NCBI GenBank assembly: GCA_017534835.1
Contig: JAFXVT010000056.1
Location: 1-55,505 of the forward strand
Length of the DNA: 55,505 nucleotides
DNA from: Ruminococcus sp.
GTDB lineage: Bacteria; Bacillota; Clostridia; Oscillospirales; Ruminococcaceae
Reading direction: 5' to 3'
In this document: piece after piece, positions 1 through 55,505 of the stretch
Layout: each line of letters starts with the position of its first letter
How positions within the stretch are numbered: the first letter of the stretch is position 1
Program-made: the position numbers and the translations under genes
Notes under the pieces: generated by a model
What the model saw: only the letters and a program-made list of their open reading frames with translations
The model's database searches: none
Told to the model about the DNA's origin: nothing

Positions 1-676
1 AGGTACGGAGCAGCTTCTTATCGTCTGTCACTGCTTTAGCAAAGGCGAGATCAATCATTGCCTTGAGCGAATCATACTCGCACAGCAGGTTCAGTCCGTT
101 CCTGTTATCTATCTTGTAGGTTAGGCGAGGAGGTATGAACTCCGTCAGCTTTGATTCCTTGCTTATCGTGAAGCTGTACAGATATTTAAAGTATTTCTTT
201 ACCCATTCAAGCGGCTCGCAGTACCTGTACTTCCGCAGGAACATTGTCGAGTATATCGGACTGCGATAATACAGTCTCAGCTTTCCTTTCTTATTGGCTT
301 TATCAAACAGGTCGATTTTATCAAGAGGGAAGAATGTCTTTGCAAACTCATTCACATCAACAATACCGCTGTCAGTGAAGATATTGTCACGAACGATGAC
401 GCGCTCATTTTTACCTATATCCGAGCCAGCTATGTCGGGCATGATACCGAGCAGACCGTATTCGTGTACAAAGTCCAGCACCATTTCATTCTGCCCAAGA
501 TCGTTCTCGGTCAGGTACTTGCCGAGATTAAGTGCGTCGATCATCATTTCATTTTCGCTGTTTATCGGATCGTATACCGAGCCGTACTCGAATGGAACAA
601 TATACTCCATTCCGTTTATGCTCTGTATTTCGTATCTTGTATTCTTATGCCAATGGCTTACTAATAACTGTTCCAT
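1..676 (-). CDS. Unrecognised protein, 3' end cut by window edge
   Basis: About 225 residues read leftward from an ATG at 674-676, with a ribosome site (AGGAG) just upstream in 5'-ttacaggagaaacac. The reading frame stays open to base 1, so the C-terminus lies outside the window. The protein begins MEQLLVSHWHKNTRYEIQSI and is soluble in appearance, with many aromatic and charged residues, a YIVPFEYGSVYDP stretch, and no signal peptide or membrane segment. I do not recognise the family. It is divergent from the zinc operon and has its own promoter at 728-756, so it is probably an independent accessory gene. The plus-strand reading frames that overlap it look like shadows. Confidence 0.65.
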   Translation of the reverse strand, partial: MEQLLVSHWHKNTRYEIQSINGMEYIVPFEYGSVYDPINSENEMMIDALNLGKYLTENDLGQNEMVLDFVHEYGLLGIMPDIAGSDIGKNERVIVRDNIFTDSGIVDVNEFAKTFFPLDKIDLFDKANKKGKLRLYYRSPIYSTMFLRKYRYCEPLEWVKKYFKYLYSFTISKESKLTEFIPPRLTYKIDNRNGLNLLCEYDSLKAMIDLAFAKAVTDDKKLLRT

Positions 677-727
677 GTGTTTCTCCTGTAATTATATTAT
701 CGCACAATTATATTACCTGATAGTTAT

Positions 728-756
728 ATTCTAACATGATTCTTTTATCATGTCAA
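728..756 (-). promoter_or_regulatory. Promoter of the partial gene with operator-like inverted repeat
   Basis: On the minus strand TTGACA (751-756) and TAGAAT (728-733) are separated by 17 bases. The spacer (734-750) plus three bases of the -35 box holds a perfect 7-base inverted repeat, ACATGAT-N6-ATCATGT (734-753), so a bound repressor would cover the promoter. The 11-mer ATTACCTGATA occurs on both sides, at 712-722 and 767-777. Confidence 0.6.
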
Positions 757-847
757 GGCATCTTGAATTACCTGATAATCTATCATATATTATCATCTCA
801 TTCAATTGCGAGCGCCCCAAAAATAGTCAAGAACACTATAATAAAAA

Positions 848-866
848 CGAAAACACTTATCATTTT
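848..866. promoter_or_regulatory. Distal Fur/Zur-like box
   Basis: The sequence CGAAAACACTTATCATTTT resembles the proximal box at 932-951 and the general Fur-family operator pattern. It lies about 30 bases upstream of the -35 element of the zinc operon promoter. This is a weaker match than the proximal box. Confidence 0.4.
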
Positions 867-896
867 GTTCAAGAAGTAGAATCAGCAAGCGGATTA

Positions 897-925
897 TTGA
901 CAAACAGTTAACTTGTGAATATAAT
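897..925 (+). promoter_or_regulatory. Promoter of the zinc operon
   Basis: TTGACA (897-902) and TATAAT (920-925) are perfect consensus boxes with a 17-base spacer. Transcription would begin near 932, inside the proximal Zur-like box, which is the arrangement expected for repression by a metal-loaded Fur-family protein. Confidence 0.75.
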
Positions 926-931
926 AAAAAA

Positions 932-951
932 TTGAAAACGATTATCATTTT
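932..951. promoter_or_regulatory. Proximal Fur/Zur-like operator
   Basis: GAAAACGATTATCATTTTC is a near-perfect palindrome of the Fur-family operator type and covers the predicted transcription start of the downstream Fur-family gene. Since the genes that follow are for zinc transport, the cognate regulator is most likely Zur, encoded by the first gene. That assignment is inference from context. Confidence 0.65.
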
Positions 952-974
952 CATTTTATGGTACGGAGGGTGAA

Positions 975-1370
975 ATGATGTCTGGTTACAAAACGATTCA
1001 GCGTGAAAGCGTTCTGCATATTCTGAGTAAAAATGCAGACAAAGCCTTTACTGTCAAAGAAATTGCAGAAGCGATAAAATCAGAAGCGTCAATTACGTGG
1101 AATCCCTCTGAAAGTACGATCTACAGAATTATGAGCGGCTTGGTCCAAAGTGGGACAGTTTTGAAAAAAGTTAATAATAACAGAGAATACCAATACGTAT
1201 TCTTAAACAATAATGATCCTCATATTACCGTAAGATGCAAGATATGCGGTAAGATACAGCATATAGACGAAAAAGTGTGTCAGGAAATAATAGAAGAACT
1301 GAAAAATAACAGCTGTATACAAACCGATGGCAATATTGAGGTCACAGGAATATGTGATAAATGCAGATAA
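975..1370 (+). CDS. zur: Fur-family metal repressor, probably Zur
   Basis: This 131-residue protein has the Fur family layout: an N-terminal winged-helix domain (about 5-75, including STIYRIMSGLVQSG) and a C-terminal dimerisation and metal domain beginning HITVRCKICG. The CxxC pairs Cys88/Cys91 and Cys127/Cys130 match the structural zinc site of Fur proteins. Two adjacent ATG codons (975, 978) follow the ribosome site GGAGGGTG. It is the first gene of a zinc-uptake operon behind two Fur-like operators, so autoregulation and zinc sensing are likely. Family membership is clear; the zinc specificity is inferred from the neighbours, and PerR or Fur function cannot be excluded by sequence alone. 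Confidence 0.85.
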   Translation: MMSGYKTIQRESVLHILSKNADKAFTVKEIAEAIKSEASITWNPSESTIYRIMSGLVQSGTVLKKVNNNREYQYVFLNNNDPHITVRCKICGKIQHIDEKVCQEIIEELKNNSCIQTDGNIEVTGICDKCR

Positions 1371-1386
1371 AGTGAGGTGAGCAGAA

Positions 1387-1689
1387 ATGTCAAAAAGCAG
1401 GAACAGAGCAATATCATGGATAGTGCTTATGGTATTCAGTCTTGTCATATTCTGCTCATCTACCTTTATTATTGTTCACGCAGATCACGATTGTACGGGT
1501 GAGGACTGCTCTATATGTATGGAGCTTGCAGAGTGTAATAAAACGCTGCACACGCTCGGAACGGCAGTTGCAGGAGCATTACAGTTTACACTTATGTTCT
1601 GCATCGTTGCTGCTCTTTGTAATATCATCATAAGATCTCACTCTGAGCATACAACTCTTATTTCTCTTAAAGTGGAGCTTCTGAATTAA
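1387..1689 (+). CDS. Small two-helix membrane protein with Cys/His loop
   Basis: This 100-residue protein begins 17 bases after the repressor gene, with a GAGGTGAG ribosome site. It has two hydrophobic segments (about 10-31 and 56-82) joined by a loop containing His31, His34, Cys36, Cys41, Cys44 and Cys50 (HADHDCTGEDCSICMELAEC). The loop is an attractive external metal-binding site. I recognise the type as a protein seen near zinc transporters in clostridia but know no assigned function. Position in the operon suggests a role in zinc capture or sensing at the membrane; this is inference. Confidence 0.7.
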   Translation: MSKSRNRAISWIVLMVFSLVIFCSSTFIIVHADHDCTGEDCSICMELAECNKTLHTLGTAVAGALQFTLMFCIVAALCNIIIRSHSEHTTLISLKVELLN

Positions 1690-1706
1690 ATATTGACAGC
1701 ATTATC

Positions 1707-1753
1707 TTTTATGGGATAGTTATGTCCGAAAGTTGATTTTACGGGATAACTAT
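1707..1753. repeat. Short repeat pair upstream of znuA
   Basis: TTTTATGGGATAGTTAT (1707-1723) and TTTTACGGGATAACTAT (1737-1753) match at 14 of 17 positions as direct repeats 30 bases apart. Their last eight bases also form an inverted repeat, ATAGTTAT/ATAACTAT. It may be a second operator or an RNA hairpin between the small membrane gene and znuA. Confidence 0.35.
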
Positions 1754-1853
1754 ATCATTTTGTAAGAATGCAGGGTGTGTTTTCGGCTTTGCTGCCAAAC
1801 ATACGCCTTATTTCGTTATGCTATAAATGTTTTAATTCGGAGGTTCTATTTTT

Positions 1854-3497
1854 ATGTTTAAGAAAAAATTCGGCATTTATGCCCTCACATTCGCTATGGC
1901 TGCAATGGGAATGACAGGCTGCTCATCGGACACTTCTTCAAGCAGCAAGACAGAAGCGACCACACAAGCTGCTAATAAAGCAAGCTCTGAGCCTTTCAGC
2001 GTAGTTTGCACTATCTTCCCCGAGTACGACTGGGTAAAGGAGATACTCGGCGACCACGCTGAAAATGTCGAGCTTACTTATCTGCTTGACAACGGCGTTG
2101 ACCTTCACAGCTACCAGCCTACCGCTGATGATATGATGAAGATATCCACCTGCGACCTGTTCGTGTATGTAGGCGGAGAGTCAGACGAATGGGTGGAAGA
2201 TGCTCTTGCAGAAGCCACAAACAAGGATATGAAGGTCATCAACCTGATGGACGTTCTCGGTGATTCCGCTAAGGTTGAGGAACTGAAAGAGGGTATGCAG
2301 GAGGACGAACACGACCACGATCACGAGCACAGCAAGGAAGTTTCCACCTTTGAGGATGATGAGGTGCAGGACAGACCTCTCTCCGACTGGGAGGGCGACT
2401 GGCAGTCCGCTTATCCGCTGGTGCTTGACGGTTCACTCGATGAGGCGTGGGAGCATAAGTCCGAAGACGGCAGTATGACCGCTGAGGAGTACAAGGACTA
2501 CTATACAAAGGGCTACAAGTCCGATTACAACGCTGTCAGCATCCACGACGATCATATCAAGTTCACTGATAAGGACGGCAATGAAACCGAGTCTGATTAT
2601 GAGTACACAGGATATTATATCCAGAACTGGTCAACAGGCACAAAGGCAGCTATGTACCGTTTTGAAGCCGTTGATAAGGGATCCGGCGCACCCGTGTATA
2701 TCGAATTCAACGACCATATCATCGAGCCTGAAAAGGCAGAGCATTTCCATATCCGAATGAGTGATGAAAGCTATGATGCTATCGTTGATCCCGAGGGAAA
2801 CTGGCCTACTTTCTTTGACGCTGCACTCACTCCTGATGAGGTTTGCGAAGAGGTCATCGGTCACGGTCACAGCGATGAAGACGAGGAAGAAGAACACGAA
2901 CACGAGCATGAAGAGGGCGAAGCCGAGGAAGAGCACGAGCATGAACACGAAGAGGGCGAAGCGGAATATGACGAACACGTTTGGCTCTCTGTAAAAAATG
3001 CAAAGGTACTCTGCACTGAGATCGAAAAGAATATCGAAGCTATTGATCCTGCAAATGCCGCTGATTACAAGGCTAACCTTGACAGCTATGCTGCAAAGCT
3101 CGACGAGCTTGACGGCAAATTCAAGACACTTGTTGACGGTTCATCCGTAAAAACGCTTGTATTCGGTGACAGATTCCCGTTCCGCTACTTCGTTGACGAT
3201 TACGGTCTTGATTACTACGTCGCTTTCATCGGCTGCTCTGCCGAAACAGAAGCAAGCTTCGAGACTATCGCTTTCCTTTCCGATAAGGTAAAGGAGCTTG
3301 ACTGCAAGACCATTTTCACACTTGAGAATTCCGGCAAGGATATCGCGAATACTATCATCAGCACATCGGGCAAGAGCGTGGACATTGCTGAACTGAACTC
3401 TCTCCAGTCCGTATCAAAGGACGATATTACAGGCGGTGCAAGCTATATCTCTCTTATGCAGAAGAACTATGATGTTCTTGCAGGCGTCCTTAAATGA
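1854..3497 (+). CDS. znuA: Zinc-binding lipoprotein ZnuA/AdcA with inserted ZinT domain
   Basis: This 547-residue surface lipoprotein should capture Zn2+ for the ZnuBC transporter. The lipobox is MTGC with Cys23 as lipid anchor. The N-lobe of the ZnuA fold spans about 47-140, with the metal ligand His85 in DLHSYQP. A His-rich run ([10 protein letters not shown], 151-160) follows. A complete ZinT domain occupies about 178-337 ([11 protein letters not shown] to [13 protein letters not shown]). A second Glu/His loop (340-370) leads to the C-lobe starting EYDEHVWLS, where His375 is the next ligand, and ending at 547. In streptococcal AdcA the ZinT domain is appended at the C-terminus; here it sits inside the His-rich loop. 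A good ribosome site (GGAGG) precedes the ATG. Family assignment is secure. Confidence 0.93.
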
Positions 3498-3505
3498 GGT
3501 GCGGT

Positions 3506-4612
3506 ATGGCAGATAAAAAAATACCCGTAATTCTCATAACAGGCTATCTCGGTTCCGGAAAGACAACTCTCATGCAGAACCTTCTGAAGCAGGAACAGCA
3601 AAAAATAGCACTTATCGTAAATGACATGGGCAGCGTCAACATAGACGCTGCTCTCCTGAACAAGAACCGTGACCGCATAGCTTCCGTTGAAATGGTGGAA
3701 TTGCAGAACGGCTGTATCTGCTGTACGCTCCGTGATGAGTTTATCGCTGAAATCGAGCGCATCTCACAGCTTCCCGATATTGAAGCTGTTTTCGTGGAAG
3801 CGTCTGGTATCAGTGAGCCTTCCAATATCGCCGCCTCTTTCGTTGTCTATACCGAGGAGAATCCCGATACCAATGTATATCTCAGCTCTGTTGTATCTGT
3901 TGTGGACGCAGACCGTATCTATAACGAATTCCTGCGTGAGATTTCGATGGAGAACGACACAGAAAAGGGCGACATCATCAACCTTATCATCGACCAGATC
4001 GAGTTCTGCAATCTTATCATACTCAATAAGACCGACCTTCTCAGTGCGCAGCAGGTGGAGGAAGTCACAAAGGCTATCCGTGACATCCAGTCCGAAGCAG
4101 AGATAATCCCTGCTGTGAACAGCGCAGTCGATACAGACAAGATACTTCACGGCAGAGATTTCGACTATCATTCAGTCCTTGCTTCATCGTCAATTCAGCG
4201 TGCGCTCAACACCAATGAGCCCACCGACAAGGAAGCTTGTATGGACGAATACGGTATAACTTCCTTTGTGTATGAGGAAGTCCGCCCATTCGACCGCAAC
4301 AAGTTTATGGATCTGGTAGACGAGTACCCGACAGAGCTTATCCGCACAAAAGGGTATGTATGGTTTGCAGATGACGATGTACATATACAGCTCTTTGAGC
4401 AGGCTGGCAGAAATGCAAGTGTTACCGAGCTCAACGAGTGGCTGGCTTCCTGCCCGCAGGAGGAGCTTGACGCTATGTTTGAGAACTATCCCGACCTGAA
4501 GGACGACTGGCACGAGGTCTACGGCGACCGTATCAACCAGCTCGTTTTCATCGGAAAAGGCTATAAAAAAGCGGATATTCTCGCGCGCCTTGAAAGCTGT
4601 CTGACGATATAA
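3506..4612 (+). CDS. CobW/COG0523-family GTPase, zinc-related
   Basis: CobW-family GTPases act as metallochaperones; those in Zur regulons help distribute zinc under starvation. The protein has the Walker A motif GYLGSGKT near its start, the metal-binding CxCC motif in [12 protein letters not shown], the switch region EASGISEP and NKTD for guanine recognition. A C-terminal CobW domain covers roughly 230-368. The ATG at 3506 is preceded by GAGGTG at a proper distance; an upstream in-frame ATG at 3494 overlaps the znuA stop and would add MRCG without a ribosome site. Translational coupling to znuA is likely. Zinc as its metal is inferred from context. Confidence 0.9.
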
Positions 4613-4621
4613 AGAATGACA

Positions 4622-4670
4622 GAAGTGCAGAGGAGCAGCAATTGCACTGCTCTCCTCCTTCTGCACTTTT
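4622..4670 (+). terminator. Intra-operon hairpin with T-run
   Basis: Left arm AAGTGCAGAGGAGCAG pairs with CTGCTCTCCTCCTTCTGCACTT with a small bulge, followed by TTTT. It separates the CobW gene from znuC and may lower expression of the ABC transporter subunits relative to the binding protein. Confidence 0.6.
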
Positions 4671-4690
4671 AGGAATGGAGTGTATGATAA

Positions 4691-5410
4691 ATGACTGCAC
4701 AGATGAAGTGTATAGACGCTTCGCTCGGATATGAGGGCGGCATCGTTGCAGAAAAGCTCAATTTTACAATCAGTAAGGGCGATTATCTCTGTATCCTCGG
4801 TGAAAACGGTTCGGGTAAGAGCACACTGATAAAAGCAATATTGGGACTGAAACCTCAGGTCAGCGGAGAGATAGAGTGGTGCGGAGATGTCAAAAGGAAT
4901 GAAGTTGGTTATCTCCCTCAGCAGACCGTTGTTCAGAGAGATTTCCCTGCTTCTGTCCGTGAGATAGTCCGTTCGGGCTGTCTTGCCAAATGCGGACTTC
5001 GCCCTTTCTACAATAAAAAGGAAAAAGAGCTTGCCGAAAGCACTATGAAACAGCTTGAGATCGATAAATTGGCTAAACGATGCTACCGTGAGCTTTCAGG
5101 CGGTCAGCAGCAGAGAGTTCTCCTTGCAAGAGCCTTGTGTGCTACAAGAAAAATGCTGCTGCTCGATGAGCCGGTGACAGGTCTTGATCCGAAAGCTCAG
5201 ACCGACCTTTACGAGCTTATCGCAAAGCTGAACCGTGAGGGTATCACCATTATTATGGTATCACACGATGTTGCAGCTTCTGTAAAGTATGCTTCTCATA
5301 TACTCCATATCGGCGGTCATAAACAGCTGTTTTTCGGAAAAACTGCTGACTACATCACAAGTCGGACAGGAAAGCTTTTCTTAGAAACGGAGGCAGAGGA
5401 AAATGACTGA
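4691..5410 (+). CDS. znuC: Zinc ABC transporter ATPase ZnuC
   Basis: This 239-residue ATPase powers zinc import with ZnuB and ZnuA. It has Walker A (GENGSGKST, about 37-45), the Q-loop in YLPQQ, the ABC signature LSGGQQQR, Walker B (MLLLDEP) and the switch His in MVSHD. Its sequence follows the metal-type (MntB/ZnuC) pattern. A GGAATGGAG ribosome site precedes the ATG. The 3' end overlaps the permease start by eight bases, which suggests coupled translation. Zinc rather than manganese is chosen because of the ZinT-bearing binding protein and CobW neighbour. Confidence 0.92.
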   Translation: MTAQMKCIDASLGYEGGIVAEKLNFTISKGDYLCILGENGSGKSTLIKAILGLKPQVSGEIEWCGDVKRNEVGYLPQQTVVQRDFPASVREIVRSGCLAKCGLRPFYNKKEKELAESTMKQLEIDKLAKRCYRELSGGQQQRVLLARALCATRKMLLLDEPVTGLDPKAQTDLYELIAKLNREGITIIMVSHDVAASVKYASHILHIGGHKQLFFGKTADYITSRTGKLFLETEAEEND

Positions 5411-6342
5411 GAACATTGAGAAACTTCAGCAGTATTTTGAATTCCCGTTTGTCAGATACGCATTTGTAGTCGGGATCCTCATCGCATTATGTTCATCATT
5501 ATTGGGCGTAACTCTTGTGCTGAAGCGTTTTTCCTTCATCGGAGACGGTCTGTCTCATGTGGCTTTCGGTGCAATGTCACTTTCTGCAACATTGCCTGTC
5601 ATCATAAAAGAGACGGTCATATCATTCTCACACTCCAGCGCCCTTAGTCCGGGTATTCAGAACATCGTAAACCACATAGCTGAAATGAATAATATGGTAA
5701 TTGTTCTGCCTGTAACTCTGCTGTGTGCTATATTGCTACTGAGGACGGGACAAAACACAAAGATCAAGGGAGATGCTGCTGTTGCTATGATATCAGTAGG
5801 CGCACTTGCGATAGGCTATCTCCTGATGAACCGCTTTCCTTCGGGCTCGAATATCTCAGGTGATGTGTGCAGTACGCTGTTCGGCTCTACCTCCATTCTG
5901 ACATTAAAGCCCGAAGATGTAAAGCTGTGCATTTATATGTCAGTCGTCGTTATCCTGACATTTATCCTGTTTTACAATAAAATTATTCTCTGTTACATTT
6001 GATGAAAACTTTGTAAGAGCAACGGGAGTGAAAGCGAGCGCCTATAATCTGCTGATCGCTGTTGTCACCGCGCTTATAATCGTGCTGGCGATGAATCTTG
6101 TAGGCTCCCTGCTTATCTCAGCGCTTATCATATTCCCTGCACTTGCGGCAATGAGAATATTCAAGAGCTTCCGCAGTGTGATAATTTGCTCCGCTGTAAT
6201 TTCCGTTCTGTGTGCAGGATTTGGTATTATAACTTCAATACTGTTTTCAACACCTGTCGGCTCGACTATCGTTGTTGCTGATTTACTGGTATTTCTGCTG
6301 TTTTCACTTCTGTCTGTTTTTGTCGGAAAGAGGAGAGCATGA
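5403..6342 (+). pseudogene. znuB: Zinc ABC permease ZnuB, frameshifted
   Basis: Residues 1-199 (5403-6002) carry the first part of a ZnuB/MntC-type permease with several hydrophobic helices and the motif FSFIGDGLSHVAFGAM. The frame stops at TGA 6000-6002. Homology continues without a gap in the +1 frame: FSVTFDENFVRATGV and then the final helices to GKRRA (stop at 6342). One extra base between about 5979 and 5989 accounts for the break. The joined product would be about 312 residues, a normal length. Either the gene is inactivated, or the base is an assembly error. The rest of the operon is intact and the reading is otherwise well conserved, so an error is quite possible. Confidence 0.85.
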
Positions 6343-6382
6343 TGAAAAAGATACCTGTTTCATAATGTAATGGAGGTTTAAT

Positions 6383-6982
6383 ATGAAAAAATCAATACTA
6401 TTAGTTGCTATGCTGACCATAGCAGTATGTATAACAGGATGCGGCAGTTCTGAAAACACGGATCTGTCAAATAATAGTTCTGTAGATCATCAGGGCACTG
6501 CAAATTCTGCCGAAGTGGATAGCATAACTGAATCGGGAGAAAACACCTTGATAGAAAGCGCTGCCGAGGCGCCAAGCAATACCGATCCTTCATCTGATTC
6601 AACAGGCAGCGGTGATGGAGAAATAGACATCGACCTCACTACGCTCAGCTCGAGTATGGTATACGCTCAGGTTTATGATATGGTCTATAACGGCGATAAT
6701 TACCTTGGCAAAACAGTCAAGGCTAAAGGACCGTTTTCCTATTATCAGGAACCTGACGGCAGAGAATTCTTCGCAGTTATAATCAGTGATGCCACGGCAT
6801 GCTGCTCTCAAGGCATAGAATTCGTTCTGGACGGTGACTATTCATATCCTGATGATTATCCTGCTATTGGCACCGACATAACCGTTGTCGGAAAATTCAA
6901 TTACTACAAAGAGAATTACTATACCTACTGTCAGCTCACTGATGCAACAATGGAAGCAGATACATCTTTGTCGTGGGAGTAA
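6383..6982 (+). CDS. Zinc-operon lipoprotein with OB-fold-like domain
   Basis: This 199-residue protein has a lipoprotein signal (MKKSILLVAMLTIAVCITGC, Cys20), a Ser/Asn-rich linker and a compact domain from about 88 to 190. The domain begins VYAQVYDMVYNGDNYLGKTVKAKG and includes DATACCSQGIEFVL, a striking motif with adjacent cysteines. The beta-rich pattern with YLGKTVKAKGPF resembles small OB-fold domains. It starts 40 bases after the permease and is preceded by GGAGG. I know of similar lipoproteins near zinc transporters, without a proven function. The CC pair may bind metal or form a disulfide. Confidence 0.75.
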   Translation: MKKSILLVAMLTIAVCITGCGSSENTDLSNNSSVDHQGTANSAEVDSITESGENTLIESAAEAPSNTDPSSDSTGSGDGEIDIDLTTLSSSMVYAQVYDMVYNGDNYLGKTVKAKGPFSYYQEPDGREFFAVIISDATACCSQGIEFVLDGDYSYPDDYPAIGTDITVVGKFNYYKENYYTYCQLTDATMEADTSLSWE

Positions 6983-7445
6983 AAGAGTGATTATTTCTCA
7001 CATTGATTGACTTGCCACCCCTCTCTTTTCTGCTTTATTTCAAGTATTGACGTTTTGAATTATATTCCAGCATCGTTACACACCATCAGTTTATGATGCC
7101 GTAAGGTGTACAAATCCAGGTCCTGCAATCCTCTATCTTCTGCGTCAGCTCCGCTATCCCGGCTTCACGCTTTTCGATCATGGAATTGCAGACTTGGCGT
7201 GTTCGCGGTCATTGATCCGCTCAATGATGCCGTCATTGCGGCGCATACCATAATTATTAAAAGGACTTGTGGGGAACGAATTATAAGTGTACCAACAGAA
7301 TACGGTTATGCAGAGAGTGTTATTTGATAAAGAATTTATGTAATTGAGATCATGGATCAACCATCAAAGGCAGTTTGGCTGATGTTTTGTGTGACGATAT
7401 GTAAAACAACCACTCAATAAATCAGCGAATCAGTATAAAATATCA
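6983..7445. other. Intergenic stretch with possible decayed coding sequence
   Basis: No convincing gene is present. On the minus strand 7100-7260 two short overlapping frames read RRNDGIIERINDREHAKSAI and then MIEKREAGIAELTQKIEDCR, as if a coiled-coil segment had been broken by a frameshift. This could be the remnant of a mobile-element or recombinase gene, but it is too short to identify. Confidence 0.3.
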
Positions 7446-7473
7446 TTTACATTCATAAGAGTTATGCTATAAT
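7446..7473 (+). promoter_or_regulatory. Promoter of the pectate lyase gene
   Basis: TTTACA (7446-7451) and TATAAT (7468-7473) with a 16-base spacer and an extended TGC before the -10. The strong ribosome site GAGGGGGATG and ATG at 7520 follow. Confidence 0.6.
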
Positions 7474-7519
7474 TAAACTGTTAATGAAACCAGAAAAAAA
7501 TTACTGAGGGGGATGTTTC

Positions 7520-9175
7520 ATGTTTAATCATTCAAAAAAGCTCTTTGCTTCTGCCACTGCAATAATTACAATACTTCCGCAGATTGCAGCTGCACCACAA
7601 TACACCTATGCTGTTGAAACAGCTGCTGTCTCCGAATGCGGAGGTTGGTTTGAGGAGGCATATGCAGAATGGGACACAAACACTATCGGTTCTGATGTTA
7701 CTGTCAGTTATGCCGCCGCCGGTGATGCCTCATTCACCGCAGCTGATGCGGAGCTGATAAGAGGTTCAAGGGTAGATATTCCCGGTCTGAAGGGAAATAC
7801 TGATTATACCCTGAAGATAGAAGGCTCATCAGGTTCTGCGACCTGTCAGGTGAGAACTCTTTCCTACGACCGTACCGGCTACGCTCATCAGGACTTTTCA
7901 GGCATTGGTGCTTACAACGATGATGGTACATTGAAGTCTGACGTGACTGTAATATATGTCACAAACGAAAATAAGGATACCATTACTTACAATGGAAAGA
8001 CGGGACTTTACAACATCTTTTTCAGCGCCAAACCAAAGAATGTCTGCTTCCGCTTCATCGGTACGCTGGACGTACCCGCCGGTACAGTTGCAAATGACGG
8101 CAGCCATAACGACGGCTCTAATATGCTCTATCTGCAAAACAGCTCTAACGTGACTGTGGAGGGCATCGGAGATGATACCGACCTCATTGACTGGGGTATC
8201 GAAATGAAACGCTGTACAAGCTGTGAATTCCGCAATCTCCACCTCGGAAACTACCCTGATGACGCAATAGCAATGACCGGTAATGCAGATATACTCTCAG
8301 AACATATCTGGGTACATAACAACACAATTGAAAAGGGATACAATCAGTTTGCAGGAAACGGTCATGTAGATGCAGACAAGGCAGACGGTGACGGCTCTAT
8401 GGATATGAAATGGTCACAGTATGTGACTGTCTCCTATAACGAGTTCGTTGGCTGTCACAAAACCTCACTTGTCGGAGGAAGAGCAGACCAGTTTCAGGAT
8501 AATATCACATATCATCACAACTGGTTCAACGGCACGGAATCAAGAAATCCCCGTGTAAGAAATGCCCATGTCCATTCATTCAACAATCTCTTTACGGACA
8601 ACGCTGAATATGGTATCTGTGCTTCGTATAACTCGAAAGTATTCTCCGAATGCAATTATTTCGAGAGGACAAAGTCACCGCTCTATGCGATAAATATGGG
8701 CAAAGATGCCTATTCAGGTACGATAAAATCGTTCGGTGATGTGTTTGATGACTGCCAGCCGGATGAGAAACTTGCGTATCAGATAATCGAGAACAGGACA
8801 GATGCGCCTGACATAGCCAACCTGATAGACGGCGGAGAGAAGTATGATAACTTCGACCTGAATCTCTATGACTATGAGGTGCAGTCCCCTGCTGATGCAA
8901 AGGCTGATATTCAGAAGTATGCAGGCAGAATGAAGAAAGGCATCGGTACAGACACACCGGCGATCATAATCCCTGTTGGACCTGCCAACAGCGGCGATGT
9001 CAATAGTGATGGCGCGTTCAATGTTGCTGATGTTGTTCTGTTACAGAAATGGCTGCTTGCTGTTCCTGACACGCATCTTGATAACTGGAAAGCTGCTGAC
9101 CTATGTGAAGATAACAGGCTCAATGCATTCGATCTGTGTCTTATGAGGAGAGCGCTGATCGATGATAACAGCTGA
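7520..9175 (+). CDS. Secreted pectate lyase (PL1-type) with C-terminal dockerin
   Basis: This 551-residue enzyme should cleave pectate by beta-elimination outside the cell. A signal peptide (about 1-32) is followed by a fibronectin-III-like module (about 38-115), then a parallel beta-helix pectate lyase domain (about 120-440). Typical PL1 landmarks are seen: DDAIAMTGNADILSEHIWVHNN, DMKWSQYVTVSYNEF and YHHNWFNGTESRNPRVR with the catalytic Arg region. The end (about 485-548) is a type I dockerin with two repeats, GDVNSDGAFNVADVVLLQKWLL and a weaker DLCEDNRLNAFDLCLMRRAL. The dockerin implies attachment to a cellulosome-like scaffold. It has its own promoter and a terminator at 9273-9301. Confidence 0.92.
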   Translation: MFNHSKKLFASATAIITILPQIAAAPQYTYAVETAAVSECGGWFEEAYAEWDTNTIGSDVTVSYAAAGDASFTAADAELIRGSRVDIPGLKGNTDYTLKIEGSSGSATCQVRTLSYDRTGYAHQDFSGIGAYNDDGTLKSDVTVIYVTNENKDTITYNGKTGLYNIFFSAKPKNVCFRFIGTLDVPAGTVANDGSHNDGSNMLYLQNSSNVTVEGIGDDTDLIDWGIEMKRCTSCEFRNLHLGNYPDDAIAMTGNADILSEHIWVHNNTIEKGYNQFAGNGHVDADKADGDGSMDMKWSQYVTVSYNEFVGCHKTSLVGGRADQFQDNITYHHNWFNGTESRNPRVRNAHVHSFNNLFTDNAEYGICASYNSKVFSECNYFERTKSPLYAINMGKDAYSGTIKSFGDVFDDCQPDEKLAYQIIENRTDAPDIANLIDGGEKYDNFDLNLYDYEVQSPADAKADIQKYAGRMKKGIGTDTPAIIIPVGPANSGDVNSDGAFNVADVVLLQKWLLAVPDTHLDNWKAADLCEDNRLNAFDLCLMRRALIDDNS

Positions 9176-9272
9176 TCCTATGCAAGACCAGATGACAGCT
9201 GCTACATATACATTAACTCTCTGTCTGCACATTAAGAGAGTTTGGTTGATTTGTAAGGGACAAATCAGGTAT

Positions 9273-9301
9273 ATCAGCTGTACATGATCTGTACAGCTGA
9301 T
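9273..9301 (+). terminator. Terminator after pectate lyase
   Basis: Perfect 12-base inverted repeat ATCAGCTGTACA-TGATC-TGTACAGCTGAT. The T-run downstream is weak (CATCACTTTT). A second, smaller hairpin (AACTCTC...GAGAGTT, 9214-9242) precedes it. Confidence 0.6.
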
Positions 9302-9460
9302 CATCACTTTTGCGAACGAGGCGGCAATAGTTTGTATCCGGCATTTATTGAGCTTAACTCGATGACATTTTCGCAGAGTGCGAAAATCAGCGAATCATCG
9401 TGTGTTATCTTTTTAGTCATGGACTGACAGCGCGAGAGCCCCCTCAGGCAGTTTCGAGTC

Positions 9461-9757
9461 TTAGTTTTTCCGGTGCGCGAATTTTTCCGCGCATGAAAGA
9501 CATCTGTTTTGTACAGGCAGCACATTCAAAGGTCCGATTATCCCGGCTTTATCTTTTGCCCATCTTCTATTCCTATACTCACGCCATAGCCTTGTGTGCG
9601 TGGGCTTTCCTGTTCCGGGGTTTGCCGTGAACAGAAATCCCTTGCCTTCAACAACAGCAACAGAGCTGTGGAAAACTATCCTTGACGACTCTGCCGTCCG
9701 TGTTTTCGAGAACATACAAGGTCGGTTCCGAGGACGATGCGGCTTTGATGAAAGCAA
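9461..9757 (-). pseudogene. Remnant of a P-loop kinase-like gene
   Basis: The minus-strand frame contains RIVFHSSVAVVEGKGFLFTA followed by NPGTGKPTHTRLWREY, which closely resembles the P-loop region of HPr-kinase-like proteins (usual form SGTGKSTHTRLW, here with Ser replaced by Pro). The sequence then loses similarity, lacks the rest of the family fold and has no ribosome site. A further short frame (MTKKITHDDSLIFALCENVI, 9304-9420) may be a related fragment. I read the whole stretch 9304-9780 as a decayed gene. Confidence 0.45.
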
Positions 9758-9787
9758 TCCAGAATTAATTGTATAGGTACAAATTCC

Positions 9788-9831
9788 GGAAAAAGTCTCA
9801 TCCCATTGCGATGCGGAGATAAGACTTTTTC
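9788..9831. terminator. Bidirectional terminator
   Basis: GGAAAAAGTCTCATCC pairs imperfectly with GGAGATAAGACTTTTTC, giving a stem with A-runs and T-runs on both sides. Confidence 0.6.
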
Positions 9832-9851
9832 TTATTCTTTCAAAAAGGGTC

Positions 9852-9900
9852 TTCTCAAAATCGGTCAGCGGTGTTATAATGGTATTGACCGATACGGTCA
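9852..9900 (+). promoter_or_regulatory. Promoter and TetR-type operator
   Basis: A -35-like TTCTCA (9852-9857) and extended -10 TGTTATAAT (TATAAT 9875-9880) have a 17-base spacer. The perfect palindrome TGACCGATACGGTCA (9886-9900) covers the transcription start, as expected for autorepression by the TetR protein encoded next. A half site, CGGTCA, lies upstream at 9862-9867. Confidence 0.65.
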
Positions 9901-9917
9901 GAAAGGAGTGGGAGAAC

Positions 9918-10529
9918 TTGAATGAACGGTTTTACGCACTTCCCGAAGATAAGCGAAGCAGCATTATAAGCGCAGGATTCCGTGTTTTTTCGCAGTACAG
10001 CTACAAAAACAGTCCTATGAGCGAGATAGCTGCCGCGGCAGGCATCAGCAAATCACTGCTGTTTTACTACTTCAAGAATAAAAAGGAACTGTATCTGTTT
10101 CTTTGCAGGTACAGTGTAGAGCTGACTGAACAGGAAATGATGCGGCAAAAATGCTATGAAAAGGAAGATTTCTTTGATATTTTCCTCAGCGGTCTGAAAG
10201 TCAAGGTGCAGCTTATGCGGCAATATCCCGATCTTTCGCTGTTTCAGCTAAAAGCATACTACGAAAAGGACAGATCTCTCCGCCCGGAGATAAATCAGAT
10301 CATCGGGGATCATTCAGGCTATGAAAATCAGTCGGAGATGCTGAAGCTGGACAAGGAACAATTCATTGAAGGACTTGACCTTGAGATGATGTATACAGAT
10401 ATGTTTCTGGCATCACAAGGCTATTTATGGGAAAAACTGCAAAGCGATACAATAGACCCCGATCAGATGGAAAAGGACTTTATCAGAATGATCGGTTTCT
10501 GGCGGCAATTGTATTCGCGAAAGCAGTAA
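9918..10529 (+). CDS. TetR-family transcriptional regulator
   Basis: The protein (203 residues from the TTG start) has an N-terminal helix-turn-helix: ISAGFRVFSQYSYKNSPMSEIAAAAGISKSLLFYYFKNKKELYLFL is the classical TetR pattern. The remaining helical domain would bind a ligand. I place the start at TTG 9918, after AAAGGAG at 9902-9908. An in-frame ATG at 9879 overlaps the -10 box and lies upstream of the transcription start, so it cannot be used from this promoter. It is co-transcribed with the hydrolase 12 bases downstream and probably represses both through the palindrome at 9886-9900. Confidence 0.88.
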   Translation: MNERFYALPEDKRSSIISAGFRVFSQYSYKNSPMSEIAAAAGISKSLLFYYFKNKKELYLFLCRYSVELTEQEMMRQKCYEKEDFFDIFLSGLKVKVQLMRQYPDLSLFQLKAYYEKDRSLRPEINQIIGDHSGYENQSEMLKLDKEQFIEGLDLEMMYTDMFLASQGYLWEKLQSDTIDPDQMEKDFIRMIGFWRQLYSRKQ

Positions 10530-10541
10530 TAAGGTGACAAT

Positions 10542-11339
10542 ATGTTTAACGCTGAAAATAAAACGATAATGCTCCCGTCAGGTGCTGAGATGTACTATGC
10601 AGAATTCGGCAAGGGCATAAAAGAGTTAGTAATGATCCCGGGGCTGAATATAGTCGATATGAGGGGAACGGCGAATAACCTCGCATATTTCTATCGCAAA
10701 TTCACAAAGGATTTCACGGTCTATGTTTTCGACAGGCGAAAAGGACGCGATCCGGGATGTACGATACGAACTATGGCAGAGGATGTTGCAGATGCCATGA
10801 AAACGCTGAACATCAATAATGCGTATGTGATCGGTGTGTCACAGGGCGGAATGATCGCACAGTATCTTGCAGCATATCATCCTGGGCTTGTGAAAAGGCT
10901 GGTGCTTGGAGTTACGGCAGCAAAAACGAATCCTCTTATGCTAAGTGCAGTAGAGGAGTGGCTCGCTATGGCGGAAAACGGTGATCTGCAAGGTGTTCTC
11001 ACCAAAACCTACGATAAGATGTATACCGAAAAGCAGATGAAGCTGTATCAGAGACTGCTGCCTCTTATGATGAAGTTCACAAAATTTATGGAGATAGAGC
11101 GCTTCGCAGATCACGCAAGGGCGATATATACCCTTGACAGCTTCGATATTCTTGATAAGATAAAATGCCCGGTACTTGTTCTTGGCGCAGAACTGGACAA
11201 AATAACCACTGCTGAGGGGTCAGGAGAAATAGCGGAGAAGCTTGGCTGCAAAGTGCATATATTTCCTAATGAAGGTCACGCAGCTTATCTCAGCAAGAGT
11301 TTCAATCGTATGGTATATGATTTCTTTACAAAAGAATAG
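10542..11339 (+). CDS. Alpha/beta hydrolase
   Basis: This 265-residue cytosolic enzyme has the alpha/beta hydrolase fold: an oxyanion region at MIPGLN, the nucleophile elbow GVSQGG (Ser about 108), the acid in GAELDKIT and the catalytic His in NEGHAAY near the C-terminus. The substrate is unknown; the small cap domain is typical of carboxylester hydrolases or haloperoxidase-like enzymes. A ribosome site AAGGTGAC precedes the ATG. Pairing with a TetR regulator suggests response to a small lipophilic or toxic ester. Confidence 0.85.
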   Translation: MFNAENKTIMLPSGAEMYYAEFGKGIKELVMIPGLNIVDMRGTANNLAYFYRKFTKDFTVYVFDRRKGRDPGCTIRTMAEDVADAMKTLNINNAYVIGVSQGGMIAQYLAAYHPGLVKRLVLGVTAAKTNPLMLSAVEEWLAMAENGDLQGVLTKTYDKMYTEKQMKLYQRLLPLMMKFTKFMEIERFADHARAIYTLDSFDILDKIKCPVLVLGAELDKITTAEGSGEIAEKLGCKVHIFPNEGHAAYLSKSFNRMVYDFFTKE

Positions 11340-11455
11340 ACAGGCTTTTTGATACGTTTATCGAAAGATATTGCATAAACAAACAACGGAGAAAAATGAT
11401 GCCCCCGACCGTTGAGATAATTATATTTCGTTTTCGACAGAAGCTGACTGACCAA

Positions 11456-11487
11456 AAATGGCTCGGAGAGTGATCCCCGAGCCATTT
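11456..11487 (+). terminator. Terminator after the TetR-hydrolase operon
   Basis: Stem AAATGGCTCGG / CCGAGCCATTT with a loop of about ten bases, followed by CTTATTATTT. It is symmetric enough to serve both convergent transcripts. Confidence 0.75.
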
Positions 11488-11555
11488 CTTATTATTTACC
11501 GGTTATTATGCTGTAAAAGGTCTTGCGTATTCTGAAAGAACACATAAGGTGTCAA

Positions 11556-12950
11556 CTACCAAGAGATATTTTCTTGTTTATGCATTCCCTTGTGCGCTTT
11601 TATATAGGTATCGGTGCTTTTGATGGCGGCATTGATCATGCCCATGACCTCTTCGGGCGAGTTATCATCAATATTAATGGTGGTCTGTCCGAAAACTCTC
11701 ATCGACTCCTTGAATTTCTTATACGACTCCGAACCGTCGTGTTTATCAGTAAGCAGGAAAATAGATGCAGCTTTTAGTTCAGAGATACTGAGGACATTCT
11801 TTGCGTTCCTCTTGAAGTCAATAAGGCGAGTTTTTCTTCTTGCCTGGTGTTCCTTTGTCAGCTTCTCCTGACCGCTCACCATCAAATCGGCGATATGCCC
11901 ATCCAGCGATTTATTGCAGCCCGTGCTGATGCCGATCTCTGTACGCTTGTATTGATTCTCGAACGCTTTCTTCTGTTTGCTCGCGAAGCTGTTAAGCTTT
12001 TCAGCCTGTGTTATTCGAGCGGAATTGTGCTGAAAACGGTTTCTGTTGTCAGTATAAGCTTTTGTTGCTTTCTCAAGGCACTCAAGTGCTGTTATAACCT
12101 CGTCATAGGTGCTGTCGTTCGGTGACAGTGCCGCTACCTTTGCCACCGCATCCTCCATAGCATTGAAATACTTTAAACGCTTGTGTGCGCTTCCCTTGAC
12201 TTCTCTGAGTTCGCTCGCGAGTATTCTTGCATTTCCGCTTATATCGGCAACATCTTTCTTGGCTTTGCTGATAAAATCGTATTCATCGAGCATACCGACA
12301 AACACTCCACTTTTCAGCACCTTGTTCTGCTCCGCGAGCATACCCGGGACTTTATTGTCAAGAATGACCATGCCATCAAACATTTGGGCAAATTGGCTTT
12401 TATCATCATTTGTGAGATTCTCACCGATCGCTTTATTTGCCTCGATGATGCTTTTATTTGCCTCAATAAGATCATCACGCAGTTTTTCGGCTTCTGCGGC
12501 ATCTGACACGCCGGCATTCAGACGATTCTCAGCATCTATCCTGCCCTGCAAAGCGCTCCAGAGAGCCCCAAATCCGAGCTCATTGATGAAGCTATTGTAC
12601 TCCGCTGCCGTGTACGGCTCTTTATTCAAGGGCTCGATACTCTTGATACTGGCAGGAAAACCGTTCATAAAAAGCCACTTTTTTCCCTCATCGATCTGTG
12701 TGGGAGCTTTCTCTTTCTCATTTTCAGCAGCCATATCAACGATGAATTTGGTATGCTCTACAAATGCCTTCAGACCATCCAAGCCTTTTTCCTCGAGATG
12801 GGCAGATACTTCTGAAAGTACGCCGCTGAATTTGTCAAGTTTTTCTTTGATCTCTCCTTCGTTGCCTTTTTGGATCGCAGTTCTCAGAGTCTCCTGAGCG
12901 TCCCCAAAGCCTTTGAAAGCGCTCTTATCTTCTAAAGCAATGCTCTCCAT
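11556..12950 (-). CDS. Unrecognised helical protein, probably 5'-truncated
   Basis: The frame encodes 464 residues, mostly charged and helical, with probable coiled coils (for example EKLRDDLIEANKSIIEANKAI), no signal peptide and no membrane segment. It starts at an ATG at 12950 without any ribosome site. The same frame is open for a further 14 codons upstream, to a TGA near 12995, and reads protein-like only close to the ATG (YKLLMESIALEDKSAFKGF). This suggests the true N-terminus is missing. I do not recognise the family. The gene points away from another apparent 3' fragment starting only about 75 bases away. Confidence 0.55.
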   Translation of the reverse strand: MESIALEDKSAFKGFGDAQETLRTAIQKGNEGEIKEKLDKFSGVLSEVSAHLEEKGLDGLKAFVEHTKFIVDMAAENEKEKAPTQIDEGKKWLFMNGFPASIKSIEPLNKEPYTAAEYNSFINELGFGALWSALQGRIDAENRLNAGVSDAAEAEKLRDDLIEANKSIIEANKAIGENLTNDDKSQFAQMFDGMVILDNKVPGMLAEQNKVLKSGVFVGMLDEYDFISKAKKDVADISGNARILASELREVKGSAHKRLKYFNAMEDAVAKVAALSPNDSTYDEVITALECLEKATKAYTDNRNRFQHNSARITQAEKLNSFASKQKKAFENQYKRTEIGISTGCNKSLDGHIADLMVSGQEKLTKEHQARRKTRLIDFKRNAKNVLSISELKAASIFLLTDKHDGSESYKKFKESMRVFGQTTINIDDNSPEEVMGMINAAIKSTDTYIKAHKGMHKQENISW

Positions 12951-13027
12951 CAGAAGCTTGTAATTATCAGAACAACATACGCACCATTCTCATCCAGGGA
13001 AAGCCTGCACCCGAGAATTTTGAAAAA

Positions 13028-13411
13028 ATGAAAAATGACCTTGGTAAAGAGTACGCCGGCATTATCGCAACCAAGTGCATCTGGAAGAAAAGCGGCGATA
13101 AGATAGGCGACATCTACAAGAAAGAAGGTCCGGATTCATACAAGGAGCAGAAAAAGACATTCGAGACAGATAAGAAGAAGCGTGATACTATCCAGGATCA
13201 ACTCATCAACAAGGATAAGGGCTTCGACCGTATGATGGCAGGCGTAAAGGACTGGAAGGGTGCTGTAGATATGAGCATGAAGGCACTTACGCCGAATGCA
13301 ACTGAAATGCTTCGCGATTATGTGTCAAACAAAAAACTGACAGCTAATAATAATAATTATAATAATACAAACTCCAAAACCAAAATACTCGGACCAAAGA
13401 AGGGAGTATGA
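13028..13411 (+). CDS. Unrecognised protein, probably a 3' gene fragment
   Basis: The frame from ATG 13028 gives 127 residues rich in Lys and Asp with an Asn-rich tail (NNNNYNNTNSKTKILGPKK). No ribosome site precedes the ATG. The frame is open upstream and reads like protein (NNIRTILIQGKPAPENFEKM) back to about 12970, so this ATG is likely internal and the gene is missing its 5' part. I do not recognise the family. It is followed by two terminators. Confidence 0.5.
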   Translation: MKNDLGKEYAGIIATKCIWKKSGDKIGDIYKKEGPDSYKEQKKTFETDKKKRDTIQDQLINKDKGFDRMMAGVKDWKGAVDMSMKALTPNATEMLRDYVSNKKLTANNNNYNNTNSKTKILGPKKGV

Positions 13412-13454
13412 CCTGACAGGCTACCCTGTATATAAAAGCTTGCATAATGTAAAA

Positions 13455-13482
13455 AAGGGAAGCATTTCAGCTTGCTTCCCTT
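13455..13482 (+). terminator. Terminator
   Basis: Perfect 10-base stem AAGGGAAGCA / TGCTTCCCTT with an 8-base loop. A-run before it, only two Ts after it, so it may serve minus-strand transcripts better. Confidence 0.55.
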
Positions 13483-13499
13483 AGTGAAAATAGTTGATA

Positions 13500-13525
13500 A
13501 CCGAGCCCGAAACCACGGGCTCGGT
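13500..13525. terminator. Strong terminator hairpin
   Basis: Perfect 10-base stem ACCGAGCCCG / CGGGCTCGGT with loop AAACCA, followed on the plus strand by ATTTCTTT. It lies between the fragment gene and asnB, which converge. Confidence 0.75.
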
Positions 13526-13608
13526 ATTTCTTTGCCTTGAAACCGGCTGAGGGGACACCCCTCAATGCATTTTTATTCGCATATCAGTTATGATGTGCTG
13601 GTGTATTA

Positions 13609-15186
13609 TCAGGTACCGCTCTCACCATAATTAGACAGAACACGTGCAGAAGGGTCATTGACGTTGCAGCCCTCCCACTCCTTGTTGGGCATCCAGAAAT
13701 CCACTACCATTTCGCTGTTGCCGGGATAATACTTCTCGAATATCTCGCGGTACAGCAGCGATTCCTTTGTAAATGGCTGCGCGTGCGAATACTTTGTGCA
13801 GAGCAGTTCGTATTCTTCATCGGAGTAATAGTTATCAGCATATTCTTTAAGATAGTCCACCATCGAATGACCAACTGCGTCCGAGAAAGCAGCCTTTTCA
13901 CGGTAGAGTATATCATGCGGCAGGTAGTCGCCCTCGAATGCGCGGCGGAGCAGATATTTTCCCTTGTTGTACTTGTTGAGCTTCATCTCGGGCTCGACCG
14001 CCATAACGTATCTCACAAAGTCAAGGTCACCGAACGGCACTCTCGCTTCAAGGGAGTTTACAGATATACACCTGTCCGCACGCAGCACATCATACATATG
14101 AAGCTCCCTGACACGCTTGACTGACTCAGCCTGAAACGCCTCCGCCGAGGGAGCAAAATCAGTGTACTTGTAACCGAAAAGCTCGTCTGATATCTCGCCG
14201 GTCAGAAGCACGCGAATGTCAGTCTGCTCGTGAATAGCCCTGCACAGAAGGTACATTCCCATACTTGCGCGGATAGTGGTTATATCATATGTGCCGAGAA
14301 GGCTGATAACATCTTCAAGTGCAGCAATGACATCGTCCTTTGTGATGATGACCTCCGTGTGCTCGCTGCCGATGTAGTCTGCGACCTGTCTGGCGTATTT
14401 CAGGTCGATAGCGTCCGTATCCATACCGATCGCAAATGTGCGTATCGGCTTATCAGCTTCACGCTGAGCAATTGCGCAGACAAGTGAAGAATCAAGTCCG
14501 CCCGAGAGCAGGAATCCGACTTTCGCATCTGCGTCAAGGCGCTTTTTTACGCCTGCAACAAGCTTATCGTGGATATTTGCACATACAGTATCAATATCAT
14601 CGTGAATGACATTTTCAACGGCTGTTATATCGCAGTAGCAATGGAAGCTGCCGTCTTTGTAATAATGTCCCGGCGGAAACGGCATTATCTTTCTGCATAT
14701 TTTCACGAGATCCTTAGCTTCGCTCGCAAAAACTATCGTATCGCCGTCAAAGCCGTAATACAGAGGACGTATGCCGATCGGGTCACGTGCAGCTATGAAT
14801 CCGCGGCTGATGCTGTCATATATGATGCACGCAAACTCCGCATCGAGCTTAGCGAACATATCCGTACCGTATTCCTTGTACAGAGGCAGCAGTATCTCAC
14901 AGTCGCTGTCGCTGCGGAAGCTGTATCCCTTCTCAATAAGCTCATCGCGCATCTTTCTGAAGCCGTATATCTCACCGTTGCAGACGACATAATTACCGCC
15001 AAGCTCAAACGGCTGCATCCCCTCGGGAGTAAGTCCCATTATTGAAAGGCGCTGGAATCCCAGAACACCGTCTTTGAGGTCGATGATCCTCTCATCATCA
15101 GGACCGCGCGAGACAGTTGCCGCAAGCCCCTCCGAGACCTTCTGCATACCGCCGCTTCTGCCGCAGTATCCCATTATCGTACACAT
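13609..15186 (-). CDS. asnB: Asparagine synthase, glutamine-hydrolysing
   Basis: AsnB makes asparagine from aspartate, ATP and the amide of glutamine. The N-terminal class II amidotransferase domain (about 1-190) starts MCTIMGYCG, with Cys2 as nucleophile after Met removal. The synthetase domain contains the pyrophosphate loop LLSGGLDSSLVCAIA (about 225) and the later SLEARVPFGDLDFV motif. At 525 residues it is close to the family norm. It is the last gene of the gltB-gltD-GS-ANTAR-purF-asnB operon, 69 bases after purF, with a GGAGGAA ribosome site. Its place in a glutamine-centred operon fits coordinated use of glutamine nitrogen. Confidence 0.95.
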   Translation of the reverse strand: MCTIMGYCGRSGGMQKVSEGLAATVSRGPDDERIIDLKDGVLGFQRLSIMGLTPEGMQPFELGGNYVVCNGEIYGFRKMRDELIEKGYSFRSDSDCEILLPLYKEYGTDMFAKLDAEFACIIYDSISRGFIAARDPIGIRPLYYGFDGDTIVFASEAKDLVKICRKIMPFPPGHYYKDGSFHCYCDITAVENVIHDDIDTVCANIHDKLVAGVKKRLDADAKVGFLLSGGLDSSLVCAIAQREADKPIRTFAIGMDTDAIDLKYARQVADYIGSEHTEVIITKDDVIAALEDVISLLGTYDITTIRASMGMYLLCRAIHEQTDIRVLLTGEISDELFGYKYTDFAPSAEAFQAESVKRVRELHMYDVLRADRCISVNSLEARVPFGDLDFVRYVMAVEPEMKLNKYNKGKYLLRRAFEGDYLPHDILYREKAAFSDAVGHSMVDYLKEYADNYYSDEEYELLCTKYSHAQPFTKESLLYREIFEKYYPGNSEMVVDFWMPNKEWEGCNVNDPSARVLSNYGESGT

Positions 15187-15255
15187 TTTCTATTCCTCCG
15201 AATTATTGTTATATGAAGAGCCTGCATCGCCATTGATACAAGCTCTTTGAAAATG

Positions 15256-16677
15256 TCACCCGTGTATTTTTTCGTCGAATTTGTTTTTGCTTCCTGCTCC
15301 TGTAATGTCCACCGGATATTCGCCCGTGAAGCAGCCGCTGCAATATCCGCATTTACCGTCGATGAGCTCGCCCAGCGCCTCGACCGGCAGATAAGCGAGC
15401 GAGTCTGCACCGATATACTCGGCTATCTCATCAGTAGAGCTGCATTTTCCGGCAATGAGGTTCTCCTCGGAATCAATATCTGTTCCGAAATAGCAGGAGT
15501 GAAGGAAAGGCGGCGATGATATGCGCACGTGTACCTCCTTCGCACCTGCATCACGCAGGAGCTTGACTATCCTTGCGCTCGTGGTGCCGCGCACTATTGA
15601 ATCATCTATCATCACCACACGCTTGCCTGCGACGCTTTCACGGACTGCATTGAGCTTTATCTTTACTGCGTTTTCGCGCTGCGACTGATGAGGCTGGATA
15701 AAACTCCTGCCGATATACTTGTTCTTGATGAAGCCTATACCGTACGGTATGCCGCTCTCATTCGCATAACCGAGAGCAGCATCAAGTCCCGAATCGGGAA
15801 CTCCGATAACTATATCGGCGTCAACAGGACTGTATCTTGCAAGCAGCTCGCCTGCCTTCAGTCTCGCGTGGTGGACCGATACGCCCTCGATGACCGAATC
15901 GGGACGCGCAAAATAGATGTACTCAAATATGCAGATATTCTGTTTTTTGCCGCAGTTGGCGCGGATAGACCGCAGTCCGTACCGGCTTATGACTACTATC
16001 TCCCCTGCTTCCACATCGCGGATGAACTCAGCTCCGACAGTTTCAAGTGCGCACGACTCGGAAGCTGCCACATACGCGCCGTCGTGAGTTTTTCCGATAC
16101 ACAGCGGACGGAACCCGTCGGGGTCACGAAAGGCGATGAGCTTTGTGGCAGTCATAAGTATGCAGGAATATGCTCCCCTGAGGCGCGGCATAGTACGCTC
16201 TACAGCCTCTTCCGTCGAATGGCAGCGCAGGCGCTCGCGTACTATCTCATAGGCGATAGCCTCTGTGTCAGATGTGCCGTGGAAGATAGCTCCCGACATC
16301 TCAAATGAGCGTCTTAGCTCCGCCGCATTCACAAGATTCCCGTTGTGGACAAGTGCCATATTTCCCTTGATATGGCGGATCACGAGTGGTTGTATATTAT
16401 TGGGATTATGTCCGCCGGTAGTTGAATAGCGAACGTGACCGACTGCCATATTTCCTTTGCCGAGCTTGTCGAGCTCCTCACGGCTGAACACTTCGGAAAC
16501 AAGTCCGTCAGCTCTTTTATGTCTGAAAACTCCGTCATCGCACACTGCAATGCCGCAGCTCTCCTGTCCGCGGTGCTGGAGCGCGTATAGTCCGAAATAT
16601 GCCGAGGAAGCAGGATCGGCACAGCCGTTTTCGTATATGCCGAAAACTCCGCATTCCTCATGTATGGAATCAAACAT
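15256..16677 (-). CDS. purF: Amidophosphoribosyltransferase
   Basis: PurF uses glutamine to aminate PRPP, the first committed step of purine synthesis. The short propeptide MFDSIHEE precedes the nucleophile Cys9 in ECGVFGIY. The glutaminase domain has HNGNLVNA and GTSDTE; the phosphoribosyltransferase domain carries VVMIDDSIVRGTT, the PRPP loop. At 473 residues it has normal length. Later cysteines (for example CGYCSGCFTGEYPVDI near the end) fit the Fe-S-bearing Bacillus-type enzyme. It is 11 bases downstream of the ANTAR gene. Finding purF in a glutamate synthase operon is unusual but consistent with glutamine-linked control. Confidence 0.95.
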   Translation of the reverse strand: MFDSIHEECGVFGIYENGCADPASSAYFGLYALQHRGQESCGIAVCDDGVFRHKRADGLVSEVFSREELDKLGKGNMAVGHVRYSTTGGHNPNNIQPLVIRHIKGNMALVHNGNLVNAAELRRSFEMSGAIFHGTSDTEAIAYEIVRERLRCHSTEEAVERTMPRLRGAYSCILMTATKLIAFRDPDGFRPLCIGKTHDGAYVAASESCALETVGAEFIRDVEAGEIVVISRYGLRSIRANCGKKQNICIFEYIYFARPDSVIEGVSVHHARLKAGELLARYSPVDADIVIGVPDSGLDAALGYANESGIPYGIGFIKNKYIGRSFIQPHQSQRENAVKIKLNAVRESVAGKRVVMIDDSIVRGTTSARIVKLLRDAGAKEVHVRISSPPFLHSCYFGTDIDSEENLIAGKCSSTDEIAEYIGADSLAYLPVEALGELIDGKCGYCSGCFTGEYPVDITGAGSKNKFDEKIHG

Positions 16678-16688
16678 TTTTACACCTC

Positions 16689-17270
16689 TTAAAGATACTG
16701 CTCGTTTATCCTGTCGATCAGTTCCTGAGCCGCTATGCTTTTCTTTTTACGCTTGTTCATGGCGTACTGCTCCAGATAAGCGTGGGCTTCCGCTTCCGTC
16801 ATTTCCCTGTACTCCATAAGCATAAATTTCGCTTTGTCTATAGTCTGTATCTCCCTGATCTTTTCCTCAAGGCGCAGGTTTTCGCTGTAGAGCTTCAATG
16901 AGCGCATGACAGCTATATCCAGCGTCTTTACGAGCTGATAGAGAAGAGTTCTGCTGAACGGCTTGCCGACGATGATGATACCGCTCTTTTCTGCACGGTC
17001 GTTCACCTTTTCGATATGCTCTTCCTTTATCATAAAGATACAGTTTGCGGCTGTTTTTTCAACGATATACTCCGCAAGCTCAAAGCCCGACTCGTCCATC
17101 AGCGGAGAGTTTATGACAGCCAGCTCCACAGACGGGTCCGAATCGAGGTAGATCTTTGCCTGATAAGCTGATTCTACAAGCTTTGGCGTACACCGGAACG
17201 AATCGCGGAGAAAAGCAGCGAGAGCTTCAGAGGCGCTTTTACTGCTTGATATTACAAGTACCTTTTCCAA
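16689..17270 (-). CDS. ANTAR-domain antitermination regulator
   Basis: This 193-residue protein has an N-terminal receiver-like domain (about 1-120) and a C-terminal ANTAR domain (about 130-190, EKIREIQTIDKAKFMLMEYREMTEAEAH...YLEQYAMNKRKKKSIAAQELI). ANTAR proteins bind RNA hairpins in leaders and prevent terminator formation. The receiver appears degenerate: the phospho-Asp position reads LAVINSPL, Asn in place of Asp, so it may respond to protein contact or ligand and not to phosphorylation. It sits between the GS-like gene and purF with 10-12-base gaps. Terminators at the gltB and amt promoters are plausible targets. No histidine kinase gene is nearby. Confidence 0.9.
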   Translation of the reverse strand: MEKVLVISSSKSASEALAAFLRDSFRCTPKLVESAYQAKIYLDSDPSVELAVINSPLMDESGFELAEYIVEKTAANCIFMIKEEHIEKVNDRAEKSGIIIVGKPFSRTLLYQLVKTLDIAVMRSLKLYSENLRLEEKIREIQTIDKAKFMLMEYREMTEAEAHAYLEQYAMNKRKKKSIAAQELIDRINEQYL

Positions 17271-17282
17271 AGCCTTCCTCCG

Positions 17283-18560
17283 TTATAAACTGTAAAAATA
17301 CTTCTGATCCTCAAACGCTTCCTTGTCATATGCGTTCGAGTATTCCTTCCATTCTCTTCTGCTGTGAGAGATCAGAGCAGACAGTATATTCTCGGGGATA
17401 TGCTTGCGGATAAAGCCCGAGCTCTCAGCGCAGTCTGCCGCCTCGCTGAGCGATAAGGGAAGCCTGCCAACGCTTTCATTTTCCGCAGGGAGCTGTAATT
17501 TCTCAGCAATTCCCTCAAGTGCAGCGTATATCATAAGCCCGAATGCATAATACGGATTGCAAACACAGTCCGCAGCTCTGACCTCGACCGGATACTCGTC
17601 ACATTCAGCGTTCATTCTTACAAGCTGTGAGCCTTCGTCAGCCGACCAGAGAATATCTCTCGGAGCGGTGAATTCCCCAAGCCTTTCATAGGAATTCACA
17701 GTCGAATTCGTTATCAGTGCAAAGTCGCGGATATGCTCCATTATGCCTGCCGCCGCGCTTTTCAGTTCAACGCCTGTTCCGGCGCTGCGCTCTTCGAGGA
17801 AGTCGCTGTCGGGGAAGATATTGAAGCTGATATGCATACCGTTTCCGCAGTCGTTCCTGAGCGGCTTCGGCATAAAGCTTGCATGAACGCCGTGAGTCTC
17901 AGCCACGGATTTGACCGCAGATTTGAAGCTCAGGAATGTGTCCGCTGCCTTCAGTGCAGATGAAGCATTGAAGTCTATCTCGTGCTGACCGCAGCCGCTC
18001 TCGTGGCGTGATGATACCGGATGTATGCCCATTTGTTCGAGAGTCAGACATACGTCACGGCGGATATTCTCGCCCTTGTCATCGGGTGCCGTATCGCAGT
18101 AGCCGGCATTGTCGTGTGGGATCTTCGTGGGAGTACCGCTCTCGTCATTCCTGAAAAGCGTGAACTCACAGGATGTCCCGAAGCGGAAGCAATATCCGGC
18201 AGAGACCGCCGCCTTCATCGCTTTTTTCAGGAAGTATCTGCCGTCGCCCTCAAAGGGAGAACCGTCCGAATAGCGGATATAGCAGAACATTCTTATAACT
18301 CTCCCCTGCTGTGGTCTCCACGGCAGCACAGTCATAGTCTGTGCATCGGGGAAAAGGAAAAGGTCTTTTCCGTTTGCGGCTTCAAATCCCGATATTTTCT
18401 TTGCAGCTATCCTTGCGCCGCGCTCGAAAGTGACCGCAAGCTCTGATGAAAGAATGGATATGTTTTTCAGTCTGCCGTGAAGATCACAGAAGGTGAGCTT
18501 CACGAATTTAACGTCGTTTTCCTCTATATACTGTAGTATTTCATTCTCTGAATATATCAT
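17283..18560 (-). CDS. Divergent glutamine synthetase-like protein
   Basis: This 425-residue protein has the GS fold: beta-grasp N-terminus (VKFVKLTFCDLHGRLKN), then PDDKGENIRRDVCLTLEQMGI, HESGCGQHEIDFN, HGVHASFMPKPLRNDCGNGMHISFNIF and NSYERLGEFTAPRDI. These follow the GlnA pattern but differ at several normally constant places, for instance GNGMHIS where most have GSGMH, and EGSQLVRMN near the ammonium/glutamate site. It could be an active glutamine synthetase, a ligase for another amine, or a sensor paralogue. It lies between gltD and the ANTAR gene, with 11- and 12-base gaps. A second, clearly catalytic GS (type III) is at 28527-30614. Confidence 0.85.
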   Translation of the reverse strand: MIYSENEILQYIEENDVKFVKLTFCDLHGRLKNISILSSELAVTFERGARIAAKKISGFEAANGKDLFLFPDAQTMTVLPWRPQQGRVIRMFCYIRYSDGSPFEGDGRYFLKKAMKAAVSAGYCFRFGTSCEFTLFRNDESGTPTKIPHDNAGYCDTAPDDKGENIRRDVCLTLEQMGIHPVSSRHESGCGQHEIDFNASSALKAADTFLSFKSAVKSVAETHGVHASFMPKPLRNDCGNGMHISFNIFPDSDFLEERSAGTGVELKSAAAGIMEHIRDFALITNSTVNSYERLGEFTAPRDILWSADEGSQLVRMNAECDEYPVEVRAADCVCNPYYAFGLMIYAALEGIAEKLQLPAENESVGRLPLSLSEAADCAESSGFIRKHIPENILSALISHSRREWKEYSNAYDKEAFEDQKYFYSL

Positions 18561-18571
18561 TTCGTCCTCCG

Positions 18572-20056
18572 TTATAGATTTGTATATCCCATAAGGTATC
18601 TGTCGACCTCCGCGGCGGCGTCCCTGCCTTCGCGGATAGCTCTGACAACAAGTGACTGTCCGATGTGCATATCCCCTGCTGTAAATACCTTCGGAACATT
18701 TGTGGCGTGGCTGCCTGTTTCCGTCTTTACGTTGGTGCGTCCGTCAAGCTGAACTCCGAATGCATCGGCAACATAGCTCTGACAGCCGAGGAATCCGGCA
18801 GCGATAAGGCAGAGCTCACATGGAAGTGTCTCCTCACTTCCGGCTATCTCACGCGGAACTCTTCTGCCGCTCGCCTCGTCCGTGACGAATTCGAGCTTTA
18901 CTGTCTTGATTGCCGAAAGAGCGCCTTTTTCGTCCTTGATGAACTCCTTGACCGTAGTTGTGTATATCCTCGGGTCGTGACCGAAAACGGCTATCGCTTC
19001 CTCCTGACCGTAGTCCGTCTTGCAGACTCTCGGCCACTCCGGCCACGGGTTGTTTTCCGCTCTTTCCTCCGGGAGCTTAGGCATCATTTCAAGCTGGGTC
19101 ACAGACCTGCATCCGTGACGTATCGACGTGCCAACGCAGTCATTGCCGGTATCACCGCCGCCGATTATGACAACATTTCTGTCCTTGGCGGAGATGTAGG
19201 CTCCGTCGGTCAGGTCGGAATCGAGCAGGCTCTTGGTGGTGGCTCTGAGGAAATCGACAGCGAAGTAAATGCCCTCAGCATCTCTTCCCTCAGCCTTTAT
19301 ATCTCTCGGATTCGATGAGCCGCAGGCAAGTATAACAGCATCGTATCCCTGCATTATCTCATCAGCAGGAACGTCAGCTCCGACATTTGCATTGGTGACG
19401 AACTCTACGCCCTCAGCCTTCATAAGCTCGGTCCTGCGCTCGATGATATGCTTTTCAAGCTTCATATTCGGGATACCGTACATAAGAAGTCCGCCGATAC
19501 GGTCTGAGCGCTCAAAAACAGTGACGCTGTGACCGCGCTTGTTAAGGGTATCAGCTGCTGCAAGTCCCGACGGACCCGAGCCGATGACTGCCACCCTTTT
19601 GCCGCTTCGCACCTTTGGTATCTGAGCCTGCATAAGACCTTTCTCATAGCCGTACTCGATGATAGAACGCTCATTTTCACGTACTGTTACCGGAGAGCCT
19701 TCAAGTCCGCAGGTGCAGGCTTTTTCGCACAGCGCAGGGCAGACCCTCGACGTGAACTCGGGGAAGTTATTTGTCATCAGAAGGCGGCTGAGCGCCTGTT
19801 CCTTCTGACCGTGATACAGCAGATCGTTCCACTCGGGTATAAGATTGTTCAGCGGACAGCCCGAGATCATACCGCAGAGCATTTTTCCGTTCTGACAGAA
19901 GGGTACACCGCAGTCCATACATCTTGCCGCCTGCTCACCTCTCTGTTCATCGCTGAGCGGGAGGTGAAATTCGTTGAAGTTCCTGATGCGTTCAAGCGGC
20001 TCGATCGCGGTAGTTTCGACTCTGGTATATTCAAGAAATCCTGTTGACTTTCCCAT
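18572..20056 (-). CDS. gltD: Glutamate synthase small subunit
   Basis: GltD supplies electrons from NADPH to GltB for making two glutamates from glutamine and 2-oxoglutarate. The N-terminal Fe-S region has CMDCGVPFCQ, CPLNNLIPEWN and CPALCEKACTCGLEG. An FAD site (VAVIGSGPSGLAAADTL, about 155) and an NADPH site (VVIIGGGDTGNDCVG) follow. At 494 residues it has family-typical length. It begins 3 bases after gltB, so translation is probably coupled. Confidence 0.95.
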   Translation of the reverse strand: MGKSTGFLEYTRVETTAIEPLERIRNFNEFHLPLSDEQRGEQAARCMDCGVPFCQNGKMLCGMISGCPLNNLIPEWNDLLYHGQKEQALSRLLMTNNFPEFTSRVCPALCEKACTCGLEGSPVTVRENERSIIEYGYEKGLMQAQIPKVRSGKRVAVIGSGPSGLAAADTLNKRGHSVTVFERSDRIGGLLMYGIPNMKLEKHIIERRTELMKAEGVEFVTNANVGADVPADEIMQGYDAVILACGSSNPRDIKAEGRDAEGIYFAVDFLRATTKSLLDSDLTDGAYISAKDRNVVIIGGGDTGNDCVGTSIRHGCRSVTQLEMMPKLPEERAENNPWPEWPRVCKTDYGQEEAIAVFGHDPRIYTTTVKEFIKDEKGALSAIKTVKLEFVTDEASGRRVPREIAGSEETLPCELCLIAAGFLGCQSYVADAFGVQLDGRTNVKTETGSHATNVPKVFTAGDMHIGQSLVVRAIREGRDAAAEVDRYLMGYTNL

Positions 20057-20059
20057 TGC

Positions 20060-23000
20060 TCAAGCCTCCTTTCTTATGAGCTCAAAAGCTTCTATCTCAG
20101 CTTCATCGTGTGGTACGCCTGACTTTTCAAGCCTGCTGACTGTGCTCTGCATCTTCGCATAATCGTGGGGGATGATCTTCTTGAAGCGTGGGATATAGCT
20201 GTCAAAATCAGCAAGTATCGCCTTTGCCTTTGCTGAACCTGTAGCCTGTGCGTGCTCTTCGATGATAGCCTTCAGCTCTGCAATATCCTCATCGGCGGTC
20301 ACAGCCTCGAGCGAGACCAGTGCCTTGTTGAGTCGTGTATACAGGTCGTGCTCCTCATCGAGGACATATGCGATACCGCCCGACATTCCAGCGGCAAAGT
20401 TTTTACCGGTCCTGCCGAGGATAACTGCACGTCCGCCTGTCATATACTCACAGCCGTGGTCACCTGTGCCCTCGCAGACAGCTACAGCTCCGGAATTCCT
20501 TACGCAGAAGCGTTCGCCTGCGATACCGTTTATGAATGCTTTTCCCGAGGTAGCACCGTAGAGCGCAACGTTGCCGGCAATGATATTTTCGTCAGCCCTG
20601 AAAGCTGAATTTTCCGGCGGATAGAGTACAAGCTTTCCGCCTGAGAGCCCCTTGCCGAAATAGTCATTGCTGTCACCGCAAAGCTCCAGTGTAAGTCCCT
20701 TCGGTATGAAAGCACCGAAGGATTGTCCGCCGCTTCCGCTGCATTTAACAGTGAAGGTATCATCAGCAAGTGCGTTTTCACCGTGGATACGTGTGATCTC
20801 CGCGCCTGTGAGAGTTCCCACAGAGCGGTCTGTATTAACTATATCGAGCGAGATAGTCTTTGCCGAGCCGCTTTTCAGTGCGCCGCCCAGCTTCTTCATT
20901 ATAACACGGCGGTCTATAGTATTGTCAAGTGCAAAATCGTAAATATCGGAAGAGTCGAAATGCGCCTTGCTCTTTGTGTGAGAAGTGCCGAGCACAGCTG
21001 AAAAGTCGATCCCGTGAGTATCTTTTTTCGGTGAGAGCAGGTCGGTTCGTCCAACGAGCTCATCGACCGTGCGGATACCGAGCCTTGCCATATACTCACG
21101 CAGCTCCTGAGCGATAAAGTGCATAAAGTTCACGATGTACTCCGGCTTGCCGCGGAAGCGTTTTCTCAGCTCGGGATTCTGTGTTGCGATACCCATCGGA
21201 CATGTATCAAGATTGCAGACTCTCATCATCACGCAGCCCATCGTTACCAGCGGAGCCGTCGCGAATCCGAACTCCTCCGCGCCGAGAAGCGCAGCAACAA
21301 GTACATCACGTCCTGTCATCAGCTTACCGTCAGTCTCTATGCGGACCCTCGAACGCAGACCGTTGAGCATGAGTGTCTGATGTGCTTCGGCAAGTCCGAG
21401 CTCCCACGGAAGTCCGGCGTTATATATCGAGCTTCGCGGAGCTGCACCCGTGCCGCCGTCATATCCGGAGATGAGTATTACCTGAGCTCCAGCCTTTGCA
21501 ACGCCGGCTGCGACAGTTCCAACGCCTGCTTCTGAGACGAGCTTGACGGAGATACGTGCCTTATCGTTGGCATTTTTCAGGTCATATATGAGCTGTGCAA
21601 GGTCTTCTATCGAATAAATGTCATGGTGCGGCGGAGGCGAGATAAGTCCTACGCCTGCTGTGGAATGACGTGTCTTTGCTATCCACGGATAGACCTTTCC
21701 CGAGGGAAGATGTCCGCCCTCGCCGGGCTTCGCGCCCTGAGCCATTTTTATCTGTATCTCCTGCGCGGAAACGAGATATTCGCTTGTGACACCGAAGCGT
21801 CCCGAAGCCACCTGTTTGATAGCTGAGCAGCGGTCAGACGTTAATCTGTCCGGACTTTCGCCGCCCTCTCCGCTGTTGGATTTTCCGCCTATACGATTCA
21901 TCGCAGCAGCCATACATTCGTGAGCTTCCTGCGAGATAGAGCCATATGACATTGCACCTGTCTTGAAGCGAGTGCAGATGCTCTCGACGGACTCGACTTC
22001 ATCGATCGGGATACCGCCGTTTTCATCGAATCTTATGTCAAGCAGGCTTCTCAGTGTCAGCTCATTGTCCTCCCGTGTGAGGCATTCGCTGTACTTTTTG
22101 AATGTCTCATAGCTGCCTGTCATTGCAGCCTGCTGAAGCAGATGAATGGTCTCGGGAGTGTAGAGGTGCTCTGATCTTCCGCTGCGAAGCTTATGACTGC
22201 CTGTGCTTGTGATATTATTATTTACAGAAAGTCCGAGCGGATCGAATGCCGCAGTGTGGAGCTTTTCTGTACGCCTGCTTATATCAGAAAGACCTATGCC
22301 GCCGATACGGCTGACTGTTCCGGAAAAATACCTGTTTATCAGCTCAGACGATATACCAACAGCCTCAAAGAGCTTGCTTCCCTGATAGGACTGTATAGTG
22401 GAGATGCCCATTTTCGAGGCTATCTTGACGATACCGTGAAGAACAGCCGAATTGTAGTCGTCCTCGGCTGCATAGAAGTCCTTATCAAGTGAGCCGTCCG
22501 CAATGAGTGAGCGGATAGTTTCGTGGGCAAGATAGGGATTCACAGCACACGCACCGTATCCGAGAAGTGCCGCGAAATGGTGTACCTCTCTCGGCTCTGC
22601 CGACTCAAGTATCATCGCAACAGATGTGCGCTTTTTGGTGGATACAAGATGCTGCTGGAGCGCTGAAACTGCAAGCAGCGACGGTATCGGGCAGTGGAAT
22701 TCGTCCACGCCGCGGTCGGAAAGAATGAGTATGGAAGCGCCGTCGCGGTATGCCTTGTCAGCCTCGATGAACAGGCGCTCGATAGCCGTCTCAAGCGAAG
22801 TTCCGATGTAGTATGTTATCGGGATAACGGCACTTTTCAGACCGCCTGAGCTGAGTGCCTTTATTTTCAGCATATCGGTTTCAGTGAGTATCGGATTCTC
22901 TATTTTGAGTACGTGACAGTTCTCCGGACGCTCCTCAAGAAGATTTCCGTCCTTGCCGATGTAAACACTGGTATCGGTCACTATCTCCTCACGGATAGCG

Positions 23001-24598
23001 TCGAACGGCGGATTCGTCACCTGTGCGAAAAGCTGGCGGAAGTAATTGAAAAGCGGCGGCGACTGTTTATCGAGCGGCGGCAGAGGAATATCGCTTCCCA
23101 TCGAAGCGATCGGCTCAGCGCCTTTTTCAGCCATTGGCAGGATCGATGTGCGTATATCCTCGTAGGAATAGCCGAAAGCCTTTTGCAGCCTTGCAAGCTC
23201 ATCGTCAGAATAGGTCTGCACGCCCTTGTTCGGGATATGAAGATCGTGGAGCCGTACAAGATTTGCGTCGAGCCACTCGCCATACGGCTGACGGAGAGCA
23301 TAAGCCGACTTTATCTCATCGTCCTCGATGATACGCCCCTGCTTAGTGTCTGCAAGGAGCATCTTTCCGGGACGGAGACGGTCTTTTTTCACCACGTTTT
23401 CAGGGGCAATGTCGATACATCCCGTCTCAGATGAAAGTATAAGATAACCGTCACTTGTTATACAGTAGCGTGACGGACGAAGTCCGTTTCTGTCGAGAAC
23501 AGCTCCCATGATCTCGCCGTCTGAGAAGATGATAGATGCCGGACCGTCCCACGGCTCCATCATCGTAGCGTAATACTGGTAAAAGTCATACTTTGAACGC
23601 GAGATAGTCCTGTCATTCTTCCACGGCTCCGGGATCGTTATCATAACTGCGAGCGGAAGCGGCATTCCCGACATCACCATAAATTCGAGAGCATTGTCAA
23701 GTCTTGCCGAGTCAGAGCCGTTCACATTTATAGCCGGAAGCACCTTATACATATCGTTTTTCAGTGCCTCACAGGACATAGTCTCCTCGCGTGCGAGCAT
23801 TTTATCCGCATTGCCTGTGATAGTGTTTATCTCGCCGTTGTGGACGATAAAGCGGTTCGGGTGAGCCTTCTGCCAGCTCGGATTGGTATTCGTGGAAAAT
23901 CGCGAATGTACCATAGCAATAGCGGATGTGAAATCTTCACTCTGAAGGTCTGGATAGAAACGTCTCAGCTCGTCGACGAGGAACATTCCCTTGTATACGA
24001 TAGTACGGCTTGAAAGCGAGCAGACATACGTGTTCTCGTCAGACTGCTCAAATTCGCGCCTTGTGATAAATAGCCTGCGGTCGAAATCGAGCCCGCTCTG
24101 ACAGTCATCGGGGCGCTTGACGAAAGCCTGCATTATATACGGCATACTCTCAAACGCCTTGTGCCCGAGAATATCCGCTAAAACGGGCACTTCGCGCCAA
24201 CAGATGAGCTCCATACCGTTTTTGTTCGTGATAAGCTCAAACAGCTTCATAGCCTGACTGCGCTTCATTTCGCTCTGCGGAAAGAAAAACATACCTACGC
24301 CGAAATCGCCCTTGCCGCCGATGTCATACCCGAGCTTTCCGGTCTCTTTTATAAAGAAGTCATACGGCATCTGCACAAGTATGCCGACACCATCGCCTGT
24401 CTTGCCCTCAGCGTCCTTGCCTGCGCGGTGCTCAAGCTTTTCAACTATGGTAAGTGCGCTGTCGACCACATATCTCGACTGCTCGCCTCTGATATTGACA
24501 ACTGCACCTATTCCGCAGTTATCGTGCTCGAATCTGGGATCGTAAAGTCCCTGCTGCTCATATGGAGCTTCTTTTCTGAAATTATCCATATCCTTCAC
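20060..24598 (-). CDS. gltB: Glutamate synthase large subunit
   Basis: This 1512-residue subunit hydrolyses glutamine and transfers the ammonia to 2-oxoglutarate. The nucleophile is Cys28 in FEHDNCGIGAV after a propeptide. The N-terminal amidotransferase domain (about 28-430) precedes the central domain, the FMN/Fe-S synthase domain (about 830-1200; GAMSYGSISQEAHE, GEGGESPDR, MGCVMMRVCNLDTCPMGIATQNPELRKRF) and the C-terminal beta-helix GXGXG repeats. The frame starts at GTG 24598; ATG 24589 is an alternative start with GAAGG close upstream. It is the first gene of a six-gene nitrogen operon, behind the promoter at 24698-24726 and a leader terminator. Confidence 0.96.
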   Translation of the reverse strand: MKDMDNFRKEAPYEQQGLYDPRFEHDNCGIGAVVNIRGEQSRYVVDSALTIVEKLEHRAGKDAEGKTGDGVGILVQMPYDFFIKETGKLGYDIGGKGDFGVGMFFFPQSEMKRSQAMKLFELITNKNGMELICWREVPVLADILGHKAFESMPYIMQAFVKRPDDCQSGLDFDRRLFITRREFEQSDENTYVCSLSSRTIVYKGMFLVDELRRFYPDLQSEDFTSAIAMVHSRFSTNTNPSWQKAHPNRFIVHNGEINTITGNADKMLAREETMSCEALKNDMYKVLPAINVNGSDSARLDNALEFMVMSGMPLPLAVMITIPEPWKNDRTISRSKYDFYQYYATMMEPWDGPASIIFSDGEIMGAVLDRNGLRPSRYCITSDGYLILSSETGCIDIAPENVVKKDRLRPGKMLLADTKQGRIIEDDEIKSAYALRQPYGEWLDANLVRLHDLHIPNKGVQTYSDDELARLQKAFGYSYEDIRTSILPMAEKGAEPIASMGSDIPLPPLDKQSPPLFNYFRQLFAQVTNPPFDAIREEIVTDTSVYIGKDGNLLEERPENCHVLKIENPILTETDMLKIKALSSGGLKSAVIPITYYIGTSLETAIERLFIEADKAYRDGASILILSDRGVDEFHCPIPSLLAVSALQQHLVSTKKRTSVAMILESAEPREVHHFAALLGYGACAVNPYLAHETIRSLIADGSLDKDFYAAEDDYNSAVLHGIVKIASKMGISTIQSYQGSKLFEAVGISSELINRYFSGTVSRIGGIGLSDISRRTEKLHTAAFDPLGLSVNNNITSTGSHKLRSGRSEHLYTPETIHLLQQAAMTGSYETFKKYSECLTREDNELTLRSLLDIRFDENGGIPIDEVESVESICTRFKTGAMSYGSISQEAHECMAAAMNRIGGKSNSGEGGESPDRLTSDRCSAIKQVASGRFGVTSEYLVSAQEIQIKMAQGAKPGEGGHLPSGKVYPWIAKTRHSTAGVGLISPPPHHDIYSIEDLAQLIYDLKNANDKARISVKLVSEAGVGTVAAGVAKAGAQVILISGYDGGTGAAPRSSIYNAGLPWELGLAEAHQTLMLNGLRSRVRIETDGKLMTGRDVLVAALLGAEEFGFATAPLVTMGCVMMRVCNLDTCPMGIATQNPELRKRFRGKPEYIVNFMHFIAQELREYMARLGIRTVDELVGRTDLLSPKKDTHGIDFSAVLGTSHTKSKAHFDSSDIYDFALDNTIDRRVIMKKLGGALKSGSAKTISLDIVNTDRSVGTLTGAEITRIHGENALADDTFTVKCSGSGGQSFGAFIPKGLTLELCGDSNDYFGKGLSGGKLVLYPPENSAFRADENIIAGNVALYGATSGKAFINGIAGERFCVRNSGAVAVCEGTGDHGCEYMTGGRAVILGRTGKNFAAGMSGGIAYVLDEEHDLYTRLNKALVSLEAVTADEDIAELKAIIEEHAQATGSAKAKAILADFDSYIPRFKKIIPHDYAKMQSTVSRLEKSGVPHDEAEIEAFELIRKEA

Positions 24599-24640
24599 TT
24601 GCCTTTCAGGTGCAGAGCGCCATTGATCCGCACCGCATAA

Positions 24641-24685
24641 TAAAAAGGACGTCCGGGCAGACAGATAGTCTGCTCAAACGTCCTT
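24641..24685 (-). terminator. Leader terminator of the gltB operon
   Basis: Minus-strand hairpin AAGGACGT...ACGTCCTT encloses a second stem GCAGAC-TATCT-GTCTGC and is followed by five Ts. It starts only about ten bases after the predicted transcription start, so nearly all transcripts would stop here unless relieved. The ANTAR regulator is encoded within the operon. Confidence 0.75.
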
Positions 24686-24697
24686 GTTCCTGGTTAT

Positions 24698-24726
24698 ATA
24701 TTAGCACTTCAAAGCGGAAATGTCAA
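24698..24726 (-). promoter_or_regulatory. Promoter of the gltB operon
   Basis: TTGACA (24721-24726) and TAATAT (24698-24703) with a 17-base spacer on the minus strand. Confidence 0.75.
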
Positions 24727-24827
24727 TAGGAAATACCGCAGTTTTTACTGTTTCGTTGAAATCGAACAGTTATTTTATACTAACAGCTGGATAAAAATGT
24801 GCGATATGTCAAATTTGAAAAAAGCTA

Positions 24828-24856
24828 TTGACAAATCTGCGCCGTTGGTCTATAAT
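24828..24856 (+). promoter_or_regulatory. Promoter of the ammonium transporter operon
   Basis: Perfect TTGACA (24828-24833) and TATAAT (24851-24856) with a 17-base spacer, divergent from the gltB promoter about 100 bases away. Confidence 0.8.
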
Positions 24857-24873
24857 GGCAATGTAAACAGCAA

Positions 24874-24910
24874 GGGAGCTGCGGATGTGTTATCCGTAGC
24901 TCTCTTTTTT
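24874..24910 (+). terminator. Leader terminator before the ammonium transporter
   Basis: GGGAGCTGCGGAT-GTGTT-ATCCGTAGCTCTC forms a 13-base stem with one mismatch, followed by six Ts. It lies about ten bases after the predicted start of transcription, mirroring the gltB leader. Confidence 0.8.
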
Positions 24911-24934
24911 GGTTTATAGCGCTAATTCCATACA

Positions 24935-24975
24935 CAAAGGGGTGTATGAAGTCTCAGGACTTCTGCACCCCTTTG
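24935..24975 (+). promoter_or_regulatory. Second hairpin in the ammonium transporter leader
   Basis: CAAAGGGGTG pairs with CACCCCTTTG, enclosing GAAGTC-TCAG-GACTTC across a small internal loop. There is no T-run after it. It lies 35 bases before the start codon, so it may be an RNA stability or protein-binding element. Confidence 0.55.
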
Positions 24976-25010
24976 ATATTTATGCTGTTACTTCTGAAGG
25001 AGGTTTTACT

Positions 25011-26825
25011 ATGGATTCTCAGACTATCTTACAACAGGCACTTGACGGAGCAAACAGCACAGTTTTCAGCGTATGGTTCCTTATCGGAGCTGCACTCGTA
25101 TTCTTTATGCAGGCGGGATTTGCTATGGTGGAAACTGGCTTTACACGGGCAAAGAATGCAGGCAATATCATAATGAAGAACCTTATGGACTTCTGTATCG
25201 GTACAGTTGTCTTCATTCTTATAGGCTTCGGTCTTCTCTTCGGTGAAGATCTTGTCGGCATCATCGGTCAGCCCGGATTTGATATCTTCACTTCCTACGG
25301 CTCATTCGACTGGTCAAACTTCGTATTCAACCTTGTATTCTGCGCAACAACAGCTACTATCGTTTCAGGTGCAATGGCTGAAAGAACAAAATTCATTTCT
25401 TATTGTGTATACTCAGCTATCATCAGTGCTGTCGTTTATCCCATCGAAGCACACTGGGGCTGGGGCGGCGGCTGGCTGGCTCAGTGGGGATTCCACGATT
25501 TCGCAGGCTCCGCACACATCCATATGGTCGGCGGTATCGCAGCTCTCGTAGGTGCGGCTATACTCGGACCCAGGATCGGCAAATTCCACAAGACAAAGGA
25601 CGGCGAGACAAAGGTAAACGCTATCCCCGGCCACAACCTCACGATCGGCGCACTCGGCTGCTTCATCCTCTGGTTTGGCTGGTACGGATTCAACGGTGCA
25701 GCCTGCACCTCTGTTGACCAGCTCGGCTCAGTATTCCTTACAACAACTATCGCTCCTGCTGTTGCAACGGTTACTTGTATGATATTCACATGGATAAAGT
25801 ACGGCAAGCCTGATGTTTCGATGTGTCTGAACGCTTCACTCGCAGGTCTTGTAGGTATCACAGCTCCCTGTGATGTAACAGATGCTCTCGGCTCTTCAAT
25901 AATCGGTATCGTTTCCGGTCTTCTTGTATGCTTCGGTGTATGGTTCCTCGACTATGTGCTCCACATCGACGACCCTGTCGGTGCAGTTGCAGTTCATATG
26001 ATGAACGGTATCTGGGGTACGCTTGCAGTTGGTCTCTTTGCAAACCCGGAAGTTCCCGGCTATGCTCTCGCTGACCAGAACGGCAGCCAGCTTGCAGGTC
26101 TTTTCTACGGCGGCGGCTTCGCACTCCTCGGCAGACAGCTCACAGGATTTGCTGCTATCGCATTGTTCACAGCAGTTGCAATGACTGTTGTATTCTTCGC
26201 TATAAAGAAGACGATCGGTCTCCGCGCTTCCGAGCAGGAAGAGATAATCGGACTCGATGTTACTGAGCACGGACTCATTTCCTCCTACGCTGACTTTGCT
26301 CCTGCAATGGGCGATATCTCAATGAAGGGCTACACAAAGGATGACGCAAAGAGCGTAGAAAAGGTCGAAAGGAAGGAAGCAAAGAAGCCTTCTGTTCCCG
26401 TTGACAAGGCTGTCGAGGTCGAGAACTATTCAGTTCCTTCACCCGACGGTGCAAACAAGCTCACGAACATCGTGGTAATATTTAAGCAGCAGAAACTCCA
26501 GCAGTTCATTGAAGCAATGGAAGCTATCGACGTAAAGGGCATCACAGTGACCAATGTACTGGGCTGCGGTATGCAGAACGGTCAGAAGAACTACTACCGT
26601 GGTGCCACTGTTGAAATGAACCTGCTTCCTAAGGTAAAGGCAGAGATCGCAGTCTGTGCTGTCCCTGTCGAAAAAGTAGTCGCAGCAGCAAAGGCTGCAC
26701 TCTATACCGGCAACTATGGTGACGGCAAGATGTTCATCTATGACATTGAGAACGTCATCAAGGTCCGTACCGGAGAGGAAGGCTACAACGCACTCCACGA
26801 TTCGGCAGAGTGGGAAAAGGCATAA
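25011..26825 (+). CDS. amt: Ammonium transporter fused to a P-II signalling domain
   Basis: Residues 1 to about 440 form an Amt channel with eleven expected helices (AGFAMVETGFTRAKNAGNIIMKN, AHWGWGGGWLAQWGFHDFAGSAHIHMVGG, and HMMNGIWGTLAVGLFA). After a charged linker (about 440-490) comes a full P-II domain to residue 604. The P-II T-loop includes NYYRG, with Tyr about 529 at the usual uridylylation site, and the ATP-binding TGNYGDGKMFIYDIENVIKVRTGE. In most bacteria the regulator GlnK is separate and blocks Amt from the cytosol; here it is tethered. I choose ATG 25011 because AGGAGG precedes it; upstream in-frame codons lie in leader RNA. Confidence 0.93.
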   Translation: MDSQTILQQALDGANSTVFSVWFLIGAALVFFMQAGFAMVETGFTRAKNAGNIIMKNLMDFCIGTVVFILIGFGLLFGEDLVGIIGQPGFDIFTSYGSFDWSNFVFNLVFCATTATIVSGAMAERTKFISYCVYSAIISAVVYPIEAHWGWGGGWLAQWGFHDFAGSAHIHMVGGIAALVGAAILGPRIGKFHKTKDGETKVNAIPGHNLTIGALGCFILWFGWYGFNGAACTSVDQLGSVFLTTTIAPAVATVTCMIFTWIKYGKPDVSMCLNASLAGLVGITAPCDVTDALGSSIIGIVSGLLVCFGVWFLDYVLHIDDPVGAVAVHMMNGIWGTLAVGLFANPEVPGYALADQNGSQLAGLFYGGGFALLGRQLTGFAAIALFTAVAMTVVFFAIKKTIGLRASEQEEIIGLDVTEHGLISSYADFAPAMGDISMKGYTKDDAKSVEKVERKEAKKPSVPVDKAVEVENYSVPSPDGANKLTNIVVIFKQQKLQQFIEAMEAIDVKGITVTNVLGCGMQNGQKNYYRGATVEMNLLPKVKAEIAVCAVPVEKVVAAAKAALYTGNYGDGKMFIYDIENVIKVRTGEEGYNALHDSAEWEKA

Positions 26826-26833
26826 GCTGACAA

Positions 26834-26892
26834 GGGCTTCCGCAGATATATCTATTACAGATGAATTCTCCAACCTCTGCGGAACGCCTTTA
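26834..26892 (+). terminator. Hairpin between amt and pyrG
   Basis: GGC-TT-CCGCAGA pairs with TCTGCGG-AAC-GCC across a 29-base loop, followed by TTT. It probably reduces read-through from amt into pyrG. Confidence 0.5.
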
Positions 26893-26898
26893 TCATAA

Positions 26899-28524
<1,626 letters not shown>

Positions 28525-28526
28525 TT

Positions 28527-30614
28527 ATGGAAAAGGTAACAGAATATTTCGGCTCAATGGTATTTGACGACAGGATCATGAAAGCAACACTTTCCGAGAA
28601 GGTGTACAAGTCACTGAAACGCACTATCGACAGAGGCACACCGCTCGATATTTCTGTAGCGAACGCAGTTGCAGCCGCTATGAAGGACTGGGCGATCGAG
28701 CTCGGTGCAACTCATTACACTCACTGGTTCCAGCCGATGACAGGCGTTACCGCCGAAAAGCATGACAGCTTCATCTCACCTGCTCCCGACGGCAGAGTTA
28801 TTATGGAATTCTCGGGCAAGGAGCTCGTCAAGGGCGAGCCTGACGCCTCTTCTTTCCCCTCCGGCGGACTTCGTGCAACATTTGAGGCAAGAGGCTATAC
28901 AGCGTGGGATCCCACTTCATACGCCTTCATCAAGGACGGCACACTGTACATCCCTACTGCATTCTGCTCGTACACGGGCGAGGCACTGGACAAAAAGGTA
29001 CCCCTCCTCCGCTCTATGGAGGCTATCAACAAGCAGGCACTGAGGGTGCTCAGGCTGTTTGGCAACACCAAGGTAAAAAGCGTGAAAACGTCGGTCGGTC
29101 CGGAACAGGAATACTTCCTTGTTGACCGCGAGATGTGGAAGAAGCGCAAGGATCTCATTATGACCGGACGCACACTTTTCGGAGCTATGCCACCCAAGGG
29201 TCAGGAAATGGACGACCATTATTTCGGCTCTATCAAGCCAAGAGTTGCCGAATATATGACTGACCTCGACCGCGAGCTCTGGAAGCTCGGCATCCTCGCC
29301 AAAACGAAGCACAACGAGGTCGCTCCTGCTCAGCACGAGCTCGCACCTATCTACGATACAACGAATATCGCTGCCGACCACAACCAGCTCACAATGGAGG
29401 TCATGCAGAAGGTCGCACTCCGCCACGGACTCGTCTGCCTGCTCCACGAAAAGCCGTTCGCCGGCGTGAACGGCTCGGGTAAGCACAACAACTGGTCTAT
29501 CTCAACTGATCAGGGCGAGAACCTTCTCTCTCCCGGCGAGACACCGGCAGAAAATGCTCAGTTCCTGCTTTTCCTCGCGGCAGTTATCAAGGCTGTTGAC
29601 GATTATCAGGATCTTCTCAGGCTCTCTGTTGCAACTGCCGGAAACGACCACCGTCTCGGTGCAAATGAAGCTCCTCCTGCTGTTATATCCATATTCCTCG
29701 GCGACGAGCTGACAGCTGTCCTTGACGCTATCGAAGCCGACAAGCCATACGGCGGTACTGCAAAGGAAAAAATGAAGCTCGGCGTAGACGTGCTCCCTCA
29801 GTTCAGCAAGGACAGCACCGACCGCAACCGCACATCGCCGTTTGCTTTCACAGGAAACAAATTCGAGTTCCGTATGCTTGGCTCGTCGAACAGTATCTCC
29901 TGTGCTAATATCCACCTCAACGCCGCTGTTGCAGAGGTGCTCAGACAGTTCGCTGATGAACTTGAAAACGCATCCGATCTCAATTCCGCTCTCCACGAGC
30001 TCATCAAGCGCACAATAAAGGAGCACAAGCGCATAATCTTCAACGGCAACGGCTATGACGACGCATGGATAGCCGAAGCTGAGAAGCGAGGTCTTATGAA
30101 CCTGAAGACCACTGCCGACGCAATGCCGCACATCTGCGACAAGAAGAACGTGGAAATGCTCACATCTCACGGTATATTCACCGAGGCTGAGATATTCTCG
30201 CGCCGTGATATAATGCTTGAAAACTACGTAAAGACAGTCAATATCGAGGCTGTTACAATGGTCGATATGGCTCGCAAGGAGATAATCCCTGCCGTTGCAA
30301 AATTTGCAGCTGATACTGCTTCTGCTGTTGCAGTGAAAAAGAGCGTATCGGAAGCTGCCTGCAAGTACGAGACAAAGCTCGTTACCGAGCTCTCAGAGCT
30401 TATCGACAAAATGGACGCTGCTACTACCAAACTTGAAGCTGCGATCGCCAAATTCAAGACCATAACGGAAATTATCAAGGCTTCCGAGTTTGTACGCGAC
30501 ACTATGCTGCCTGCGATGGAGAAGCTCCGCGCAGCAGCTGACAAGGCTGAAACAATGACAGCGGAGGACTACTATCCCTTCCCGACCTACGACAAGCTTC
30601 TTTTCGGAGTGTGA
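28527..30614 (+). CDS. glnN: Glutamine synthetase type III
   Basis: This 695-residue enzyme makes glutamine from glutamate, ammonia and ATP. The size and the opening [43 protein letters not shown] and [11 protein letters not shown] are diagnostic of GlnN, which is common in Bacteroides and Ruminococcus. The start follows pyrG by two bases with AAAAGGAG. Given the ammonium transporter upstream, it is probably the main ammonia-assimilating synthetase. Confidence 0.95.
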
Positions 30615-30619
30615 GATAA

Positions 30620-31456
30620 ATGAGATTCACAAAAATGCAGGGCTGCGGCAATGACTACATCTACGTCAACTGCTTTGAGGAGAGCGTGAGCTCTCCCGGG
30701 CAGCTCGCAAGACAAATCAGCGACCGGCATTTCGGCATCGGCTCGGACGGGCTCGTGCTCATCTGTCCGAGCGGCACCGCCGATTGCAGGATGCGTATGT
30801 TCAATTCTGACGGGAGCGAATCGGAAATGTGCGGAAATGCTATCCGATGTGTTGCGAAATATGTTTATGACCGCAATATCATACGCAAGCGCAGACTCTC
30901 GGTAGAAACGCTCGCAGGGATAAAGTACGTTACGATAAACACCGACGAGAATGACATTGCAAGGACTATGACCGTTGATATGGGCGCTCCCATAACAGAA
31001 GCGGCAGAGATCCCCGTAAATGCCGAGCGTTCGCCCGTTACCGACCTGTCGCTTTCGGCTTACGGCAGAGAGTTCATATTCACCTGTGTATCTATGGGTA
31101 ATCCCCACGCAGTCACTTTTATTGATGATGATGTTGACGGATTCGATGTCGAGCGATACGGAAAGATATTTGAGGTCGATGAACATTTTCCGCACAGGTC
31201 AAATATTGAATTTGCAGAGGTGCTCTCCCCTGCTCACCTGAAAATGCGTGTATGGGAACGAGGTGCCGGAGAGACTCTTGCCTGCGGTACCGGCACCTGT
31301 GCAACAGTTGCGGCGGCTTGTCTTAACGGGATATGTCCGCGCGGACCTGTAACTGTAGACCTGCTCGGCGGTCAGCTGACGATAGAATGGAACGAAAAAG
31401 ACGGGCACATATATATGACAGGTCCAGCAGAATTTGTATTTGACGGCGAAATATAA
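30620..31456 (+). CDS. dapF: Diaminopimelate epimerase
   Basis: DapF converts LL- to meso-diaminopimelate for lysine and peptidoglycan. The 278-residue protein shows FTKMQGCGNDYIYVN and two active-site cysteines, in CGNAIRCVAKY and in ACGTGTCATVAA. It follows glnN by five bases. It is paired with dapL, the preceding pathway step, immediately downstream. Confidence 0.95.
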   Translation: MRFTKMQGCGNDYIYVNCFEESVSSPGQLARQISDRHFGIGSDGLVLICPSGTADCRMRMFNSDGSESEMCGNAIRCVAKYVYDRNIIRKRRLSVETLAGIKYVTINTDENDIARTMTVDMGAPITEAAEIPVNAERSPVTDLSLSAYGREFIFTCVSMGNPHAVTFIDDDVDGFDVERYGKIFEVDEHFPHRSNIEFAEVLSPAHLKMRVWERGAGETLACGTGTCATVAAACLNGICPRGPVTVDLLGGQLTIEWNEKDGHIYMTGPAEFVFDGEI

Positions 31457-31467
31457 CGGAGGAAGCT

Positions 31468-32670
31468 ATGGCAGGGTTTAACGAAAATTTTCTGGAGCTG
31501 AAAGAGAGCTATCTTTTCAGCGAGGTCGCAAAAAGAGTCAGCGCATTCAGTGAGAAACACCCCGAAAGGACGGTGATACGGCTCGGTATCGGTGATGTCA
31601 CGCTCCCTCTTGGCAAAACAGTCGTGGAGGCTATGCGCTCCGCAGCCGCGGAAATGGGCAAGGCTGAGACGTTCAGAGGATATGGTCCCGAGCAGGGCTA
31701 CGACTTTCTCAGAGAGGCTATAGCAAGGCATTACAGAGGCTTCGGAGTCGAGCTTGACATCGACGAGATATTCGTTTCTGACGGTGCAAAGTCAGACACC
31801 GGCAACATCACAGACCTTTTCAGCAAGGACAATACAGTCCTTATCCCCGACCCCGTATATCCCGTCTACGTGGATACGAATACTATGAACGGCAGGAACA
31901 TCGTCTACATCAACGGTACTGCCGAAAATGACTTCCTGCCGATGCCCGACAGGAGCGTCCATGCAGACATCATCTATATCTGCTCACCGAACAATCCTAC
32001 CGGAGCCTGCTACAACAGGGCTCAGCTCCGGGAATGGGTAGACTACGCACTTGAAAATGATGCTGTTATACTTTTCGATTCAGCGTATGAGACCTTTGTT
32101 TCCGATGACAGCCTCCCTCACTCGATCTATGAGATCAAAGGTGCTGAGAAATGTGCTGTTGAGTTCTGCTCGCTTTCAAAAACTGCCGGATTTACAGGCA
32201 CACGCTGCGGATATACCATCGTCCCGAAGGCAATAACCTCTGTTACATCTGACGGCAGAACGATGAGCCTCAACAAGATGTGGAACAGACGTCAGTGCAC
32301 GAAATTCAACGGTGTTCCGTATGTTATACAGCGCGCCGCGGAAGCAGTTTTCTCCGACGAGGGAATGAAGGAAGCAAAAGCGATGACTGCCGCATATATG
32401 GAAAATGCGCGTATCATATCCGATATTATGAAGGAACTCGGCATCCGCTGTACGGGCGGTATCAACTCGCCATATATATGGTTTGAGTGCCCGTTTGGTA
32501 TGAACAGCTGGGATTTCTTCGACTATCTCCTTGAAAATGCAGGTGTGGTGGGAACTCCGGGTGCCGGATTCGGCAAAAACGGCGACAGCTGGTTCCGGCT
32601 GACAGCCTTTAACAGCAGGGAAAACACAGTGGAAGCAATGAAAAGATTCCGCTCGCTGCTAAAGAAATGA
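31468..32670 (+). CDS. dapL: LL-diaminopimelate aminotransferase
   Basis: DapL makes LL-diaminopimelate directly from tetrahydrodipicolinate and glutamate, bypassing the acylated intermediates. This 400-residue PLP enzyme has the family opening (FNENFLELKESYLFSEVAKR), LGIGDVTLPL, the PLP Lys in FCSLSKTAGFTGTRCGY, and NNPTGA. It is 11 bases after dapF with GGAGG. Use of glutamate as donor links it to the nitrogen island. Confidence 0.95.
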   Translation: MAGFNENFLELKESYLFSEVAKRVSAFSEKHPERTVIRLGIGDVTLPLGKTVVEAMRSAAAEMGKAETFRGYGPEQGYDFLREAIARHYRGFGVELDIDEIFVSDGAKSDTGNITDLFSKDNTVLIPDPVYPVYVDTNTMNGRNIVYINGTAENDFLPMPDRSVHADIIYICSPNNPTGACYNRAQLREWVDYALENDAVILFDSAYETFVSDDSLPHSIYEIKGAEKCAVEFCSLSKTAGFTGTRCGYTIVPKAITSVTSDGRTMSLNKMWNRRQCTKFNGVPYVIQRAAEAVFSDEGMKEAKAMTAAYMENARIISDIMKELGIRCTGGINSPYIWFECPFGMNSWDFFDYLLENAGVVGTPGAGFGKNGDSWFRLTAFNSRENTVEAMKRFRSLLKK

Positions 32671-32758
32671 TAAATGTGTCCTCAATGACCGACTTCGTTC
32701 GGAGAGCGCAAATTCTGAATAATATGTGGAATTGAACTGTTCCCCTTAACAGAAACAG

Positions 32759-32802
32759 CGGGCTGCCGAGCCGTGACCTTGCGTTACGTATCCGGCAGCC
32801 CG
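32759..32802 (+). repeat. Dispersed hairpin element, related copy
   Basis: GGGCTGCCGAGCCGT... ends in ...CCGGCAGCCC, giving a 9-base stem GGGCTGCCG/CGGCAGCCC. Its first half matches the elements at 36677-36739 and 54931-54995 (CTRCCGAGCCGT), but the middle is different. Confidence 0.45.
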
Positions 32803-32890
32803 ATCGTTCATTTTTACTCATCTCCGTTCCCACCTTGAAACAAGGCAGCAGAACGCAAAAGGGATATTTCGTATATATGCCGACAAATAA

Positions 32891-32920
32891 AAGCCGCAGA
32901 TCTCTCTGCGGCTTTCTCTG
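32891..32920 (+). terminator. Terminator downstream of dapL
   Basis: AAGCCGCAGA-TCTC-TCTGCGGCTT is a perfect 10-base stem, followed by TCTCTGTTC. Confidence 0.7.
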
Positions 32921-33039
32921 TTCTGCGCGCTTATCTCAAGGCTTGCTGTGCTCATGCTTGCATTTTTCGTGTTCCTGTCAGTTGAAAGCTTAGATTTTTC
33001 TCTGCTTTCAACAGTGCATTTCCGCCGGATCTTTTAATG

Positions 33040-33156
33040 TTCAGTTAATACTGATCTATAGAGCCTGCTCCCGAAGGATACACGAAGATGTTCGTGATAC
33101 GCATAGCAAGAACAGAATGACGCTAAAGCTCCCCGAACGATATGGGGAGCTTTTTT
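33040..33156 (+). ncRNA. Possible small RNA ending in a strong terminator
   Basis: The 619-base gap 32671-33289 has no convincing gene. Bases 33040-33156 contain the hairpin CACGAA-GATG-TTCGTG (about 33079-33094) and end with the strong terminator AAAGCTCCCC-N9-GGGGAGCTTTTTT (33125-33156). Short frames on both strands here have no ribosome site and look spurious. A structured small RNA is possible; I recognise no known family. Confidence 0.3.
33125..33156 (+). terminator. Terminator
   Basis: AAAGCTCCCC / GGGGAGCTTT with loop GAACGATAT and six Ts. Confidence 0.8.
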
Positions 33157-33289
33157 GCTGTTTTTGAAACAAGTGATAATGCAGGGCTTCTGCCGAAGAA
33201 AGCTGACAAAACTGTAAAGCTGTGCGACGACATTGACTATATCGGGAGCCGCCAGAGCAGACATTATTCAGTGCGGATTTCCCCACACA

Positions 33290-34039
33290 TCATAAGCCTT
33301 GCTTATCTGCTGAGGAAAGAGCCGCCCACGCCGATATAACTTCAAATAATTCATCAAAAGAGGAAGCTGTATAGTCAATGCTGTACTCTTTCATTGCTTC
33401 TTCGGTATTGCGTTCCGCCGTAAACCAGCAGCTTGTGAGATGTGCATTTTTTGCCCCGAGCATATCAGATGTGAGGGAATCTCCGATGACGATATAGCTT
33501 TCAGCCGGTTCGCCTACAGCCTCAGTGACAATATCGAAATACTCGCGTGCAGGCTTAGAATATCCCAGCTCTTCACTCACGAATACCCTGCTTATGTACT
33601 TATCCAGTCCCGTTGAGGCGATCCTTCCAAGAGCGTTCCGCGATACTCCGTTTGTTATGACATATATCCCCGCATCGGGGAGCTCAGCGGTCACCTTCTC
33701 CAGAAAATCCGTCACGCCGTCCATAAGGAAACCGTTATGAGACATACAGTCGATGAAATCATCGTTGACCTTCAGCATATCGATACTGCTCGTATCACAG
33801 CCGCGCGCTTCAAACAAACGCCCGAACCGCCTTTCAAACAGCTCTGTTTTTGTGATCGCACCTTTTTCAAATTCAAGCCACAGTCCCTTGTTGGTCTGCT
33901 TGAAAAATGCATAATCATCCTCCGTAATGTCCTGACCGTTCCGCGCCATTACAGCTTTCAGTGCAAAATGCTCGGAGGCATGAAAATCGAGCAGTGTCTG
34001 GTCGAGATCAAATAACAGATTGTGGTGCACAGCAAACAT
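33290..34039 (-). CDS. HAD-superfamily hydrolase, YjjG-type nucleotidase
   Basis: This 249-residue phosphatase has HAD motif I DLDQTLLDF, motif II ITNGVSR, motif III Lys in YSKPAREYF and motif IV VIGDSLTSDMLGAKN. The arrangement matches the YjjG family, which dephosphorylates non-canonical pyrimidine nucleotides. The helical cap spans about 20-90. It has a single-gene setting between terminators, with GGAGATG before the ATG. Confidence 0.85.
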   Translation of the reverse strand: MFAVHHNLLFDLDQTLLDFHASEHFALKAVMARNGQDITEDDYAFFKQTNKGLWLEFEKGAITKTELFERRFGRLFEARGCDTSSIDMLKVNDDFIDCMSHNGFLMDGVTDFLEKVTAELPDAGIYVITNGVSRNALGRIASTGLDKYISRVFVSEELGYSKPAREYFDIVTEAVGEPAESYIVIGDSLTSDMLGAKNAHLTSCWFTAERNTEEAMKEYSIDYTASSFDELFEVISAWAALSSADKQGL

Positions 34040-34205
34040 CTCCTTACAAAATCAGCTCAAAACTAAGGCTCTTCAACTTCTTATCAGCCTCCATATGCTG
34101 TAATTATAGCATATGGAGGGCAAAAAAGTCAATTATTCCGTTTCCAATAGGCGAGCTGTATAGGTATCAAAAGCTTTTGACGATACCTCACGCATATAAA
34201 GTCTA

Positions 34206-34234
34206 TTGACAAAGTATGATATTTATAGTATAAT
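34206..34234 (+). promoter_or_regulatory. Promoter of the gshA operon
   Basis: Perfect TTGACA (34206-34211) and TATAAT (34229-34234) with a 17-base spacer. Start predicted near 34241. Confidence 0.8.
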
Positions 34235-34239
34235 ATAAG

Positions 34240-34256
34240 CATACCAAATTAGTATG
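34240..34256. promoter_or_regulatory. Operator-like inverted repeat at the transcription start
   Basis: CATAC-CAAATTA-GTATG lies over the predicted start of transcription. It could be a repressor site, for example for an Rrf2/CymR-type sulfur regulator; that identity is speculative. Confidence 0.4.
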
Positions 34257-34276
34257 TATTAGCGGAGGTGTTTGTT

Positions 34277-34342
34277 ATGCAGTCCTGTATGTGCGATAAG
34301 AACGGGTTTATCATAAGCTGCTCCGTGCCTGTTGTATCATAG
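34277..34342 (+). CDS. Cys-containing leader peptide of the gshA operon
   Basis: A 21-codon frame starts MQSCMCDKNG and ends VPVVS, with cysteines at 4, 6 and 15. It has a proper ribosome site (GGAGGTG, ending seven bases before the ATG) and sits between a consensus promoter and the terminator at 34376-34393, ahead of an ACT-domain gene and gshA. Because the operon consumes cysteine, ribosome stalling at Cys codons could open the terminator when cysteinyl-tRNA is scarce, or the peptide could sense excess. This is a leader peptide by position and composition; translation is unproven. Confidence 0.65.
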   Translation: MQSCMCDKNGFIISCSVPVVS

Positions 34343-34375
34343 GCTTTTTCCGCCTGTAAATAAACAGTCCGGTGC

Positions 34376-34403
34376 AGAGACAGAAATGTCTCTATTATTA
34401 TTT
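34376..34403 (+). terminator. Attenuator-like hairpin before the ACT-domain gene
   Basis: AGAGACA-GAAA-TGTCTCT forms a 7-base stem followed by ATTATTATTT. A possible competing hairpin, AGGC...GCCT, begins right at the leader stop codon (about 34341-34355). Confidence 0.6.
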
Positions 34404-34417
34404 GCAGGGGTGATCAT

Positions 34418-34663
34418 ATGAAAAGGATCGAGGTAATATCCAGCGACAGAATAGGTCTTGTTGGCGAAATATCCAACATCATCAGACGTTTGAACGGAAA
34501 CATCATAACTCATACAGCAAATGTGGTGACCGATGAAAAGAACATACCTGTTTCACATTTTACCGCCGACGTTTCCTTCGGATCCCAGACCGAAAACGCA
34601 TCGGTCTCGCGCAAACTCCGAAGGATAAAAAATGTACGGCAGGTCAAGATCACTGATCTGTAA
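34418..34663 (+). CDS. ACT-domain protein
   Basis: This 81-residue protein is a single ACT domain: MKRIEVISSDRIGLVGEISNIIRRLNGNIITHTANV shows the beta-alpha-beta start with the DRIGLVGEI ligand loop. ACT domains bind amino acids and regulate enzymes. It precedes gshA by ten bases, so it may be a cysteine or glutamate sensor acting on the ligase. That link is inferred from context. Confidence 0.8.
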   Translation: MKRIEVISSDRIGLVGEISNIIRRLNGNIITHTANVVTDEKNIPVSHFTADVSFGSQTENASVSRKLRRIKNVRQVKITDL

Positions 34664-34673
34664 GGAGATAAAT

Positions 34674-35819
34674 ATGACTACAAGCAAGTATTATTTCAGC
34701 GGCAAATTCGGTATCGAGCGCGAAACTCTGCGCGTAGACAGCCACGGAAGGCTCGCTCAGACTCCGCACCCTTTCGGAAATGACGAGCACATAACACGTG
34801 ATTTCTGTGAAAATCAGACTGAGCTCGTAACACCTGTTTGCAGCAGTATAGATGAAGCCCTTGAGGCGCTGGCTGAGCTCGACAGCAGAGCCCGTACAGA
34901 GCTCGCAAAAAACGGCGAAAGCATCTGGCTGTACAGCAATCCTCCGCATATCGACAGCGAGAACGATATACCCATTGCTGACTTCACCGGCGATCATTCC
35001 TCAAAGAGAAGCTATCGCGAGGTGCTTCAGCGGAAATACGGGAAAAAGCTTATGCTCTATTCGGGGATACACTTCAATTTTTCATTTGACGAAGAATTTC
35101 TCCGTGAGCTGTGCGGTGAGAACGAGGACTTCGGCAGCTTCCGCGACAGCCTGTATCTCAGGCTCTACAAGCACCTTATGGTGCATAGCTGGCTGCTCGT
35201 GCTGCTCACAGCAGCAAGTCCCTACTACGACGCATCTCTCGACGGCGACGGAAAAAGCGGCATTATCCTGAGCGAATACTCCTCGCTGAGAAACAGCAAG
35301 CGCGGCTACTGGAACAAGTTCCTTCCCATCCTCGACCACCGCTCGCTGAAGACCTTCACAGGCAGTATCAAGAAGCATATCGTAACCGGCTCGCTCTATT
35401 CTGCAAGTGAGCTGTATCTGCCCATACGTCTGAAGCCAAAGGGCGTGAACACTCTTGAAAATCTCGCAGCGAACGGAGTAGACCACATCGAGCTGAGAAT
35501 GTTCGACCTGAATCCGTCTGCCCCGCTCGGGATAGACGGCAGAGACCTCGGATTCGCACACCTGCTGATACTCTATCTGCTCTCAAAGCCCGATTTTGAC
35601 CTTACTCCGCAGCTACAGGAATCAGCCGTCCGCGACCATAAAAACGCTGCTCTTCTTGAGCCGGAGCCTGCTCTGCTCGAACGCGGCGAAGCCATTATCG
35701 AAAGTATGAGCTCACATTTTTCCGGCAACAAAAGAGCTCTCGGGATACTTGCGTTTGAAAAGCAGAAGCTGGACGAACAGAAGGTCTGTAACAGCGTTGT
35801 CAATAACATCTACAAGTAA
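34674..35819 (+). CDS. gshA: Glutamate-cysteine ligase (GshA type)
   Basis: GshA joins the gamma-carboxyl of glutamate to cysteine. The 381-residue protein begins KYYFSGKFGIERETLRVD, with HITRDFCENQTELVTPV, SNPP and YSGIHFNFSFDEEF, all characteristic of the E. coli/GshAB N-terminal ligase domain. It is shorter than E. coli GshA (518) and has no ATP-grasp GshB extension; no gshB is nearby. ATG 34674 is chosen because AAGGAG precedes it. It lies between an ACT gene and a class II amidotransferase gene in one operon. Product could be gamma-glutamylcysteine as a final thiol. Confidence 0.9.
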   Translation: MTTSKYYFSGKFGIERETLRVDSHGRLAQTPHPFGNDEHITRDFCENQTELVTPVCSSIDEALEALAELDSRARTELAKNGESIWLYSNPPHIDSENDIPIADFTGDHSSKRSYREVLQRKYGKKLMLYSGIHFNFSFDEEFLRELCGENEDFGSFRDSLYLRLYKHLMVHSWLLVLLTAASPYYDASLDGDGKSGIILSEYSSLRNSKRGYWNKFLPILDHRSLKTFTGSIKKHIVTGSLYSASELYLPIRLKPKGVNTLENLAANGVDHIELRMFDLNPSAPLGIDGRDLGFAHLLILYLLSKPDFDLTPQLQESAVRDHKNAALLEPEPALLERGEAIIESMSSHFSGNKRALGILAFEKQKLDEQKVCNSVVNNIYK

Positions 35820-35832
35820 GGCGGTGTCATAA

Positions 35833-36591
35833 ATGTGCGAGCTTTTCGGCTTCTCTTCAGGAAAGGATACTGATATTTCAGACTATCTCAGGGCTTTTTT
35901 CGCTCACAGTCCGGATAATCCTCATGGCTGGGGAATGATGTATGAAAACAGCGGAAGGGTCATTCTGAAAGAACCCGTGAGCGCAAATGAAAGCTGCTTT
36001 CTGGGCGATATGATTGACAGTATCTCACCCCAGAGGGCTCTTCTCGCACATATCCGGTTCGCGACCGTTGGTTCGATCAGCGAAAACAACTGCCACCCGT
36101 TTTCCGGGACCGATGTTTCCGGGCGCGAATGGACGCTGATACACAACGGCACTATCTTCAACGGCAGGCATAATCACCGATATTCTGCCATTCAGTCGGG
36201 AGATACGGATTCTGAACGCTTCTTTCTCGCACTTCTCGACCATATCAACGAACACACATCACGAGCTGTCCCCGATGAACGCGAACGATTCGAGATGATA
36301 AACAGCTTCATAGTTGAAAATGCTCCGCGCAACAAGCTCAATCTTATGATATATGACGGAGATATGCTGTATGTACACAAAAATCTGAAGAATACCCTTT
36401 CCTTCAAGCGTCTGGAGAACGGCTTGATTTTTTCCACAAAACCGCTTGACAGCGGACTGTGGATACCTTTTCCGATGTCACAGGTGATCGCCTACAAAAA
36501 CGGGAAAGAAGCCTACCGCGGAGACCGTCACAAGGGCGCATTCGTACCGTCGCTCGAGTACATCACCGCAATGGACGCAATGTATATATAA
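35833..36591 (+). CDS. Class II glutamine amidotransferase-like protein (YafJ/EgtC type)
   Basis: This 252-residue Ntn hydrolase begins MCELFGFSSG, with Cys2 as nucleophile. HSPDNPHGWGMMY, LLAHIRFATVGSISENNCHPF and LIHNGTIFNG define the YafJ/EgtC branch of class II amidotransferases. EgtC removes a gamma-glutamyl group in ergothioneine synthesis. Here, 13 bases after gshA, a similar role in hydrolysing a gamma-glutamyl thiol product is plausible. No partner synthetase domain is fused to it. A strong terminator follows. Confidence 0.85.
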   Translation: MCELFGFSSGKDTDISDYLRAFFAHSPDNPHGWGMMYENSGRVILKEPVSANESCFLGDMIDSISPQRALLAHIRFATVGSISENNCHPFSGTDVSGREWTLIHNGTIFNGRHNHRYSAIQSGDTDSERFFLALLDHINEHTSRAVPDERERFEMINSFIVENAPRNKLNLMIYDGDMLYVHKNLKNTLSFKRLENGLIFSTKPLDSGLWIPFPMSQVIAYKNGKEAYRGDRHKGAFVPSLEYITAMDAMYI

Positions 36592-36596
36592 GATCA

Positions 36597-36641
36597 GGAC
36601 AGCACCGCACAAAACGCCCTCCGGGTCTGTGCGGTGCTGTC
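36597..36641 (+). terminator. Terminator of the gshA operon
   Basis: GACAGCACCGCACA pairs perfectly with TGTGCGGTGCTGTC, followed by TTTATTT. Confidence 0.85.
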
Positions 36642-36676
36642 TTTATTTATCTTATGACGGAAATGGTGCCACATCA

Positions 36677-36739
36677 GCCGGTTTCACAGGCTGCCGAATG
36701 TATACCGTAAGTTTACGGCTCGGCATTCAAAATTTCCGC
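36677..36739 (-). repeat. Dispersed hairpin element, minus orientation
   Basis: Read on the minus strand it begins GCGGAAATT, contains TGCCGAGCCGTAA and TTACGG, then ATTCGGCAGCC and GAAACCG. It is closely similar over its whole length to 54931-54995. Internal stems are CCGTAA/TTACGG and TGCCGA/TCGGCA. Confidence 0.6.
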
Positions 36740-36752
36740 TGAGGAAAGCTGA

Positions 36753-38975
36753 TTAACGATCCTGTCTTTTATTATTTCTCTTCCTGTAAGCAGACGGAGT
36801 CATACCAGTCCTGCCCGTGAACTGACGGATAAGGTGGCTGTTGTTGGAATATCCGCACTCTTCGGCTATCTGCACTATCGTAAGAGTGGTGTTGTCGAGC
36901 ATCCACCTCACCTTTTCGAGCCTTGAGCATATTATATCGTCCTTGCAGCTCGAACCGTAGAATTCCTTGTATATCCGGTGAAAATGGGTCTTGCTGAGTC
37001 CCATTCTCCGCGTAATGGAATCTATATTCCAATCCTTTTCGGGGTGCTTCATAATGTCGTTCCTGAGTGCGTCGAAGCTCTCTCTGTAGCTGAATGCTCC
37101 TGCGTTCCGGCTTATCATCCTGCCTCTGAGCTTGTCCTCCATATCACTGATAAGGCGGTCTATGCCGAGTATCTCAGACTGCGAAACAGTGCATGAAACT
37201 ACCGCTATCCTGTCCTGTTTTATCTCAACAGTTCCCATATATGAGCTTCTGACTATGTCTGCTACCTCAGCGGCGAGTTCCCGTGCATTCCCACGTCTGT
37301 CCGTATGTACGACAGCTATCACGTCATCGCCAAGGCTCGCAAGAACAGCGTTATCACCGCTCAGGCGGATAGCGTTGACTATCGAATTAACTGGCGGAAC
37401 GCTGTAATGCACACGCTCCTCCCTGATGTACGAGAGCAGAGTCAGCTCAACATCGGAACTGCTGTTTTCAGCCATAAGATTCATCATTTTGTTTATCAGA
37501 CCGCGTTTGTTGTAGATACCGAGGACAGGCGCAAACTCGGACAGCAGCTCGATACGCTTGTTCACATAGTCCTTGTACATACGGTTCTGGACATTGTTAA
37601 GACCGCTGCTCACGGCATCGCACCAGCTCATATAGAAATCATCGAGCACGATATGCACGGCTTTTTCGTATGTGAAACCGACATAGCCAAATATCTGCCC
37701 CTTGTAATGCAGCGAGGTCATAACTGTCAGACGCGGAGGGTGCGGAACTTTCAACGACGGAAACAGCTCGCTTGTGGAAAAGCTCTTCGATTTTTCTCCG
37801 TCCGCACAGCAGGTATCCGTCCCGAGAAGCATTTCACCGGGAAGTCCTCCCCTTCTGTAAACTGACGGGTCATCAAGGCTCCTGCACCAGTCCGAACAGA
37901 GACACAGCTCTGCCCGGATACCGGTCGGTATCATATAGCAGCAGCTCCTGAATGCAGCGGTGACGTCGCTTAGCTCCCTGCATTCGGACATTCTGCGTAT
38001 CATCTCACCGTGGCTGTTGGTCTTGCGCTGCTCAAGCAGGCGGAATACCGCCCCTGCATATTCTCTTATGTCCGAGAGACTTCTGCTCCGGACTATCCTG
38101 CCGCAGTCACCGCAGCCGCAGCTCTCACCTATAACGAGCTCCGGCTCTGCTTCGCAGTCCGGTACGCTTTTACCCATTATCCCGAGCAGCTCAGTCGCTG
38201 CAAGTATACCGTTTATGCGCTCCTGACCGGCAACTGTGCTGACGGATATGCGCCCGCTCTGTGATATCATACTTCCGTCGCAGCCCATAACAGCTATGTC
38301 CTCGGGGACTCTTATCCCGTGACCGGTAAGCGTGGAAACGAGCTCAACAGCCATAATATCGCTTCCGCAGACGATACCGTCAGGCTTTGTGAGACGTCCC
38401 TCTGCTATGTCAACGGCTATTTTATGCGGAACATCTCTCCAGTAGTTGCCATAGAATATGTCGTCATCGCTGTATCCGAGGCCAGCCTCGTCCATTGCCC
38501 TGCGAAATCCGCTGATACGCGCCTCAGAGGGAGCGTGTCCGCTGCTTCCGCCGATACAGTAAAGCTTTTTGCAGCCGTGCTCCTTTATCAGGTGCATCGC
38601 CGAAAGATACATAAGCACTTTCTCATCAGCGGAAACTACCGGAAAAAAGGGCTGCTCATAATTCACTGCAACGCAGGGACTTCCCTGCTTTTTCAGGAGC
38701 TCAAGCAGCTCCCGGCGGAGCTTTTCGCTGCAAAAGGTATCCGCTTCAAAAATGAATCCGTCGAAGCCGCCGTGGAGCATGACGTCGAAAATATTGGTCT
38801 GACCTCTGCTGTACGCTGATCCGAGATGCTCATCAACATAGTTTATGCCGCACGTTATGACTATGGTATCATACCCGTATCCGGCAGCAGTCGTGTGGAC
38901 AGCGTCTATGAACTGCGTGTCGATATTGCTGCTCACCTGAGGTATTATAACTCCTATCCTGCCCTTGCTATCCAT
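36753..38975 (-). CDS. LacI-type sensor / AraC-type regulator hybrid
   Basis: This 740-residue cytosolic regulator has a periplasmic-binding-protein-like sensor domain of the LacI/XylR type at about 1-290 (RIGVIIPQVSSNIDTQFIDAV, DGIVCGSDIMAVELV, DIAVMGCDGS). A central region (about 300-620) has a GGDEF-like or GAF-like flavour that I cannot assign. Two AraC helix-turn-helix motifs close it (about 645-740; NIDSITRRMGLSKTHFHRIYKEF and TIVQIAEECGYSNNSHLIRQFTGRTGMTPSAYR). The start ATG 38975 follows GAGGTG; an upstream ATG at 39029 lies over the promoter and terminator. It probably senses a sugar and controls the mannanase gene next door. Confidence 0.88.
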   Translation of the reverse strand: MDSKGRIGVIIPQVSSNIDTQFIDAVHTTAAGYGYDTIVITCGINYVDEHLGSAYSRGQTNIFDVMLHGGFDGFIFEADTFCSEKLRRELLELLKKQGSPCVAVNYEQPFFPVVSADEKVLMYLSAMHLIKEHGCKKLYCIGGSSGHAPSEARISGFRRAMDEAGLGYSDDDIFYGNYWRDVPHKIAVDIAEGRLTKPDGIVCGSDIMAVELVSTLTGHGIRVPEDIAVMGCDGSMISQSGRISVSTVAGQERINGILAATELLGIMGKSVPDCEAEPELVIGESCGCGDCGRIVRSRSLSDIREYAGAVFRLLEQRKTNSHGEMIRRMSECRELSDVTAAFRSCCYMIPTGIRAELCLCSDWCRSLDDPSVYRRGGLPGEMLLGTDTCCADGEKSKSFSTSELFPSLKVPHPPRLTVMTSLHYKGQIFGYVGFTYEKAVHIVLDDFYMSWCDAVSSGLNNVQNRMYKDYVNKRIELLSEFAPVLGIYNKRGLINKMMNLMAENSSSDVELTLLSYIREERVHYSVPPVNSIVNAIRLSGDNAVLASLGDDVIAVVHTDRRGNARELAAEVADIVRSSYMGTVEIKQDRIAVVSCTVSQSEILGIDRLISDMEDKLRGRMISRNAGAFSYRESFDALRNDIMKHPEKDWNIDSITRRMGLSKTHFHRIYKEFYGSSCKDDIICSRLEKVRWMLDNTTLTIVQIAEECGYSNNSHLIRQFTGRTGMTPSAYRKRNNKRQDR

Positions 38976-38993
38976 AATATCACCTCTAAGAAA

Positions 38994-39022
38994 ATTATAG
39001 CTGATTTGTCCTGATGCGTCAA
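38994..39022 (-). promoter_or_regulatory. Promoter of the LacI/AraC regulator
   Basis: TTGACG (39017-39022) and TATAAT (38994-38999) with a 17-base spacer on the minus strand. Confidence 0.7.
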
Positions 39023-39025
39023 TAT

Positions 39026-39062
39026 GCAAGAAGCTCCGCCGGGAAAAAGCGGAGCTTCCTGC
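39026..39062 (-). terminator. Terminator of the mannanase gene
   Basis: GCAGGAAGCTCCGC / GCGGAGCTTCTTGC, a long stem with one mismatch and a 9-base loop. Confidence 0.7.
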
Positions 39063-39098
39063 ATTTTTATTTAATTCGGAGTGACAGATATGCTGTTA

Positions 39099-41630
39099 TC
39101 ACTGATGAAAGAAGAATGGCAGGCAGTTATAGAGATACTGACGCACATAGTACCAGCTGTGCTGTCCGCCGTCCGCAAGGATAAACCAGAGGTTGCCCTT
39201 TGAAAAATCCGATGTATACTCAAACTGGCTGAGCTTTTTCATATTCTCTATCTGCGCGCTGAGCTCGGAAACCGCAAAATCCGATGTACCGGTCGCCGAC
39301 ATTATGAAATACTCGTCTTTTTTCAGACCAGCCCTGTCAACTGCTCTTGCGAGCGCACCTGTGTCAGCTCCGCCTGTGCCCCAGTGATGGGCACCGCTGA
39401 GAGGCATAAAGTAGCCGATGATGTCGACACATTTCTCGAATGCAGCCCATGTCGAAACGCTTCCCATTGAGAAACCGCCGTAGGCTCTGTGCATTCTCGA
39501 CGCCTTGAGGTCTGCTTCCGATGTGGAAGCCGCATATGTTGAATACTTGCCCTCAACGAACGGGATAACGCTCTCGCGTATCTCCTTGTAAACGTGGTCA
39601 GCATTGTAGAATGTATCAGCGCTAACCTTGTTGAAAGTGGGGGTCACGATTATCATCGGCTCGATGTCGCCGTTCTGTATCATATTGTCAAGCAGGCGCT
39701 GAGTCTCGCCATTGTCATTGTAAAGGAGCGTATTCTCGTTGTCGCCCATACCGTGCATAAAGTAGAATACATTGTACTTCTTGTTCTTGTCATAGCCGTA
39801 GGGAAGGTATACATTCAGCGTATTTGTACCGTTTACGCCGTTGTAGGTCTCCTTCACGACTGTACCTGCCTGAGGTATCGCATTTTTGTAGCTTGCCTGA
39901 TACTCGGTATACTTCTTTGCAGGGTCGTAGCTGTAGCTCTGCTTCGGAGTCTCAGGCTGCTTTGGTTCATCGGGCACGCTGACAGTGCTTCCGGCAGCGG
40001 AGATGAGCTCCTGTCTCATAATTATGAGGTCGAACATATCAAGTCTGCCGTCCTCGCAGAGGTCGCCGGCTCTCCAGCTTCCAAGCTCTGTGCCGCGTGC
40101 TCCGAGCAGCCATTTCTCCATAAGTGTGAGGTCGGCTACGCTGAATTCTCCGTCGCCGTTCACATCGCCTCTTACTGCTTCGGGAGCGGCAATATCGAAC
40201 ACAGGCTCGCTGTCGCTGTAGGAAGAGGAGCTGCCGTAGTGGTAAATATCGGGGAGCTCATCGAGGGTGAGCATATAGTCGCTGTTGTAGACGCGCTTGA
40301 GATATGAAGCTGTGTTGAACTGATTGCTGTCGATGAACGAAGTATGCCACGTCATGAACCACAGCCATTTTGCACCGTCCGCCTTCATCTTTTCGGGATC
40401 GGGGATAGGTCCGTTCTCGTGCAGACAAACCGGCTTTTTGGCTACCTGAGCGGTCTTGTTATACATCGCTGCAAGCGACTCTGTATGATTGACGTATGTG
40501 TCTGCACCGATAATATCAACGTACTGATCGCCGGGATACCAGCCGGGATTCACATCGCCGCAGTACCCGAGGCTCCAGATAAGGTTATCGAGTCCCCAGT
40601 AGTTCGTGTAGCGGTCGTACATTATCTGCCACAGCTTCTTGAAATTGTCGGCACCGCCCTTGCCCCACCAGAACCACTTTCCGTCGAATTCGTGGAAGGG
40701 ACGCCAGATGACCGGAACTCCTGCCTTTTGCAGCTCCTGAAGCGCTTTTGCGCCCTTGTCCATTCCGGCGATAAGAGCCTGATACTCAGCTGTGCCCTCT
40801 GTCAGAGCGGCGTTCCAGTTGAGGTCGGTATTCATTGATTCTGTGTGGCTGCCCCTGAAATCGCTGCCGCAGTGCCAGCATATCGTAACGATGCCGCCCT
40901 GCTTGTACCACGAGATCGCGCGGCGGTTGCAGCCGGCAAAATCGTCGCCCATATAGTCAAGTCCACGCAGAGCAGGATATTTTCCGCTTGCGTTCCTGAT
41001 TATATCGAACTCATAGTTCTCGCTGCCCATCCACGTCGATTCCTGCTGACCTGATATAACGTGATTCCCGTAGGTGTCGCAGAGGAAGTTGTACAGCGAC
41101 TGTGTCTGTGCGGAAGCCTTCGGGTTCGAGAGCTTTCCGCCGCCTGAATAATTCGTAAAATTGCCCTTTTCGATAATAAGTGCGTCCATATAAGTCCAGC
41201 CCCACGATGCCTCTACGGTTATATCGTTGCTGCCCTGTTTCAGGTCTGCATTCACGCTTACGGTCCTGAATTCGCCGTCGCCTGTGTATTCGCAGAATAT
41301 CTCGCCTGCGCTCCTGCCGTTGACGAGGACGTTCTGATATTTGCCGTCCTTGTCATATGGCTGACTGTAGCGGAGAGTTATCCTGTGCGCTCCTGCCTCG
41401 GCGGCATTCACGGTCACGGTCGCAGTGTTTCCGCCGTCCTTGAGGTCAACAGCCTTTCCGCCGCTCGCGCCCTTTACATTCTCGATAACTGCTGCATTTT
41501 CGCCGCTGCTCGTTATCCTTCCCTTTTCAAATTCGTACTGGTCATCTGCCGCGTCCGCACTCATCTGAACAAATGGAACAGCTCCGAATGCAAGTGCCGC
41601 AGACATCATAATTGACAATGCCTTTTTCAT
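39099..41630 (-). CDS. Secreted CBM35-GH26-dockerin-CE1 mannanase/esterase
   Basis: This 843-residue multidomain enzyme attacks mannan and ester-linked side groups. A signal peptide (about 1-28) is followed by a CBM35-like module (about 30-157), a GH26 beta-mannanase domain (about 165-470) with acid/base Glu in WRPFHEFDGKWFWWG and nucleophile Glu in CLHENGPIP, a type I dockerin (about 490-550; GDVNGDGEFSVADLTLMEKWLLG), then a CE1-type esterase (about 590-843) with GGFSMGS and a final catalytic His in DGGQHSW. The dockerin is internal, between the two catalytic domains. It is transcribed toward the LacI/AraC gene. Confidence 0.93.
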   Translation of the reverse strand: MKKALSIMMSAALAFGAVPFVQMSADAADDQYEFEKGRITSSGENAAVIENVKGASGGKAVDLKDGGNTATVTVNAAEAGAHRITLRYSQPYDKDGKYQNVLVNGRSAGEIFCEYTGDGEFRTVSVNADLKQGSNDITVEASWGWTYMDALIIEKGNFTNYSGGGKLSNPKASAQTQSLYNFLCDTYGNHVISGQQESTWMGSENYEFDIIRNASGKYPALRGLDYMGDDFAGCNRRAISWYKQGGIVTICWHCGSDFRGSHTESMNTDLNWNAALTEGTAEYQALIAGMDKGAKALQELQKAGVPVIWRPFHEFDGKWFWWGKGGADNFKKLWQIMYDRYTNYWGLDNLIWSLGYCGDVNPGWYPGDQYVDIIGADTYVNHTESLAAMYNKTAQVAKKPVCLHENGPIPDPEKMKADGAKWLWFMTWHTSFIDSNQFNTASYLKRVYNSDYMLTLDELPDIYHYGSSSSYSDSEPVFDIAAPEAVRGDVNGDGEFSVADLTLMEKWLLGARGTELGSWRAGDLCEDGRLDMFDLIIMRQELISAAGSTVSVPDEPKQPETPKQSYSYDPAKKYTEYQASYKNAIPQAGTVVKETYNGVNGTNTLNVYLPYGYDKNKKYNVFYFMHGMGDNENTLLYNDNGETQRLLDNMIQNGDIEPMIIVTPTFNKVSADTFYNADHVYKEIRESVIPFVEGKYSTYAASTSEADLKASRMHRAYGGFSMGSVSTWAAFEKCVDIIGYFMPLSGAHHWGTGGADTGALARAVDRAGLKKDEYFIMSATGTSDFAVSELSAQIENMKKLSQFEYTSDFSKGNLWFILADGGQHSWYYVRQYLYNCLPFFFHQ

Positions 41631-41794
41631 TTGAGATCACCCCTTCGATCATTTCCGGATCACGTTCGTCCGCTTGACTCTGAGACCATTATATAATGAC
41701 AGGGGCGTCAAAACAATACATTTTTGCTCCAAAAAACAACACTTTTATACCATTCTTTCGTCACAGCGGTTTCGTGAGCCGCTGAGTAAAAAAC

Positions 41795-41833
41795 AAAAGG
41801 CAGGTCAAAGGGGAACACCCTTCAAACCTGCCT
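41795..41833 (-). terminator. Terminator of the aminotransferase gene
   Basis: On the minus strand AGGCAGGTTTGAAGGG pairs with CCCCTTTGACCTGCCT, followed by TTTGTTTTTT. Confidence 0.75.
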
Positions 41834-41839
41834 GTATAG

Positions 41840-43006
41840 TTATGGCTTTGGCATTTTTCTGCGGATCTCACTGAGCCGCTCGAGCGCTGCAACGAGAGTC
41901 TCGTTTTTCTTGGCGTAGTGAAGTCGGATATATCTGTTTTCCGGCTCTTTGAAAAAGCTCGAACCCGGAACAGCTCCGACGCCGACATACTGTGCGAGCT
42001 TCTCGCAGAAATCGAGATCGCTCTCATAGCCGAACTCAGATATATCGAGCATTATGTAATACGCTCCCTGCGGAACGGTATGCACGATACCGATGTCATC
42101 GAGTCCGCGGAGGAAGAGGTCGCGCTTCTCGGTATACTTGTCCTGAAGCCATCTGTAGTAATCGTCACCAAAGCGAAGCCCCGTAACAGCGGCTTCCTGA
42201 AGCGGTGCAGCAGCTCCGACCGTGAGGAAGTCGTGTACCTTCTTGACAGTGTCGATGATTTGCGGCGGAGCGATAACATAGCCGAGTCTCCAGCCGGTTA
42301 TCGAATATGTCTTCGACAGCGATGAGCACGAGATAGTGCGCTCCCACATATCGGGCAGACTTGCAAAATAGATGTGCTTATGCGGAGCGTAGACGATGTG
42401 CTCATACACCTCATCGGTAATAACGAATGTGTCATACTTCTTCGCAAGTCCGGCAATTATCTGCAATTCCTCAAGCGTGAACACCTTTCCGCACGGATTT
42501 GACGGATTGCAGAGGATAAGCGCCTTCGGATGCTGACGAAATGCGTCCTCGAGCACATCCGCATCGAAGCTGAATTCCGGAGGATCCAGCGGAACATATA
42601 TCGGCTCAGCACCGGAAAGAATGGTATCAGCGCCGTAATTCTCGTAAAACGGCGAGAAAACGATGACCTTGTCGCCGGGATTGGTCACGCTCATCATTGC
42701 CGCCATCATAGCCTCGGTGCTTCCGCAGGTCACGACTATCTCTCCGTTCGGGTCGATAGTGCGCCCCATAAGGCGTGACTGCTTTTCAGCGAGAGCCTCG
42801 CGGAAGTTCTGAGCTCCCCATGTGATCGAATACTGGTGGAAGTCCTCACGTGTTACCTCGGCAAGGCGGTCGAGGATCTCCTGAGGCGGAGCAAAATCGG
42901 GGAATCCCTGCGATAGGTTCACTGCTCCGTATTTATTTGAGATGCGCGTCATACGGCGTATGACGGAATCCGTGAATGTAGCTGTACGATTTGAAAGCTC
43001 GGGCAT
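41840..43006 (-). CDS. Class I aminotransferase (aspartate/aromatic type)
   Basis: This 388-residue PLP enzyme has NLSQGFPDFAPP, NPSNPCGKVF, DEVYEH and the PLP Lys in CSSLSKTYSITGWRLGY. The subgroup includes aspartate, aromatic, methionine and kynurenine aminotransferases; specificity cannot be read off. The start ATG 43006 follows GGAGGAA. It lies just downstream of the phenylacetate-CoA ligase gene, so conversion between a 2-oxoacid of that pathway and its amino acid (for instance phenylpyruvate and phenylalanine) is a natural suggestion. Confidence 0.88.
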   Translation of the reverse strand: MPELSNRTATFTDSVIRRMTRISNKYGAVNLSQGFPDFAPPQEILDRLAEVTREDFHQYSITWGAQNFREALAEKQSRLMGRTIDPNGEIVVTCGSTEAMMAAMMSVTNPGDKVIVFSPFYENYGADTILSGAEPIYVPLDPPEFSFDADVLEDAFRQHPKALILCNPSNPCGKVFTLEELQIIAGLAKKYDTFVITDEVYEHIVYAPHKHIYFASLPDMWERTISCSSLSKTYSITGWRLGYVIAPPQIIDTVKKVHDFLTVGAAAPLQEAAVTGLRFGDDYYRWLQDKYTEKRDLFLRGLDDIGIVHTVPQGAYYIMLDISEFGYESDLDFCEKLAQYVGVGAVPGSSFFKEPENRYIRLHYAKKNETLVAALERLSEIRRKMPKP

Positions 43007-43034
43007 ATATTTCCTCCAAAAGAATAAAATGCAG

Positions 43035-43053
43035 GGGCGCACACCGTGCGCCC
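43035..43053 (-). terminator. Hairpin between promoter and aminotransferase gene
   Basis: GGGCGCAC-GGT-GTGCGCCC, then CTGCATTTTATTC. It works as the terminator of the ligase gene, and also lies within the leader of the aminotransferase transcript, about ten bases after its predicted start. Confidence 0.7.
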
Positions 43054-43065
43054 TTGTTACTGTAT

Positions 43066-43094
43066 ATTATACACCTATCAGATGTTATAGTCAA
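43066..43094 (-). promoter_or_regulatory. Promoter of the aminotransferase gene
   Basis: TTGACT (43089-43094, inside the last codons of the ligase gene) and TATAAT (43066-43071) with a 17-base spacer on the minus strand. Confidence 0.6.
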
Positions 43095-44418
43095 TATTCC
43101 TCTCGTCGATCACACGTCTTGACTTGTGCTCGGAACGGGTATTGAGACCGCCGTCGGGATGAACGATGACCTTTGCAGGCTTAACGCCGATACGAGCCTT
43201 GAGTGCTGCGCTTACCTCGGCTGCAACTGTCTCGTCGTCCTTGTCAACGCCTGTTGCCTTTTCGACCTCAACTGCGTACTTGCTGGTGAAGTCCTTCTCG
43301 AAAATGCGTATGAGGTACTCACCTGTGAGGTCGCTCTGCTCACGGATAACAGCCTCGATGTCACTCGGGAACACATTTACAGCCGAAACGATGAACATAT
43401 CGTCCTTTCTGCCGAGAATGCTTATCCTGCCGTGAGTACGTCCGCAGCGGCACTTTGTAGTATCAATGCGTCCGATGTCGCCTGTCTTGAAGCGGATGAG
43501 CGGACGAGCGTGCTTGCGGAGAGTAGTGAACACGAGCTCGCCGGTCTGACCGGGCTCGAGGACCTCGCCTGTGTGTATATCAACAGTTTCAACGAGAATG
43601 TGATTCTCTGCGATGTGGAGTCCGTCGTGGTATTCGCACTGTGCAGCGCAGGCGCCGAAAATATCGGAAAGGCCATAGAAATCGAACACCTCTGCGCCCC
43701 AGATATCCTCGATAGCCTTACGTGTTGCATCGATAGAGCCGCCGAGCTCACCTGCAACGATGATCTTCTTGATGTTGAAATCCTTCTTCGGGTCATAGCC
43801 AGCCTTGAGAGCCTTCTCGCCGAGCTGCCATGCATAAGAGGGAGATGTCCAGATAACTGTGGGCTTGTAGGTCTTGAGAATGAAGAGGAGCCTCTCGCTC
43901 GGGAGAGTGCCGCCCCAGATACATAAAGCACCGAGGTTCTGTGCGCCTATAACGTCGGGTCCGCCGACATAGAGCGAGAAGTTGAGGGCGTGAACGTAAC
44001 GGTCATTCGGTCTCATTCCGACCTGCCAGAACCAGCGGCTCTCAGTATCCTGGAACTCGTCGAAGTCCTTCTTTGTGAACGGGCTCATTGTCGGCACACC
44101 GGTCGAACCGGACGATGTTGAGATAAATACAACGTCCTCCTCGGGCACTGCTGCGAGCTCGCCGAGGAACGAACCGACACCCTGAGTATCGCGCTGAGTC
44201 TTCTTGTTGATGAACGGGAATTTCTCGATGTCCTTGAGAGTCTTGATGTCCTCGGGCTTAACGCCTGCTTCATCGAACGAGCGCTTGTAATACGGCGCAT
44301 TATCGTATGCGAACTTAACTATTTCCTTAAGGTCAGCGAGCTGTCTCTTTTCGAGCTCCTCACGGGGAAGAGTTTCAAGCTCTTCATCCCAGTATTTGCT
44401 GTTTATATCTCTGCTCAT
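43078..44418 (-). CDS. paaK: Phenylacetate-CoA ligase-type acyl-CoA synthetase
   Basis: This 446-residue adenylate-forming enzyme activates an aryl or acyl acid to its CoA thioester. It has the family motif ISTSSGSTGVPT (about 90-101), IIVAGELGGS, FDFYGLSDI and RTHGRISILGRKDDM. The Cys-rich TKCRCGRTHGR segment is usual in anaerobic PaaK proteins. ATG 44418 is preferred because GGAGG lies eight bases upstream; an earlier ATG (44433) overlaps that site. It follows the 2-oxoacid oxidoreductase genes but has its own promoter and operator (44468-44526). The substrate may be phenylacetate, indoleacetate or a branched-chain acid. Confidence 0.9.
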   Translation of the reverse strand: MSRDINSKYWDEELETLPREELEKRQLADLKEIVKFAYDNAPYYKRSFDEAGVKPEDIKTLKDIEKFPFINKKTQRDTQGVGSFLGELAAVPEEDVVFISTSSGSTGVPTMSPFTKKDFDEFQDTESRWFWQVGMRPNDRYVHALNFSLYVGGPDVIGAQNLGALCIWGGTLPSERLLFILKTYKPTVIWTSPSYAWQLGEKALKAGYDPKKDFNIKKIIVAGELGGSIDATRKAIEDIWGAEVFDFYGLSDIFGACAAQCEYHDGLHIAENHILVETVDIHTGEVLEPGQTGELVFTTLRKHARPLIRFKTGDIGRIDTTKCRCGRTHGRISILGRKDDMFIVSAVNVFPSDIEAVIREQSDLTGEYLIRIFEKDFTSKYAVEVEKATGVDKDDETVAAEVSAALKARIGVKPAKVIVHPDGGLNTRSEHKSRRVIDERNIDYNI

Positions 44419-44467
44419 TGTTTTATCCTCCATAATCTTATTTAGTATATCTGTTTGGTATGTTTAT

Positions 44468-44526
44468 ATTATACATCCTTCAGCCGCATTTGTCCAATAC
44501 CATAGTTCTATGGTAGGTTATAGGCT
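44468..44526 (-). promoter_or_regulatory. Promoter with duplicated LysR-type operator, ligase gene
   Basis: -10 TATAAT (44468-44473) and -35 TGGACA (44491-44496), 17-base spacer, minus strand. Directly upstream is the palindrome ACCATAG-TT-CTATGGT (44499-44514). The 36 bases 44491-44526 match 47439-47474 at 34 positions. Confidence 0.75.
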
Positions 44527-45423
44527 GTTCTTATAACTGAAAGTCTTGTTTATATGCTCCCACTTCCGGTCGCGCGACTCGATAATTACCTGTATATCCT
44601 CATCTGAGAGGTGACGGAAGCGTCCCTGCTTCTTCAGATAGGCTGCAACGTCCGTGAACTCCTTCGGCTTATGATCCAGCGTGAATCCGCCGTTTTCGTA
44701 CTCAGCAAGATACCACAGTCCGCAGTCCACGACCTCTCTCGCTATATCGACCGTCTCATCGGGAGCAACTCCCCAGCCGGTCGGACACGGTGCGATGACG
44801 TGGATATACTTTGTGCCCTTTATCTGTGCAGCCTTCTGCACCTTCGCGATGAAATCAGCGATATATCCGACACTTGCAGTCGCAGCATAGGGAATATCGT
44901 GCGCGGCAGCTATCTCGAACATATTCTTCTTCGGGCGGATATTTCCGTGGATATTTGCGCCCGCCGGAGTTGTGGTCGTCCTCGCGCCGAACGGAGTCAG
45001 ACCGCTTTTCTGTATGCCTGTGTTCATATATGCTTCATTGTCGTAGCAGATGTAGATAATGTTATCATTGCGGTCGATAGCACCGGAAAGTGCCTGTATA
45101 CCGATGTCTGCGGTACCGCCGTCACCAGCGAATCCGACAGCTGTGAAATCCTTGTATCCTCTTGCACGGAGTCCGGCTTCAACTCCTGTCAGCATCGAAG
45201 CCGTGCCTGCAAAGGTCGAGATGATCGAATTGTTCGAGAAGCACAGCTGCGGAAAATTGAAGCCAACTGCCGACATACATCCAGCCGGAAGTACAGATAC
45301 CGCGTTCTGTCCGAGGACCTTGAGAGCTGCTCTTACTGCGAGACTTCCTCCGCAGCCGGCGCACGCCTTGTGACCGTAGAAAAACTCCTCGCGTGAAATG
45401 CTGTCCGCGACCTTATTTGCCAT
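44518..45423 (-). CDS. 2-oxoacid:ferredoxin oxidoreductase, beta subunit
   Basis: The 301-residue subunit binds thiamine diphosphate: HKACAGCGGSLAVRAALK and the motif GDGGTADIGIQALSGAI...NDNIIYICYDNEAYMNTG are the PorB/VorB pattern. The conserved cysteines CAGCG and CPTGW fit a proximal Fe-S ligand set. It overlaps the alpha gene by 11 bases. The four subunits oxidise a 2-oxoacid to acyl-CoA and CO2 with ferredoxin, or run in reverse. Confidence 0.93.
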   Translation of the reverse strand: MANKVADSISREEFFYGHKACAGCGGSLAVRAALKVLGQNAVSVLPAGCMSAVGFNFPQLCFSNNSIISTFAGTASMLTGVEAGLRARGYKDFTAVGFAGDGGTADIGIQALSGAIDRNDNIIYICYDNEAYMNTGIQKSGLTPFGARTTTTPAGANIHGNIRPKKNMFEIAAAHDIPYAATASVGYIADFIAKVQKAAQIKGTKYIHVIAPCPTGWGVAPDETVDIAREVVDCGLWYLAEYENGGFTLDHKPKEFTDVAAYLKKQGRFRHLSDEDIQVIIESRDRKWEHINKTFSYKNSL

Positions 45424-46582
45424 TGTCCTCGCCTCCTATGCCGATGAATCTGACGCCATCAGCGCCGTTTGCAATGTCAGTGTATATTTTTTCTATGTCG
45501 GCGGCGGAGATATTCCTTCCGCCGAGACCGCCGATGTAATTGCTGCCCTTCACGTCAACTCCAGCCTTCTTGAGAGCAGAATTCACGTTCGTGAACACCG
45601 TGCCCTCGTTGCCGAAGCTGATGTCCTTCTCAAGCACTGCATAAGCCTTAGCATTCCGCAGAACATCGGCAATTTCCTCATTGGGGAACGGGCGCATATA
45701 GCGTATGCGTACAACGCCTGCGCGGACTCCCTTTTCGCGGAGCTTATCAGCTGTTTCCCGGCACAGACCGGCAATGCTGCCGAGCGTGACTATCACATAT
45801 TCTGCATCGTCCGTGCGGTAATTCTCAGTCAGACCCGTATACCTTCTGCCGAATATCTCAGCAAAAGCAGCTTCGGTCTCGCCAATGACCTCACGAGCCG
45901 CAAGCACGCCTTCGTGCTCCTTGTATTTGAATATGTAATTGGTATCCGGACCTGCCGAAAACGCCATATTCCTGGGGTTATCGAAATCTATGCGGTTATC
46001 GGTCTCATACGGCGGCAGGAAGCTGTCTGCCTGAGAACGGTCCGGAATATCGACTGTCTCATATGTATGTGTGAGCACGAAACCGTCAAGATTCGCCATA
46101 TACGGCGTAGAAACGCGCTTATCCTCGGCGATCCTGTAGCTCATCAGTGCGAGGTCGAGCGCCTCCTGCGCATTCTCCGCATAAGCCTGTATCCAGCCGC
46201 TGTCGAGCTGTGAAAGGCTGTCGCGCTGGTCACCGTAGATATTCCACGGCAGGGCTGTTGAACGGTCCGCATTCATCATAACTATCGGGAAACGTCCGCC
46301 GGCAGCGTAATACAGACATTCCGCCATATACAGAAGTCCCTGTGATGAAGTCGCCGTGAATGCTCTCGCACCTGCGGCGCTTGCTCCGATAGCGCACGAA
46401 AGAGCGGAATGCTCAGATTCAACGTGGACGTATTCAGCTGTGAGACTTCCGTCCTCGACCATTTCAGAAAGCCGCTCGACAACGATAGTCTGCGGAGTTA
46501 TCGGATATGCGGAAATGACCTGCGGACGCGCAAGGCGTATGCCCTCGGCAAACGCCTCATTGCCTGATAAGAACTTTTTCAT
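45413..46582 (-). CDS. 2-oxoacid:ferredoxin oxidoreductase, alpha subunit
   Basis: This 389-residue subunit begins KKFLSGNEAFAEGIRLARPQVISAYPITPQT, the typical PorA/VorA opening, with VESEHSALSCAIGASAAGARAFTATSSQGL. The gamma-type pyrimidine domain ends near residue 240. ATG 46582 overlaps the stop of the ferredoxin subunit gene as ATGA, so translation is coupled. The substrate cannot be read from sequence; pyruvate, branched-chain and aryl forms share these motifs. Confidence 0.93.
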   Translation of the reverse strand: MKKFLSGNEAFAEGIRLARPQVISAYPITPQTIVVERLSEMVEDGSLTAEYVHVESEHSALSCAIGASAAGARAFTATSSQGLLYMAECLYYAAGGRFPIVMMNADRSTALPWNIYGDQRDSLSQLDSGWIQAYAENAQEALDLALMSYRIAEDKRVSTPYMANLDGFVLTHTYETVDIPDRSQADSFLPPYETDNRIDFDNPRNMAFSAGPDTNYIFKYKEHEGVLAAREVIGETEAAFAEIFGRRYTGLTENYRTDDAEYVIVTLGSIAGLCRETADKLREKGVRAGVVRIRYMRPFPNEEIADVLRNAKAYAVLEKDISFGNEGTVFTNVNSALKKAGVDVKGSNYIGGLGGRNISAADIEKIYTDIANGADGVRFIGIGGEDNGK

Positions 46583-46872
46583 TTGCGCTCCGCCTCCATT
46601 CCTATCGCACCGGGCTTGCATATTTTTGCGCAGATACCGCAGCCCTTGCAGAAATCGTAATCAATGACAGCCTTGCCGTCCTTTATCGAGATAACGCCGT
46701 CGGGACAGTACAGATAGCACTGCTCACAGCCGACACATTTTCCGCTGTCGATGACGGGGCGAACGCTCCTCCAGCCGCTGTTGGCACTGACAAGATAGCC
46801 TGCCTCGAATGACGTATTTTCCGGGACCTCCGCGAAAGAGAAGTCCTTCTTTTCCCTAAGATATGGTCTCAT
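46579..46872 (-). CDS. 2-oxoacid:ferredoxin oxidoreductase, delta (ferredoxin) subunit
   Basis: The 97-residue subunit carries two 4Fe-4S clusters, with CVGCEQCYLYCPDG and CKGCGICAKICKPG. It passes electrons between the catalytic subunits and free ferredoxin. It overlaps the gamma gene by four bases and the alpha gene by four. Confidence 0.95.
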   Translation of the reverse strand: MRPYLREKKDFSFAEVPENTSFEAGYLVSANSGWRSVRPVIDSGKCVGCEQCYLYCPDGVISIKDGKAVIDYDFCKGCGICAKICKPGAIGMEAERK

Positions 46873-47384
46873 ACAGCTGCCTCCTCTGCGGCTTTAAGGA
46901 GAGCGGAAATATTGCGCTCCTGTATTTTTGCCGGCATATATTCTCTTATCGACATAGCGGCATTTTCTGCACTCACGGCTTTGGAAAGTCCGACGAGCAG
47001 ACCATACATCACCGTGTTCACAGTCGGCAGTCTGAGCTCTCCGGAGATCTTCTCCGCATCGAAGGTAAAGGCTCCGTCTATAGCTGTTTTTGAGTTGACT
47101 ATCAGTCTTCCGTTCTCCTTCAGCAGAGAACGCAGCTGGGGCGTATAGAGGGTGTCATCAAGTATCACTATATAGTCCGCCTTTTCGGTCTGACTTCTGT
47201 CAGCAACGGGCTTGGTATCGAGCTTTGTGAACGCTCTTACGGGAGCTCCGCGGCGCTCCGGACCGAATGACGGAAATGCGAGCGCATACTTGTCTCCGCC
47301 GTCTGCCGTGTATGCCGCTCCGAGCAGCTTAGCAGCGGTAAATGCGCCCTGTCCGCCGCGTCCGAGCCAGATTATCTCTATCAT
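46869..47384 (-). CDS. 2-oxoacid:ferredoxin oxidoreductase, gamma subunit
   Basis: The 171-residue subunit has the start IEIIWLGRGGQGAFTAAKLLGAA and PSFGPERRGAPVRAFTK, diagnostic of PorG/VorC. It is the first gene of the four-gene operon, preceded by AGGAG and by the operator-bearing promoter at 47416-47474. Confidence 0.95.
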   Translation of the reverse strand: MIEIIWLGRGGQGAFTAAKLLGAAYTADGGDKYALAFPSFGPERRGAPVRAFTKLDTKPVADRSQTEKADYIVILDDTLYTPQLRSLLKENGRLIVNSKTAIDGAFTFDAEKISGELRLPTVNTVMYGLLVGLSKAVSAENAAMSIREYMPAKIQERNISALLKAAEEAAV

Positions 47385-47415
47385 ATAAACATCTCCTGTC
47401 GTGTGGTATAGATAA

Positions 47416-47474
47416 ATTATACGCCTGTATCCGCCGCGTGTCCAATACCATAGTTTTATGGTAAGTTATAGGCT
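47416..47474 (-). promoter_or_regulatory. Promoter with duplicated LysR-type operator, oxidoreductase operon
   Basis: -10 TATAAT (47416-47421) and -35 TGGACA (47439-47444), 17-base spacer, minus strand. The palindrome ACCATAG-TT-TTATGGT (47447-47462, one mismatch) is directly upstream. Block 47439-47474 is the second copy of the 36-base element at 44491-44526. Confidence 0.75.
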
Positions 47475-47478
47475 CAGG

Positions 47479-48387
47479 CTATATGTTGAGATACGCCTTT
47501 ATCTCGCTGATATATATATCCGCCATCTCGCTGAGTATGACGTTTTTCAGCGTGATATAGCCGATCTCCATTATCTCGTCGGAATCGTCCTCGAACGGGA
47601 CAGCTATGTAATCGCTGCCGTTGAGTTCCTCGCAGATTATGCCGGAGCACAGTGTATATCCGTTCAGACCTATCATCAGATTCAGCATAGTTGCGCGGTC
47701 ATTCGCCTTTATGGTGCGCTGGTATTCAGCCGTGCTGAGCAGCTCCTCCGCGAGGTAGAACGTGCTGTTGTCGCCCTGCTCGAACGAAAGGCAGGGATAG
47801 TCCGCGAGCTGCGCGAAGGTTATCTTCTTCTCCTTCGCGAGCGGATGTCCCTTCCACAGATACACGTAGGGACGGCATTTCGTCAGGGTGTGGAACTCCA
47901 GTCCGTTTGAATTCAGCAGCTTTGTTATCGACTTGCGGTTGAAGTCATTGAGGTAGATGATGCCTATCTCGCTTCGCAGAGCGGCAACGTCGCTGATGAC
48001 CTCGCCTGTCTTTGTCTCACGCACAGCGAATTCGTACTCCGCCGTGTCGAACCTCTTCACCATTTCCACGAACGCCTTCACAGCGAACGAATAATGCTGC
48101 GTTGAGACTCCGAATTTCTTCTTGACATTGCCCTTGCCGATGTACTTTTCGGAAAGAACATCGAACTGTCCGACGACCTGCCGCGCATACTGCAAAAACT
48201 CTGCTCCGTCATTCGTGAGCGTAACGCCGCGTCCGCTGCGGTTGAAGATCTTTATCCCGATCTCACGCTCGAGCTCCTGCACTGACGCTGACAGCGAGGG
48301 CTGCGAAACATAGAGCTGTTCCGCCGCCTTGTTCATCGAGCCTGTCTCAGAGATCGCAAGTGTGTATTTAAGCTGCTGTAAAGTCAT
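47479..48387 (-). CDS. LysR-family regulator
   Basis: This 302-residue regulator has the N-terminal LysR helix-turn-helix (MTLQQLKYTLAISETGSMNKAAEQLYVSQPSLSASVQELEREIGIKIFNR) and an effector domain from about 90. Its sequence is close in style to the CmbR/CysR/MetR-type regulators of sulfur amino acid genes in Firmicutes. It is the last gene of the methyltransferase-mccB-mccA operon, starting ten bases after mccA. The 36-base operators at 44491-44526 and 47439-47474 are its likely targets, the nearer only five bases from its stop codon. Confidence 0.88.
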   Translation of the reverse strand: MTLQQLKYTLAISETGSMNKAAEQLYVSQPSLSASVQELEREIGIKIFNRSGRGVTLTNDGAEFLQYARQVVGQFDVLSEKYIGKGNVKKKFGVSTQHYSFAVKAFVEMVKRFDTAEYEFAVRETKTGEVISDVAALRSEIGIIYLNDFNRKSITKLLNSNGLEFHTLTKCRPYVYLWKGHPLAKEKKITFAQLADYPCLSFEQGDNSTFYLAEELLSTAEYQRTIKANDRATMLNLMIGLNGYTLCSGIICEELNGSDYIAVPFEDDSDEIMEIGYITLKNVILSEMADIYISEIKAYLNI

Positions 48388-48397
48388 ATCTTACCTC

Positions 48398-49309
48398 TCA
48401 ATCGTAAAGTCCTGTACTGAAATACCTGTCTCCGCGGTCAGGGAAAACAGTCACGATATTTCCCTTTGCACCGCTCTCAACGAGCTTCAGAACAGCTGCC
48501 ATAGCTGCACCCGAGGACGAGCCTGCGATAATGCCCTCCTTCGCCGCGAGCAGACGAGCCGTGCTGAATGCCTCCTCATCGTTCATTTTTATAACGCCGT
48601 CAACGAGCGACATATCCATCGTCTCGGCGATGAAATCGTTTCCGATACCCTCGATATTGTAATCGGCGTGCTCGCCGCCGCCCATCGTTGAGCCGACAGG
48701 GTCAGCGAGTATCCCCTTCGCACTGGGCACGCGCTCCTTGATATACCGCAGAATACCGGTGTAAGTTCCGCCGCTTCCGGCGCCTGCGACGACATAGTCG
48801 ATCTTGCCGTCGAGAGCCTCATATATCTCGCGTCCGGTAGTTTCGTAATGTGCGAGCGGATTGCTCTGGTTCTTGAACTGTTCAAGCGAGATCGAACCGG
48901 GTATCTGCGCCTTTATCTCCTCCGCCTTCGCAACTGCACCGAGCATTCCCTGCTCTCGCGGTGTGTTCACGACCTCCGCACCGAGTGCACGGAGCAGCGA
49001 CTGCTTCTCCGCCGAGAACTTCGTCGGCACAACGAAAATGATACGGTATCCGCGGTTGATGGCGGCAAAAGCAATGCCAAGCCCGGTATTTCCGGCTGTT
49101 GCCTCAACGATAGTTCCGCCCTTTTTCAGTAGTCCGCGCTGCTCTGCATCATTTATCATATAAAGCCCCGTGCGGTCCTTCACGCTTCCGGACGGGTTGT
49201 AAAGCTCAAGCTTTGCAAATATGTTCACGCCCTCCGCCTGCACGATATTGCCGAGTCTTACGAGCGGAGTGTTTCCGATGAGCGACTGCATTGAATCGTA
49301 GTAATTCAT
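48398..49309 (-). CDS. mccA: Cystathionine beta-synthase / cysteine synthase (MccA-like)
   Basis: The 303-residue PLP enzyme has LELYNPSGSVKDRTG with the PLP Lys, EATAGNTGLGIA, and the ending IVTVFPDRGDRYFSTGLYD. KFSAEKQSLLRALGA, GMLGAVAKAEEI and EGIGNDFIAETM resemble Bacillus MccA, which makes cystathionine from homocysteine and O-acetylserine, more than CysK. It overlaps mccB by four bases. The pair would perform reverse transsulfuration. A plain cysteine synthase activity cannot be excluded. Confidence 0.88.
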   Translation of the reverse strand: MNYYDSMQSLIGNTPLVRLGNIVQAEGVNIFAKLELYNPSGSVKDRTGLYMINDAEQRGLLKKGGTIVEATAGNTGLGIAFAAINRGYRIIFVVPTKFSAEKQSLLRALGAEVVNTPREQGMLGAVAKAEEIKAQIPGSISLEQFKNQSNPLAHYETTGREIYEALDGKIDYVVAGAGSGGTYTGILRYIKERVPSAKGILADPVGSTMGGGEHADYNIEGIGNDFIAETMDMSLVDGVIKMNDEEAFSTARLLAAKEGIIAGSSSGAAMAAVLKLVESGAKGNIVTVFPDRGDRYFSTGLYD

Positions 49310-50469
49310 CTCTGCACCTCCGCTTTTTCTATCGCCTGAGCGATGTCGGCAAGTATATCCTCAATGCTCTCGATGCCCACAGAAAGACGGATAAGTCCGT
49401 CTGTTATGCCGACTTTTTTGCGGATATCAGCCGGTATCGAAGCGTGTGTCATAGTTGCAGGATGGCAAACGAGCGACTCCACTCCGCCGAGGCTCTCCGC
49501 GAGCGAGACGAGCTCAAGGCTCTCGAAGAAGCGGCGTATATCGTAGTTTTCGTACAGCTCGAATGAGATCATCGCTCCTCCGTTTTTAGCCTGTCTGCGG
49601 TTGACCTCATAACCCTGACTGCTTTCGAGTCCGGGGTAGTAAACATTCTTCACAGCCTTGTGTGAAGCGAGAAATACTGCTGCTTTTTCTGCATTTTCAA
49701 CGTGTCTGTCCATACGCACTGCAAGAGTTTTTATACCGCGTATCAGCAGGAACGAATCAAAAGGACCAGCAACTCCGCCTGTCGAATTCTGGATGAATGC
49801 TATCTTCTCCGCAAGCTCCTTCGTGCTTACAACAGCAAGACCTGCGACAACATCGCTGTGTCCGCCGAGGTACTTGGTCGCGCTGTGAACGACTATGTCA
49901 GCTCCGAGCGAAAGCGGCTTCTGAAGGTAGGGCGTCATAAATGTGTTGTCCACAATGACGAGGAGCCCGTGTCTGTGCGAGACCTCAGCGACTGCACGAA
50001 TATCAGTGACAGTCATCAGCGGATTTGCCGGACTTTCGATAATGACTGCCCTAACATCATCTGTTATCTGGCTCTCAAAAACGGCAAGGTCTGTCGTATC
50101 TGCGATAGTATACGTTATCGAGAAATGGTTGAAGACCTTATCGAGGAGGCGGAAGGTACCGCCGTAAACATTGCTTGAAATGAGGACTCTGTCGCCGCTG
50201 TTGAGGAGGCTCAGTACAGCCGTAAGAGCTGCCATTCCCGATGCGAACGCGAATCCCGCATAGCCGCCTTCAAGGTCGTTTATCAGCGATTCAAGAGCCT
50301 CGCGTGTGGGATTTCCCGTGCGTGAATACTCGTATCCGCGCATTTTTCCGAGACCGTCCTGCTTGTAGGTCGAGGTCTGATATATCGGGATATTCACTGC
50401 TCCCGTGCGTTCGTCGATCGGGATACCTCCGTGGATAACTGCTGTTTCCGAATTTATATAGCTGCTCAT
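49306..50469 (-). CDS. mccB: Cystathionine gamma-lyase / gamma-synthase family (MccB-like)
   Basis: This 387-residue PLP enzyme has SSNVYGGTFRLLDKVF, DNTFMTPYLQKPLSLGADIVVHSATKYLGGHSDVVAG with the PLP Lys in SATKY, and SLGGVESLVCHPATMTHASIP. Directly beside an MccA-like gene the likely reaction is cleavage of cystathionine to cysteine. MetB and MetC activities are close relatives. Confidence 0.9.
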   Translation of the reverse strand: MSSYINSETAVIHGGIPIDERTGAVNIPIYQTSTYKQDGLGKMRGYEYSRTGNPTREALESLINDLEGGYAGFAFASGMAALTAVLSLLNSGDRVLISSNVYGGTFRLLDKVFNHFSITYTIADTTDLAVFESQITDDVRAVIIESPANPLMTVTDIRAVAEVSHRHGLLVIVDNTFMTPYLQKPLSLGADIVVHSATKYLGGHSDVVAGLAVVSTKELAEKIAFIQNSTGGVAGPFDSFLLIRGIKTLAVRMDRHVENAEKAAVFLASHKAVKNVYYPGLESSQGYEVNRRQAKNGGAMISFELYENYDIRRFFESLELVSLAESLGGVESLVCHPATMTHASIPADIRKKVGITDGLIRLSVGIESIEDILADIAQAIEKAEVQR

Positions 50470-50500
50470 AATTATTCTCCTTTTATCTTCAAAAAAATGT

Positions 50501-51397
50501 TTATTCGTAGTTGTAGCCGGCTGTGAATGTCGCCGAGATGAGGCTCACATTCTCAAAGGCTCTCATACCGTCTGCTCTGCCGTCGAAATATTCCGACTGC
50601 ACCTTCTCAGGCGGCATATACGTATCTATCTGGAATCCGAGCGAATAGAGCGCACGCGAGACCTCGTTGTAATCGAATCCGCCGCGCATCACCTCGCCGA
50701 GCGACTCTGTGATCATCTCAAGGCGCTCGACTCTGCGAGGAAAATCGCCGGTCTTTATCGGGTAATCGAACACCACCTCACTGCCGAGCGAGGACAGCTC
50801 CGACATCTGCCGCAGAGTATCCGCAAACACGTCGAGCGTGAGATAGTAGGATACCCCGAGAATGCTGAAAAACGTCTTTTTTGACGGGTCGAAGCCGGCT
50901 TCGATGAGCTTGCCGCACATTCGCTCCTTCTCAAAATCGACCGGAACGAAGTGTACATTTTCCGGTATGTTCCACTCAAGCTCGCGTATCTTTTCGAGCT
51001 TGTAGCGCTGAGTATCGGGGTGGTCTATCTCGAATACGGTGATATTCTCATTCGTGTTGCGGAACGAAAATGTATCCGAGCCTGCGCCGCAGATAACGTA
51101 CTGTATCTCGCCGTTTTCCTCTGCAAAATCCGCAAGCCTCACCTCATTGAAATGAATGCGCGAAAGCGGTATCGGAGCGATATATTCGTTTATTATCTGC
51201 TCGGTGTCCTCGCGTGAAAACTCCTGCAAGCCGCCGAATCCGCTGCGTATAATACCATAGATGCTGTCATATTCTTCCCTGCCCATAAAATCGAATGCAA
51301 GGTAATCGTCAAATATCTTCTCGCGTGACCTGTTCGAGTGCCACGCTCTCACGAATGCGCAAAGCTTAGCTGTTATGCTTTCTCTTTCACTTACCAT
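50501..51397 (-). CDS. SAM-dependent methyltransferase, LCMT/TIGR00027-like
   Basis: This 298-residue protein has a SAM site VICGAGSDTFSFR, an acidic strand end TVFEIDHPDTQRYK and VHFVPVDFEKERM, characteristic of the leucine carboxyl methyltransferase-like branch. ATG 51397 follows GGAGG. It is the first gene of the mccB-mccA operon. In Bacillus the mccAB operon also opens with a methyltransferase gene (yrrT) of a different family, linking it to SAM recycling. The substrate is unknown. Confidence 0.85.
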   Translation of the reverse strand: MVSERESITAKLCAFVRAWHSNRSREKIFDDYLAFDFMGREEYDSIYGIIRSGFGGLQEFSREDTEQIINEYIAPIPLSRIHFNEVRLADFAEENGEIQYVICGAGSDTFSFRNTNENITVFEIDHPDTQRYKLEKIRELEWNIPENVHFVPVDFEKERMCGKLIEAGFDPSKKTFFSILGVSYYLTLDVFADTLRQMSELSSLGSEVVFDYPIKTGDFPRRVERLEMITESLGEVMRGGFDYNEVSRALYSLGFQIDTYMPPEKVQSEYFDGRADGMRAFENVSLISATFTAGYNYE

Positions 51398-51413
51398 AAT
51401 GACCTCCGGAATA

Positions 51414-51440
51414 CAAAAAATGCGCAGAACGCTGACGCAT
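51414..51440 (-). terminator. Attenuator terminator before the methyltransferase operon
   Basis: ATGCGTCAG-CGTT-CTGCGCAT on the minus strand, one bulge, followed by six Ts (plus-strand A-run 51415-51420). It sits between the leader peptide and the first gene. Confidence 0.8.
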
Positions 51441-51469
51441 CCCACGCATGACTCTACTGCCGATGAAAA

Positions 51470-51559
51470 TTACGATAAGGCGCAACATCGCTGAGCATAA
51501 GTACGCAGAATACGTTCATTGTCCATTATACACATACAACAACACATCATATTCATCAT
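51470..51559 (-). CDS. Met/Cys-rich leader peptide of the mccBA operon
   Basis: A 29-codon frame starts MMNMMCCCMCIMDNE and ends RCCALS. It has six Cys codons (6-8, 10, 25, 26) and six Met codons, within only 29. AAGGAG (51571-51576) is eleven bases upstream of the first ATG. The consensus promoter is at 51614-51642 and an attenuator terminator at 51414-51440. The gene products make cysteine from methionine-derived homocysteine, so stalling at Cys or Met codons when those amino acids run short would be a direct sensor. Composition and placement make chance unlikely; translation remains to be shown. Confidence 0.8.
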   Translation of the reverse strand: MMNMMCCCMCIMDNERILRTYAQRCCALS

Positions 51560-51613
51560 TATGTTCAGCACTCCTTCCTCATTATTCACTGTATTCCTAT
51601 CGGAACAATATGT

Positions 51614-51642
51614 ATTATATCACTCTTATCACTCTCTGTCAA
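51614..51642 (-). promoter_or_regulatory. Promoter of the leader-mccBA operon
   Basis: Perfect TTGACA (51637-51642) and TATAAT (51614-51619) with a 17-base spacer, minus strand. Start predicted near 51607. Confidence 0.8.
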
Positions 51643-51724
51643 TAGGAAATATCTATATTCGGCAAATGTTATAGTTTTATTCTATTATTCCGGTATAATT
51701 TTGCACAATCACCTATCAGGCATC

Positions 51725-51760
51725 AAAAAAGCCAAAGAACAGTTTATCGTTCTCTGGCTT
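51725..51760 (-). terminator. Terminator of the ABC transporter operon
   Basis: AAGCCAGAGAAC-GATAAACT-GTTCTTTGGCTT on the minus strand, with a run of six Ts. Confidence 0.85.
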
Positions 51761-51776
51761 CGCTTGAACATTCGTA

Positions 51777-52697
51777 TCATCTTTTCCACCTCAGCAGATG
51801 TGACTGCAGCTTGTTGAACAGGAACGTAACGGCAATAACAACGATACCGATGACGAGAAGTCCTGTGATAGTGCGTGTGTAGTCTCCGAAATCGGAGTAG
51901 TATTTTACATAGTAGCCCATTCCGTCGCGTGCACCTATCATCTCAGCAGATGTGAGAAGTATGAATGAAACGCTGAGTCCCTGATTGCAGCCGAGGAATA
52001 TCTGCTGGAGCGACGCAGGAAGAATGACTCTGAACAGCATTTCGGGCTTGCTGACGTTGAGGACCTTTGCGGAATCGATTATCTTCTTGTCCACGCCGAG
52101 CACACCGCTCATCGTACCGGCAAATACGGGCCAGAACGTCGCGAGGAAGATAACGAATACCGATACCGACTTGAATGTCGGGAGAAGTGCGATACCGTAG
52201 GGGATATAAACTATCGGCGGTATCGAGCTGAAAAACTTGGTGATGTATGTGGCAGCGCTGCCTATCCTTGCGCTCCAGCCGATGAAAAGTCCGAGCGGAA
52301 CTGCAACGACGACAGCGAGCAGGAAGCCTTTGATCGTTGTTCCGAGCGAGCTTTCGATATTGACGAATATCTTCTCCCTGTCCTCTGCAAACTGATGCAG
52401 GACCTTTCCGGGGGCAGGGAAAAGAAGATCATTGAGGATATTGAACTTTGCCGTTGCAAGTGACCATATACCGAGCACCACAAATATGAAGCCTGCTATA
52501 TCTGCGATCAGCTTGAGGCTCTCTTCCTTCTTGATGAAGGACGATGCCGCAAGGACGATCACCTCCGCTGCCACAGCAAATAACACGAGCGAGCCCGTGA
52601 ATACCTCCTTCGTGGACTTATCGGGAAGCAGCTGTATCAGCAGCAGTGCTATGAACAGAAGATGCACAACGCGCAGATAGCGTTTTTTAAGTGTCAT
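51777..52697 (-). CDS. ABC transporter permease, SsuC/TauC/NrtB type
   Basis: This 306-residue membrane protein has about eight hydrophobic helices; the N-terminal three (about 8-100) are extra to the core. The permease signature is SAKVLNVSKPEMLFRVILPASLQQIFLGCNQGLSVSFI, an EAA-loop region. It overlaps the ATPase gene by four bases. The family carries sulfonates, taurine, nitrate or related ions; the substrate is undecided. Confidence 0.9.
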   Translation of the reverse strand: MTLKKRYLRVVHLLFIALLLIQLLPDKSTKEVFTGSLVLFAVAAEVIVLAASSFIKKEESLKLIADIAGFIFVVLGIWSLATAKFNILNDLLFPAPGKVLHQFAEDREKIFVNIESSLGTTIKGFLLAVVVAVPLGLFIGWSARIGSAATYITKFFSSIPPIVYIPYGIALLPTFKSVSVFVIFLATFWPVFAGTMSGVLGVDKKIIDSAKVLNVSKPEMLFRVILPASLQQIFLGCNQGLSVSFILLTSAEMIGARDGMGYYVKYYSDFGDYTRTITGLLVIGIVVIAVTFLFNKLQSHLLRWKR

Positions 52698-53515
52698 AAT
52701 ACCACCTCATCTCCGCCGATACGCTCGGCAACATCTGTGTTGAGCAGAGAGAGCAGTCTGTTGCGGAATCTTCCGTACTCGTCAGTTTTCACGAGCTCTG
52801 AACGGCTGCGCGGACGCTCAAAGGGTACATTCACTACCTCGTTCACAGTTCCGGGATGAGCAGTGAGAACTACTATCTTGTCTGAAAGCAGTATCGCCTC
52901 GTCGATGTCGTGTGTTACGAAAACGACCGTCTTGCGCTCTTCAGAGCCGTCGCCCTCCCAGAGCGAGAGCAGGAGCTCCTGCAAGATAACGCGGTTTTTC
53001 GGGTCGATGGCACTGAACGGCTCATCCATCAGCAGTATCTCCGTATTCATCGCAAGCGCACGTGCGATAGCTGCACGCTGCTGCATTCCGCCTGAAAGCT
53101 GCGAGGGATACTTGCTTCCGGAGTCTGCAAGCCCCACCTTTGCGAGAAATTCGTCGGCTATCTTCGCGCGCTCACTGCGTCTAAGACCGTGGCGAGTCTG
53201 CTTGATGCCGAATTCGATGTTCTTTTTGGTGGTCATCCACGGGAACAGGGAGTAGTGCTGAAACACTACTCCTCGCTCTGTACCTGTTCCGTGAAGCTCC
53301 TTGCCGTCTATCTGCACCGAGCCGCCTGCCGGGGCGTAAAGCCCCTCAAGCACGCTCAGAAGAGTCGATTTTCCGCAGCCGCTCGCACCGATAACGCTGA
53401 CGAACTCTCCCCTTCCCACGCCGAATGAAACGTCGTGGAGAGCGTTGAAGCTGCGCTTGTTATCAATGTAATTGACTGTCAGGTCTCTTATCTCTATCTT
53501 ATTCGTAGTCATCAA
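52694..53515 (-). CDS. ABC transporter ATPase, SsuB/TauB type
   Basis: This 273-residue ATPase has Walker A GASGCGKST, signature LSGGMQQRAAIARAL, Walker B LLMDEPFSAID and the H-loop VTHDIDEA. DEPFSAID is typical of the nitrate/sulfonate/taurine subfamily. It overlaps the binding-protein gene. Confidence 0.92.
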   Translation of the reverse strand: MMTTNKIEIRDLTVNYIDNKRSFNALHDVSFGVGRGEFVSVIGASGCGKSTLLSVLEGLYAPAGGSVQIDGKELHGTGTERGVVFQHYSLFPWMTTKKNIEFGIKQTRHGLRRSERAKIADEFLAKVGLADSGSKYPSQLSGGMQQRAAIARALAMNTEILLMDEPFSAIDPKNRVILQELLLSLWEGDGSEERKTVVFVTHDIDEAILLSDKIVVLTAHPGTVNEVVNVPFERPRSRSELVKTDEYGRFRNRLLSLLNTDVAERIGGDEVVL

Positions 53516-54698
53516 AATGCTCCTTTAATGATGTATAAATGTCATCGCTGCCCTCAGCTAAAATGCTGTCGAGAGCCTTCTTGTAGAGTTCTGTATTATA
53601 GTGCGACTCAATGTCGAAATCTTCAGTGTAGCCGAGCTCAACGATAGTCTCCTTGAGTGTTGCAGTACCCTTCTTGTCGGGGTCGGGGCTCGATACGCTG
53701 TAGCCGCCGTAAACCTCTGTTTCGATGAATTCCTCATCAATATCGATATACTTCTTGACGTCCTTGATAGTCTTGTCGTGATCGGTCTGGGTGAAATGGT
53801 AAGCCTTGATGAAGGCACGCTCAAGAGCTGTGAACGTATTGGGATTCTCGCTCAGAGCAGCAGTTTTTGCGACCTGACGGCAGCACGGCTGATTCTCGAG
53901 AGCCTTTTCATGTGCGCAGTAGTAAACGACCTTGTAGCCCTGCGACTTTGCGAGCGAAGCATACGGTGAGTAGACCGAAGCTGCGTCGATAGTGCTGTTG
54001 AGAAGTGCCGCATATGCGTCCTTCTGGCTGTCGAAGTAAACGATGTTGACCTTGTCCTCGCCTTCACCTATCTCAATGCCTGCATCGCGGAGAAGTATCT
54101 GCAATTCCGCATCCTGTACGCTGTTCTTGACAGAAGCAACGTTCCTGCCCTTGAGCACCTGAACGCCCTCCTCGTCCTTTTCAGCGAATTCAGACTTGAT
54201 GACATAGCCGTGACCGTTCGTCATCGCACCGCCGAAAACGGATATTTCATGTCCCTGGCTCGCGAATGTGAGAGTCGGTACTGAGCCGATGAAAGCAACA
54301 TCGAGCTTATCGGATTCGAGACCGTTCACAAGCTCGGAAGCGCTCGAAAACTGTGTGAGAGTGACATTGAGTCCCTCCTCCTTGAAGTAGCCCTCCTCCT
54401 GTGCAACGAAAGCAAGAAGGTGTGCAGTTGAGTTGAGGTAGCCGATATTGATGTCAGCCTTCTCGGGCTTTCCGACAGCAGCCGCAGCGTCATCTCCGCA
54501 GCAGTCTGCCGGCTCTGAGCAGCAGTCAGAGCTCTTGTCCTCGCAGCAGTCCTTTGTAGTGTCCTCGGAAGCAGCGTCCTCTGCAACGGGTGCTGCTGTT
54601 GATGATTTAGAGCTTTCGGAGCTGTTATTGAAAGCTCCGCAGCCTGTAAGCAGCGAAAATGCTGCAAGTATTGATACGATCTTAGCCTTGTTATTCAT
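53499..54698 (-). CDS. ABC substrate-binding lipoprotein with Cys-Cys repeats
   Basis: The 399-residue product from ATG 54698 has a lipobox (LLTGC, Cys20), a linker with three Cys pairs at about 51-52, 59-60 and 66-67 (DCCEDKSSDCCSEPADCCGDD), then an NMT1/SsuA-like binding domain (about 83-399; INIGYLNSTAHLLAFVAQEEGYFKEEGLNVTLTQF). A later CC pair is in NQPCCRQ. The ribosome site AAAGGTG precedes the ATG. Cys-rich linkers are not usual in this family; they might bind metal or a thiol-reactive ligand. Substrate is unknown. Confidence 0.88.
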   Translation of the reverse strand: MNNKAKIVSILAAFSLLTGCGAFNNSSESSKSSTAAPVAEDAASEDTTKDCCEDKSSDCCSEPADCCGDDAAAAVGKPEKADINIGYLNSTAHLLAFVAQEEGYFKEEGLNVTLTQFSSASELVNGLESDKLDVAFIGSVPTLTFASQGHEISVFGGAMTNGHGYVIKSEFAEKDEEGVQVLKGRNVASVKNSVQDAELQILLRDAGIEIGEGEDKVNIVYFDSQKDAYAALLNSTIDAASVYSPYASLAKSQGYKVVYYCAHEKALENQPCCRQVAKTAALSENPNTFTALERAFIKAYHFTQTDHDKTIKDVKKYIDIDEEFIETEVYGGYSVSSPDPDKKGTATLKETIVELGYTEDFDIESHYNTELYKKALDSILAEGSDDIYTSLKEHFDDYE

Positions 54699-54731
54699 AT
54701 TTATCACCTTTCAAATTTAAGTATTATTCAT

Positions 54732-54794
54732 TCAGCGGAGAGAGTTTCTACATCGCATTCGCTCCGAAAAGGTGATATTTCTGCTGATATTCAT
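54732..54794 (-). CDS. Possible short upstream peptide of the ABC operon
   Basis: A 20-codon frame, starting MNISRNITFS and ending RCRNSLR, lies in the leader with AGGAG eight bases upstream. It has one Cys and five Arg codons and ends 34 bases before the binding-protein start. CGGAG...CTCCG within it can pair. There is no T-run terminator, so attenuation is less clear here. Confidence 0.35.
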   Translation of the reverse strand: MNISRNITFSERMRCRNSLR

Positions 54795-54826
54795 TATCAT
54801 CACTCCTGTATCATTTCTATGTGCTA

Positions 54827-54855
54827 ATCATACCATACCCATAGGTATTTGTCCA
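54827..54855 (-). promoter_or_regulatory. Promoter of the ABC transporter operon
   Basis: -35 TGGACA (54850-54855) and -10 TATGAT (54827-54832), 17-base spacer, minus strand. The extended -35 (GTATTGGACA, 54850-54859) repeats the one found at the two operator-bearing promoters (44491 and 47439), but the palindrome upstream is not conserved. Confidence 0.6.
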
Positions 54856-54899
54856 ATACAAAAGGATTATCGTTACATATAGTCCAAGACTATAGATAA

Positions 54900-55025
54900 A
54901 AAACAGCCGCAGTTTGGTGCGCTCCCGTTGGCGGAAATTGCGGGCTACCGAGCCGTAAGGTTACGGCACCATATTCGGTATCCTGCGAAACCGCCAAAGG
55001 GGGCTCCCCTTTTTGCAGCTGTTTT
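54900..55025 (+). repeat. Long hairpin element containing the dispersed repeat
   Basis: The 126 bases are nested inverted repeats: AAAACAGC/GCTGTTTT outermost, then GCTCCC/GGGCTC, TTGGCGG/CCGCCAA, ACCGA/TCGGT and CCGTAA/TTACGG. The core 54931-54995 is closely similar to 36677-36739 on the other strand. The A-run and T-run edges suggest it can also terminate transcription. It lies between the ABC operon and the CRISPR array. Confidence 0.6.
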
Positions 55026-55069
55026 CTTGAATTCTTGTCATCCGCACACAATTACAGGCTGTGCCGAAC

Positions 55070-55462
55070 CTTTGGATACACGCTCCCTGTGAATGGAGCG
55101 ACCGCTGCGGTACTACAGTCAGGAGACTACAAGCAAAATTTCAATCCACGCTCCCTGTGAAGGGAGCGACATGCTCTCAGGGCTATGCACATTTACAGCC
55201 CCGATTTCAATCCACGCTCCCTGTGAAGGGAGCGACGTATGGCTTTGCTATACTATTTTCCGTTGTTGTAATTTCAATCCACGCTCCCTGTGAAGGGAGC
55301 GACCAGTGCGTTATCATTTGTCCCGGCTGTAGGCGTGAATTTCAATCCACGCTCCCTGTGAAGGGAGCGACGGCGAGCCTTTTGATGTATCCAGTGCCGA
55401 TACCGAATTTCAATCCACGCTCCCTGTGAAGGGAGCGACTATAGAGCATAGTGAGCATACAG
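55070..55462 (-). CRISPR. Type I-C-like CRISPR array, leader-distal end
   Basis: Five identical 33-base repeats (55138-55170, 55204-55236, 55271-55303, 55339-55371, 55407-55439) and one degenerate copy with five changes (55070-55102). Spacers are 35, 33, 34, 35 and 35 bases; a sixth is cut at 55462 after 23 bases. Read on the minus strand, repeats start GTCGCTCCCTTCACAGGGAG and end GTGGATTGAAAT, the type I-C pattern. The degenerate repeat marks the old, leader-distal end, so leader and cas genes should lie beyond the right edge. Short frames across the array are not genes. Confidence 0.95.
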
Positions 55463-55505
55463 AGATCGGAAGAGCACACGTCTGAACTCCAGTCACATGC
55501 CGAAA
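55463..55505 (+). other. Illumina adapter sequence, not genomic
   Basis: From 55463 the sequence reads AGATCGGAAGAGCACACGTC and continues exactly as the TruSeq adapter through 55496, then ATGCCGAA, which looks like an 8-base sample index, and one A of the next adapter part. It interrupts a CRISPR spacer. The contig end should be trimmed. Confidence 0.97.

Follow-up and report, generated by a model that had tools for sequence, protein, structure and literature searches.

Organization of the locus

The window analysed here is a stretch of 55,505 nucleotides from a Ruminococcus contig. On its minus strand, a promoter, a short cysteine-rich open reading frame (ORF) and an intrinsic terminator lie in order before a set of genes for sulfur metabolism (Table 1). 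The first gene past the terminator encodes a methyltransferase (MT) and starts at 51397; it is followed by the mccB-like, cysK/mccA-like and LysR genes. An earlier note, made from the letters of the sequence, had described a promoter, ribosome site, 29-codon frame, terminator and operon, all of which were found again in their places, oriented along the minus strand. The best NCBIfam match of the mccB-like gene, PRK07671, scores 557 bits, below the cut-off of 594, and the cysK/mccA-like gene matches cysKM at 337 bits, below the cut-off of 344.

Table 1. Position of the leader elements and operon genes in the window
Feature	Position	Strand	Basis or detail
Promoter	51614..51642	-	-35 TTGACA 51642-51637, 17-nt spacer, -10 TATAAT 51619-51614
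Near-palindrome GTTCCGATAGGAATAC (TTCCGATAGGAA), early transcribed region after the -10	51591..51606	-	Strongly conserved, 16-leader alignment
Shine-Dalgarno (SD) of leader ORF, GGAAGGAG (AGGAAGGAG)	51571..51579	-	Sequence; conserved in 49-leader alignment A2
Strand 1 TGCTGAACAT, can pair with YAQR codons (ATG-CTCAGCG)	51561..51570	-	93.7% paired
Leader ORF MMNMMCCCMCIMDNERILRTYAQRCCALS, with stop	51470..51559	-	Cys-rich ORF retained in relatives
Control codons TGT TGT TGT ATG TGT (CCCMC), presumed stall site	51530..51544	-	Conserved in genus leaders
Antiterminator 5' strand CGTATTCTGCGTA / CGUAUUCUGCGUA (RILR codons + 1 nt)	51502..51514	-	13 pairs with 51448-51436
Conserved block GCTCAGCGATGTTGC (AQRCC)	51482..51496	-	Held at nucleotide level
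Antiterminator 3' strand = terminator 5' arm, TGCGTGGGATGCG / UGCGUGGGAUGCG	51436..51448	-	Mutually exclusive pairing
Intrinsic terminator, hairpin 51449-51420 + T run	51415..51449	-	Fold; covariation; relatives
SAM-dependent MT, LCM / TIGR00027 family, first operon gene	50501..51397	-	PF04072 1.6e-38; TIGR00027 2.1e-40
mccB-like cystathionine gamma-lyase / homocysteine desulfhydrase	49306..50469	-	PF01053
cysK/mccA-like PLP enzyme (cystathionine beta-synthase or cysteine synthase)	48398..49309	-	PF00291
LysR-type regulator	47479..48387	-	PF00126, PF03466

The promoter agrees with the consensus at 12 of 12 positions (TTGACA-17-TATAAT) and has a TG preceding its -10, and its -35 hexamer is invariant in 16 of 16 aligned leaders. 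The 29 codons of the leader ORF, MMNMMCCCMCIMDNERILRTYAQRCCALS, include six for Cys and six for Met. In the alignments, the window reads ATA where its orthologues start; its own ATG is one codon further downstream and lies 11 nt past the GGAG, compared with 8 in the orthologues. As in 49 leaders of the genus, a short ORF with a ribosome site is found between promoter and first gene, which is the arrangement of an attenuator, while the SD and an ATG located 55 nt past the end of the -10 of the predicted promoter distinguish it from leaderless upstream ORFs. A mechanical call of SD-preceded ORFs of 14-60 amino acids on both strands of the window gave 132, nine of them with at least four Cys. A terminator-like hairpin follows two of these nine, namely the leader (-19.1) and one other ORF where the hairpin is weak (-8.4). 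Taken as a single fold, the whole leader has an ordinary stability (z -0.79), making comparison with relatives the stronger test.

Two further elements flank the promoter. The near-palindrome GTTCCGATAGGAATAC is, by its letters, a possible operator or 5' hairpin. Its only exact copy in the genome is the window's own and the remaining matches all have three mismatches; as an operator shared with other genes it was rejected, having 24 genome matches at up to three mismatches against 44 for the reversed control. Locus L069 carries a perfect palindrome, TTCCTATAGGAA, at the position matching TTCCGATAGGAA. Upstream of the -35 (51642), the element CTATAAC-N-TATAG (CTATAAC-N-GAATATAG) is conserved in the 16-leader alignment. 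Both flanking elements are possible candidate operators and could provide a second layer of control.

Directly upstream of the leader, on the same strand, lies a transporter operon. It is preceded by a small ORF with a ribosome site, MIMNISRNITFSERMRCRNSLR (54738-54806, minus strand), close to whose promoter a ATACCTATGGGTAT-like palindrome is seen. This ORF was considered as a second Cys leader before the sulfonate transporter and dropped on account of its single Cys; a pattern for its CRNS motif matched one locus, in an unrelated frame, most loci ending short of that place. The SsuA-like binding protein (53502-54695, minus strand) contains a linker with three Cys-Cys pairs (DCCEDKSSDCCSEPADCCGDD), and 18 relatives found by pattern (L082-L150) have three such pairs in 15 cases, one pair in one and none in two. 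Towards the contig end, a CRISPR array (55071-55449) of six repeat copies around TTTCAATCCACGCTCCCTGTGAAGGGAGCGAC, spaced 66-68, has a degenerate first copy and is cut by the end of the contig. The last positions, 55463-55505 (AGATCGGAAGAGCACACGTCTGAACTCCAGTCAC...), are presumably Illumina adapter and thus contamination of the assembly.

Conservation within the genus

The MT protein occurs in 55 of 125 genomes of the genus, 51 of which have close orthologues (at least 76% identity, fragments included). A Cys-rich leader with a terminator is present in 49 of these 51. In G035 (L014/L112) the contig ends 148 nt upstream of MT and those 148 nt hold no leader; G078, an MT fragment at a contig edge, is outside the 49. 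Of the four more distant MT proteins, that of G079 (55% identity) is preceded by a Cys-rich ORF that differs from the 49 and is likewise followed by a terminator, and no Cys-rich leader was found upstream of those of G015, G132 and G096 (34-40%). A strict DNA pattern of the leader matched once per genome in 35 of the 125 genus genomes; reversed, it matched nowhere. The earlier note's reading depended on orthologous leaders having both the frame and the terminator, and it came through this comparison, the 49 leaders keeping both.

Within the 49 leaders, the number of Cys is five to eight, a CC or longer run falls within the first 18 residues in 48, and CCC occurs in 44. The terminator is present in all 49, after the ORF and before the first gene.

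Terminator, antiterminator and ribosome position

The terminator comprises 13 pairs, and the stretch containing it folds to -19.1 kcal/mol (z -3.57). Over the 49 leaders its helix is 92.4% paired with 41 double-changed cells, and double changes are seen in 10 of its 13 pairs. An alternative pairing, which the earlier note could not make out by eye, has now been located: 13 consecutive pairs join the RILR codons to the 5' arm of the terminator. In the window this antiterminator helix is unbroken when G-U pairs are counted. In alignment A2 of the 49 leaders, 88.8% of its cells are paired versus 23-76% for slid partners, a comparison that gives the helix some advantage since it was taken from the window's own sequence. 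Its covariation score of 0.272 was equalled by none of 500 shuffles, and both sides are changed in 6 of the 13 pairs, a count that 13 of 500 shuffles reached; kinship of the sequences can by itself exceed such shuffles. The duplex has a median of -17.9 kcal/mol in the 49 leaders against -11.8 in shuffles, and at most 5 of 100 shuffles were equally good in 35 of the 49. A terminator 5' arm that is complementary to two partners is a hallmark of attenuation.

The stretch of RNA not covered by a ribosome placed at chosen codons was then folded with an assumed footprint of 13 nt downstream of the start of the A-site codon. Before the 3' arm of the terminator is made, a ribosome positioned at the first N-terminal Cys gives a median antiterminator probability of 0.89 and one at the last gives 0.91, with 41 of 49 leaders above 0.5 at each stall. 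Once the ribosome has reached the C-terminal Cys or stop codon, the median at this stage falls to 0.00 and none of the 49 exceeds 0.5. With no ribosome, the early median is 0.42 (above 0.5 in 21 of 49) and the window's leader reaches 0.92. An untranslated leader can therefore also form the antiterminator early, and the early fold cannot tell it from a stalled one. At full equilibrium, the antiterminator exceeds 0.5 in 2 of 49 leaders without a ribosome, in 5 and 7 at the two stall positions, and in none at later positions; without a ribosome, the terminator holds in 46 of 49. Since the terminator prevails at equilibrium in most leaders even when the ribosome is stalled, the switch must be kinetic and depend on the order of transcription. 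The window's leader is among the better ones, with equilibrium antiterminator probabilities of 0.86 and 0.61 at the two stalls; its RNA folds into the antiterminator beyond a stalled ribosome and into the terminator once the ribosome is past the ORF. The earlier note had supposed that stalling prevents termination, and the folding agrees: before the 3' arm exists a stall favours the antiterminator, and passage of the ribosome abolishes it.

A conserved block near the end of the leader

Downstream of the first Cys cluster lies another conserved element, AQRCC. The peptide motif is present in 42 of 49 genus leaders and its DNA, CTCAGCGATGTTGC, is identical in 39 of 49, conservation extending to synonymous sites. 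Third-position heterozygosity in the block is 0.08-0.15, against which 8 fourfold sites of MT in 40 genus loci average 0.46, three of the five leader sites in this comparison being twofold. Being held at synonymous positions, the block points to a role as RNA. One possible partner, judged from complementarity, is the SD region, for which 93.7% of cells are paired over the 49 leaders with just 2 double-changed cells. An alternative SD pairing, AACAU with AUGUU, is 95.5% paired and shows zero covariation, and was set aside. It may be conjectured, with low confidence, that the block controls translation of its own leader. When the window's leader is folded early and untranslated, it is the antiterminator that prevails, not pairing of the AQRCC block.

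Leaders in other lineages

MT alignment A1 was compared against named genomes, giving 262 relatives of which the best 80 were used. Among these best 80 of 262, L079-L118 and L150 repeat the genus set and the other 39 are independent loci. A Cys-rich ORF stands before MT or mccB-mccA-MT in 32 of the 39 further clostridial loci; in Lachnospiraceae, it stands before mccB-mccA-MT. Six of the 39 (L143, L144, L145, L148, L151 and L157) have no leader, and one (L137) is at a contig end and cannot be judged. In the six leaderless loci, MT follows another gene that resembles an acyl-CoA ligase by eye; either the attenuator was lost there or control is exerted from further upstream.

These totals combine an automatic scan, which found leaders in 64 loci of the best 80, with eight added by eye: L124, whose terminator was missed by the script, L121, with four Cys and no CC, L127, and L134, L135, L152, L154 and L155, in which the leader is at the operon start. 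The sum is 72 of 80 with a leader, six with none and two contig ends (L112, L137). The eight additions are all among the 32 leaders of other lineages, and L147 was counted on a weak hairpin (-8.0). In L127 (3819-4001), the Cys-rich frame runs through the terminator hairpin to MT, unlike its relatives. Within this set the arrangement is specific to this operon. Over the 640,866 bases scanned on both strands of the best 80 of 262 loci, an SD-preceded ORF with CC, at least four Cys and a terminator lies no more than 400 nt upstream of MT in 64 cases, at the start of a mccB-mccA-MT operon in three and nowhere else. Of such ORFs without a terminator, one was upstream of MT and 32 stood elsewhere.

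Outside the genus, the leader peptides diverge widely (MKTMCCMLCCMN..., MTKLSANLNNILCCCCMLKTRAYSMAGVL..., MMRFVLCPCCCYRNN..., MRHEFRFFEDCCCCCYPKR...). In several of these lineages the codons after the Cys run match the terminator 5' arm, as in L138, where AACTCGGGCAT can pair with TTGCCCGAGTG. The region after the Cys run pairs with the 5' arm better than shuffles do, at the 5% level, in 10 of 29 leaders tested, a set from which L124 was dropped as the script called no terminator and in which the L052 hairpin looks mis-called.

More distant MT homologues were drawn from an order search (394 genomes) and a phylum search (398 genomes, 16 matches beside the own genome). Three of four loci from the order search with MT at 51-63% identity (L051, L052 and L017) have, upstream of MT, an SD-preceded ORF with CC and at least four Cys plus a hairpin, which is weak in L017 (-11.5); the fourth, L053, has a frame with three Cys (VCRCC) before a hairpin. 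The gene order in L051 and L052 is MT-luxS-mccB, luxS being assigned by NCBIfam in L051, and this order fits a route from SAM to cysteine. In the six loci with MT at 32-41% identity, MT is never preceded by the combination of SD, Cys-rich ORF and terminator. In L059 a hairpin is preceded by a frame that contains Cys and lacks an SD, and the single weak SD match in L055 (-8.6) is not upstream of MT. Two matches of the phylum search, L170 and L171, have scores typical of true orthologues; in L171 a short MKCICC... ORF is located, in an unusual order, after the terminator, and L170 has no Cys leader ORF. The other 14 phylum matches all lack a mccB motif within 1,500 nt, and an SD-preceded Cys-rich ORF with a terminator is missing upstream of MT in every one.

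Codon content and the likely signal

The earlier note had named stalling at Cys or Met codons without choosing between them. The Cys part holds up, in that Cys runs are conserved while much of the rest of the peptide varies between lineages; for the Met part there is no such support, some leaders of other lineages lacking Met beyond the start. Genus leaders contain two to seven Met, start included, and L141 (MTLELRNIRISALNNICCSACCKCSGGTLWLR) and L147, both from other lineages, contain none after the start. Since Met is lacking beyond the start in some leaders elsewhere, methionine sensing is not supported and cysteine is the likely signal.

The choice of Cys codon is also distinctive. Leaders use 243 UGU and 73 UGC, compared with 32 UGU and 85 UGC in the MT genes of 40 genus loci, 78 UGU and 181 UGC in 36 mechanically chosen ORFs of the window, and 20 UGC with zero UGU in seven operon and transporter genes. 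For the window's leader alone the ratio of UGU to UGC is 5 to 1 (Fisher's p 0.012). The UGU codons could heighten the sensitivity of the sensor.

Proposed mechanism and alternatives

The anatomy of the leader, its conservation, its covariation and its folding in different ribosome states together argue that this is, with high probability, a ribosome-mediated transcription attenuator of the classical type that would sense charged tRNA-Cys through its Cys codons. The leaders of relatives and the covarying antiterminator bear out the earlier note's proposal of leader-peptide attenuation at Cys codons, from which translation of the ORF, stalling and a response to cysteine may be inferred. Once RNA polymerase starts at the consensus promoter, a ribosome would enter the leader ORF. 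With ample cysteine it would pass CCCMC and cover or clear the RILR codons, and the freed terminator 5' arm would pair with the 3' arm to stop transcription. With little charged tRNA-Cys, the ribosome would halt at the first Cys cluster, and the RILR codons downstream of the stall could pair with the 5' arm as soon as it is transcribed. Read-through would then reach methyltransferase-mccB-mccA-lysR, whose products are expected to route sulfur from SAM and homocysteine to cysteine. The leader is most likely a brake on methionine-to-cysteine genes that is released under cysteine shortage.

Several other readings of the same elements were weighed. That methionine is sensed as well, with ribosomes stalling also at Met codons, is distinctly improbable. 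The six Met of the window's leader, the range of two to seven across the genus, a Met right after the Cys run in 45 of 49 genus leaders and the MKTMCCMLCCM-type leaders of another clade would suit it; set against this, L141 and L147 do without Met past the start, and a stall at Met would switch on a methionine-consuming pathway under methionine scarcity. It is very unlikely that the leader is an arrest peptide whose nascent chain, through its conserved YAQRCC end, stalls the ribosome on cysteine or another small molecule in place of a hungry codon. The recurrence of AQRCC in 42 of 49 genus leaders is what such a peptide might show, but its conservation at synonymous positions points to RNA, two orthologues read QRCY and one QRCR, the motif is mostly missing from leaders of other lineages, and a ribosome at AQRCC abolishes the antiterminator.

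Cys/Met-rich composition also occurs in metal ligands, which would be in keeping with the peptide itself being the product, as a metal-binding or modified Cys/Met-rich peptide with an incidental terminator. This is barely credible, as large parts of the peptide other than the Cys run vary freely between lineages, the same codons double as antiterminator and the ORF recurs before the same operon. A hairpin that merely insulates the operon from the transporter genes, leaving control to LysR or another DNA-binding protein, draws on the transporter operon just upstream on the same strand and on the conserved CTATAAC-N-TATAG and TTCCGATAGGAA flanking the promoter. It is highly improbable given that the terminator sits after the operon's own promoter and ORF, has a covarying antiterminator and is found also in loci with other genes upstream; control at the DNA level may operate alongside attenuation.

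A more elaborate version of the attenuator, unlikely as a whole, would gauge cysteine at two checkpoints and would have originated, or been remodelled, repeatedly in front of this operon. A stall at the first Cys cluster would turn the operon on, a ribosome at the C-terminal Cys pair would cover the antiterminator and lock the operon off, and the AQRCC block would pair with its own ribosome site and so control translation of the leader. As part of the same scheme, leaders of unrelated sequence in Oscillospiraceae and Lachnospiraceae would replace the cysteine T-box of Clostridium.

Comparison with known systems

Attenuation by leader peptides is classical for the trp, his and ilv operons. The Ruminococcus leader resembles these attenuators in having a short ORF with codons for the product, an antiterminator and an intrinsic terminator, with the stop before the first gene. 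It differs from them in its control amino acid, cysteine, in its hosts, Oscillospiraceae and Lachnospiraceae, in its target, a SAM/methionine-to-cysteine operon, and in an AQRCC block conserved at the nucleotide level and able to pair with the SD region. In Firmicutes, a Leu-rich attenuator is described for ilv-leu of S. aureus (PMC5794164) and regular leader peptides for hisS/hisZ (His) in bacilli (PMC2965389).

T-box or S-box control of the operon was considered and rejected: Rfam had no match in the window, and neither a T-box nor an S-box (SAM riboswitch) was found in a set of 42 further loci (10, 16 and 16; some of them distant MT homologues, the other 48 genus leaders lying outside this set). 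The window's own genome has 11 T-box matches, five above the family cut-off and none at the operon; several of them appear, by eye, to stand before tRNA-synthetase or trp/leuA-like genes. One own-genome match (L165), below the cut-off, lies before an aroB-like and then a cysS-like gene by eye. In Clostridium, the ubiG-mccBA(-luxS) operon of C. perfringens, C. botulinum and C. acetobutylicum carries a Cys T-box; that of C. acetobutylicum is described as incompletely functional, the leading role falling to antisense RNAs under S-box control (PMC2940859). The two systems share a methyltransferase-mccB-mccA operon, sometimes with luxS, tRNA-Cys charging as the presumed signal and premature termination as the output. 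They differ in that the T-box RNA binds the tRNA directly, whereas a ribosome on the ORF would read it in Ruminococcus, and in that the Ruminococcus methyltransferase belongs to the LCM/TIGR00027 family, unlike that of the ubiG-mccBA operon.

The literature search, which had little reach into subscription journals, found no cysteine leader peptide for Clostridia. Leader peptides with Cys runs and no terminators are reported for cys operons of Mycobacterium and P. acnes and the cbs operon of B. longum (PMC1262725), and mycobacterial polycysteine leaderless upstream ORFs reportedly respond to cysteine (Canestrari 2020, via PMC9094748 and PMC13236596). In the actinobacterial systems, too, genes for sulfur amino acids are preceded by an upstream ORF containing runs of Cys codons. 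The mycobacterial ORFs are leaderless and the leaders of PMC1262725 lack terminators in these descriptions, whereas the Ruminococcus leader has a 5' UTR, an SD, a terminator and an antiterminator.

The principle is already known, and what is new is the combination of amino acid, lineage and target. The many leaders of unrelated sequence and common codon content offer material for how attenuators arise, and a regulatory ORF in front of an important sulfur operon, with luxS in some relatives, can now be sought in rumen and gut anaerobes. Compared with the Clostridium T-box, the leader appears to be a natural sensor swap, in which a ribosome on a polycysteine ORF would read tRNA-Cys and both target and signal are kept.
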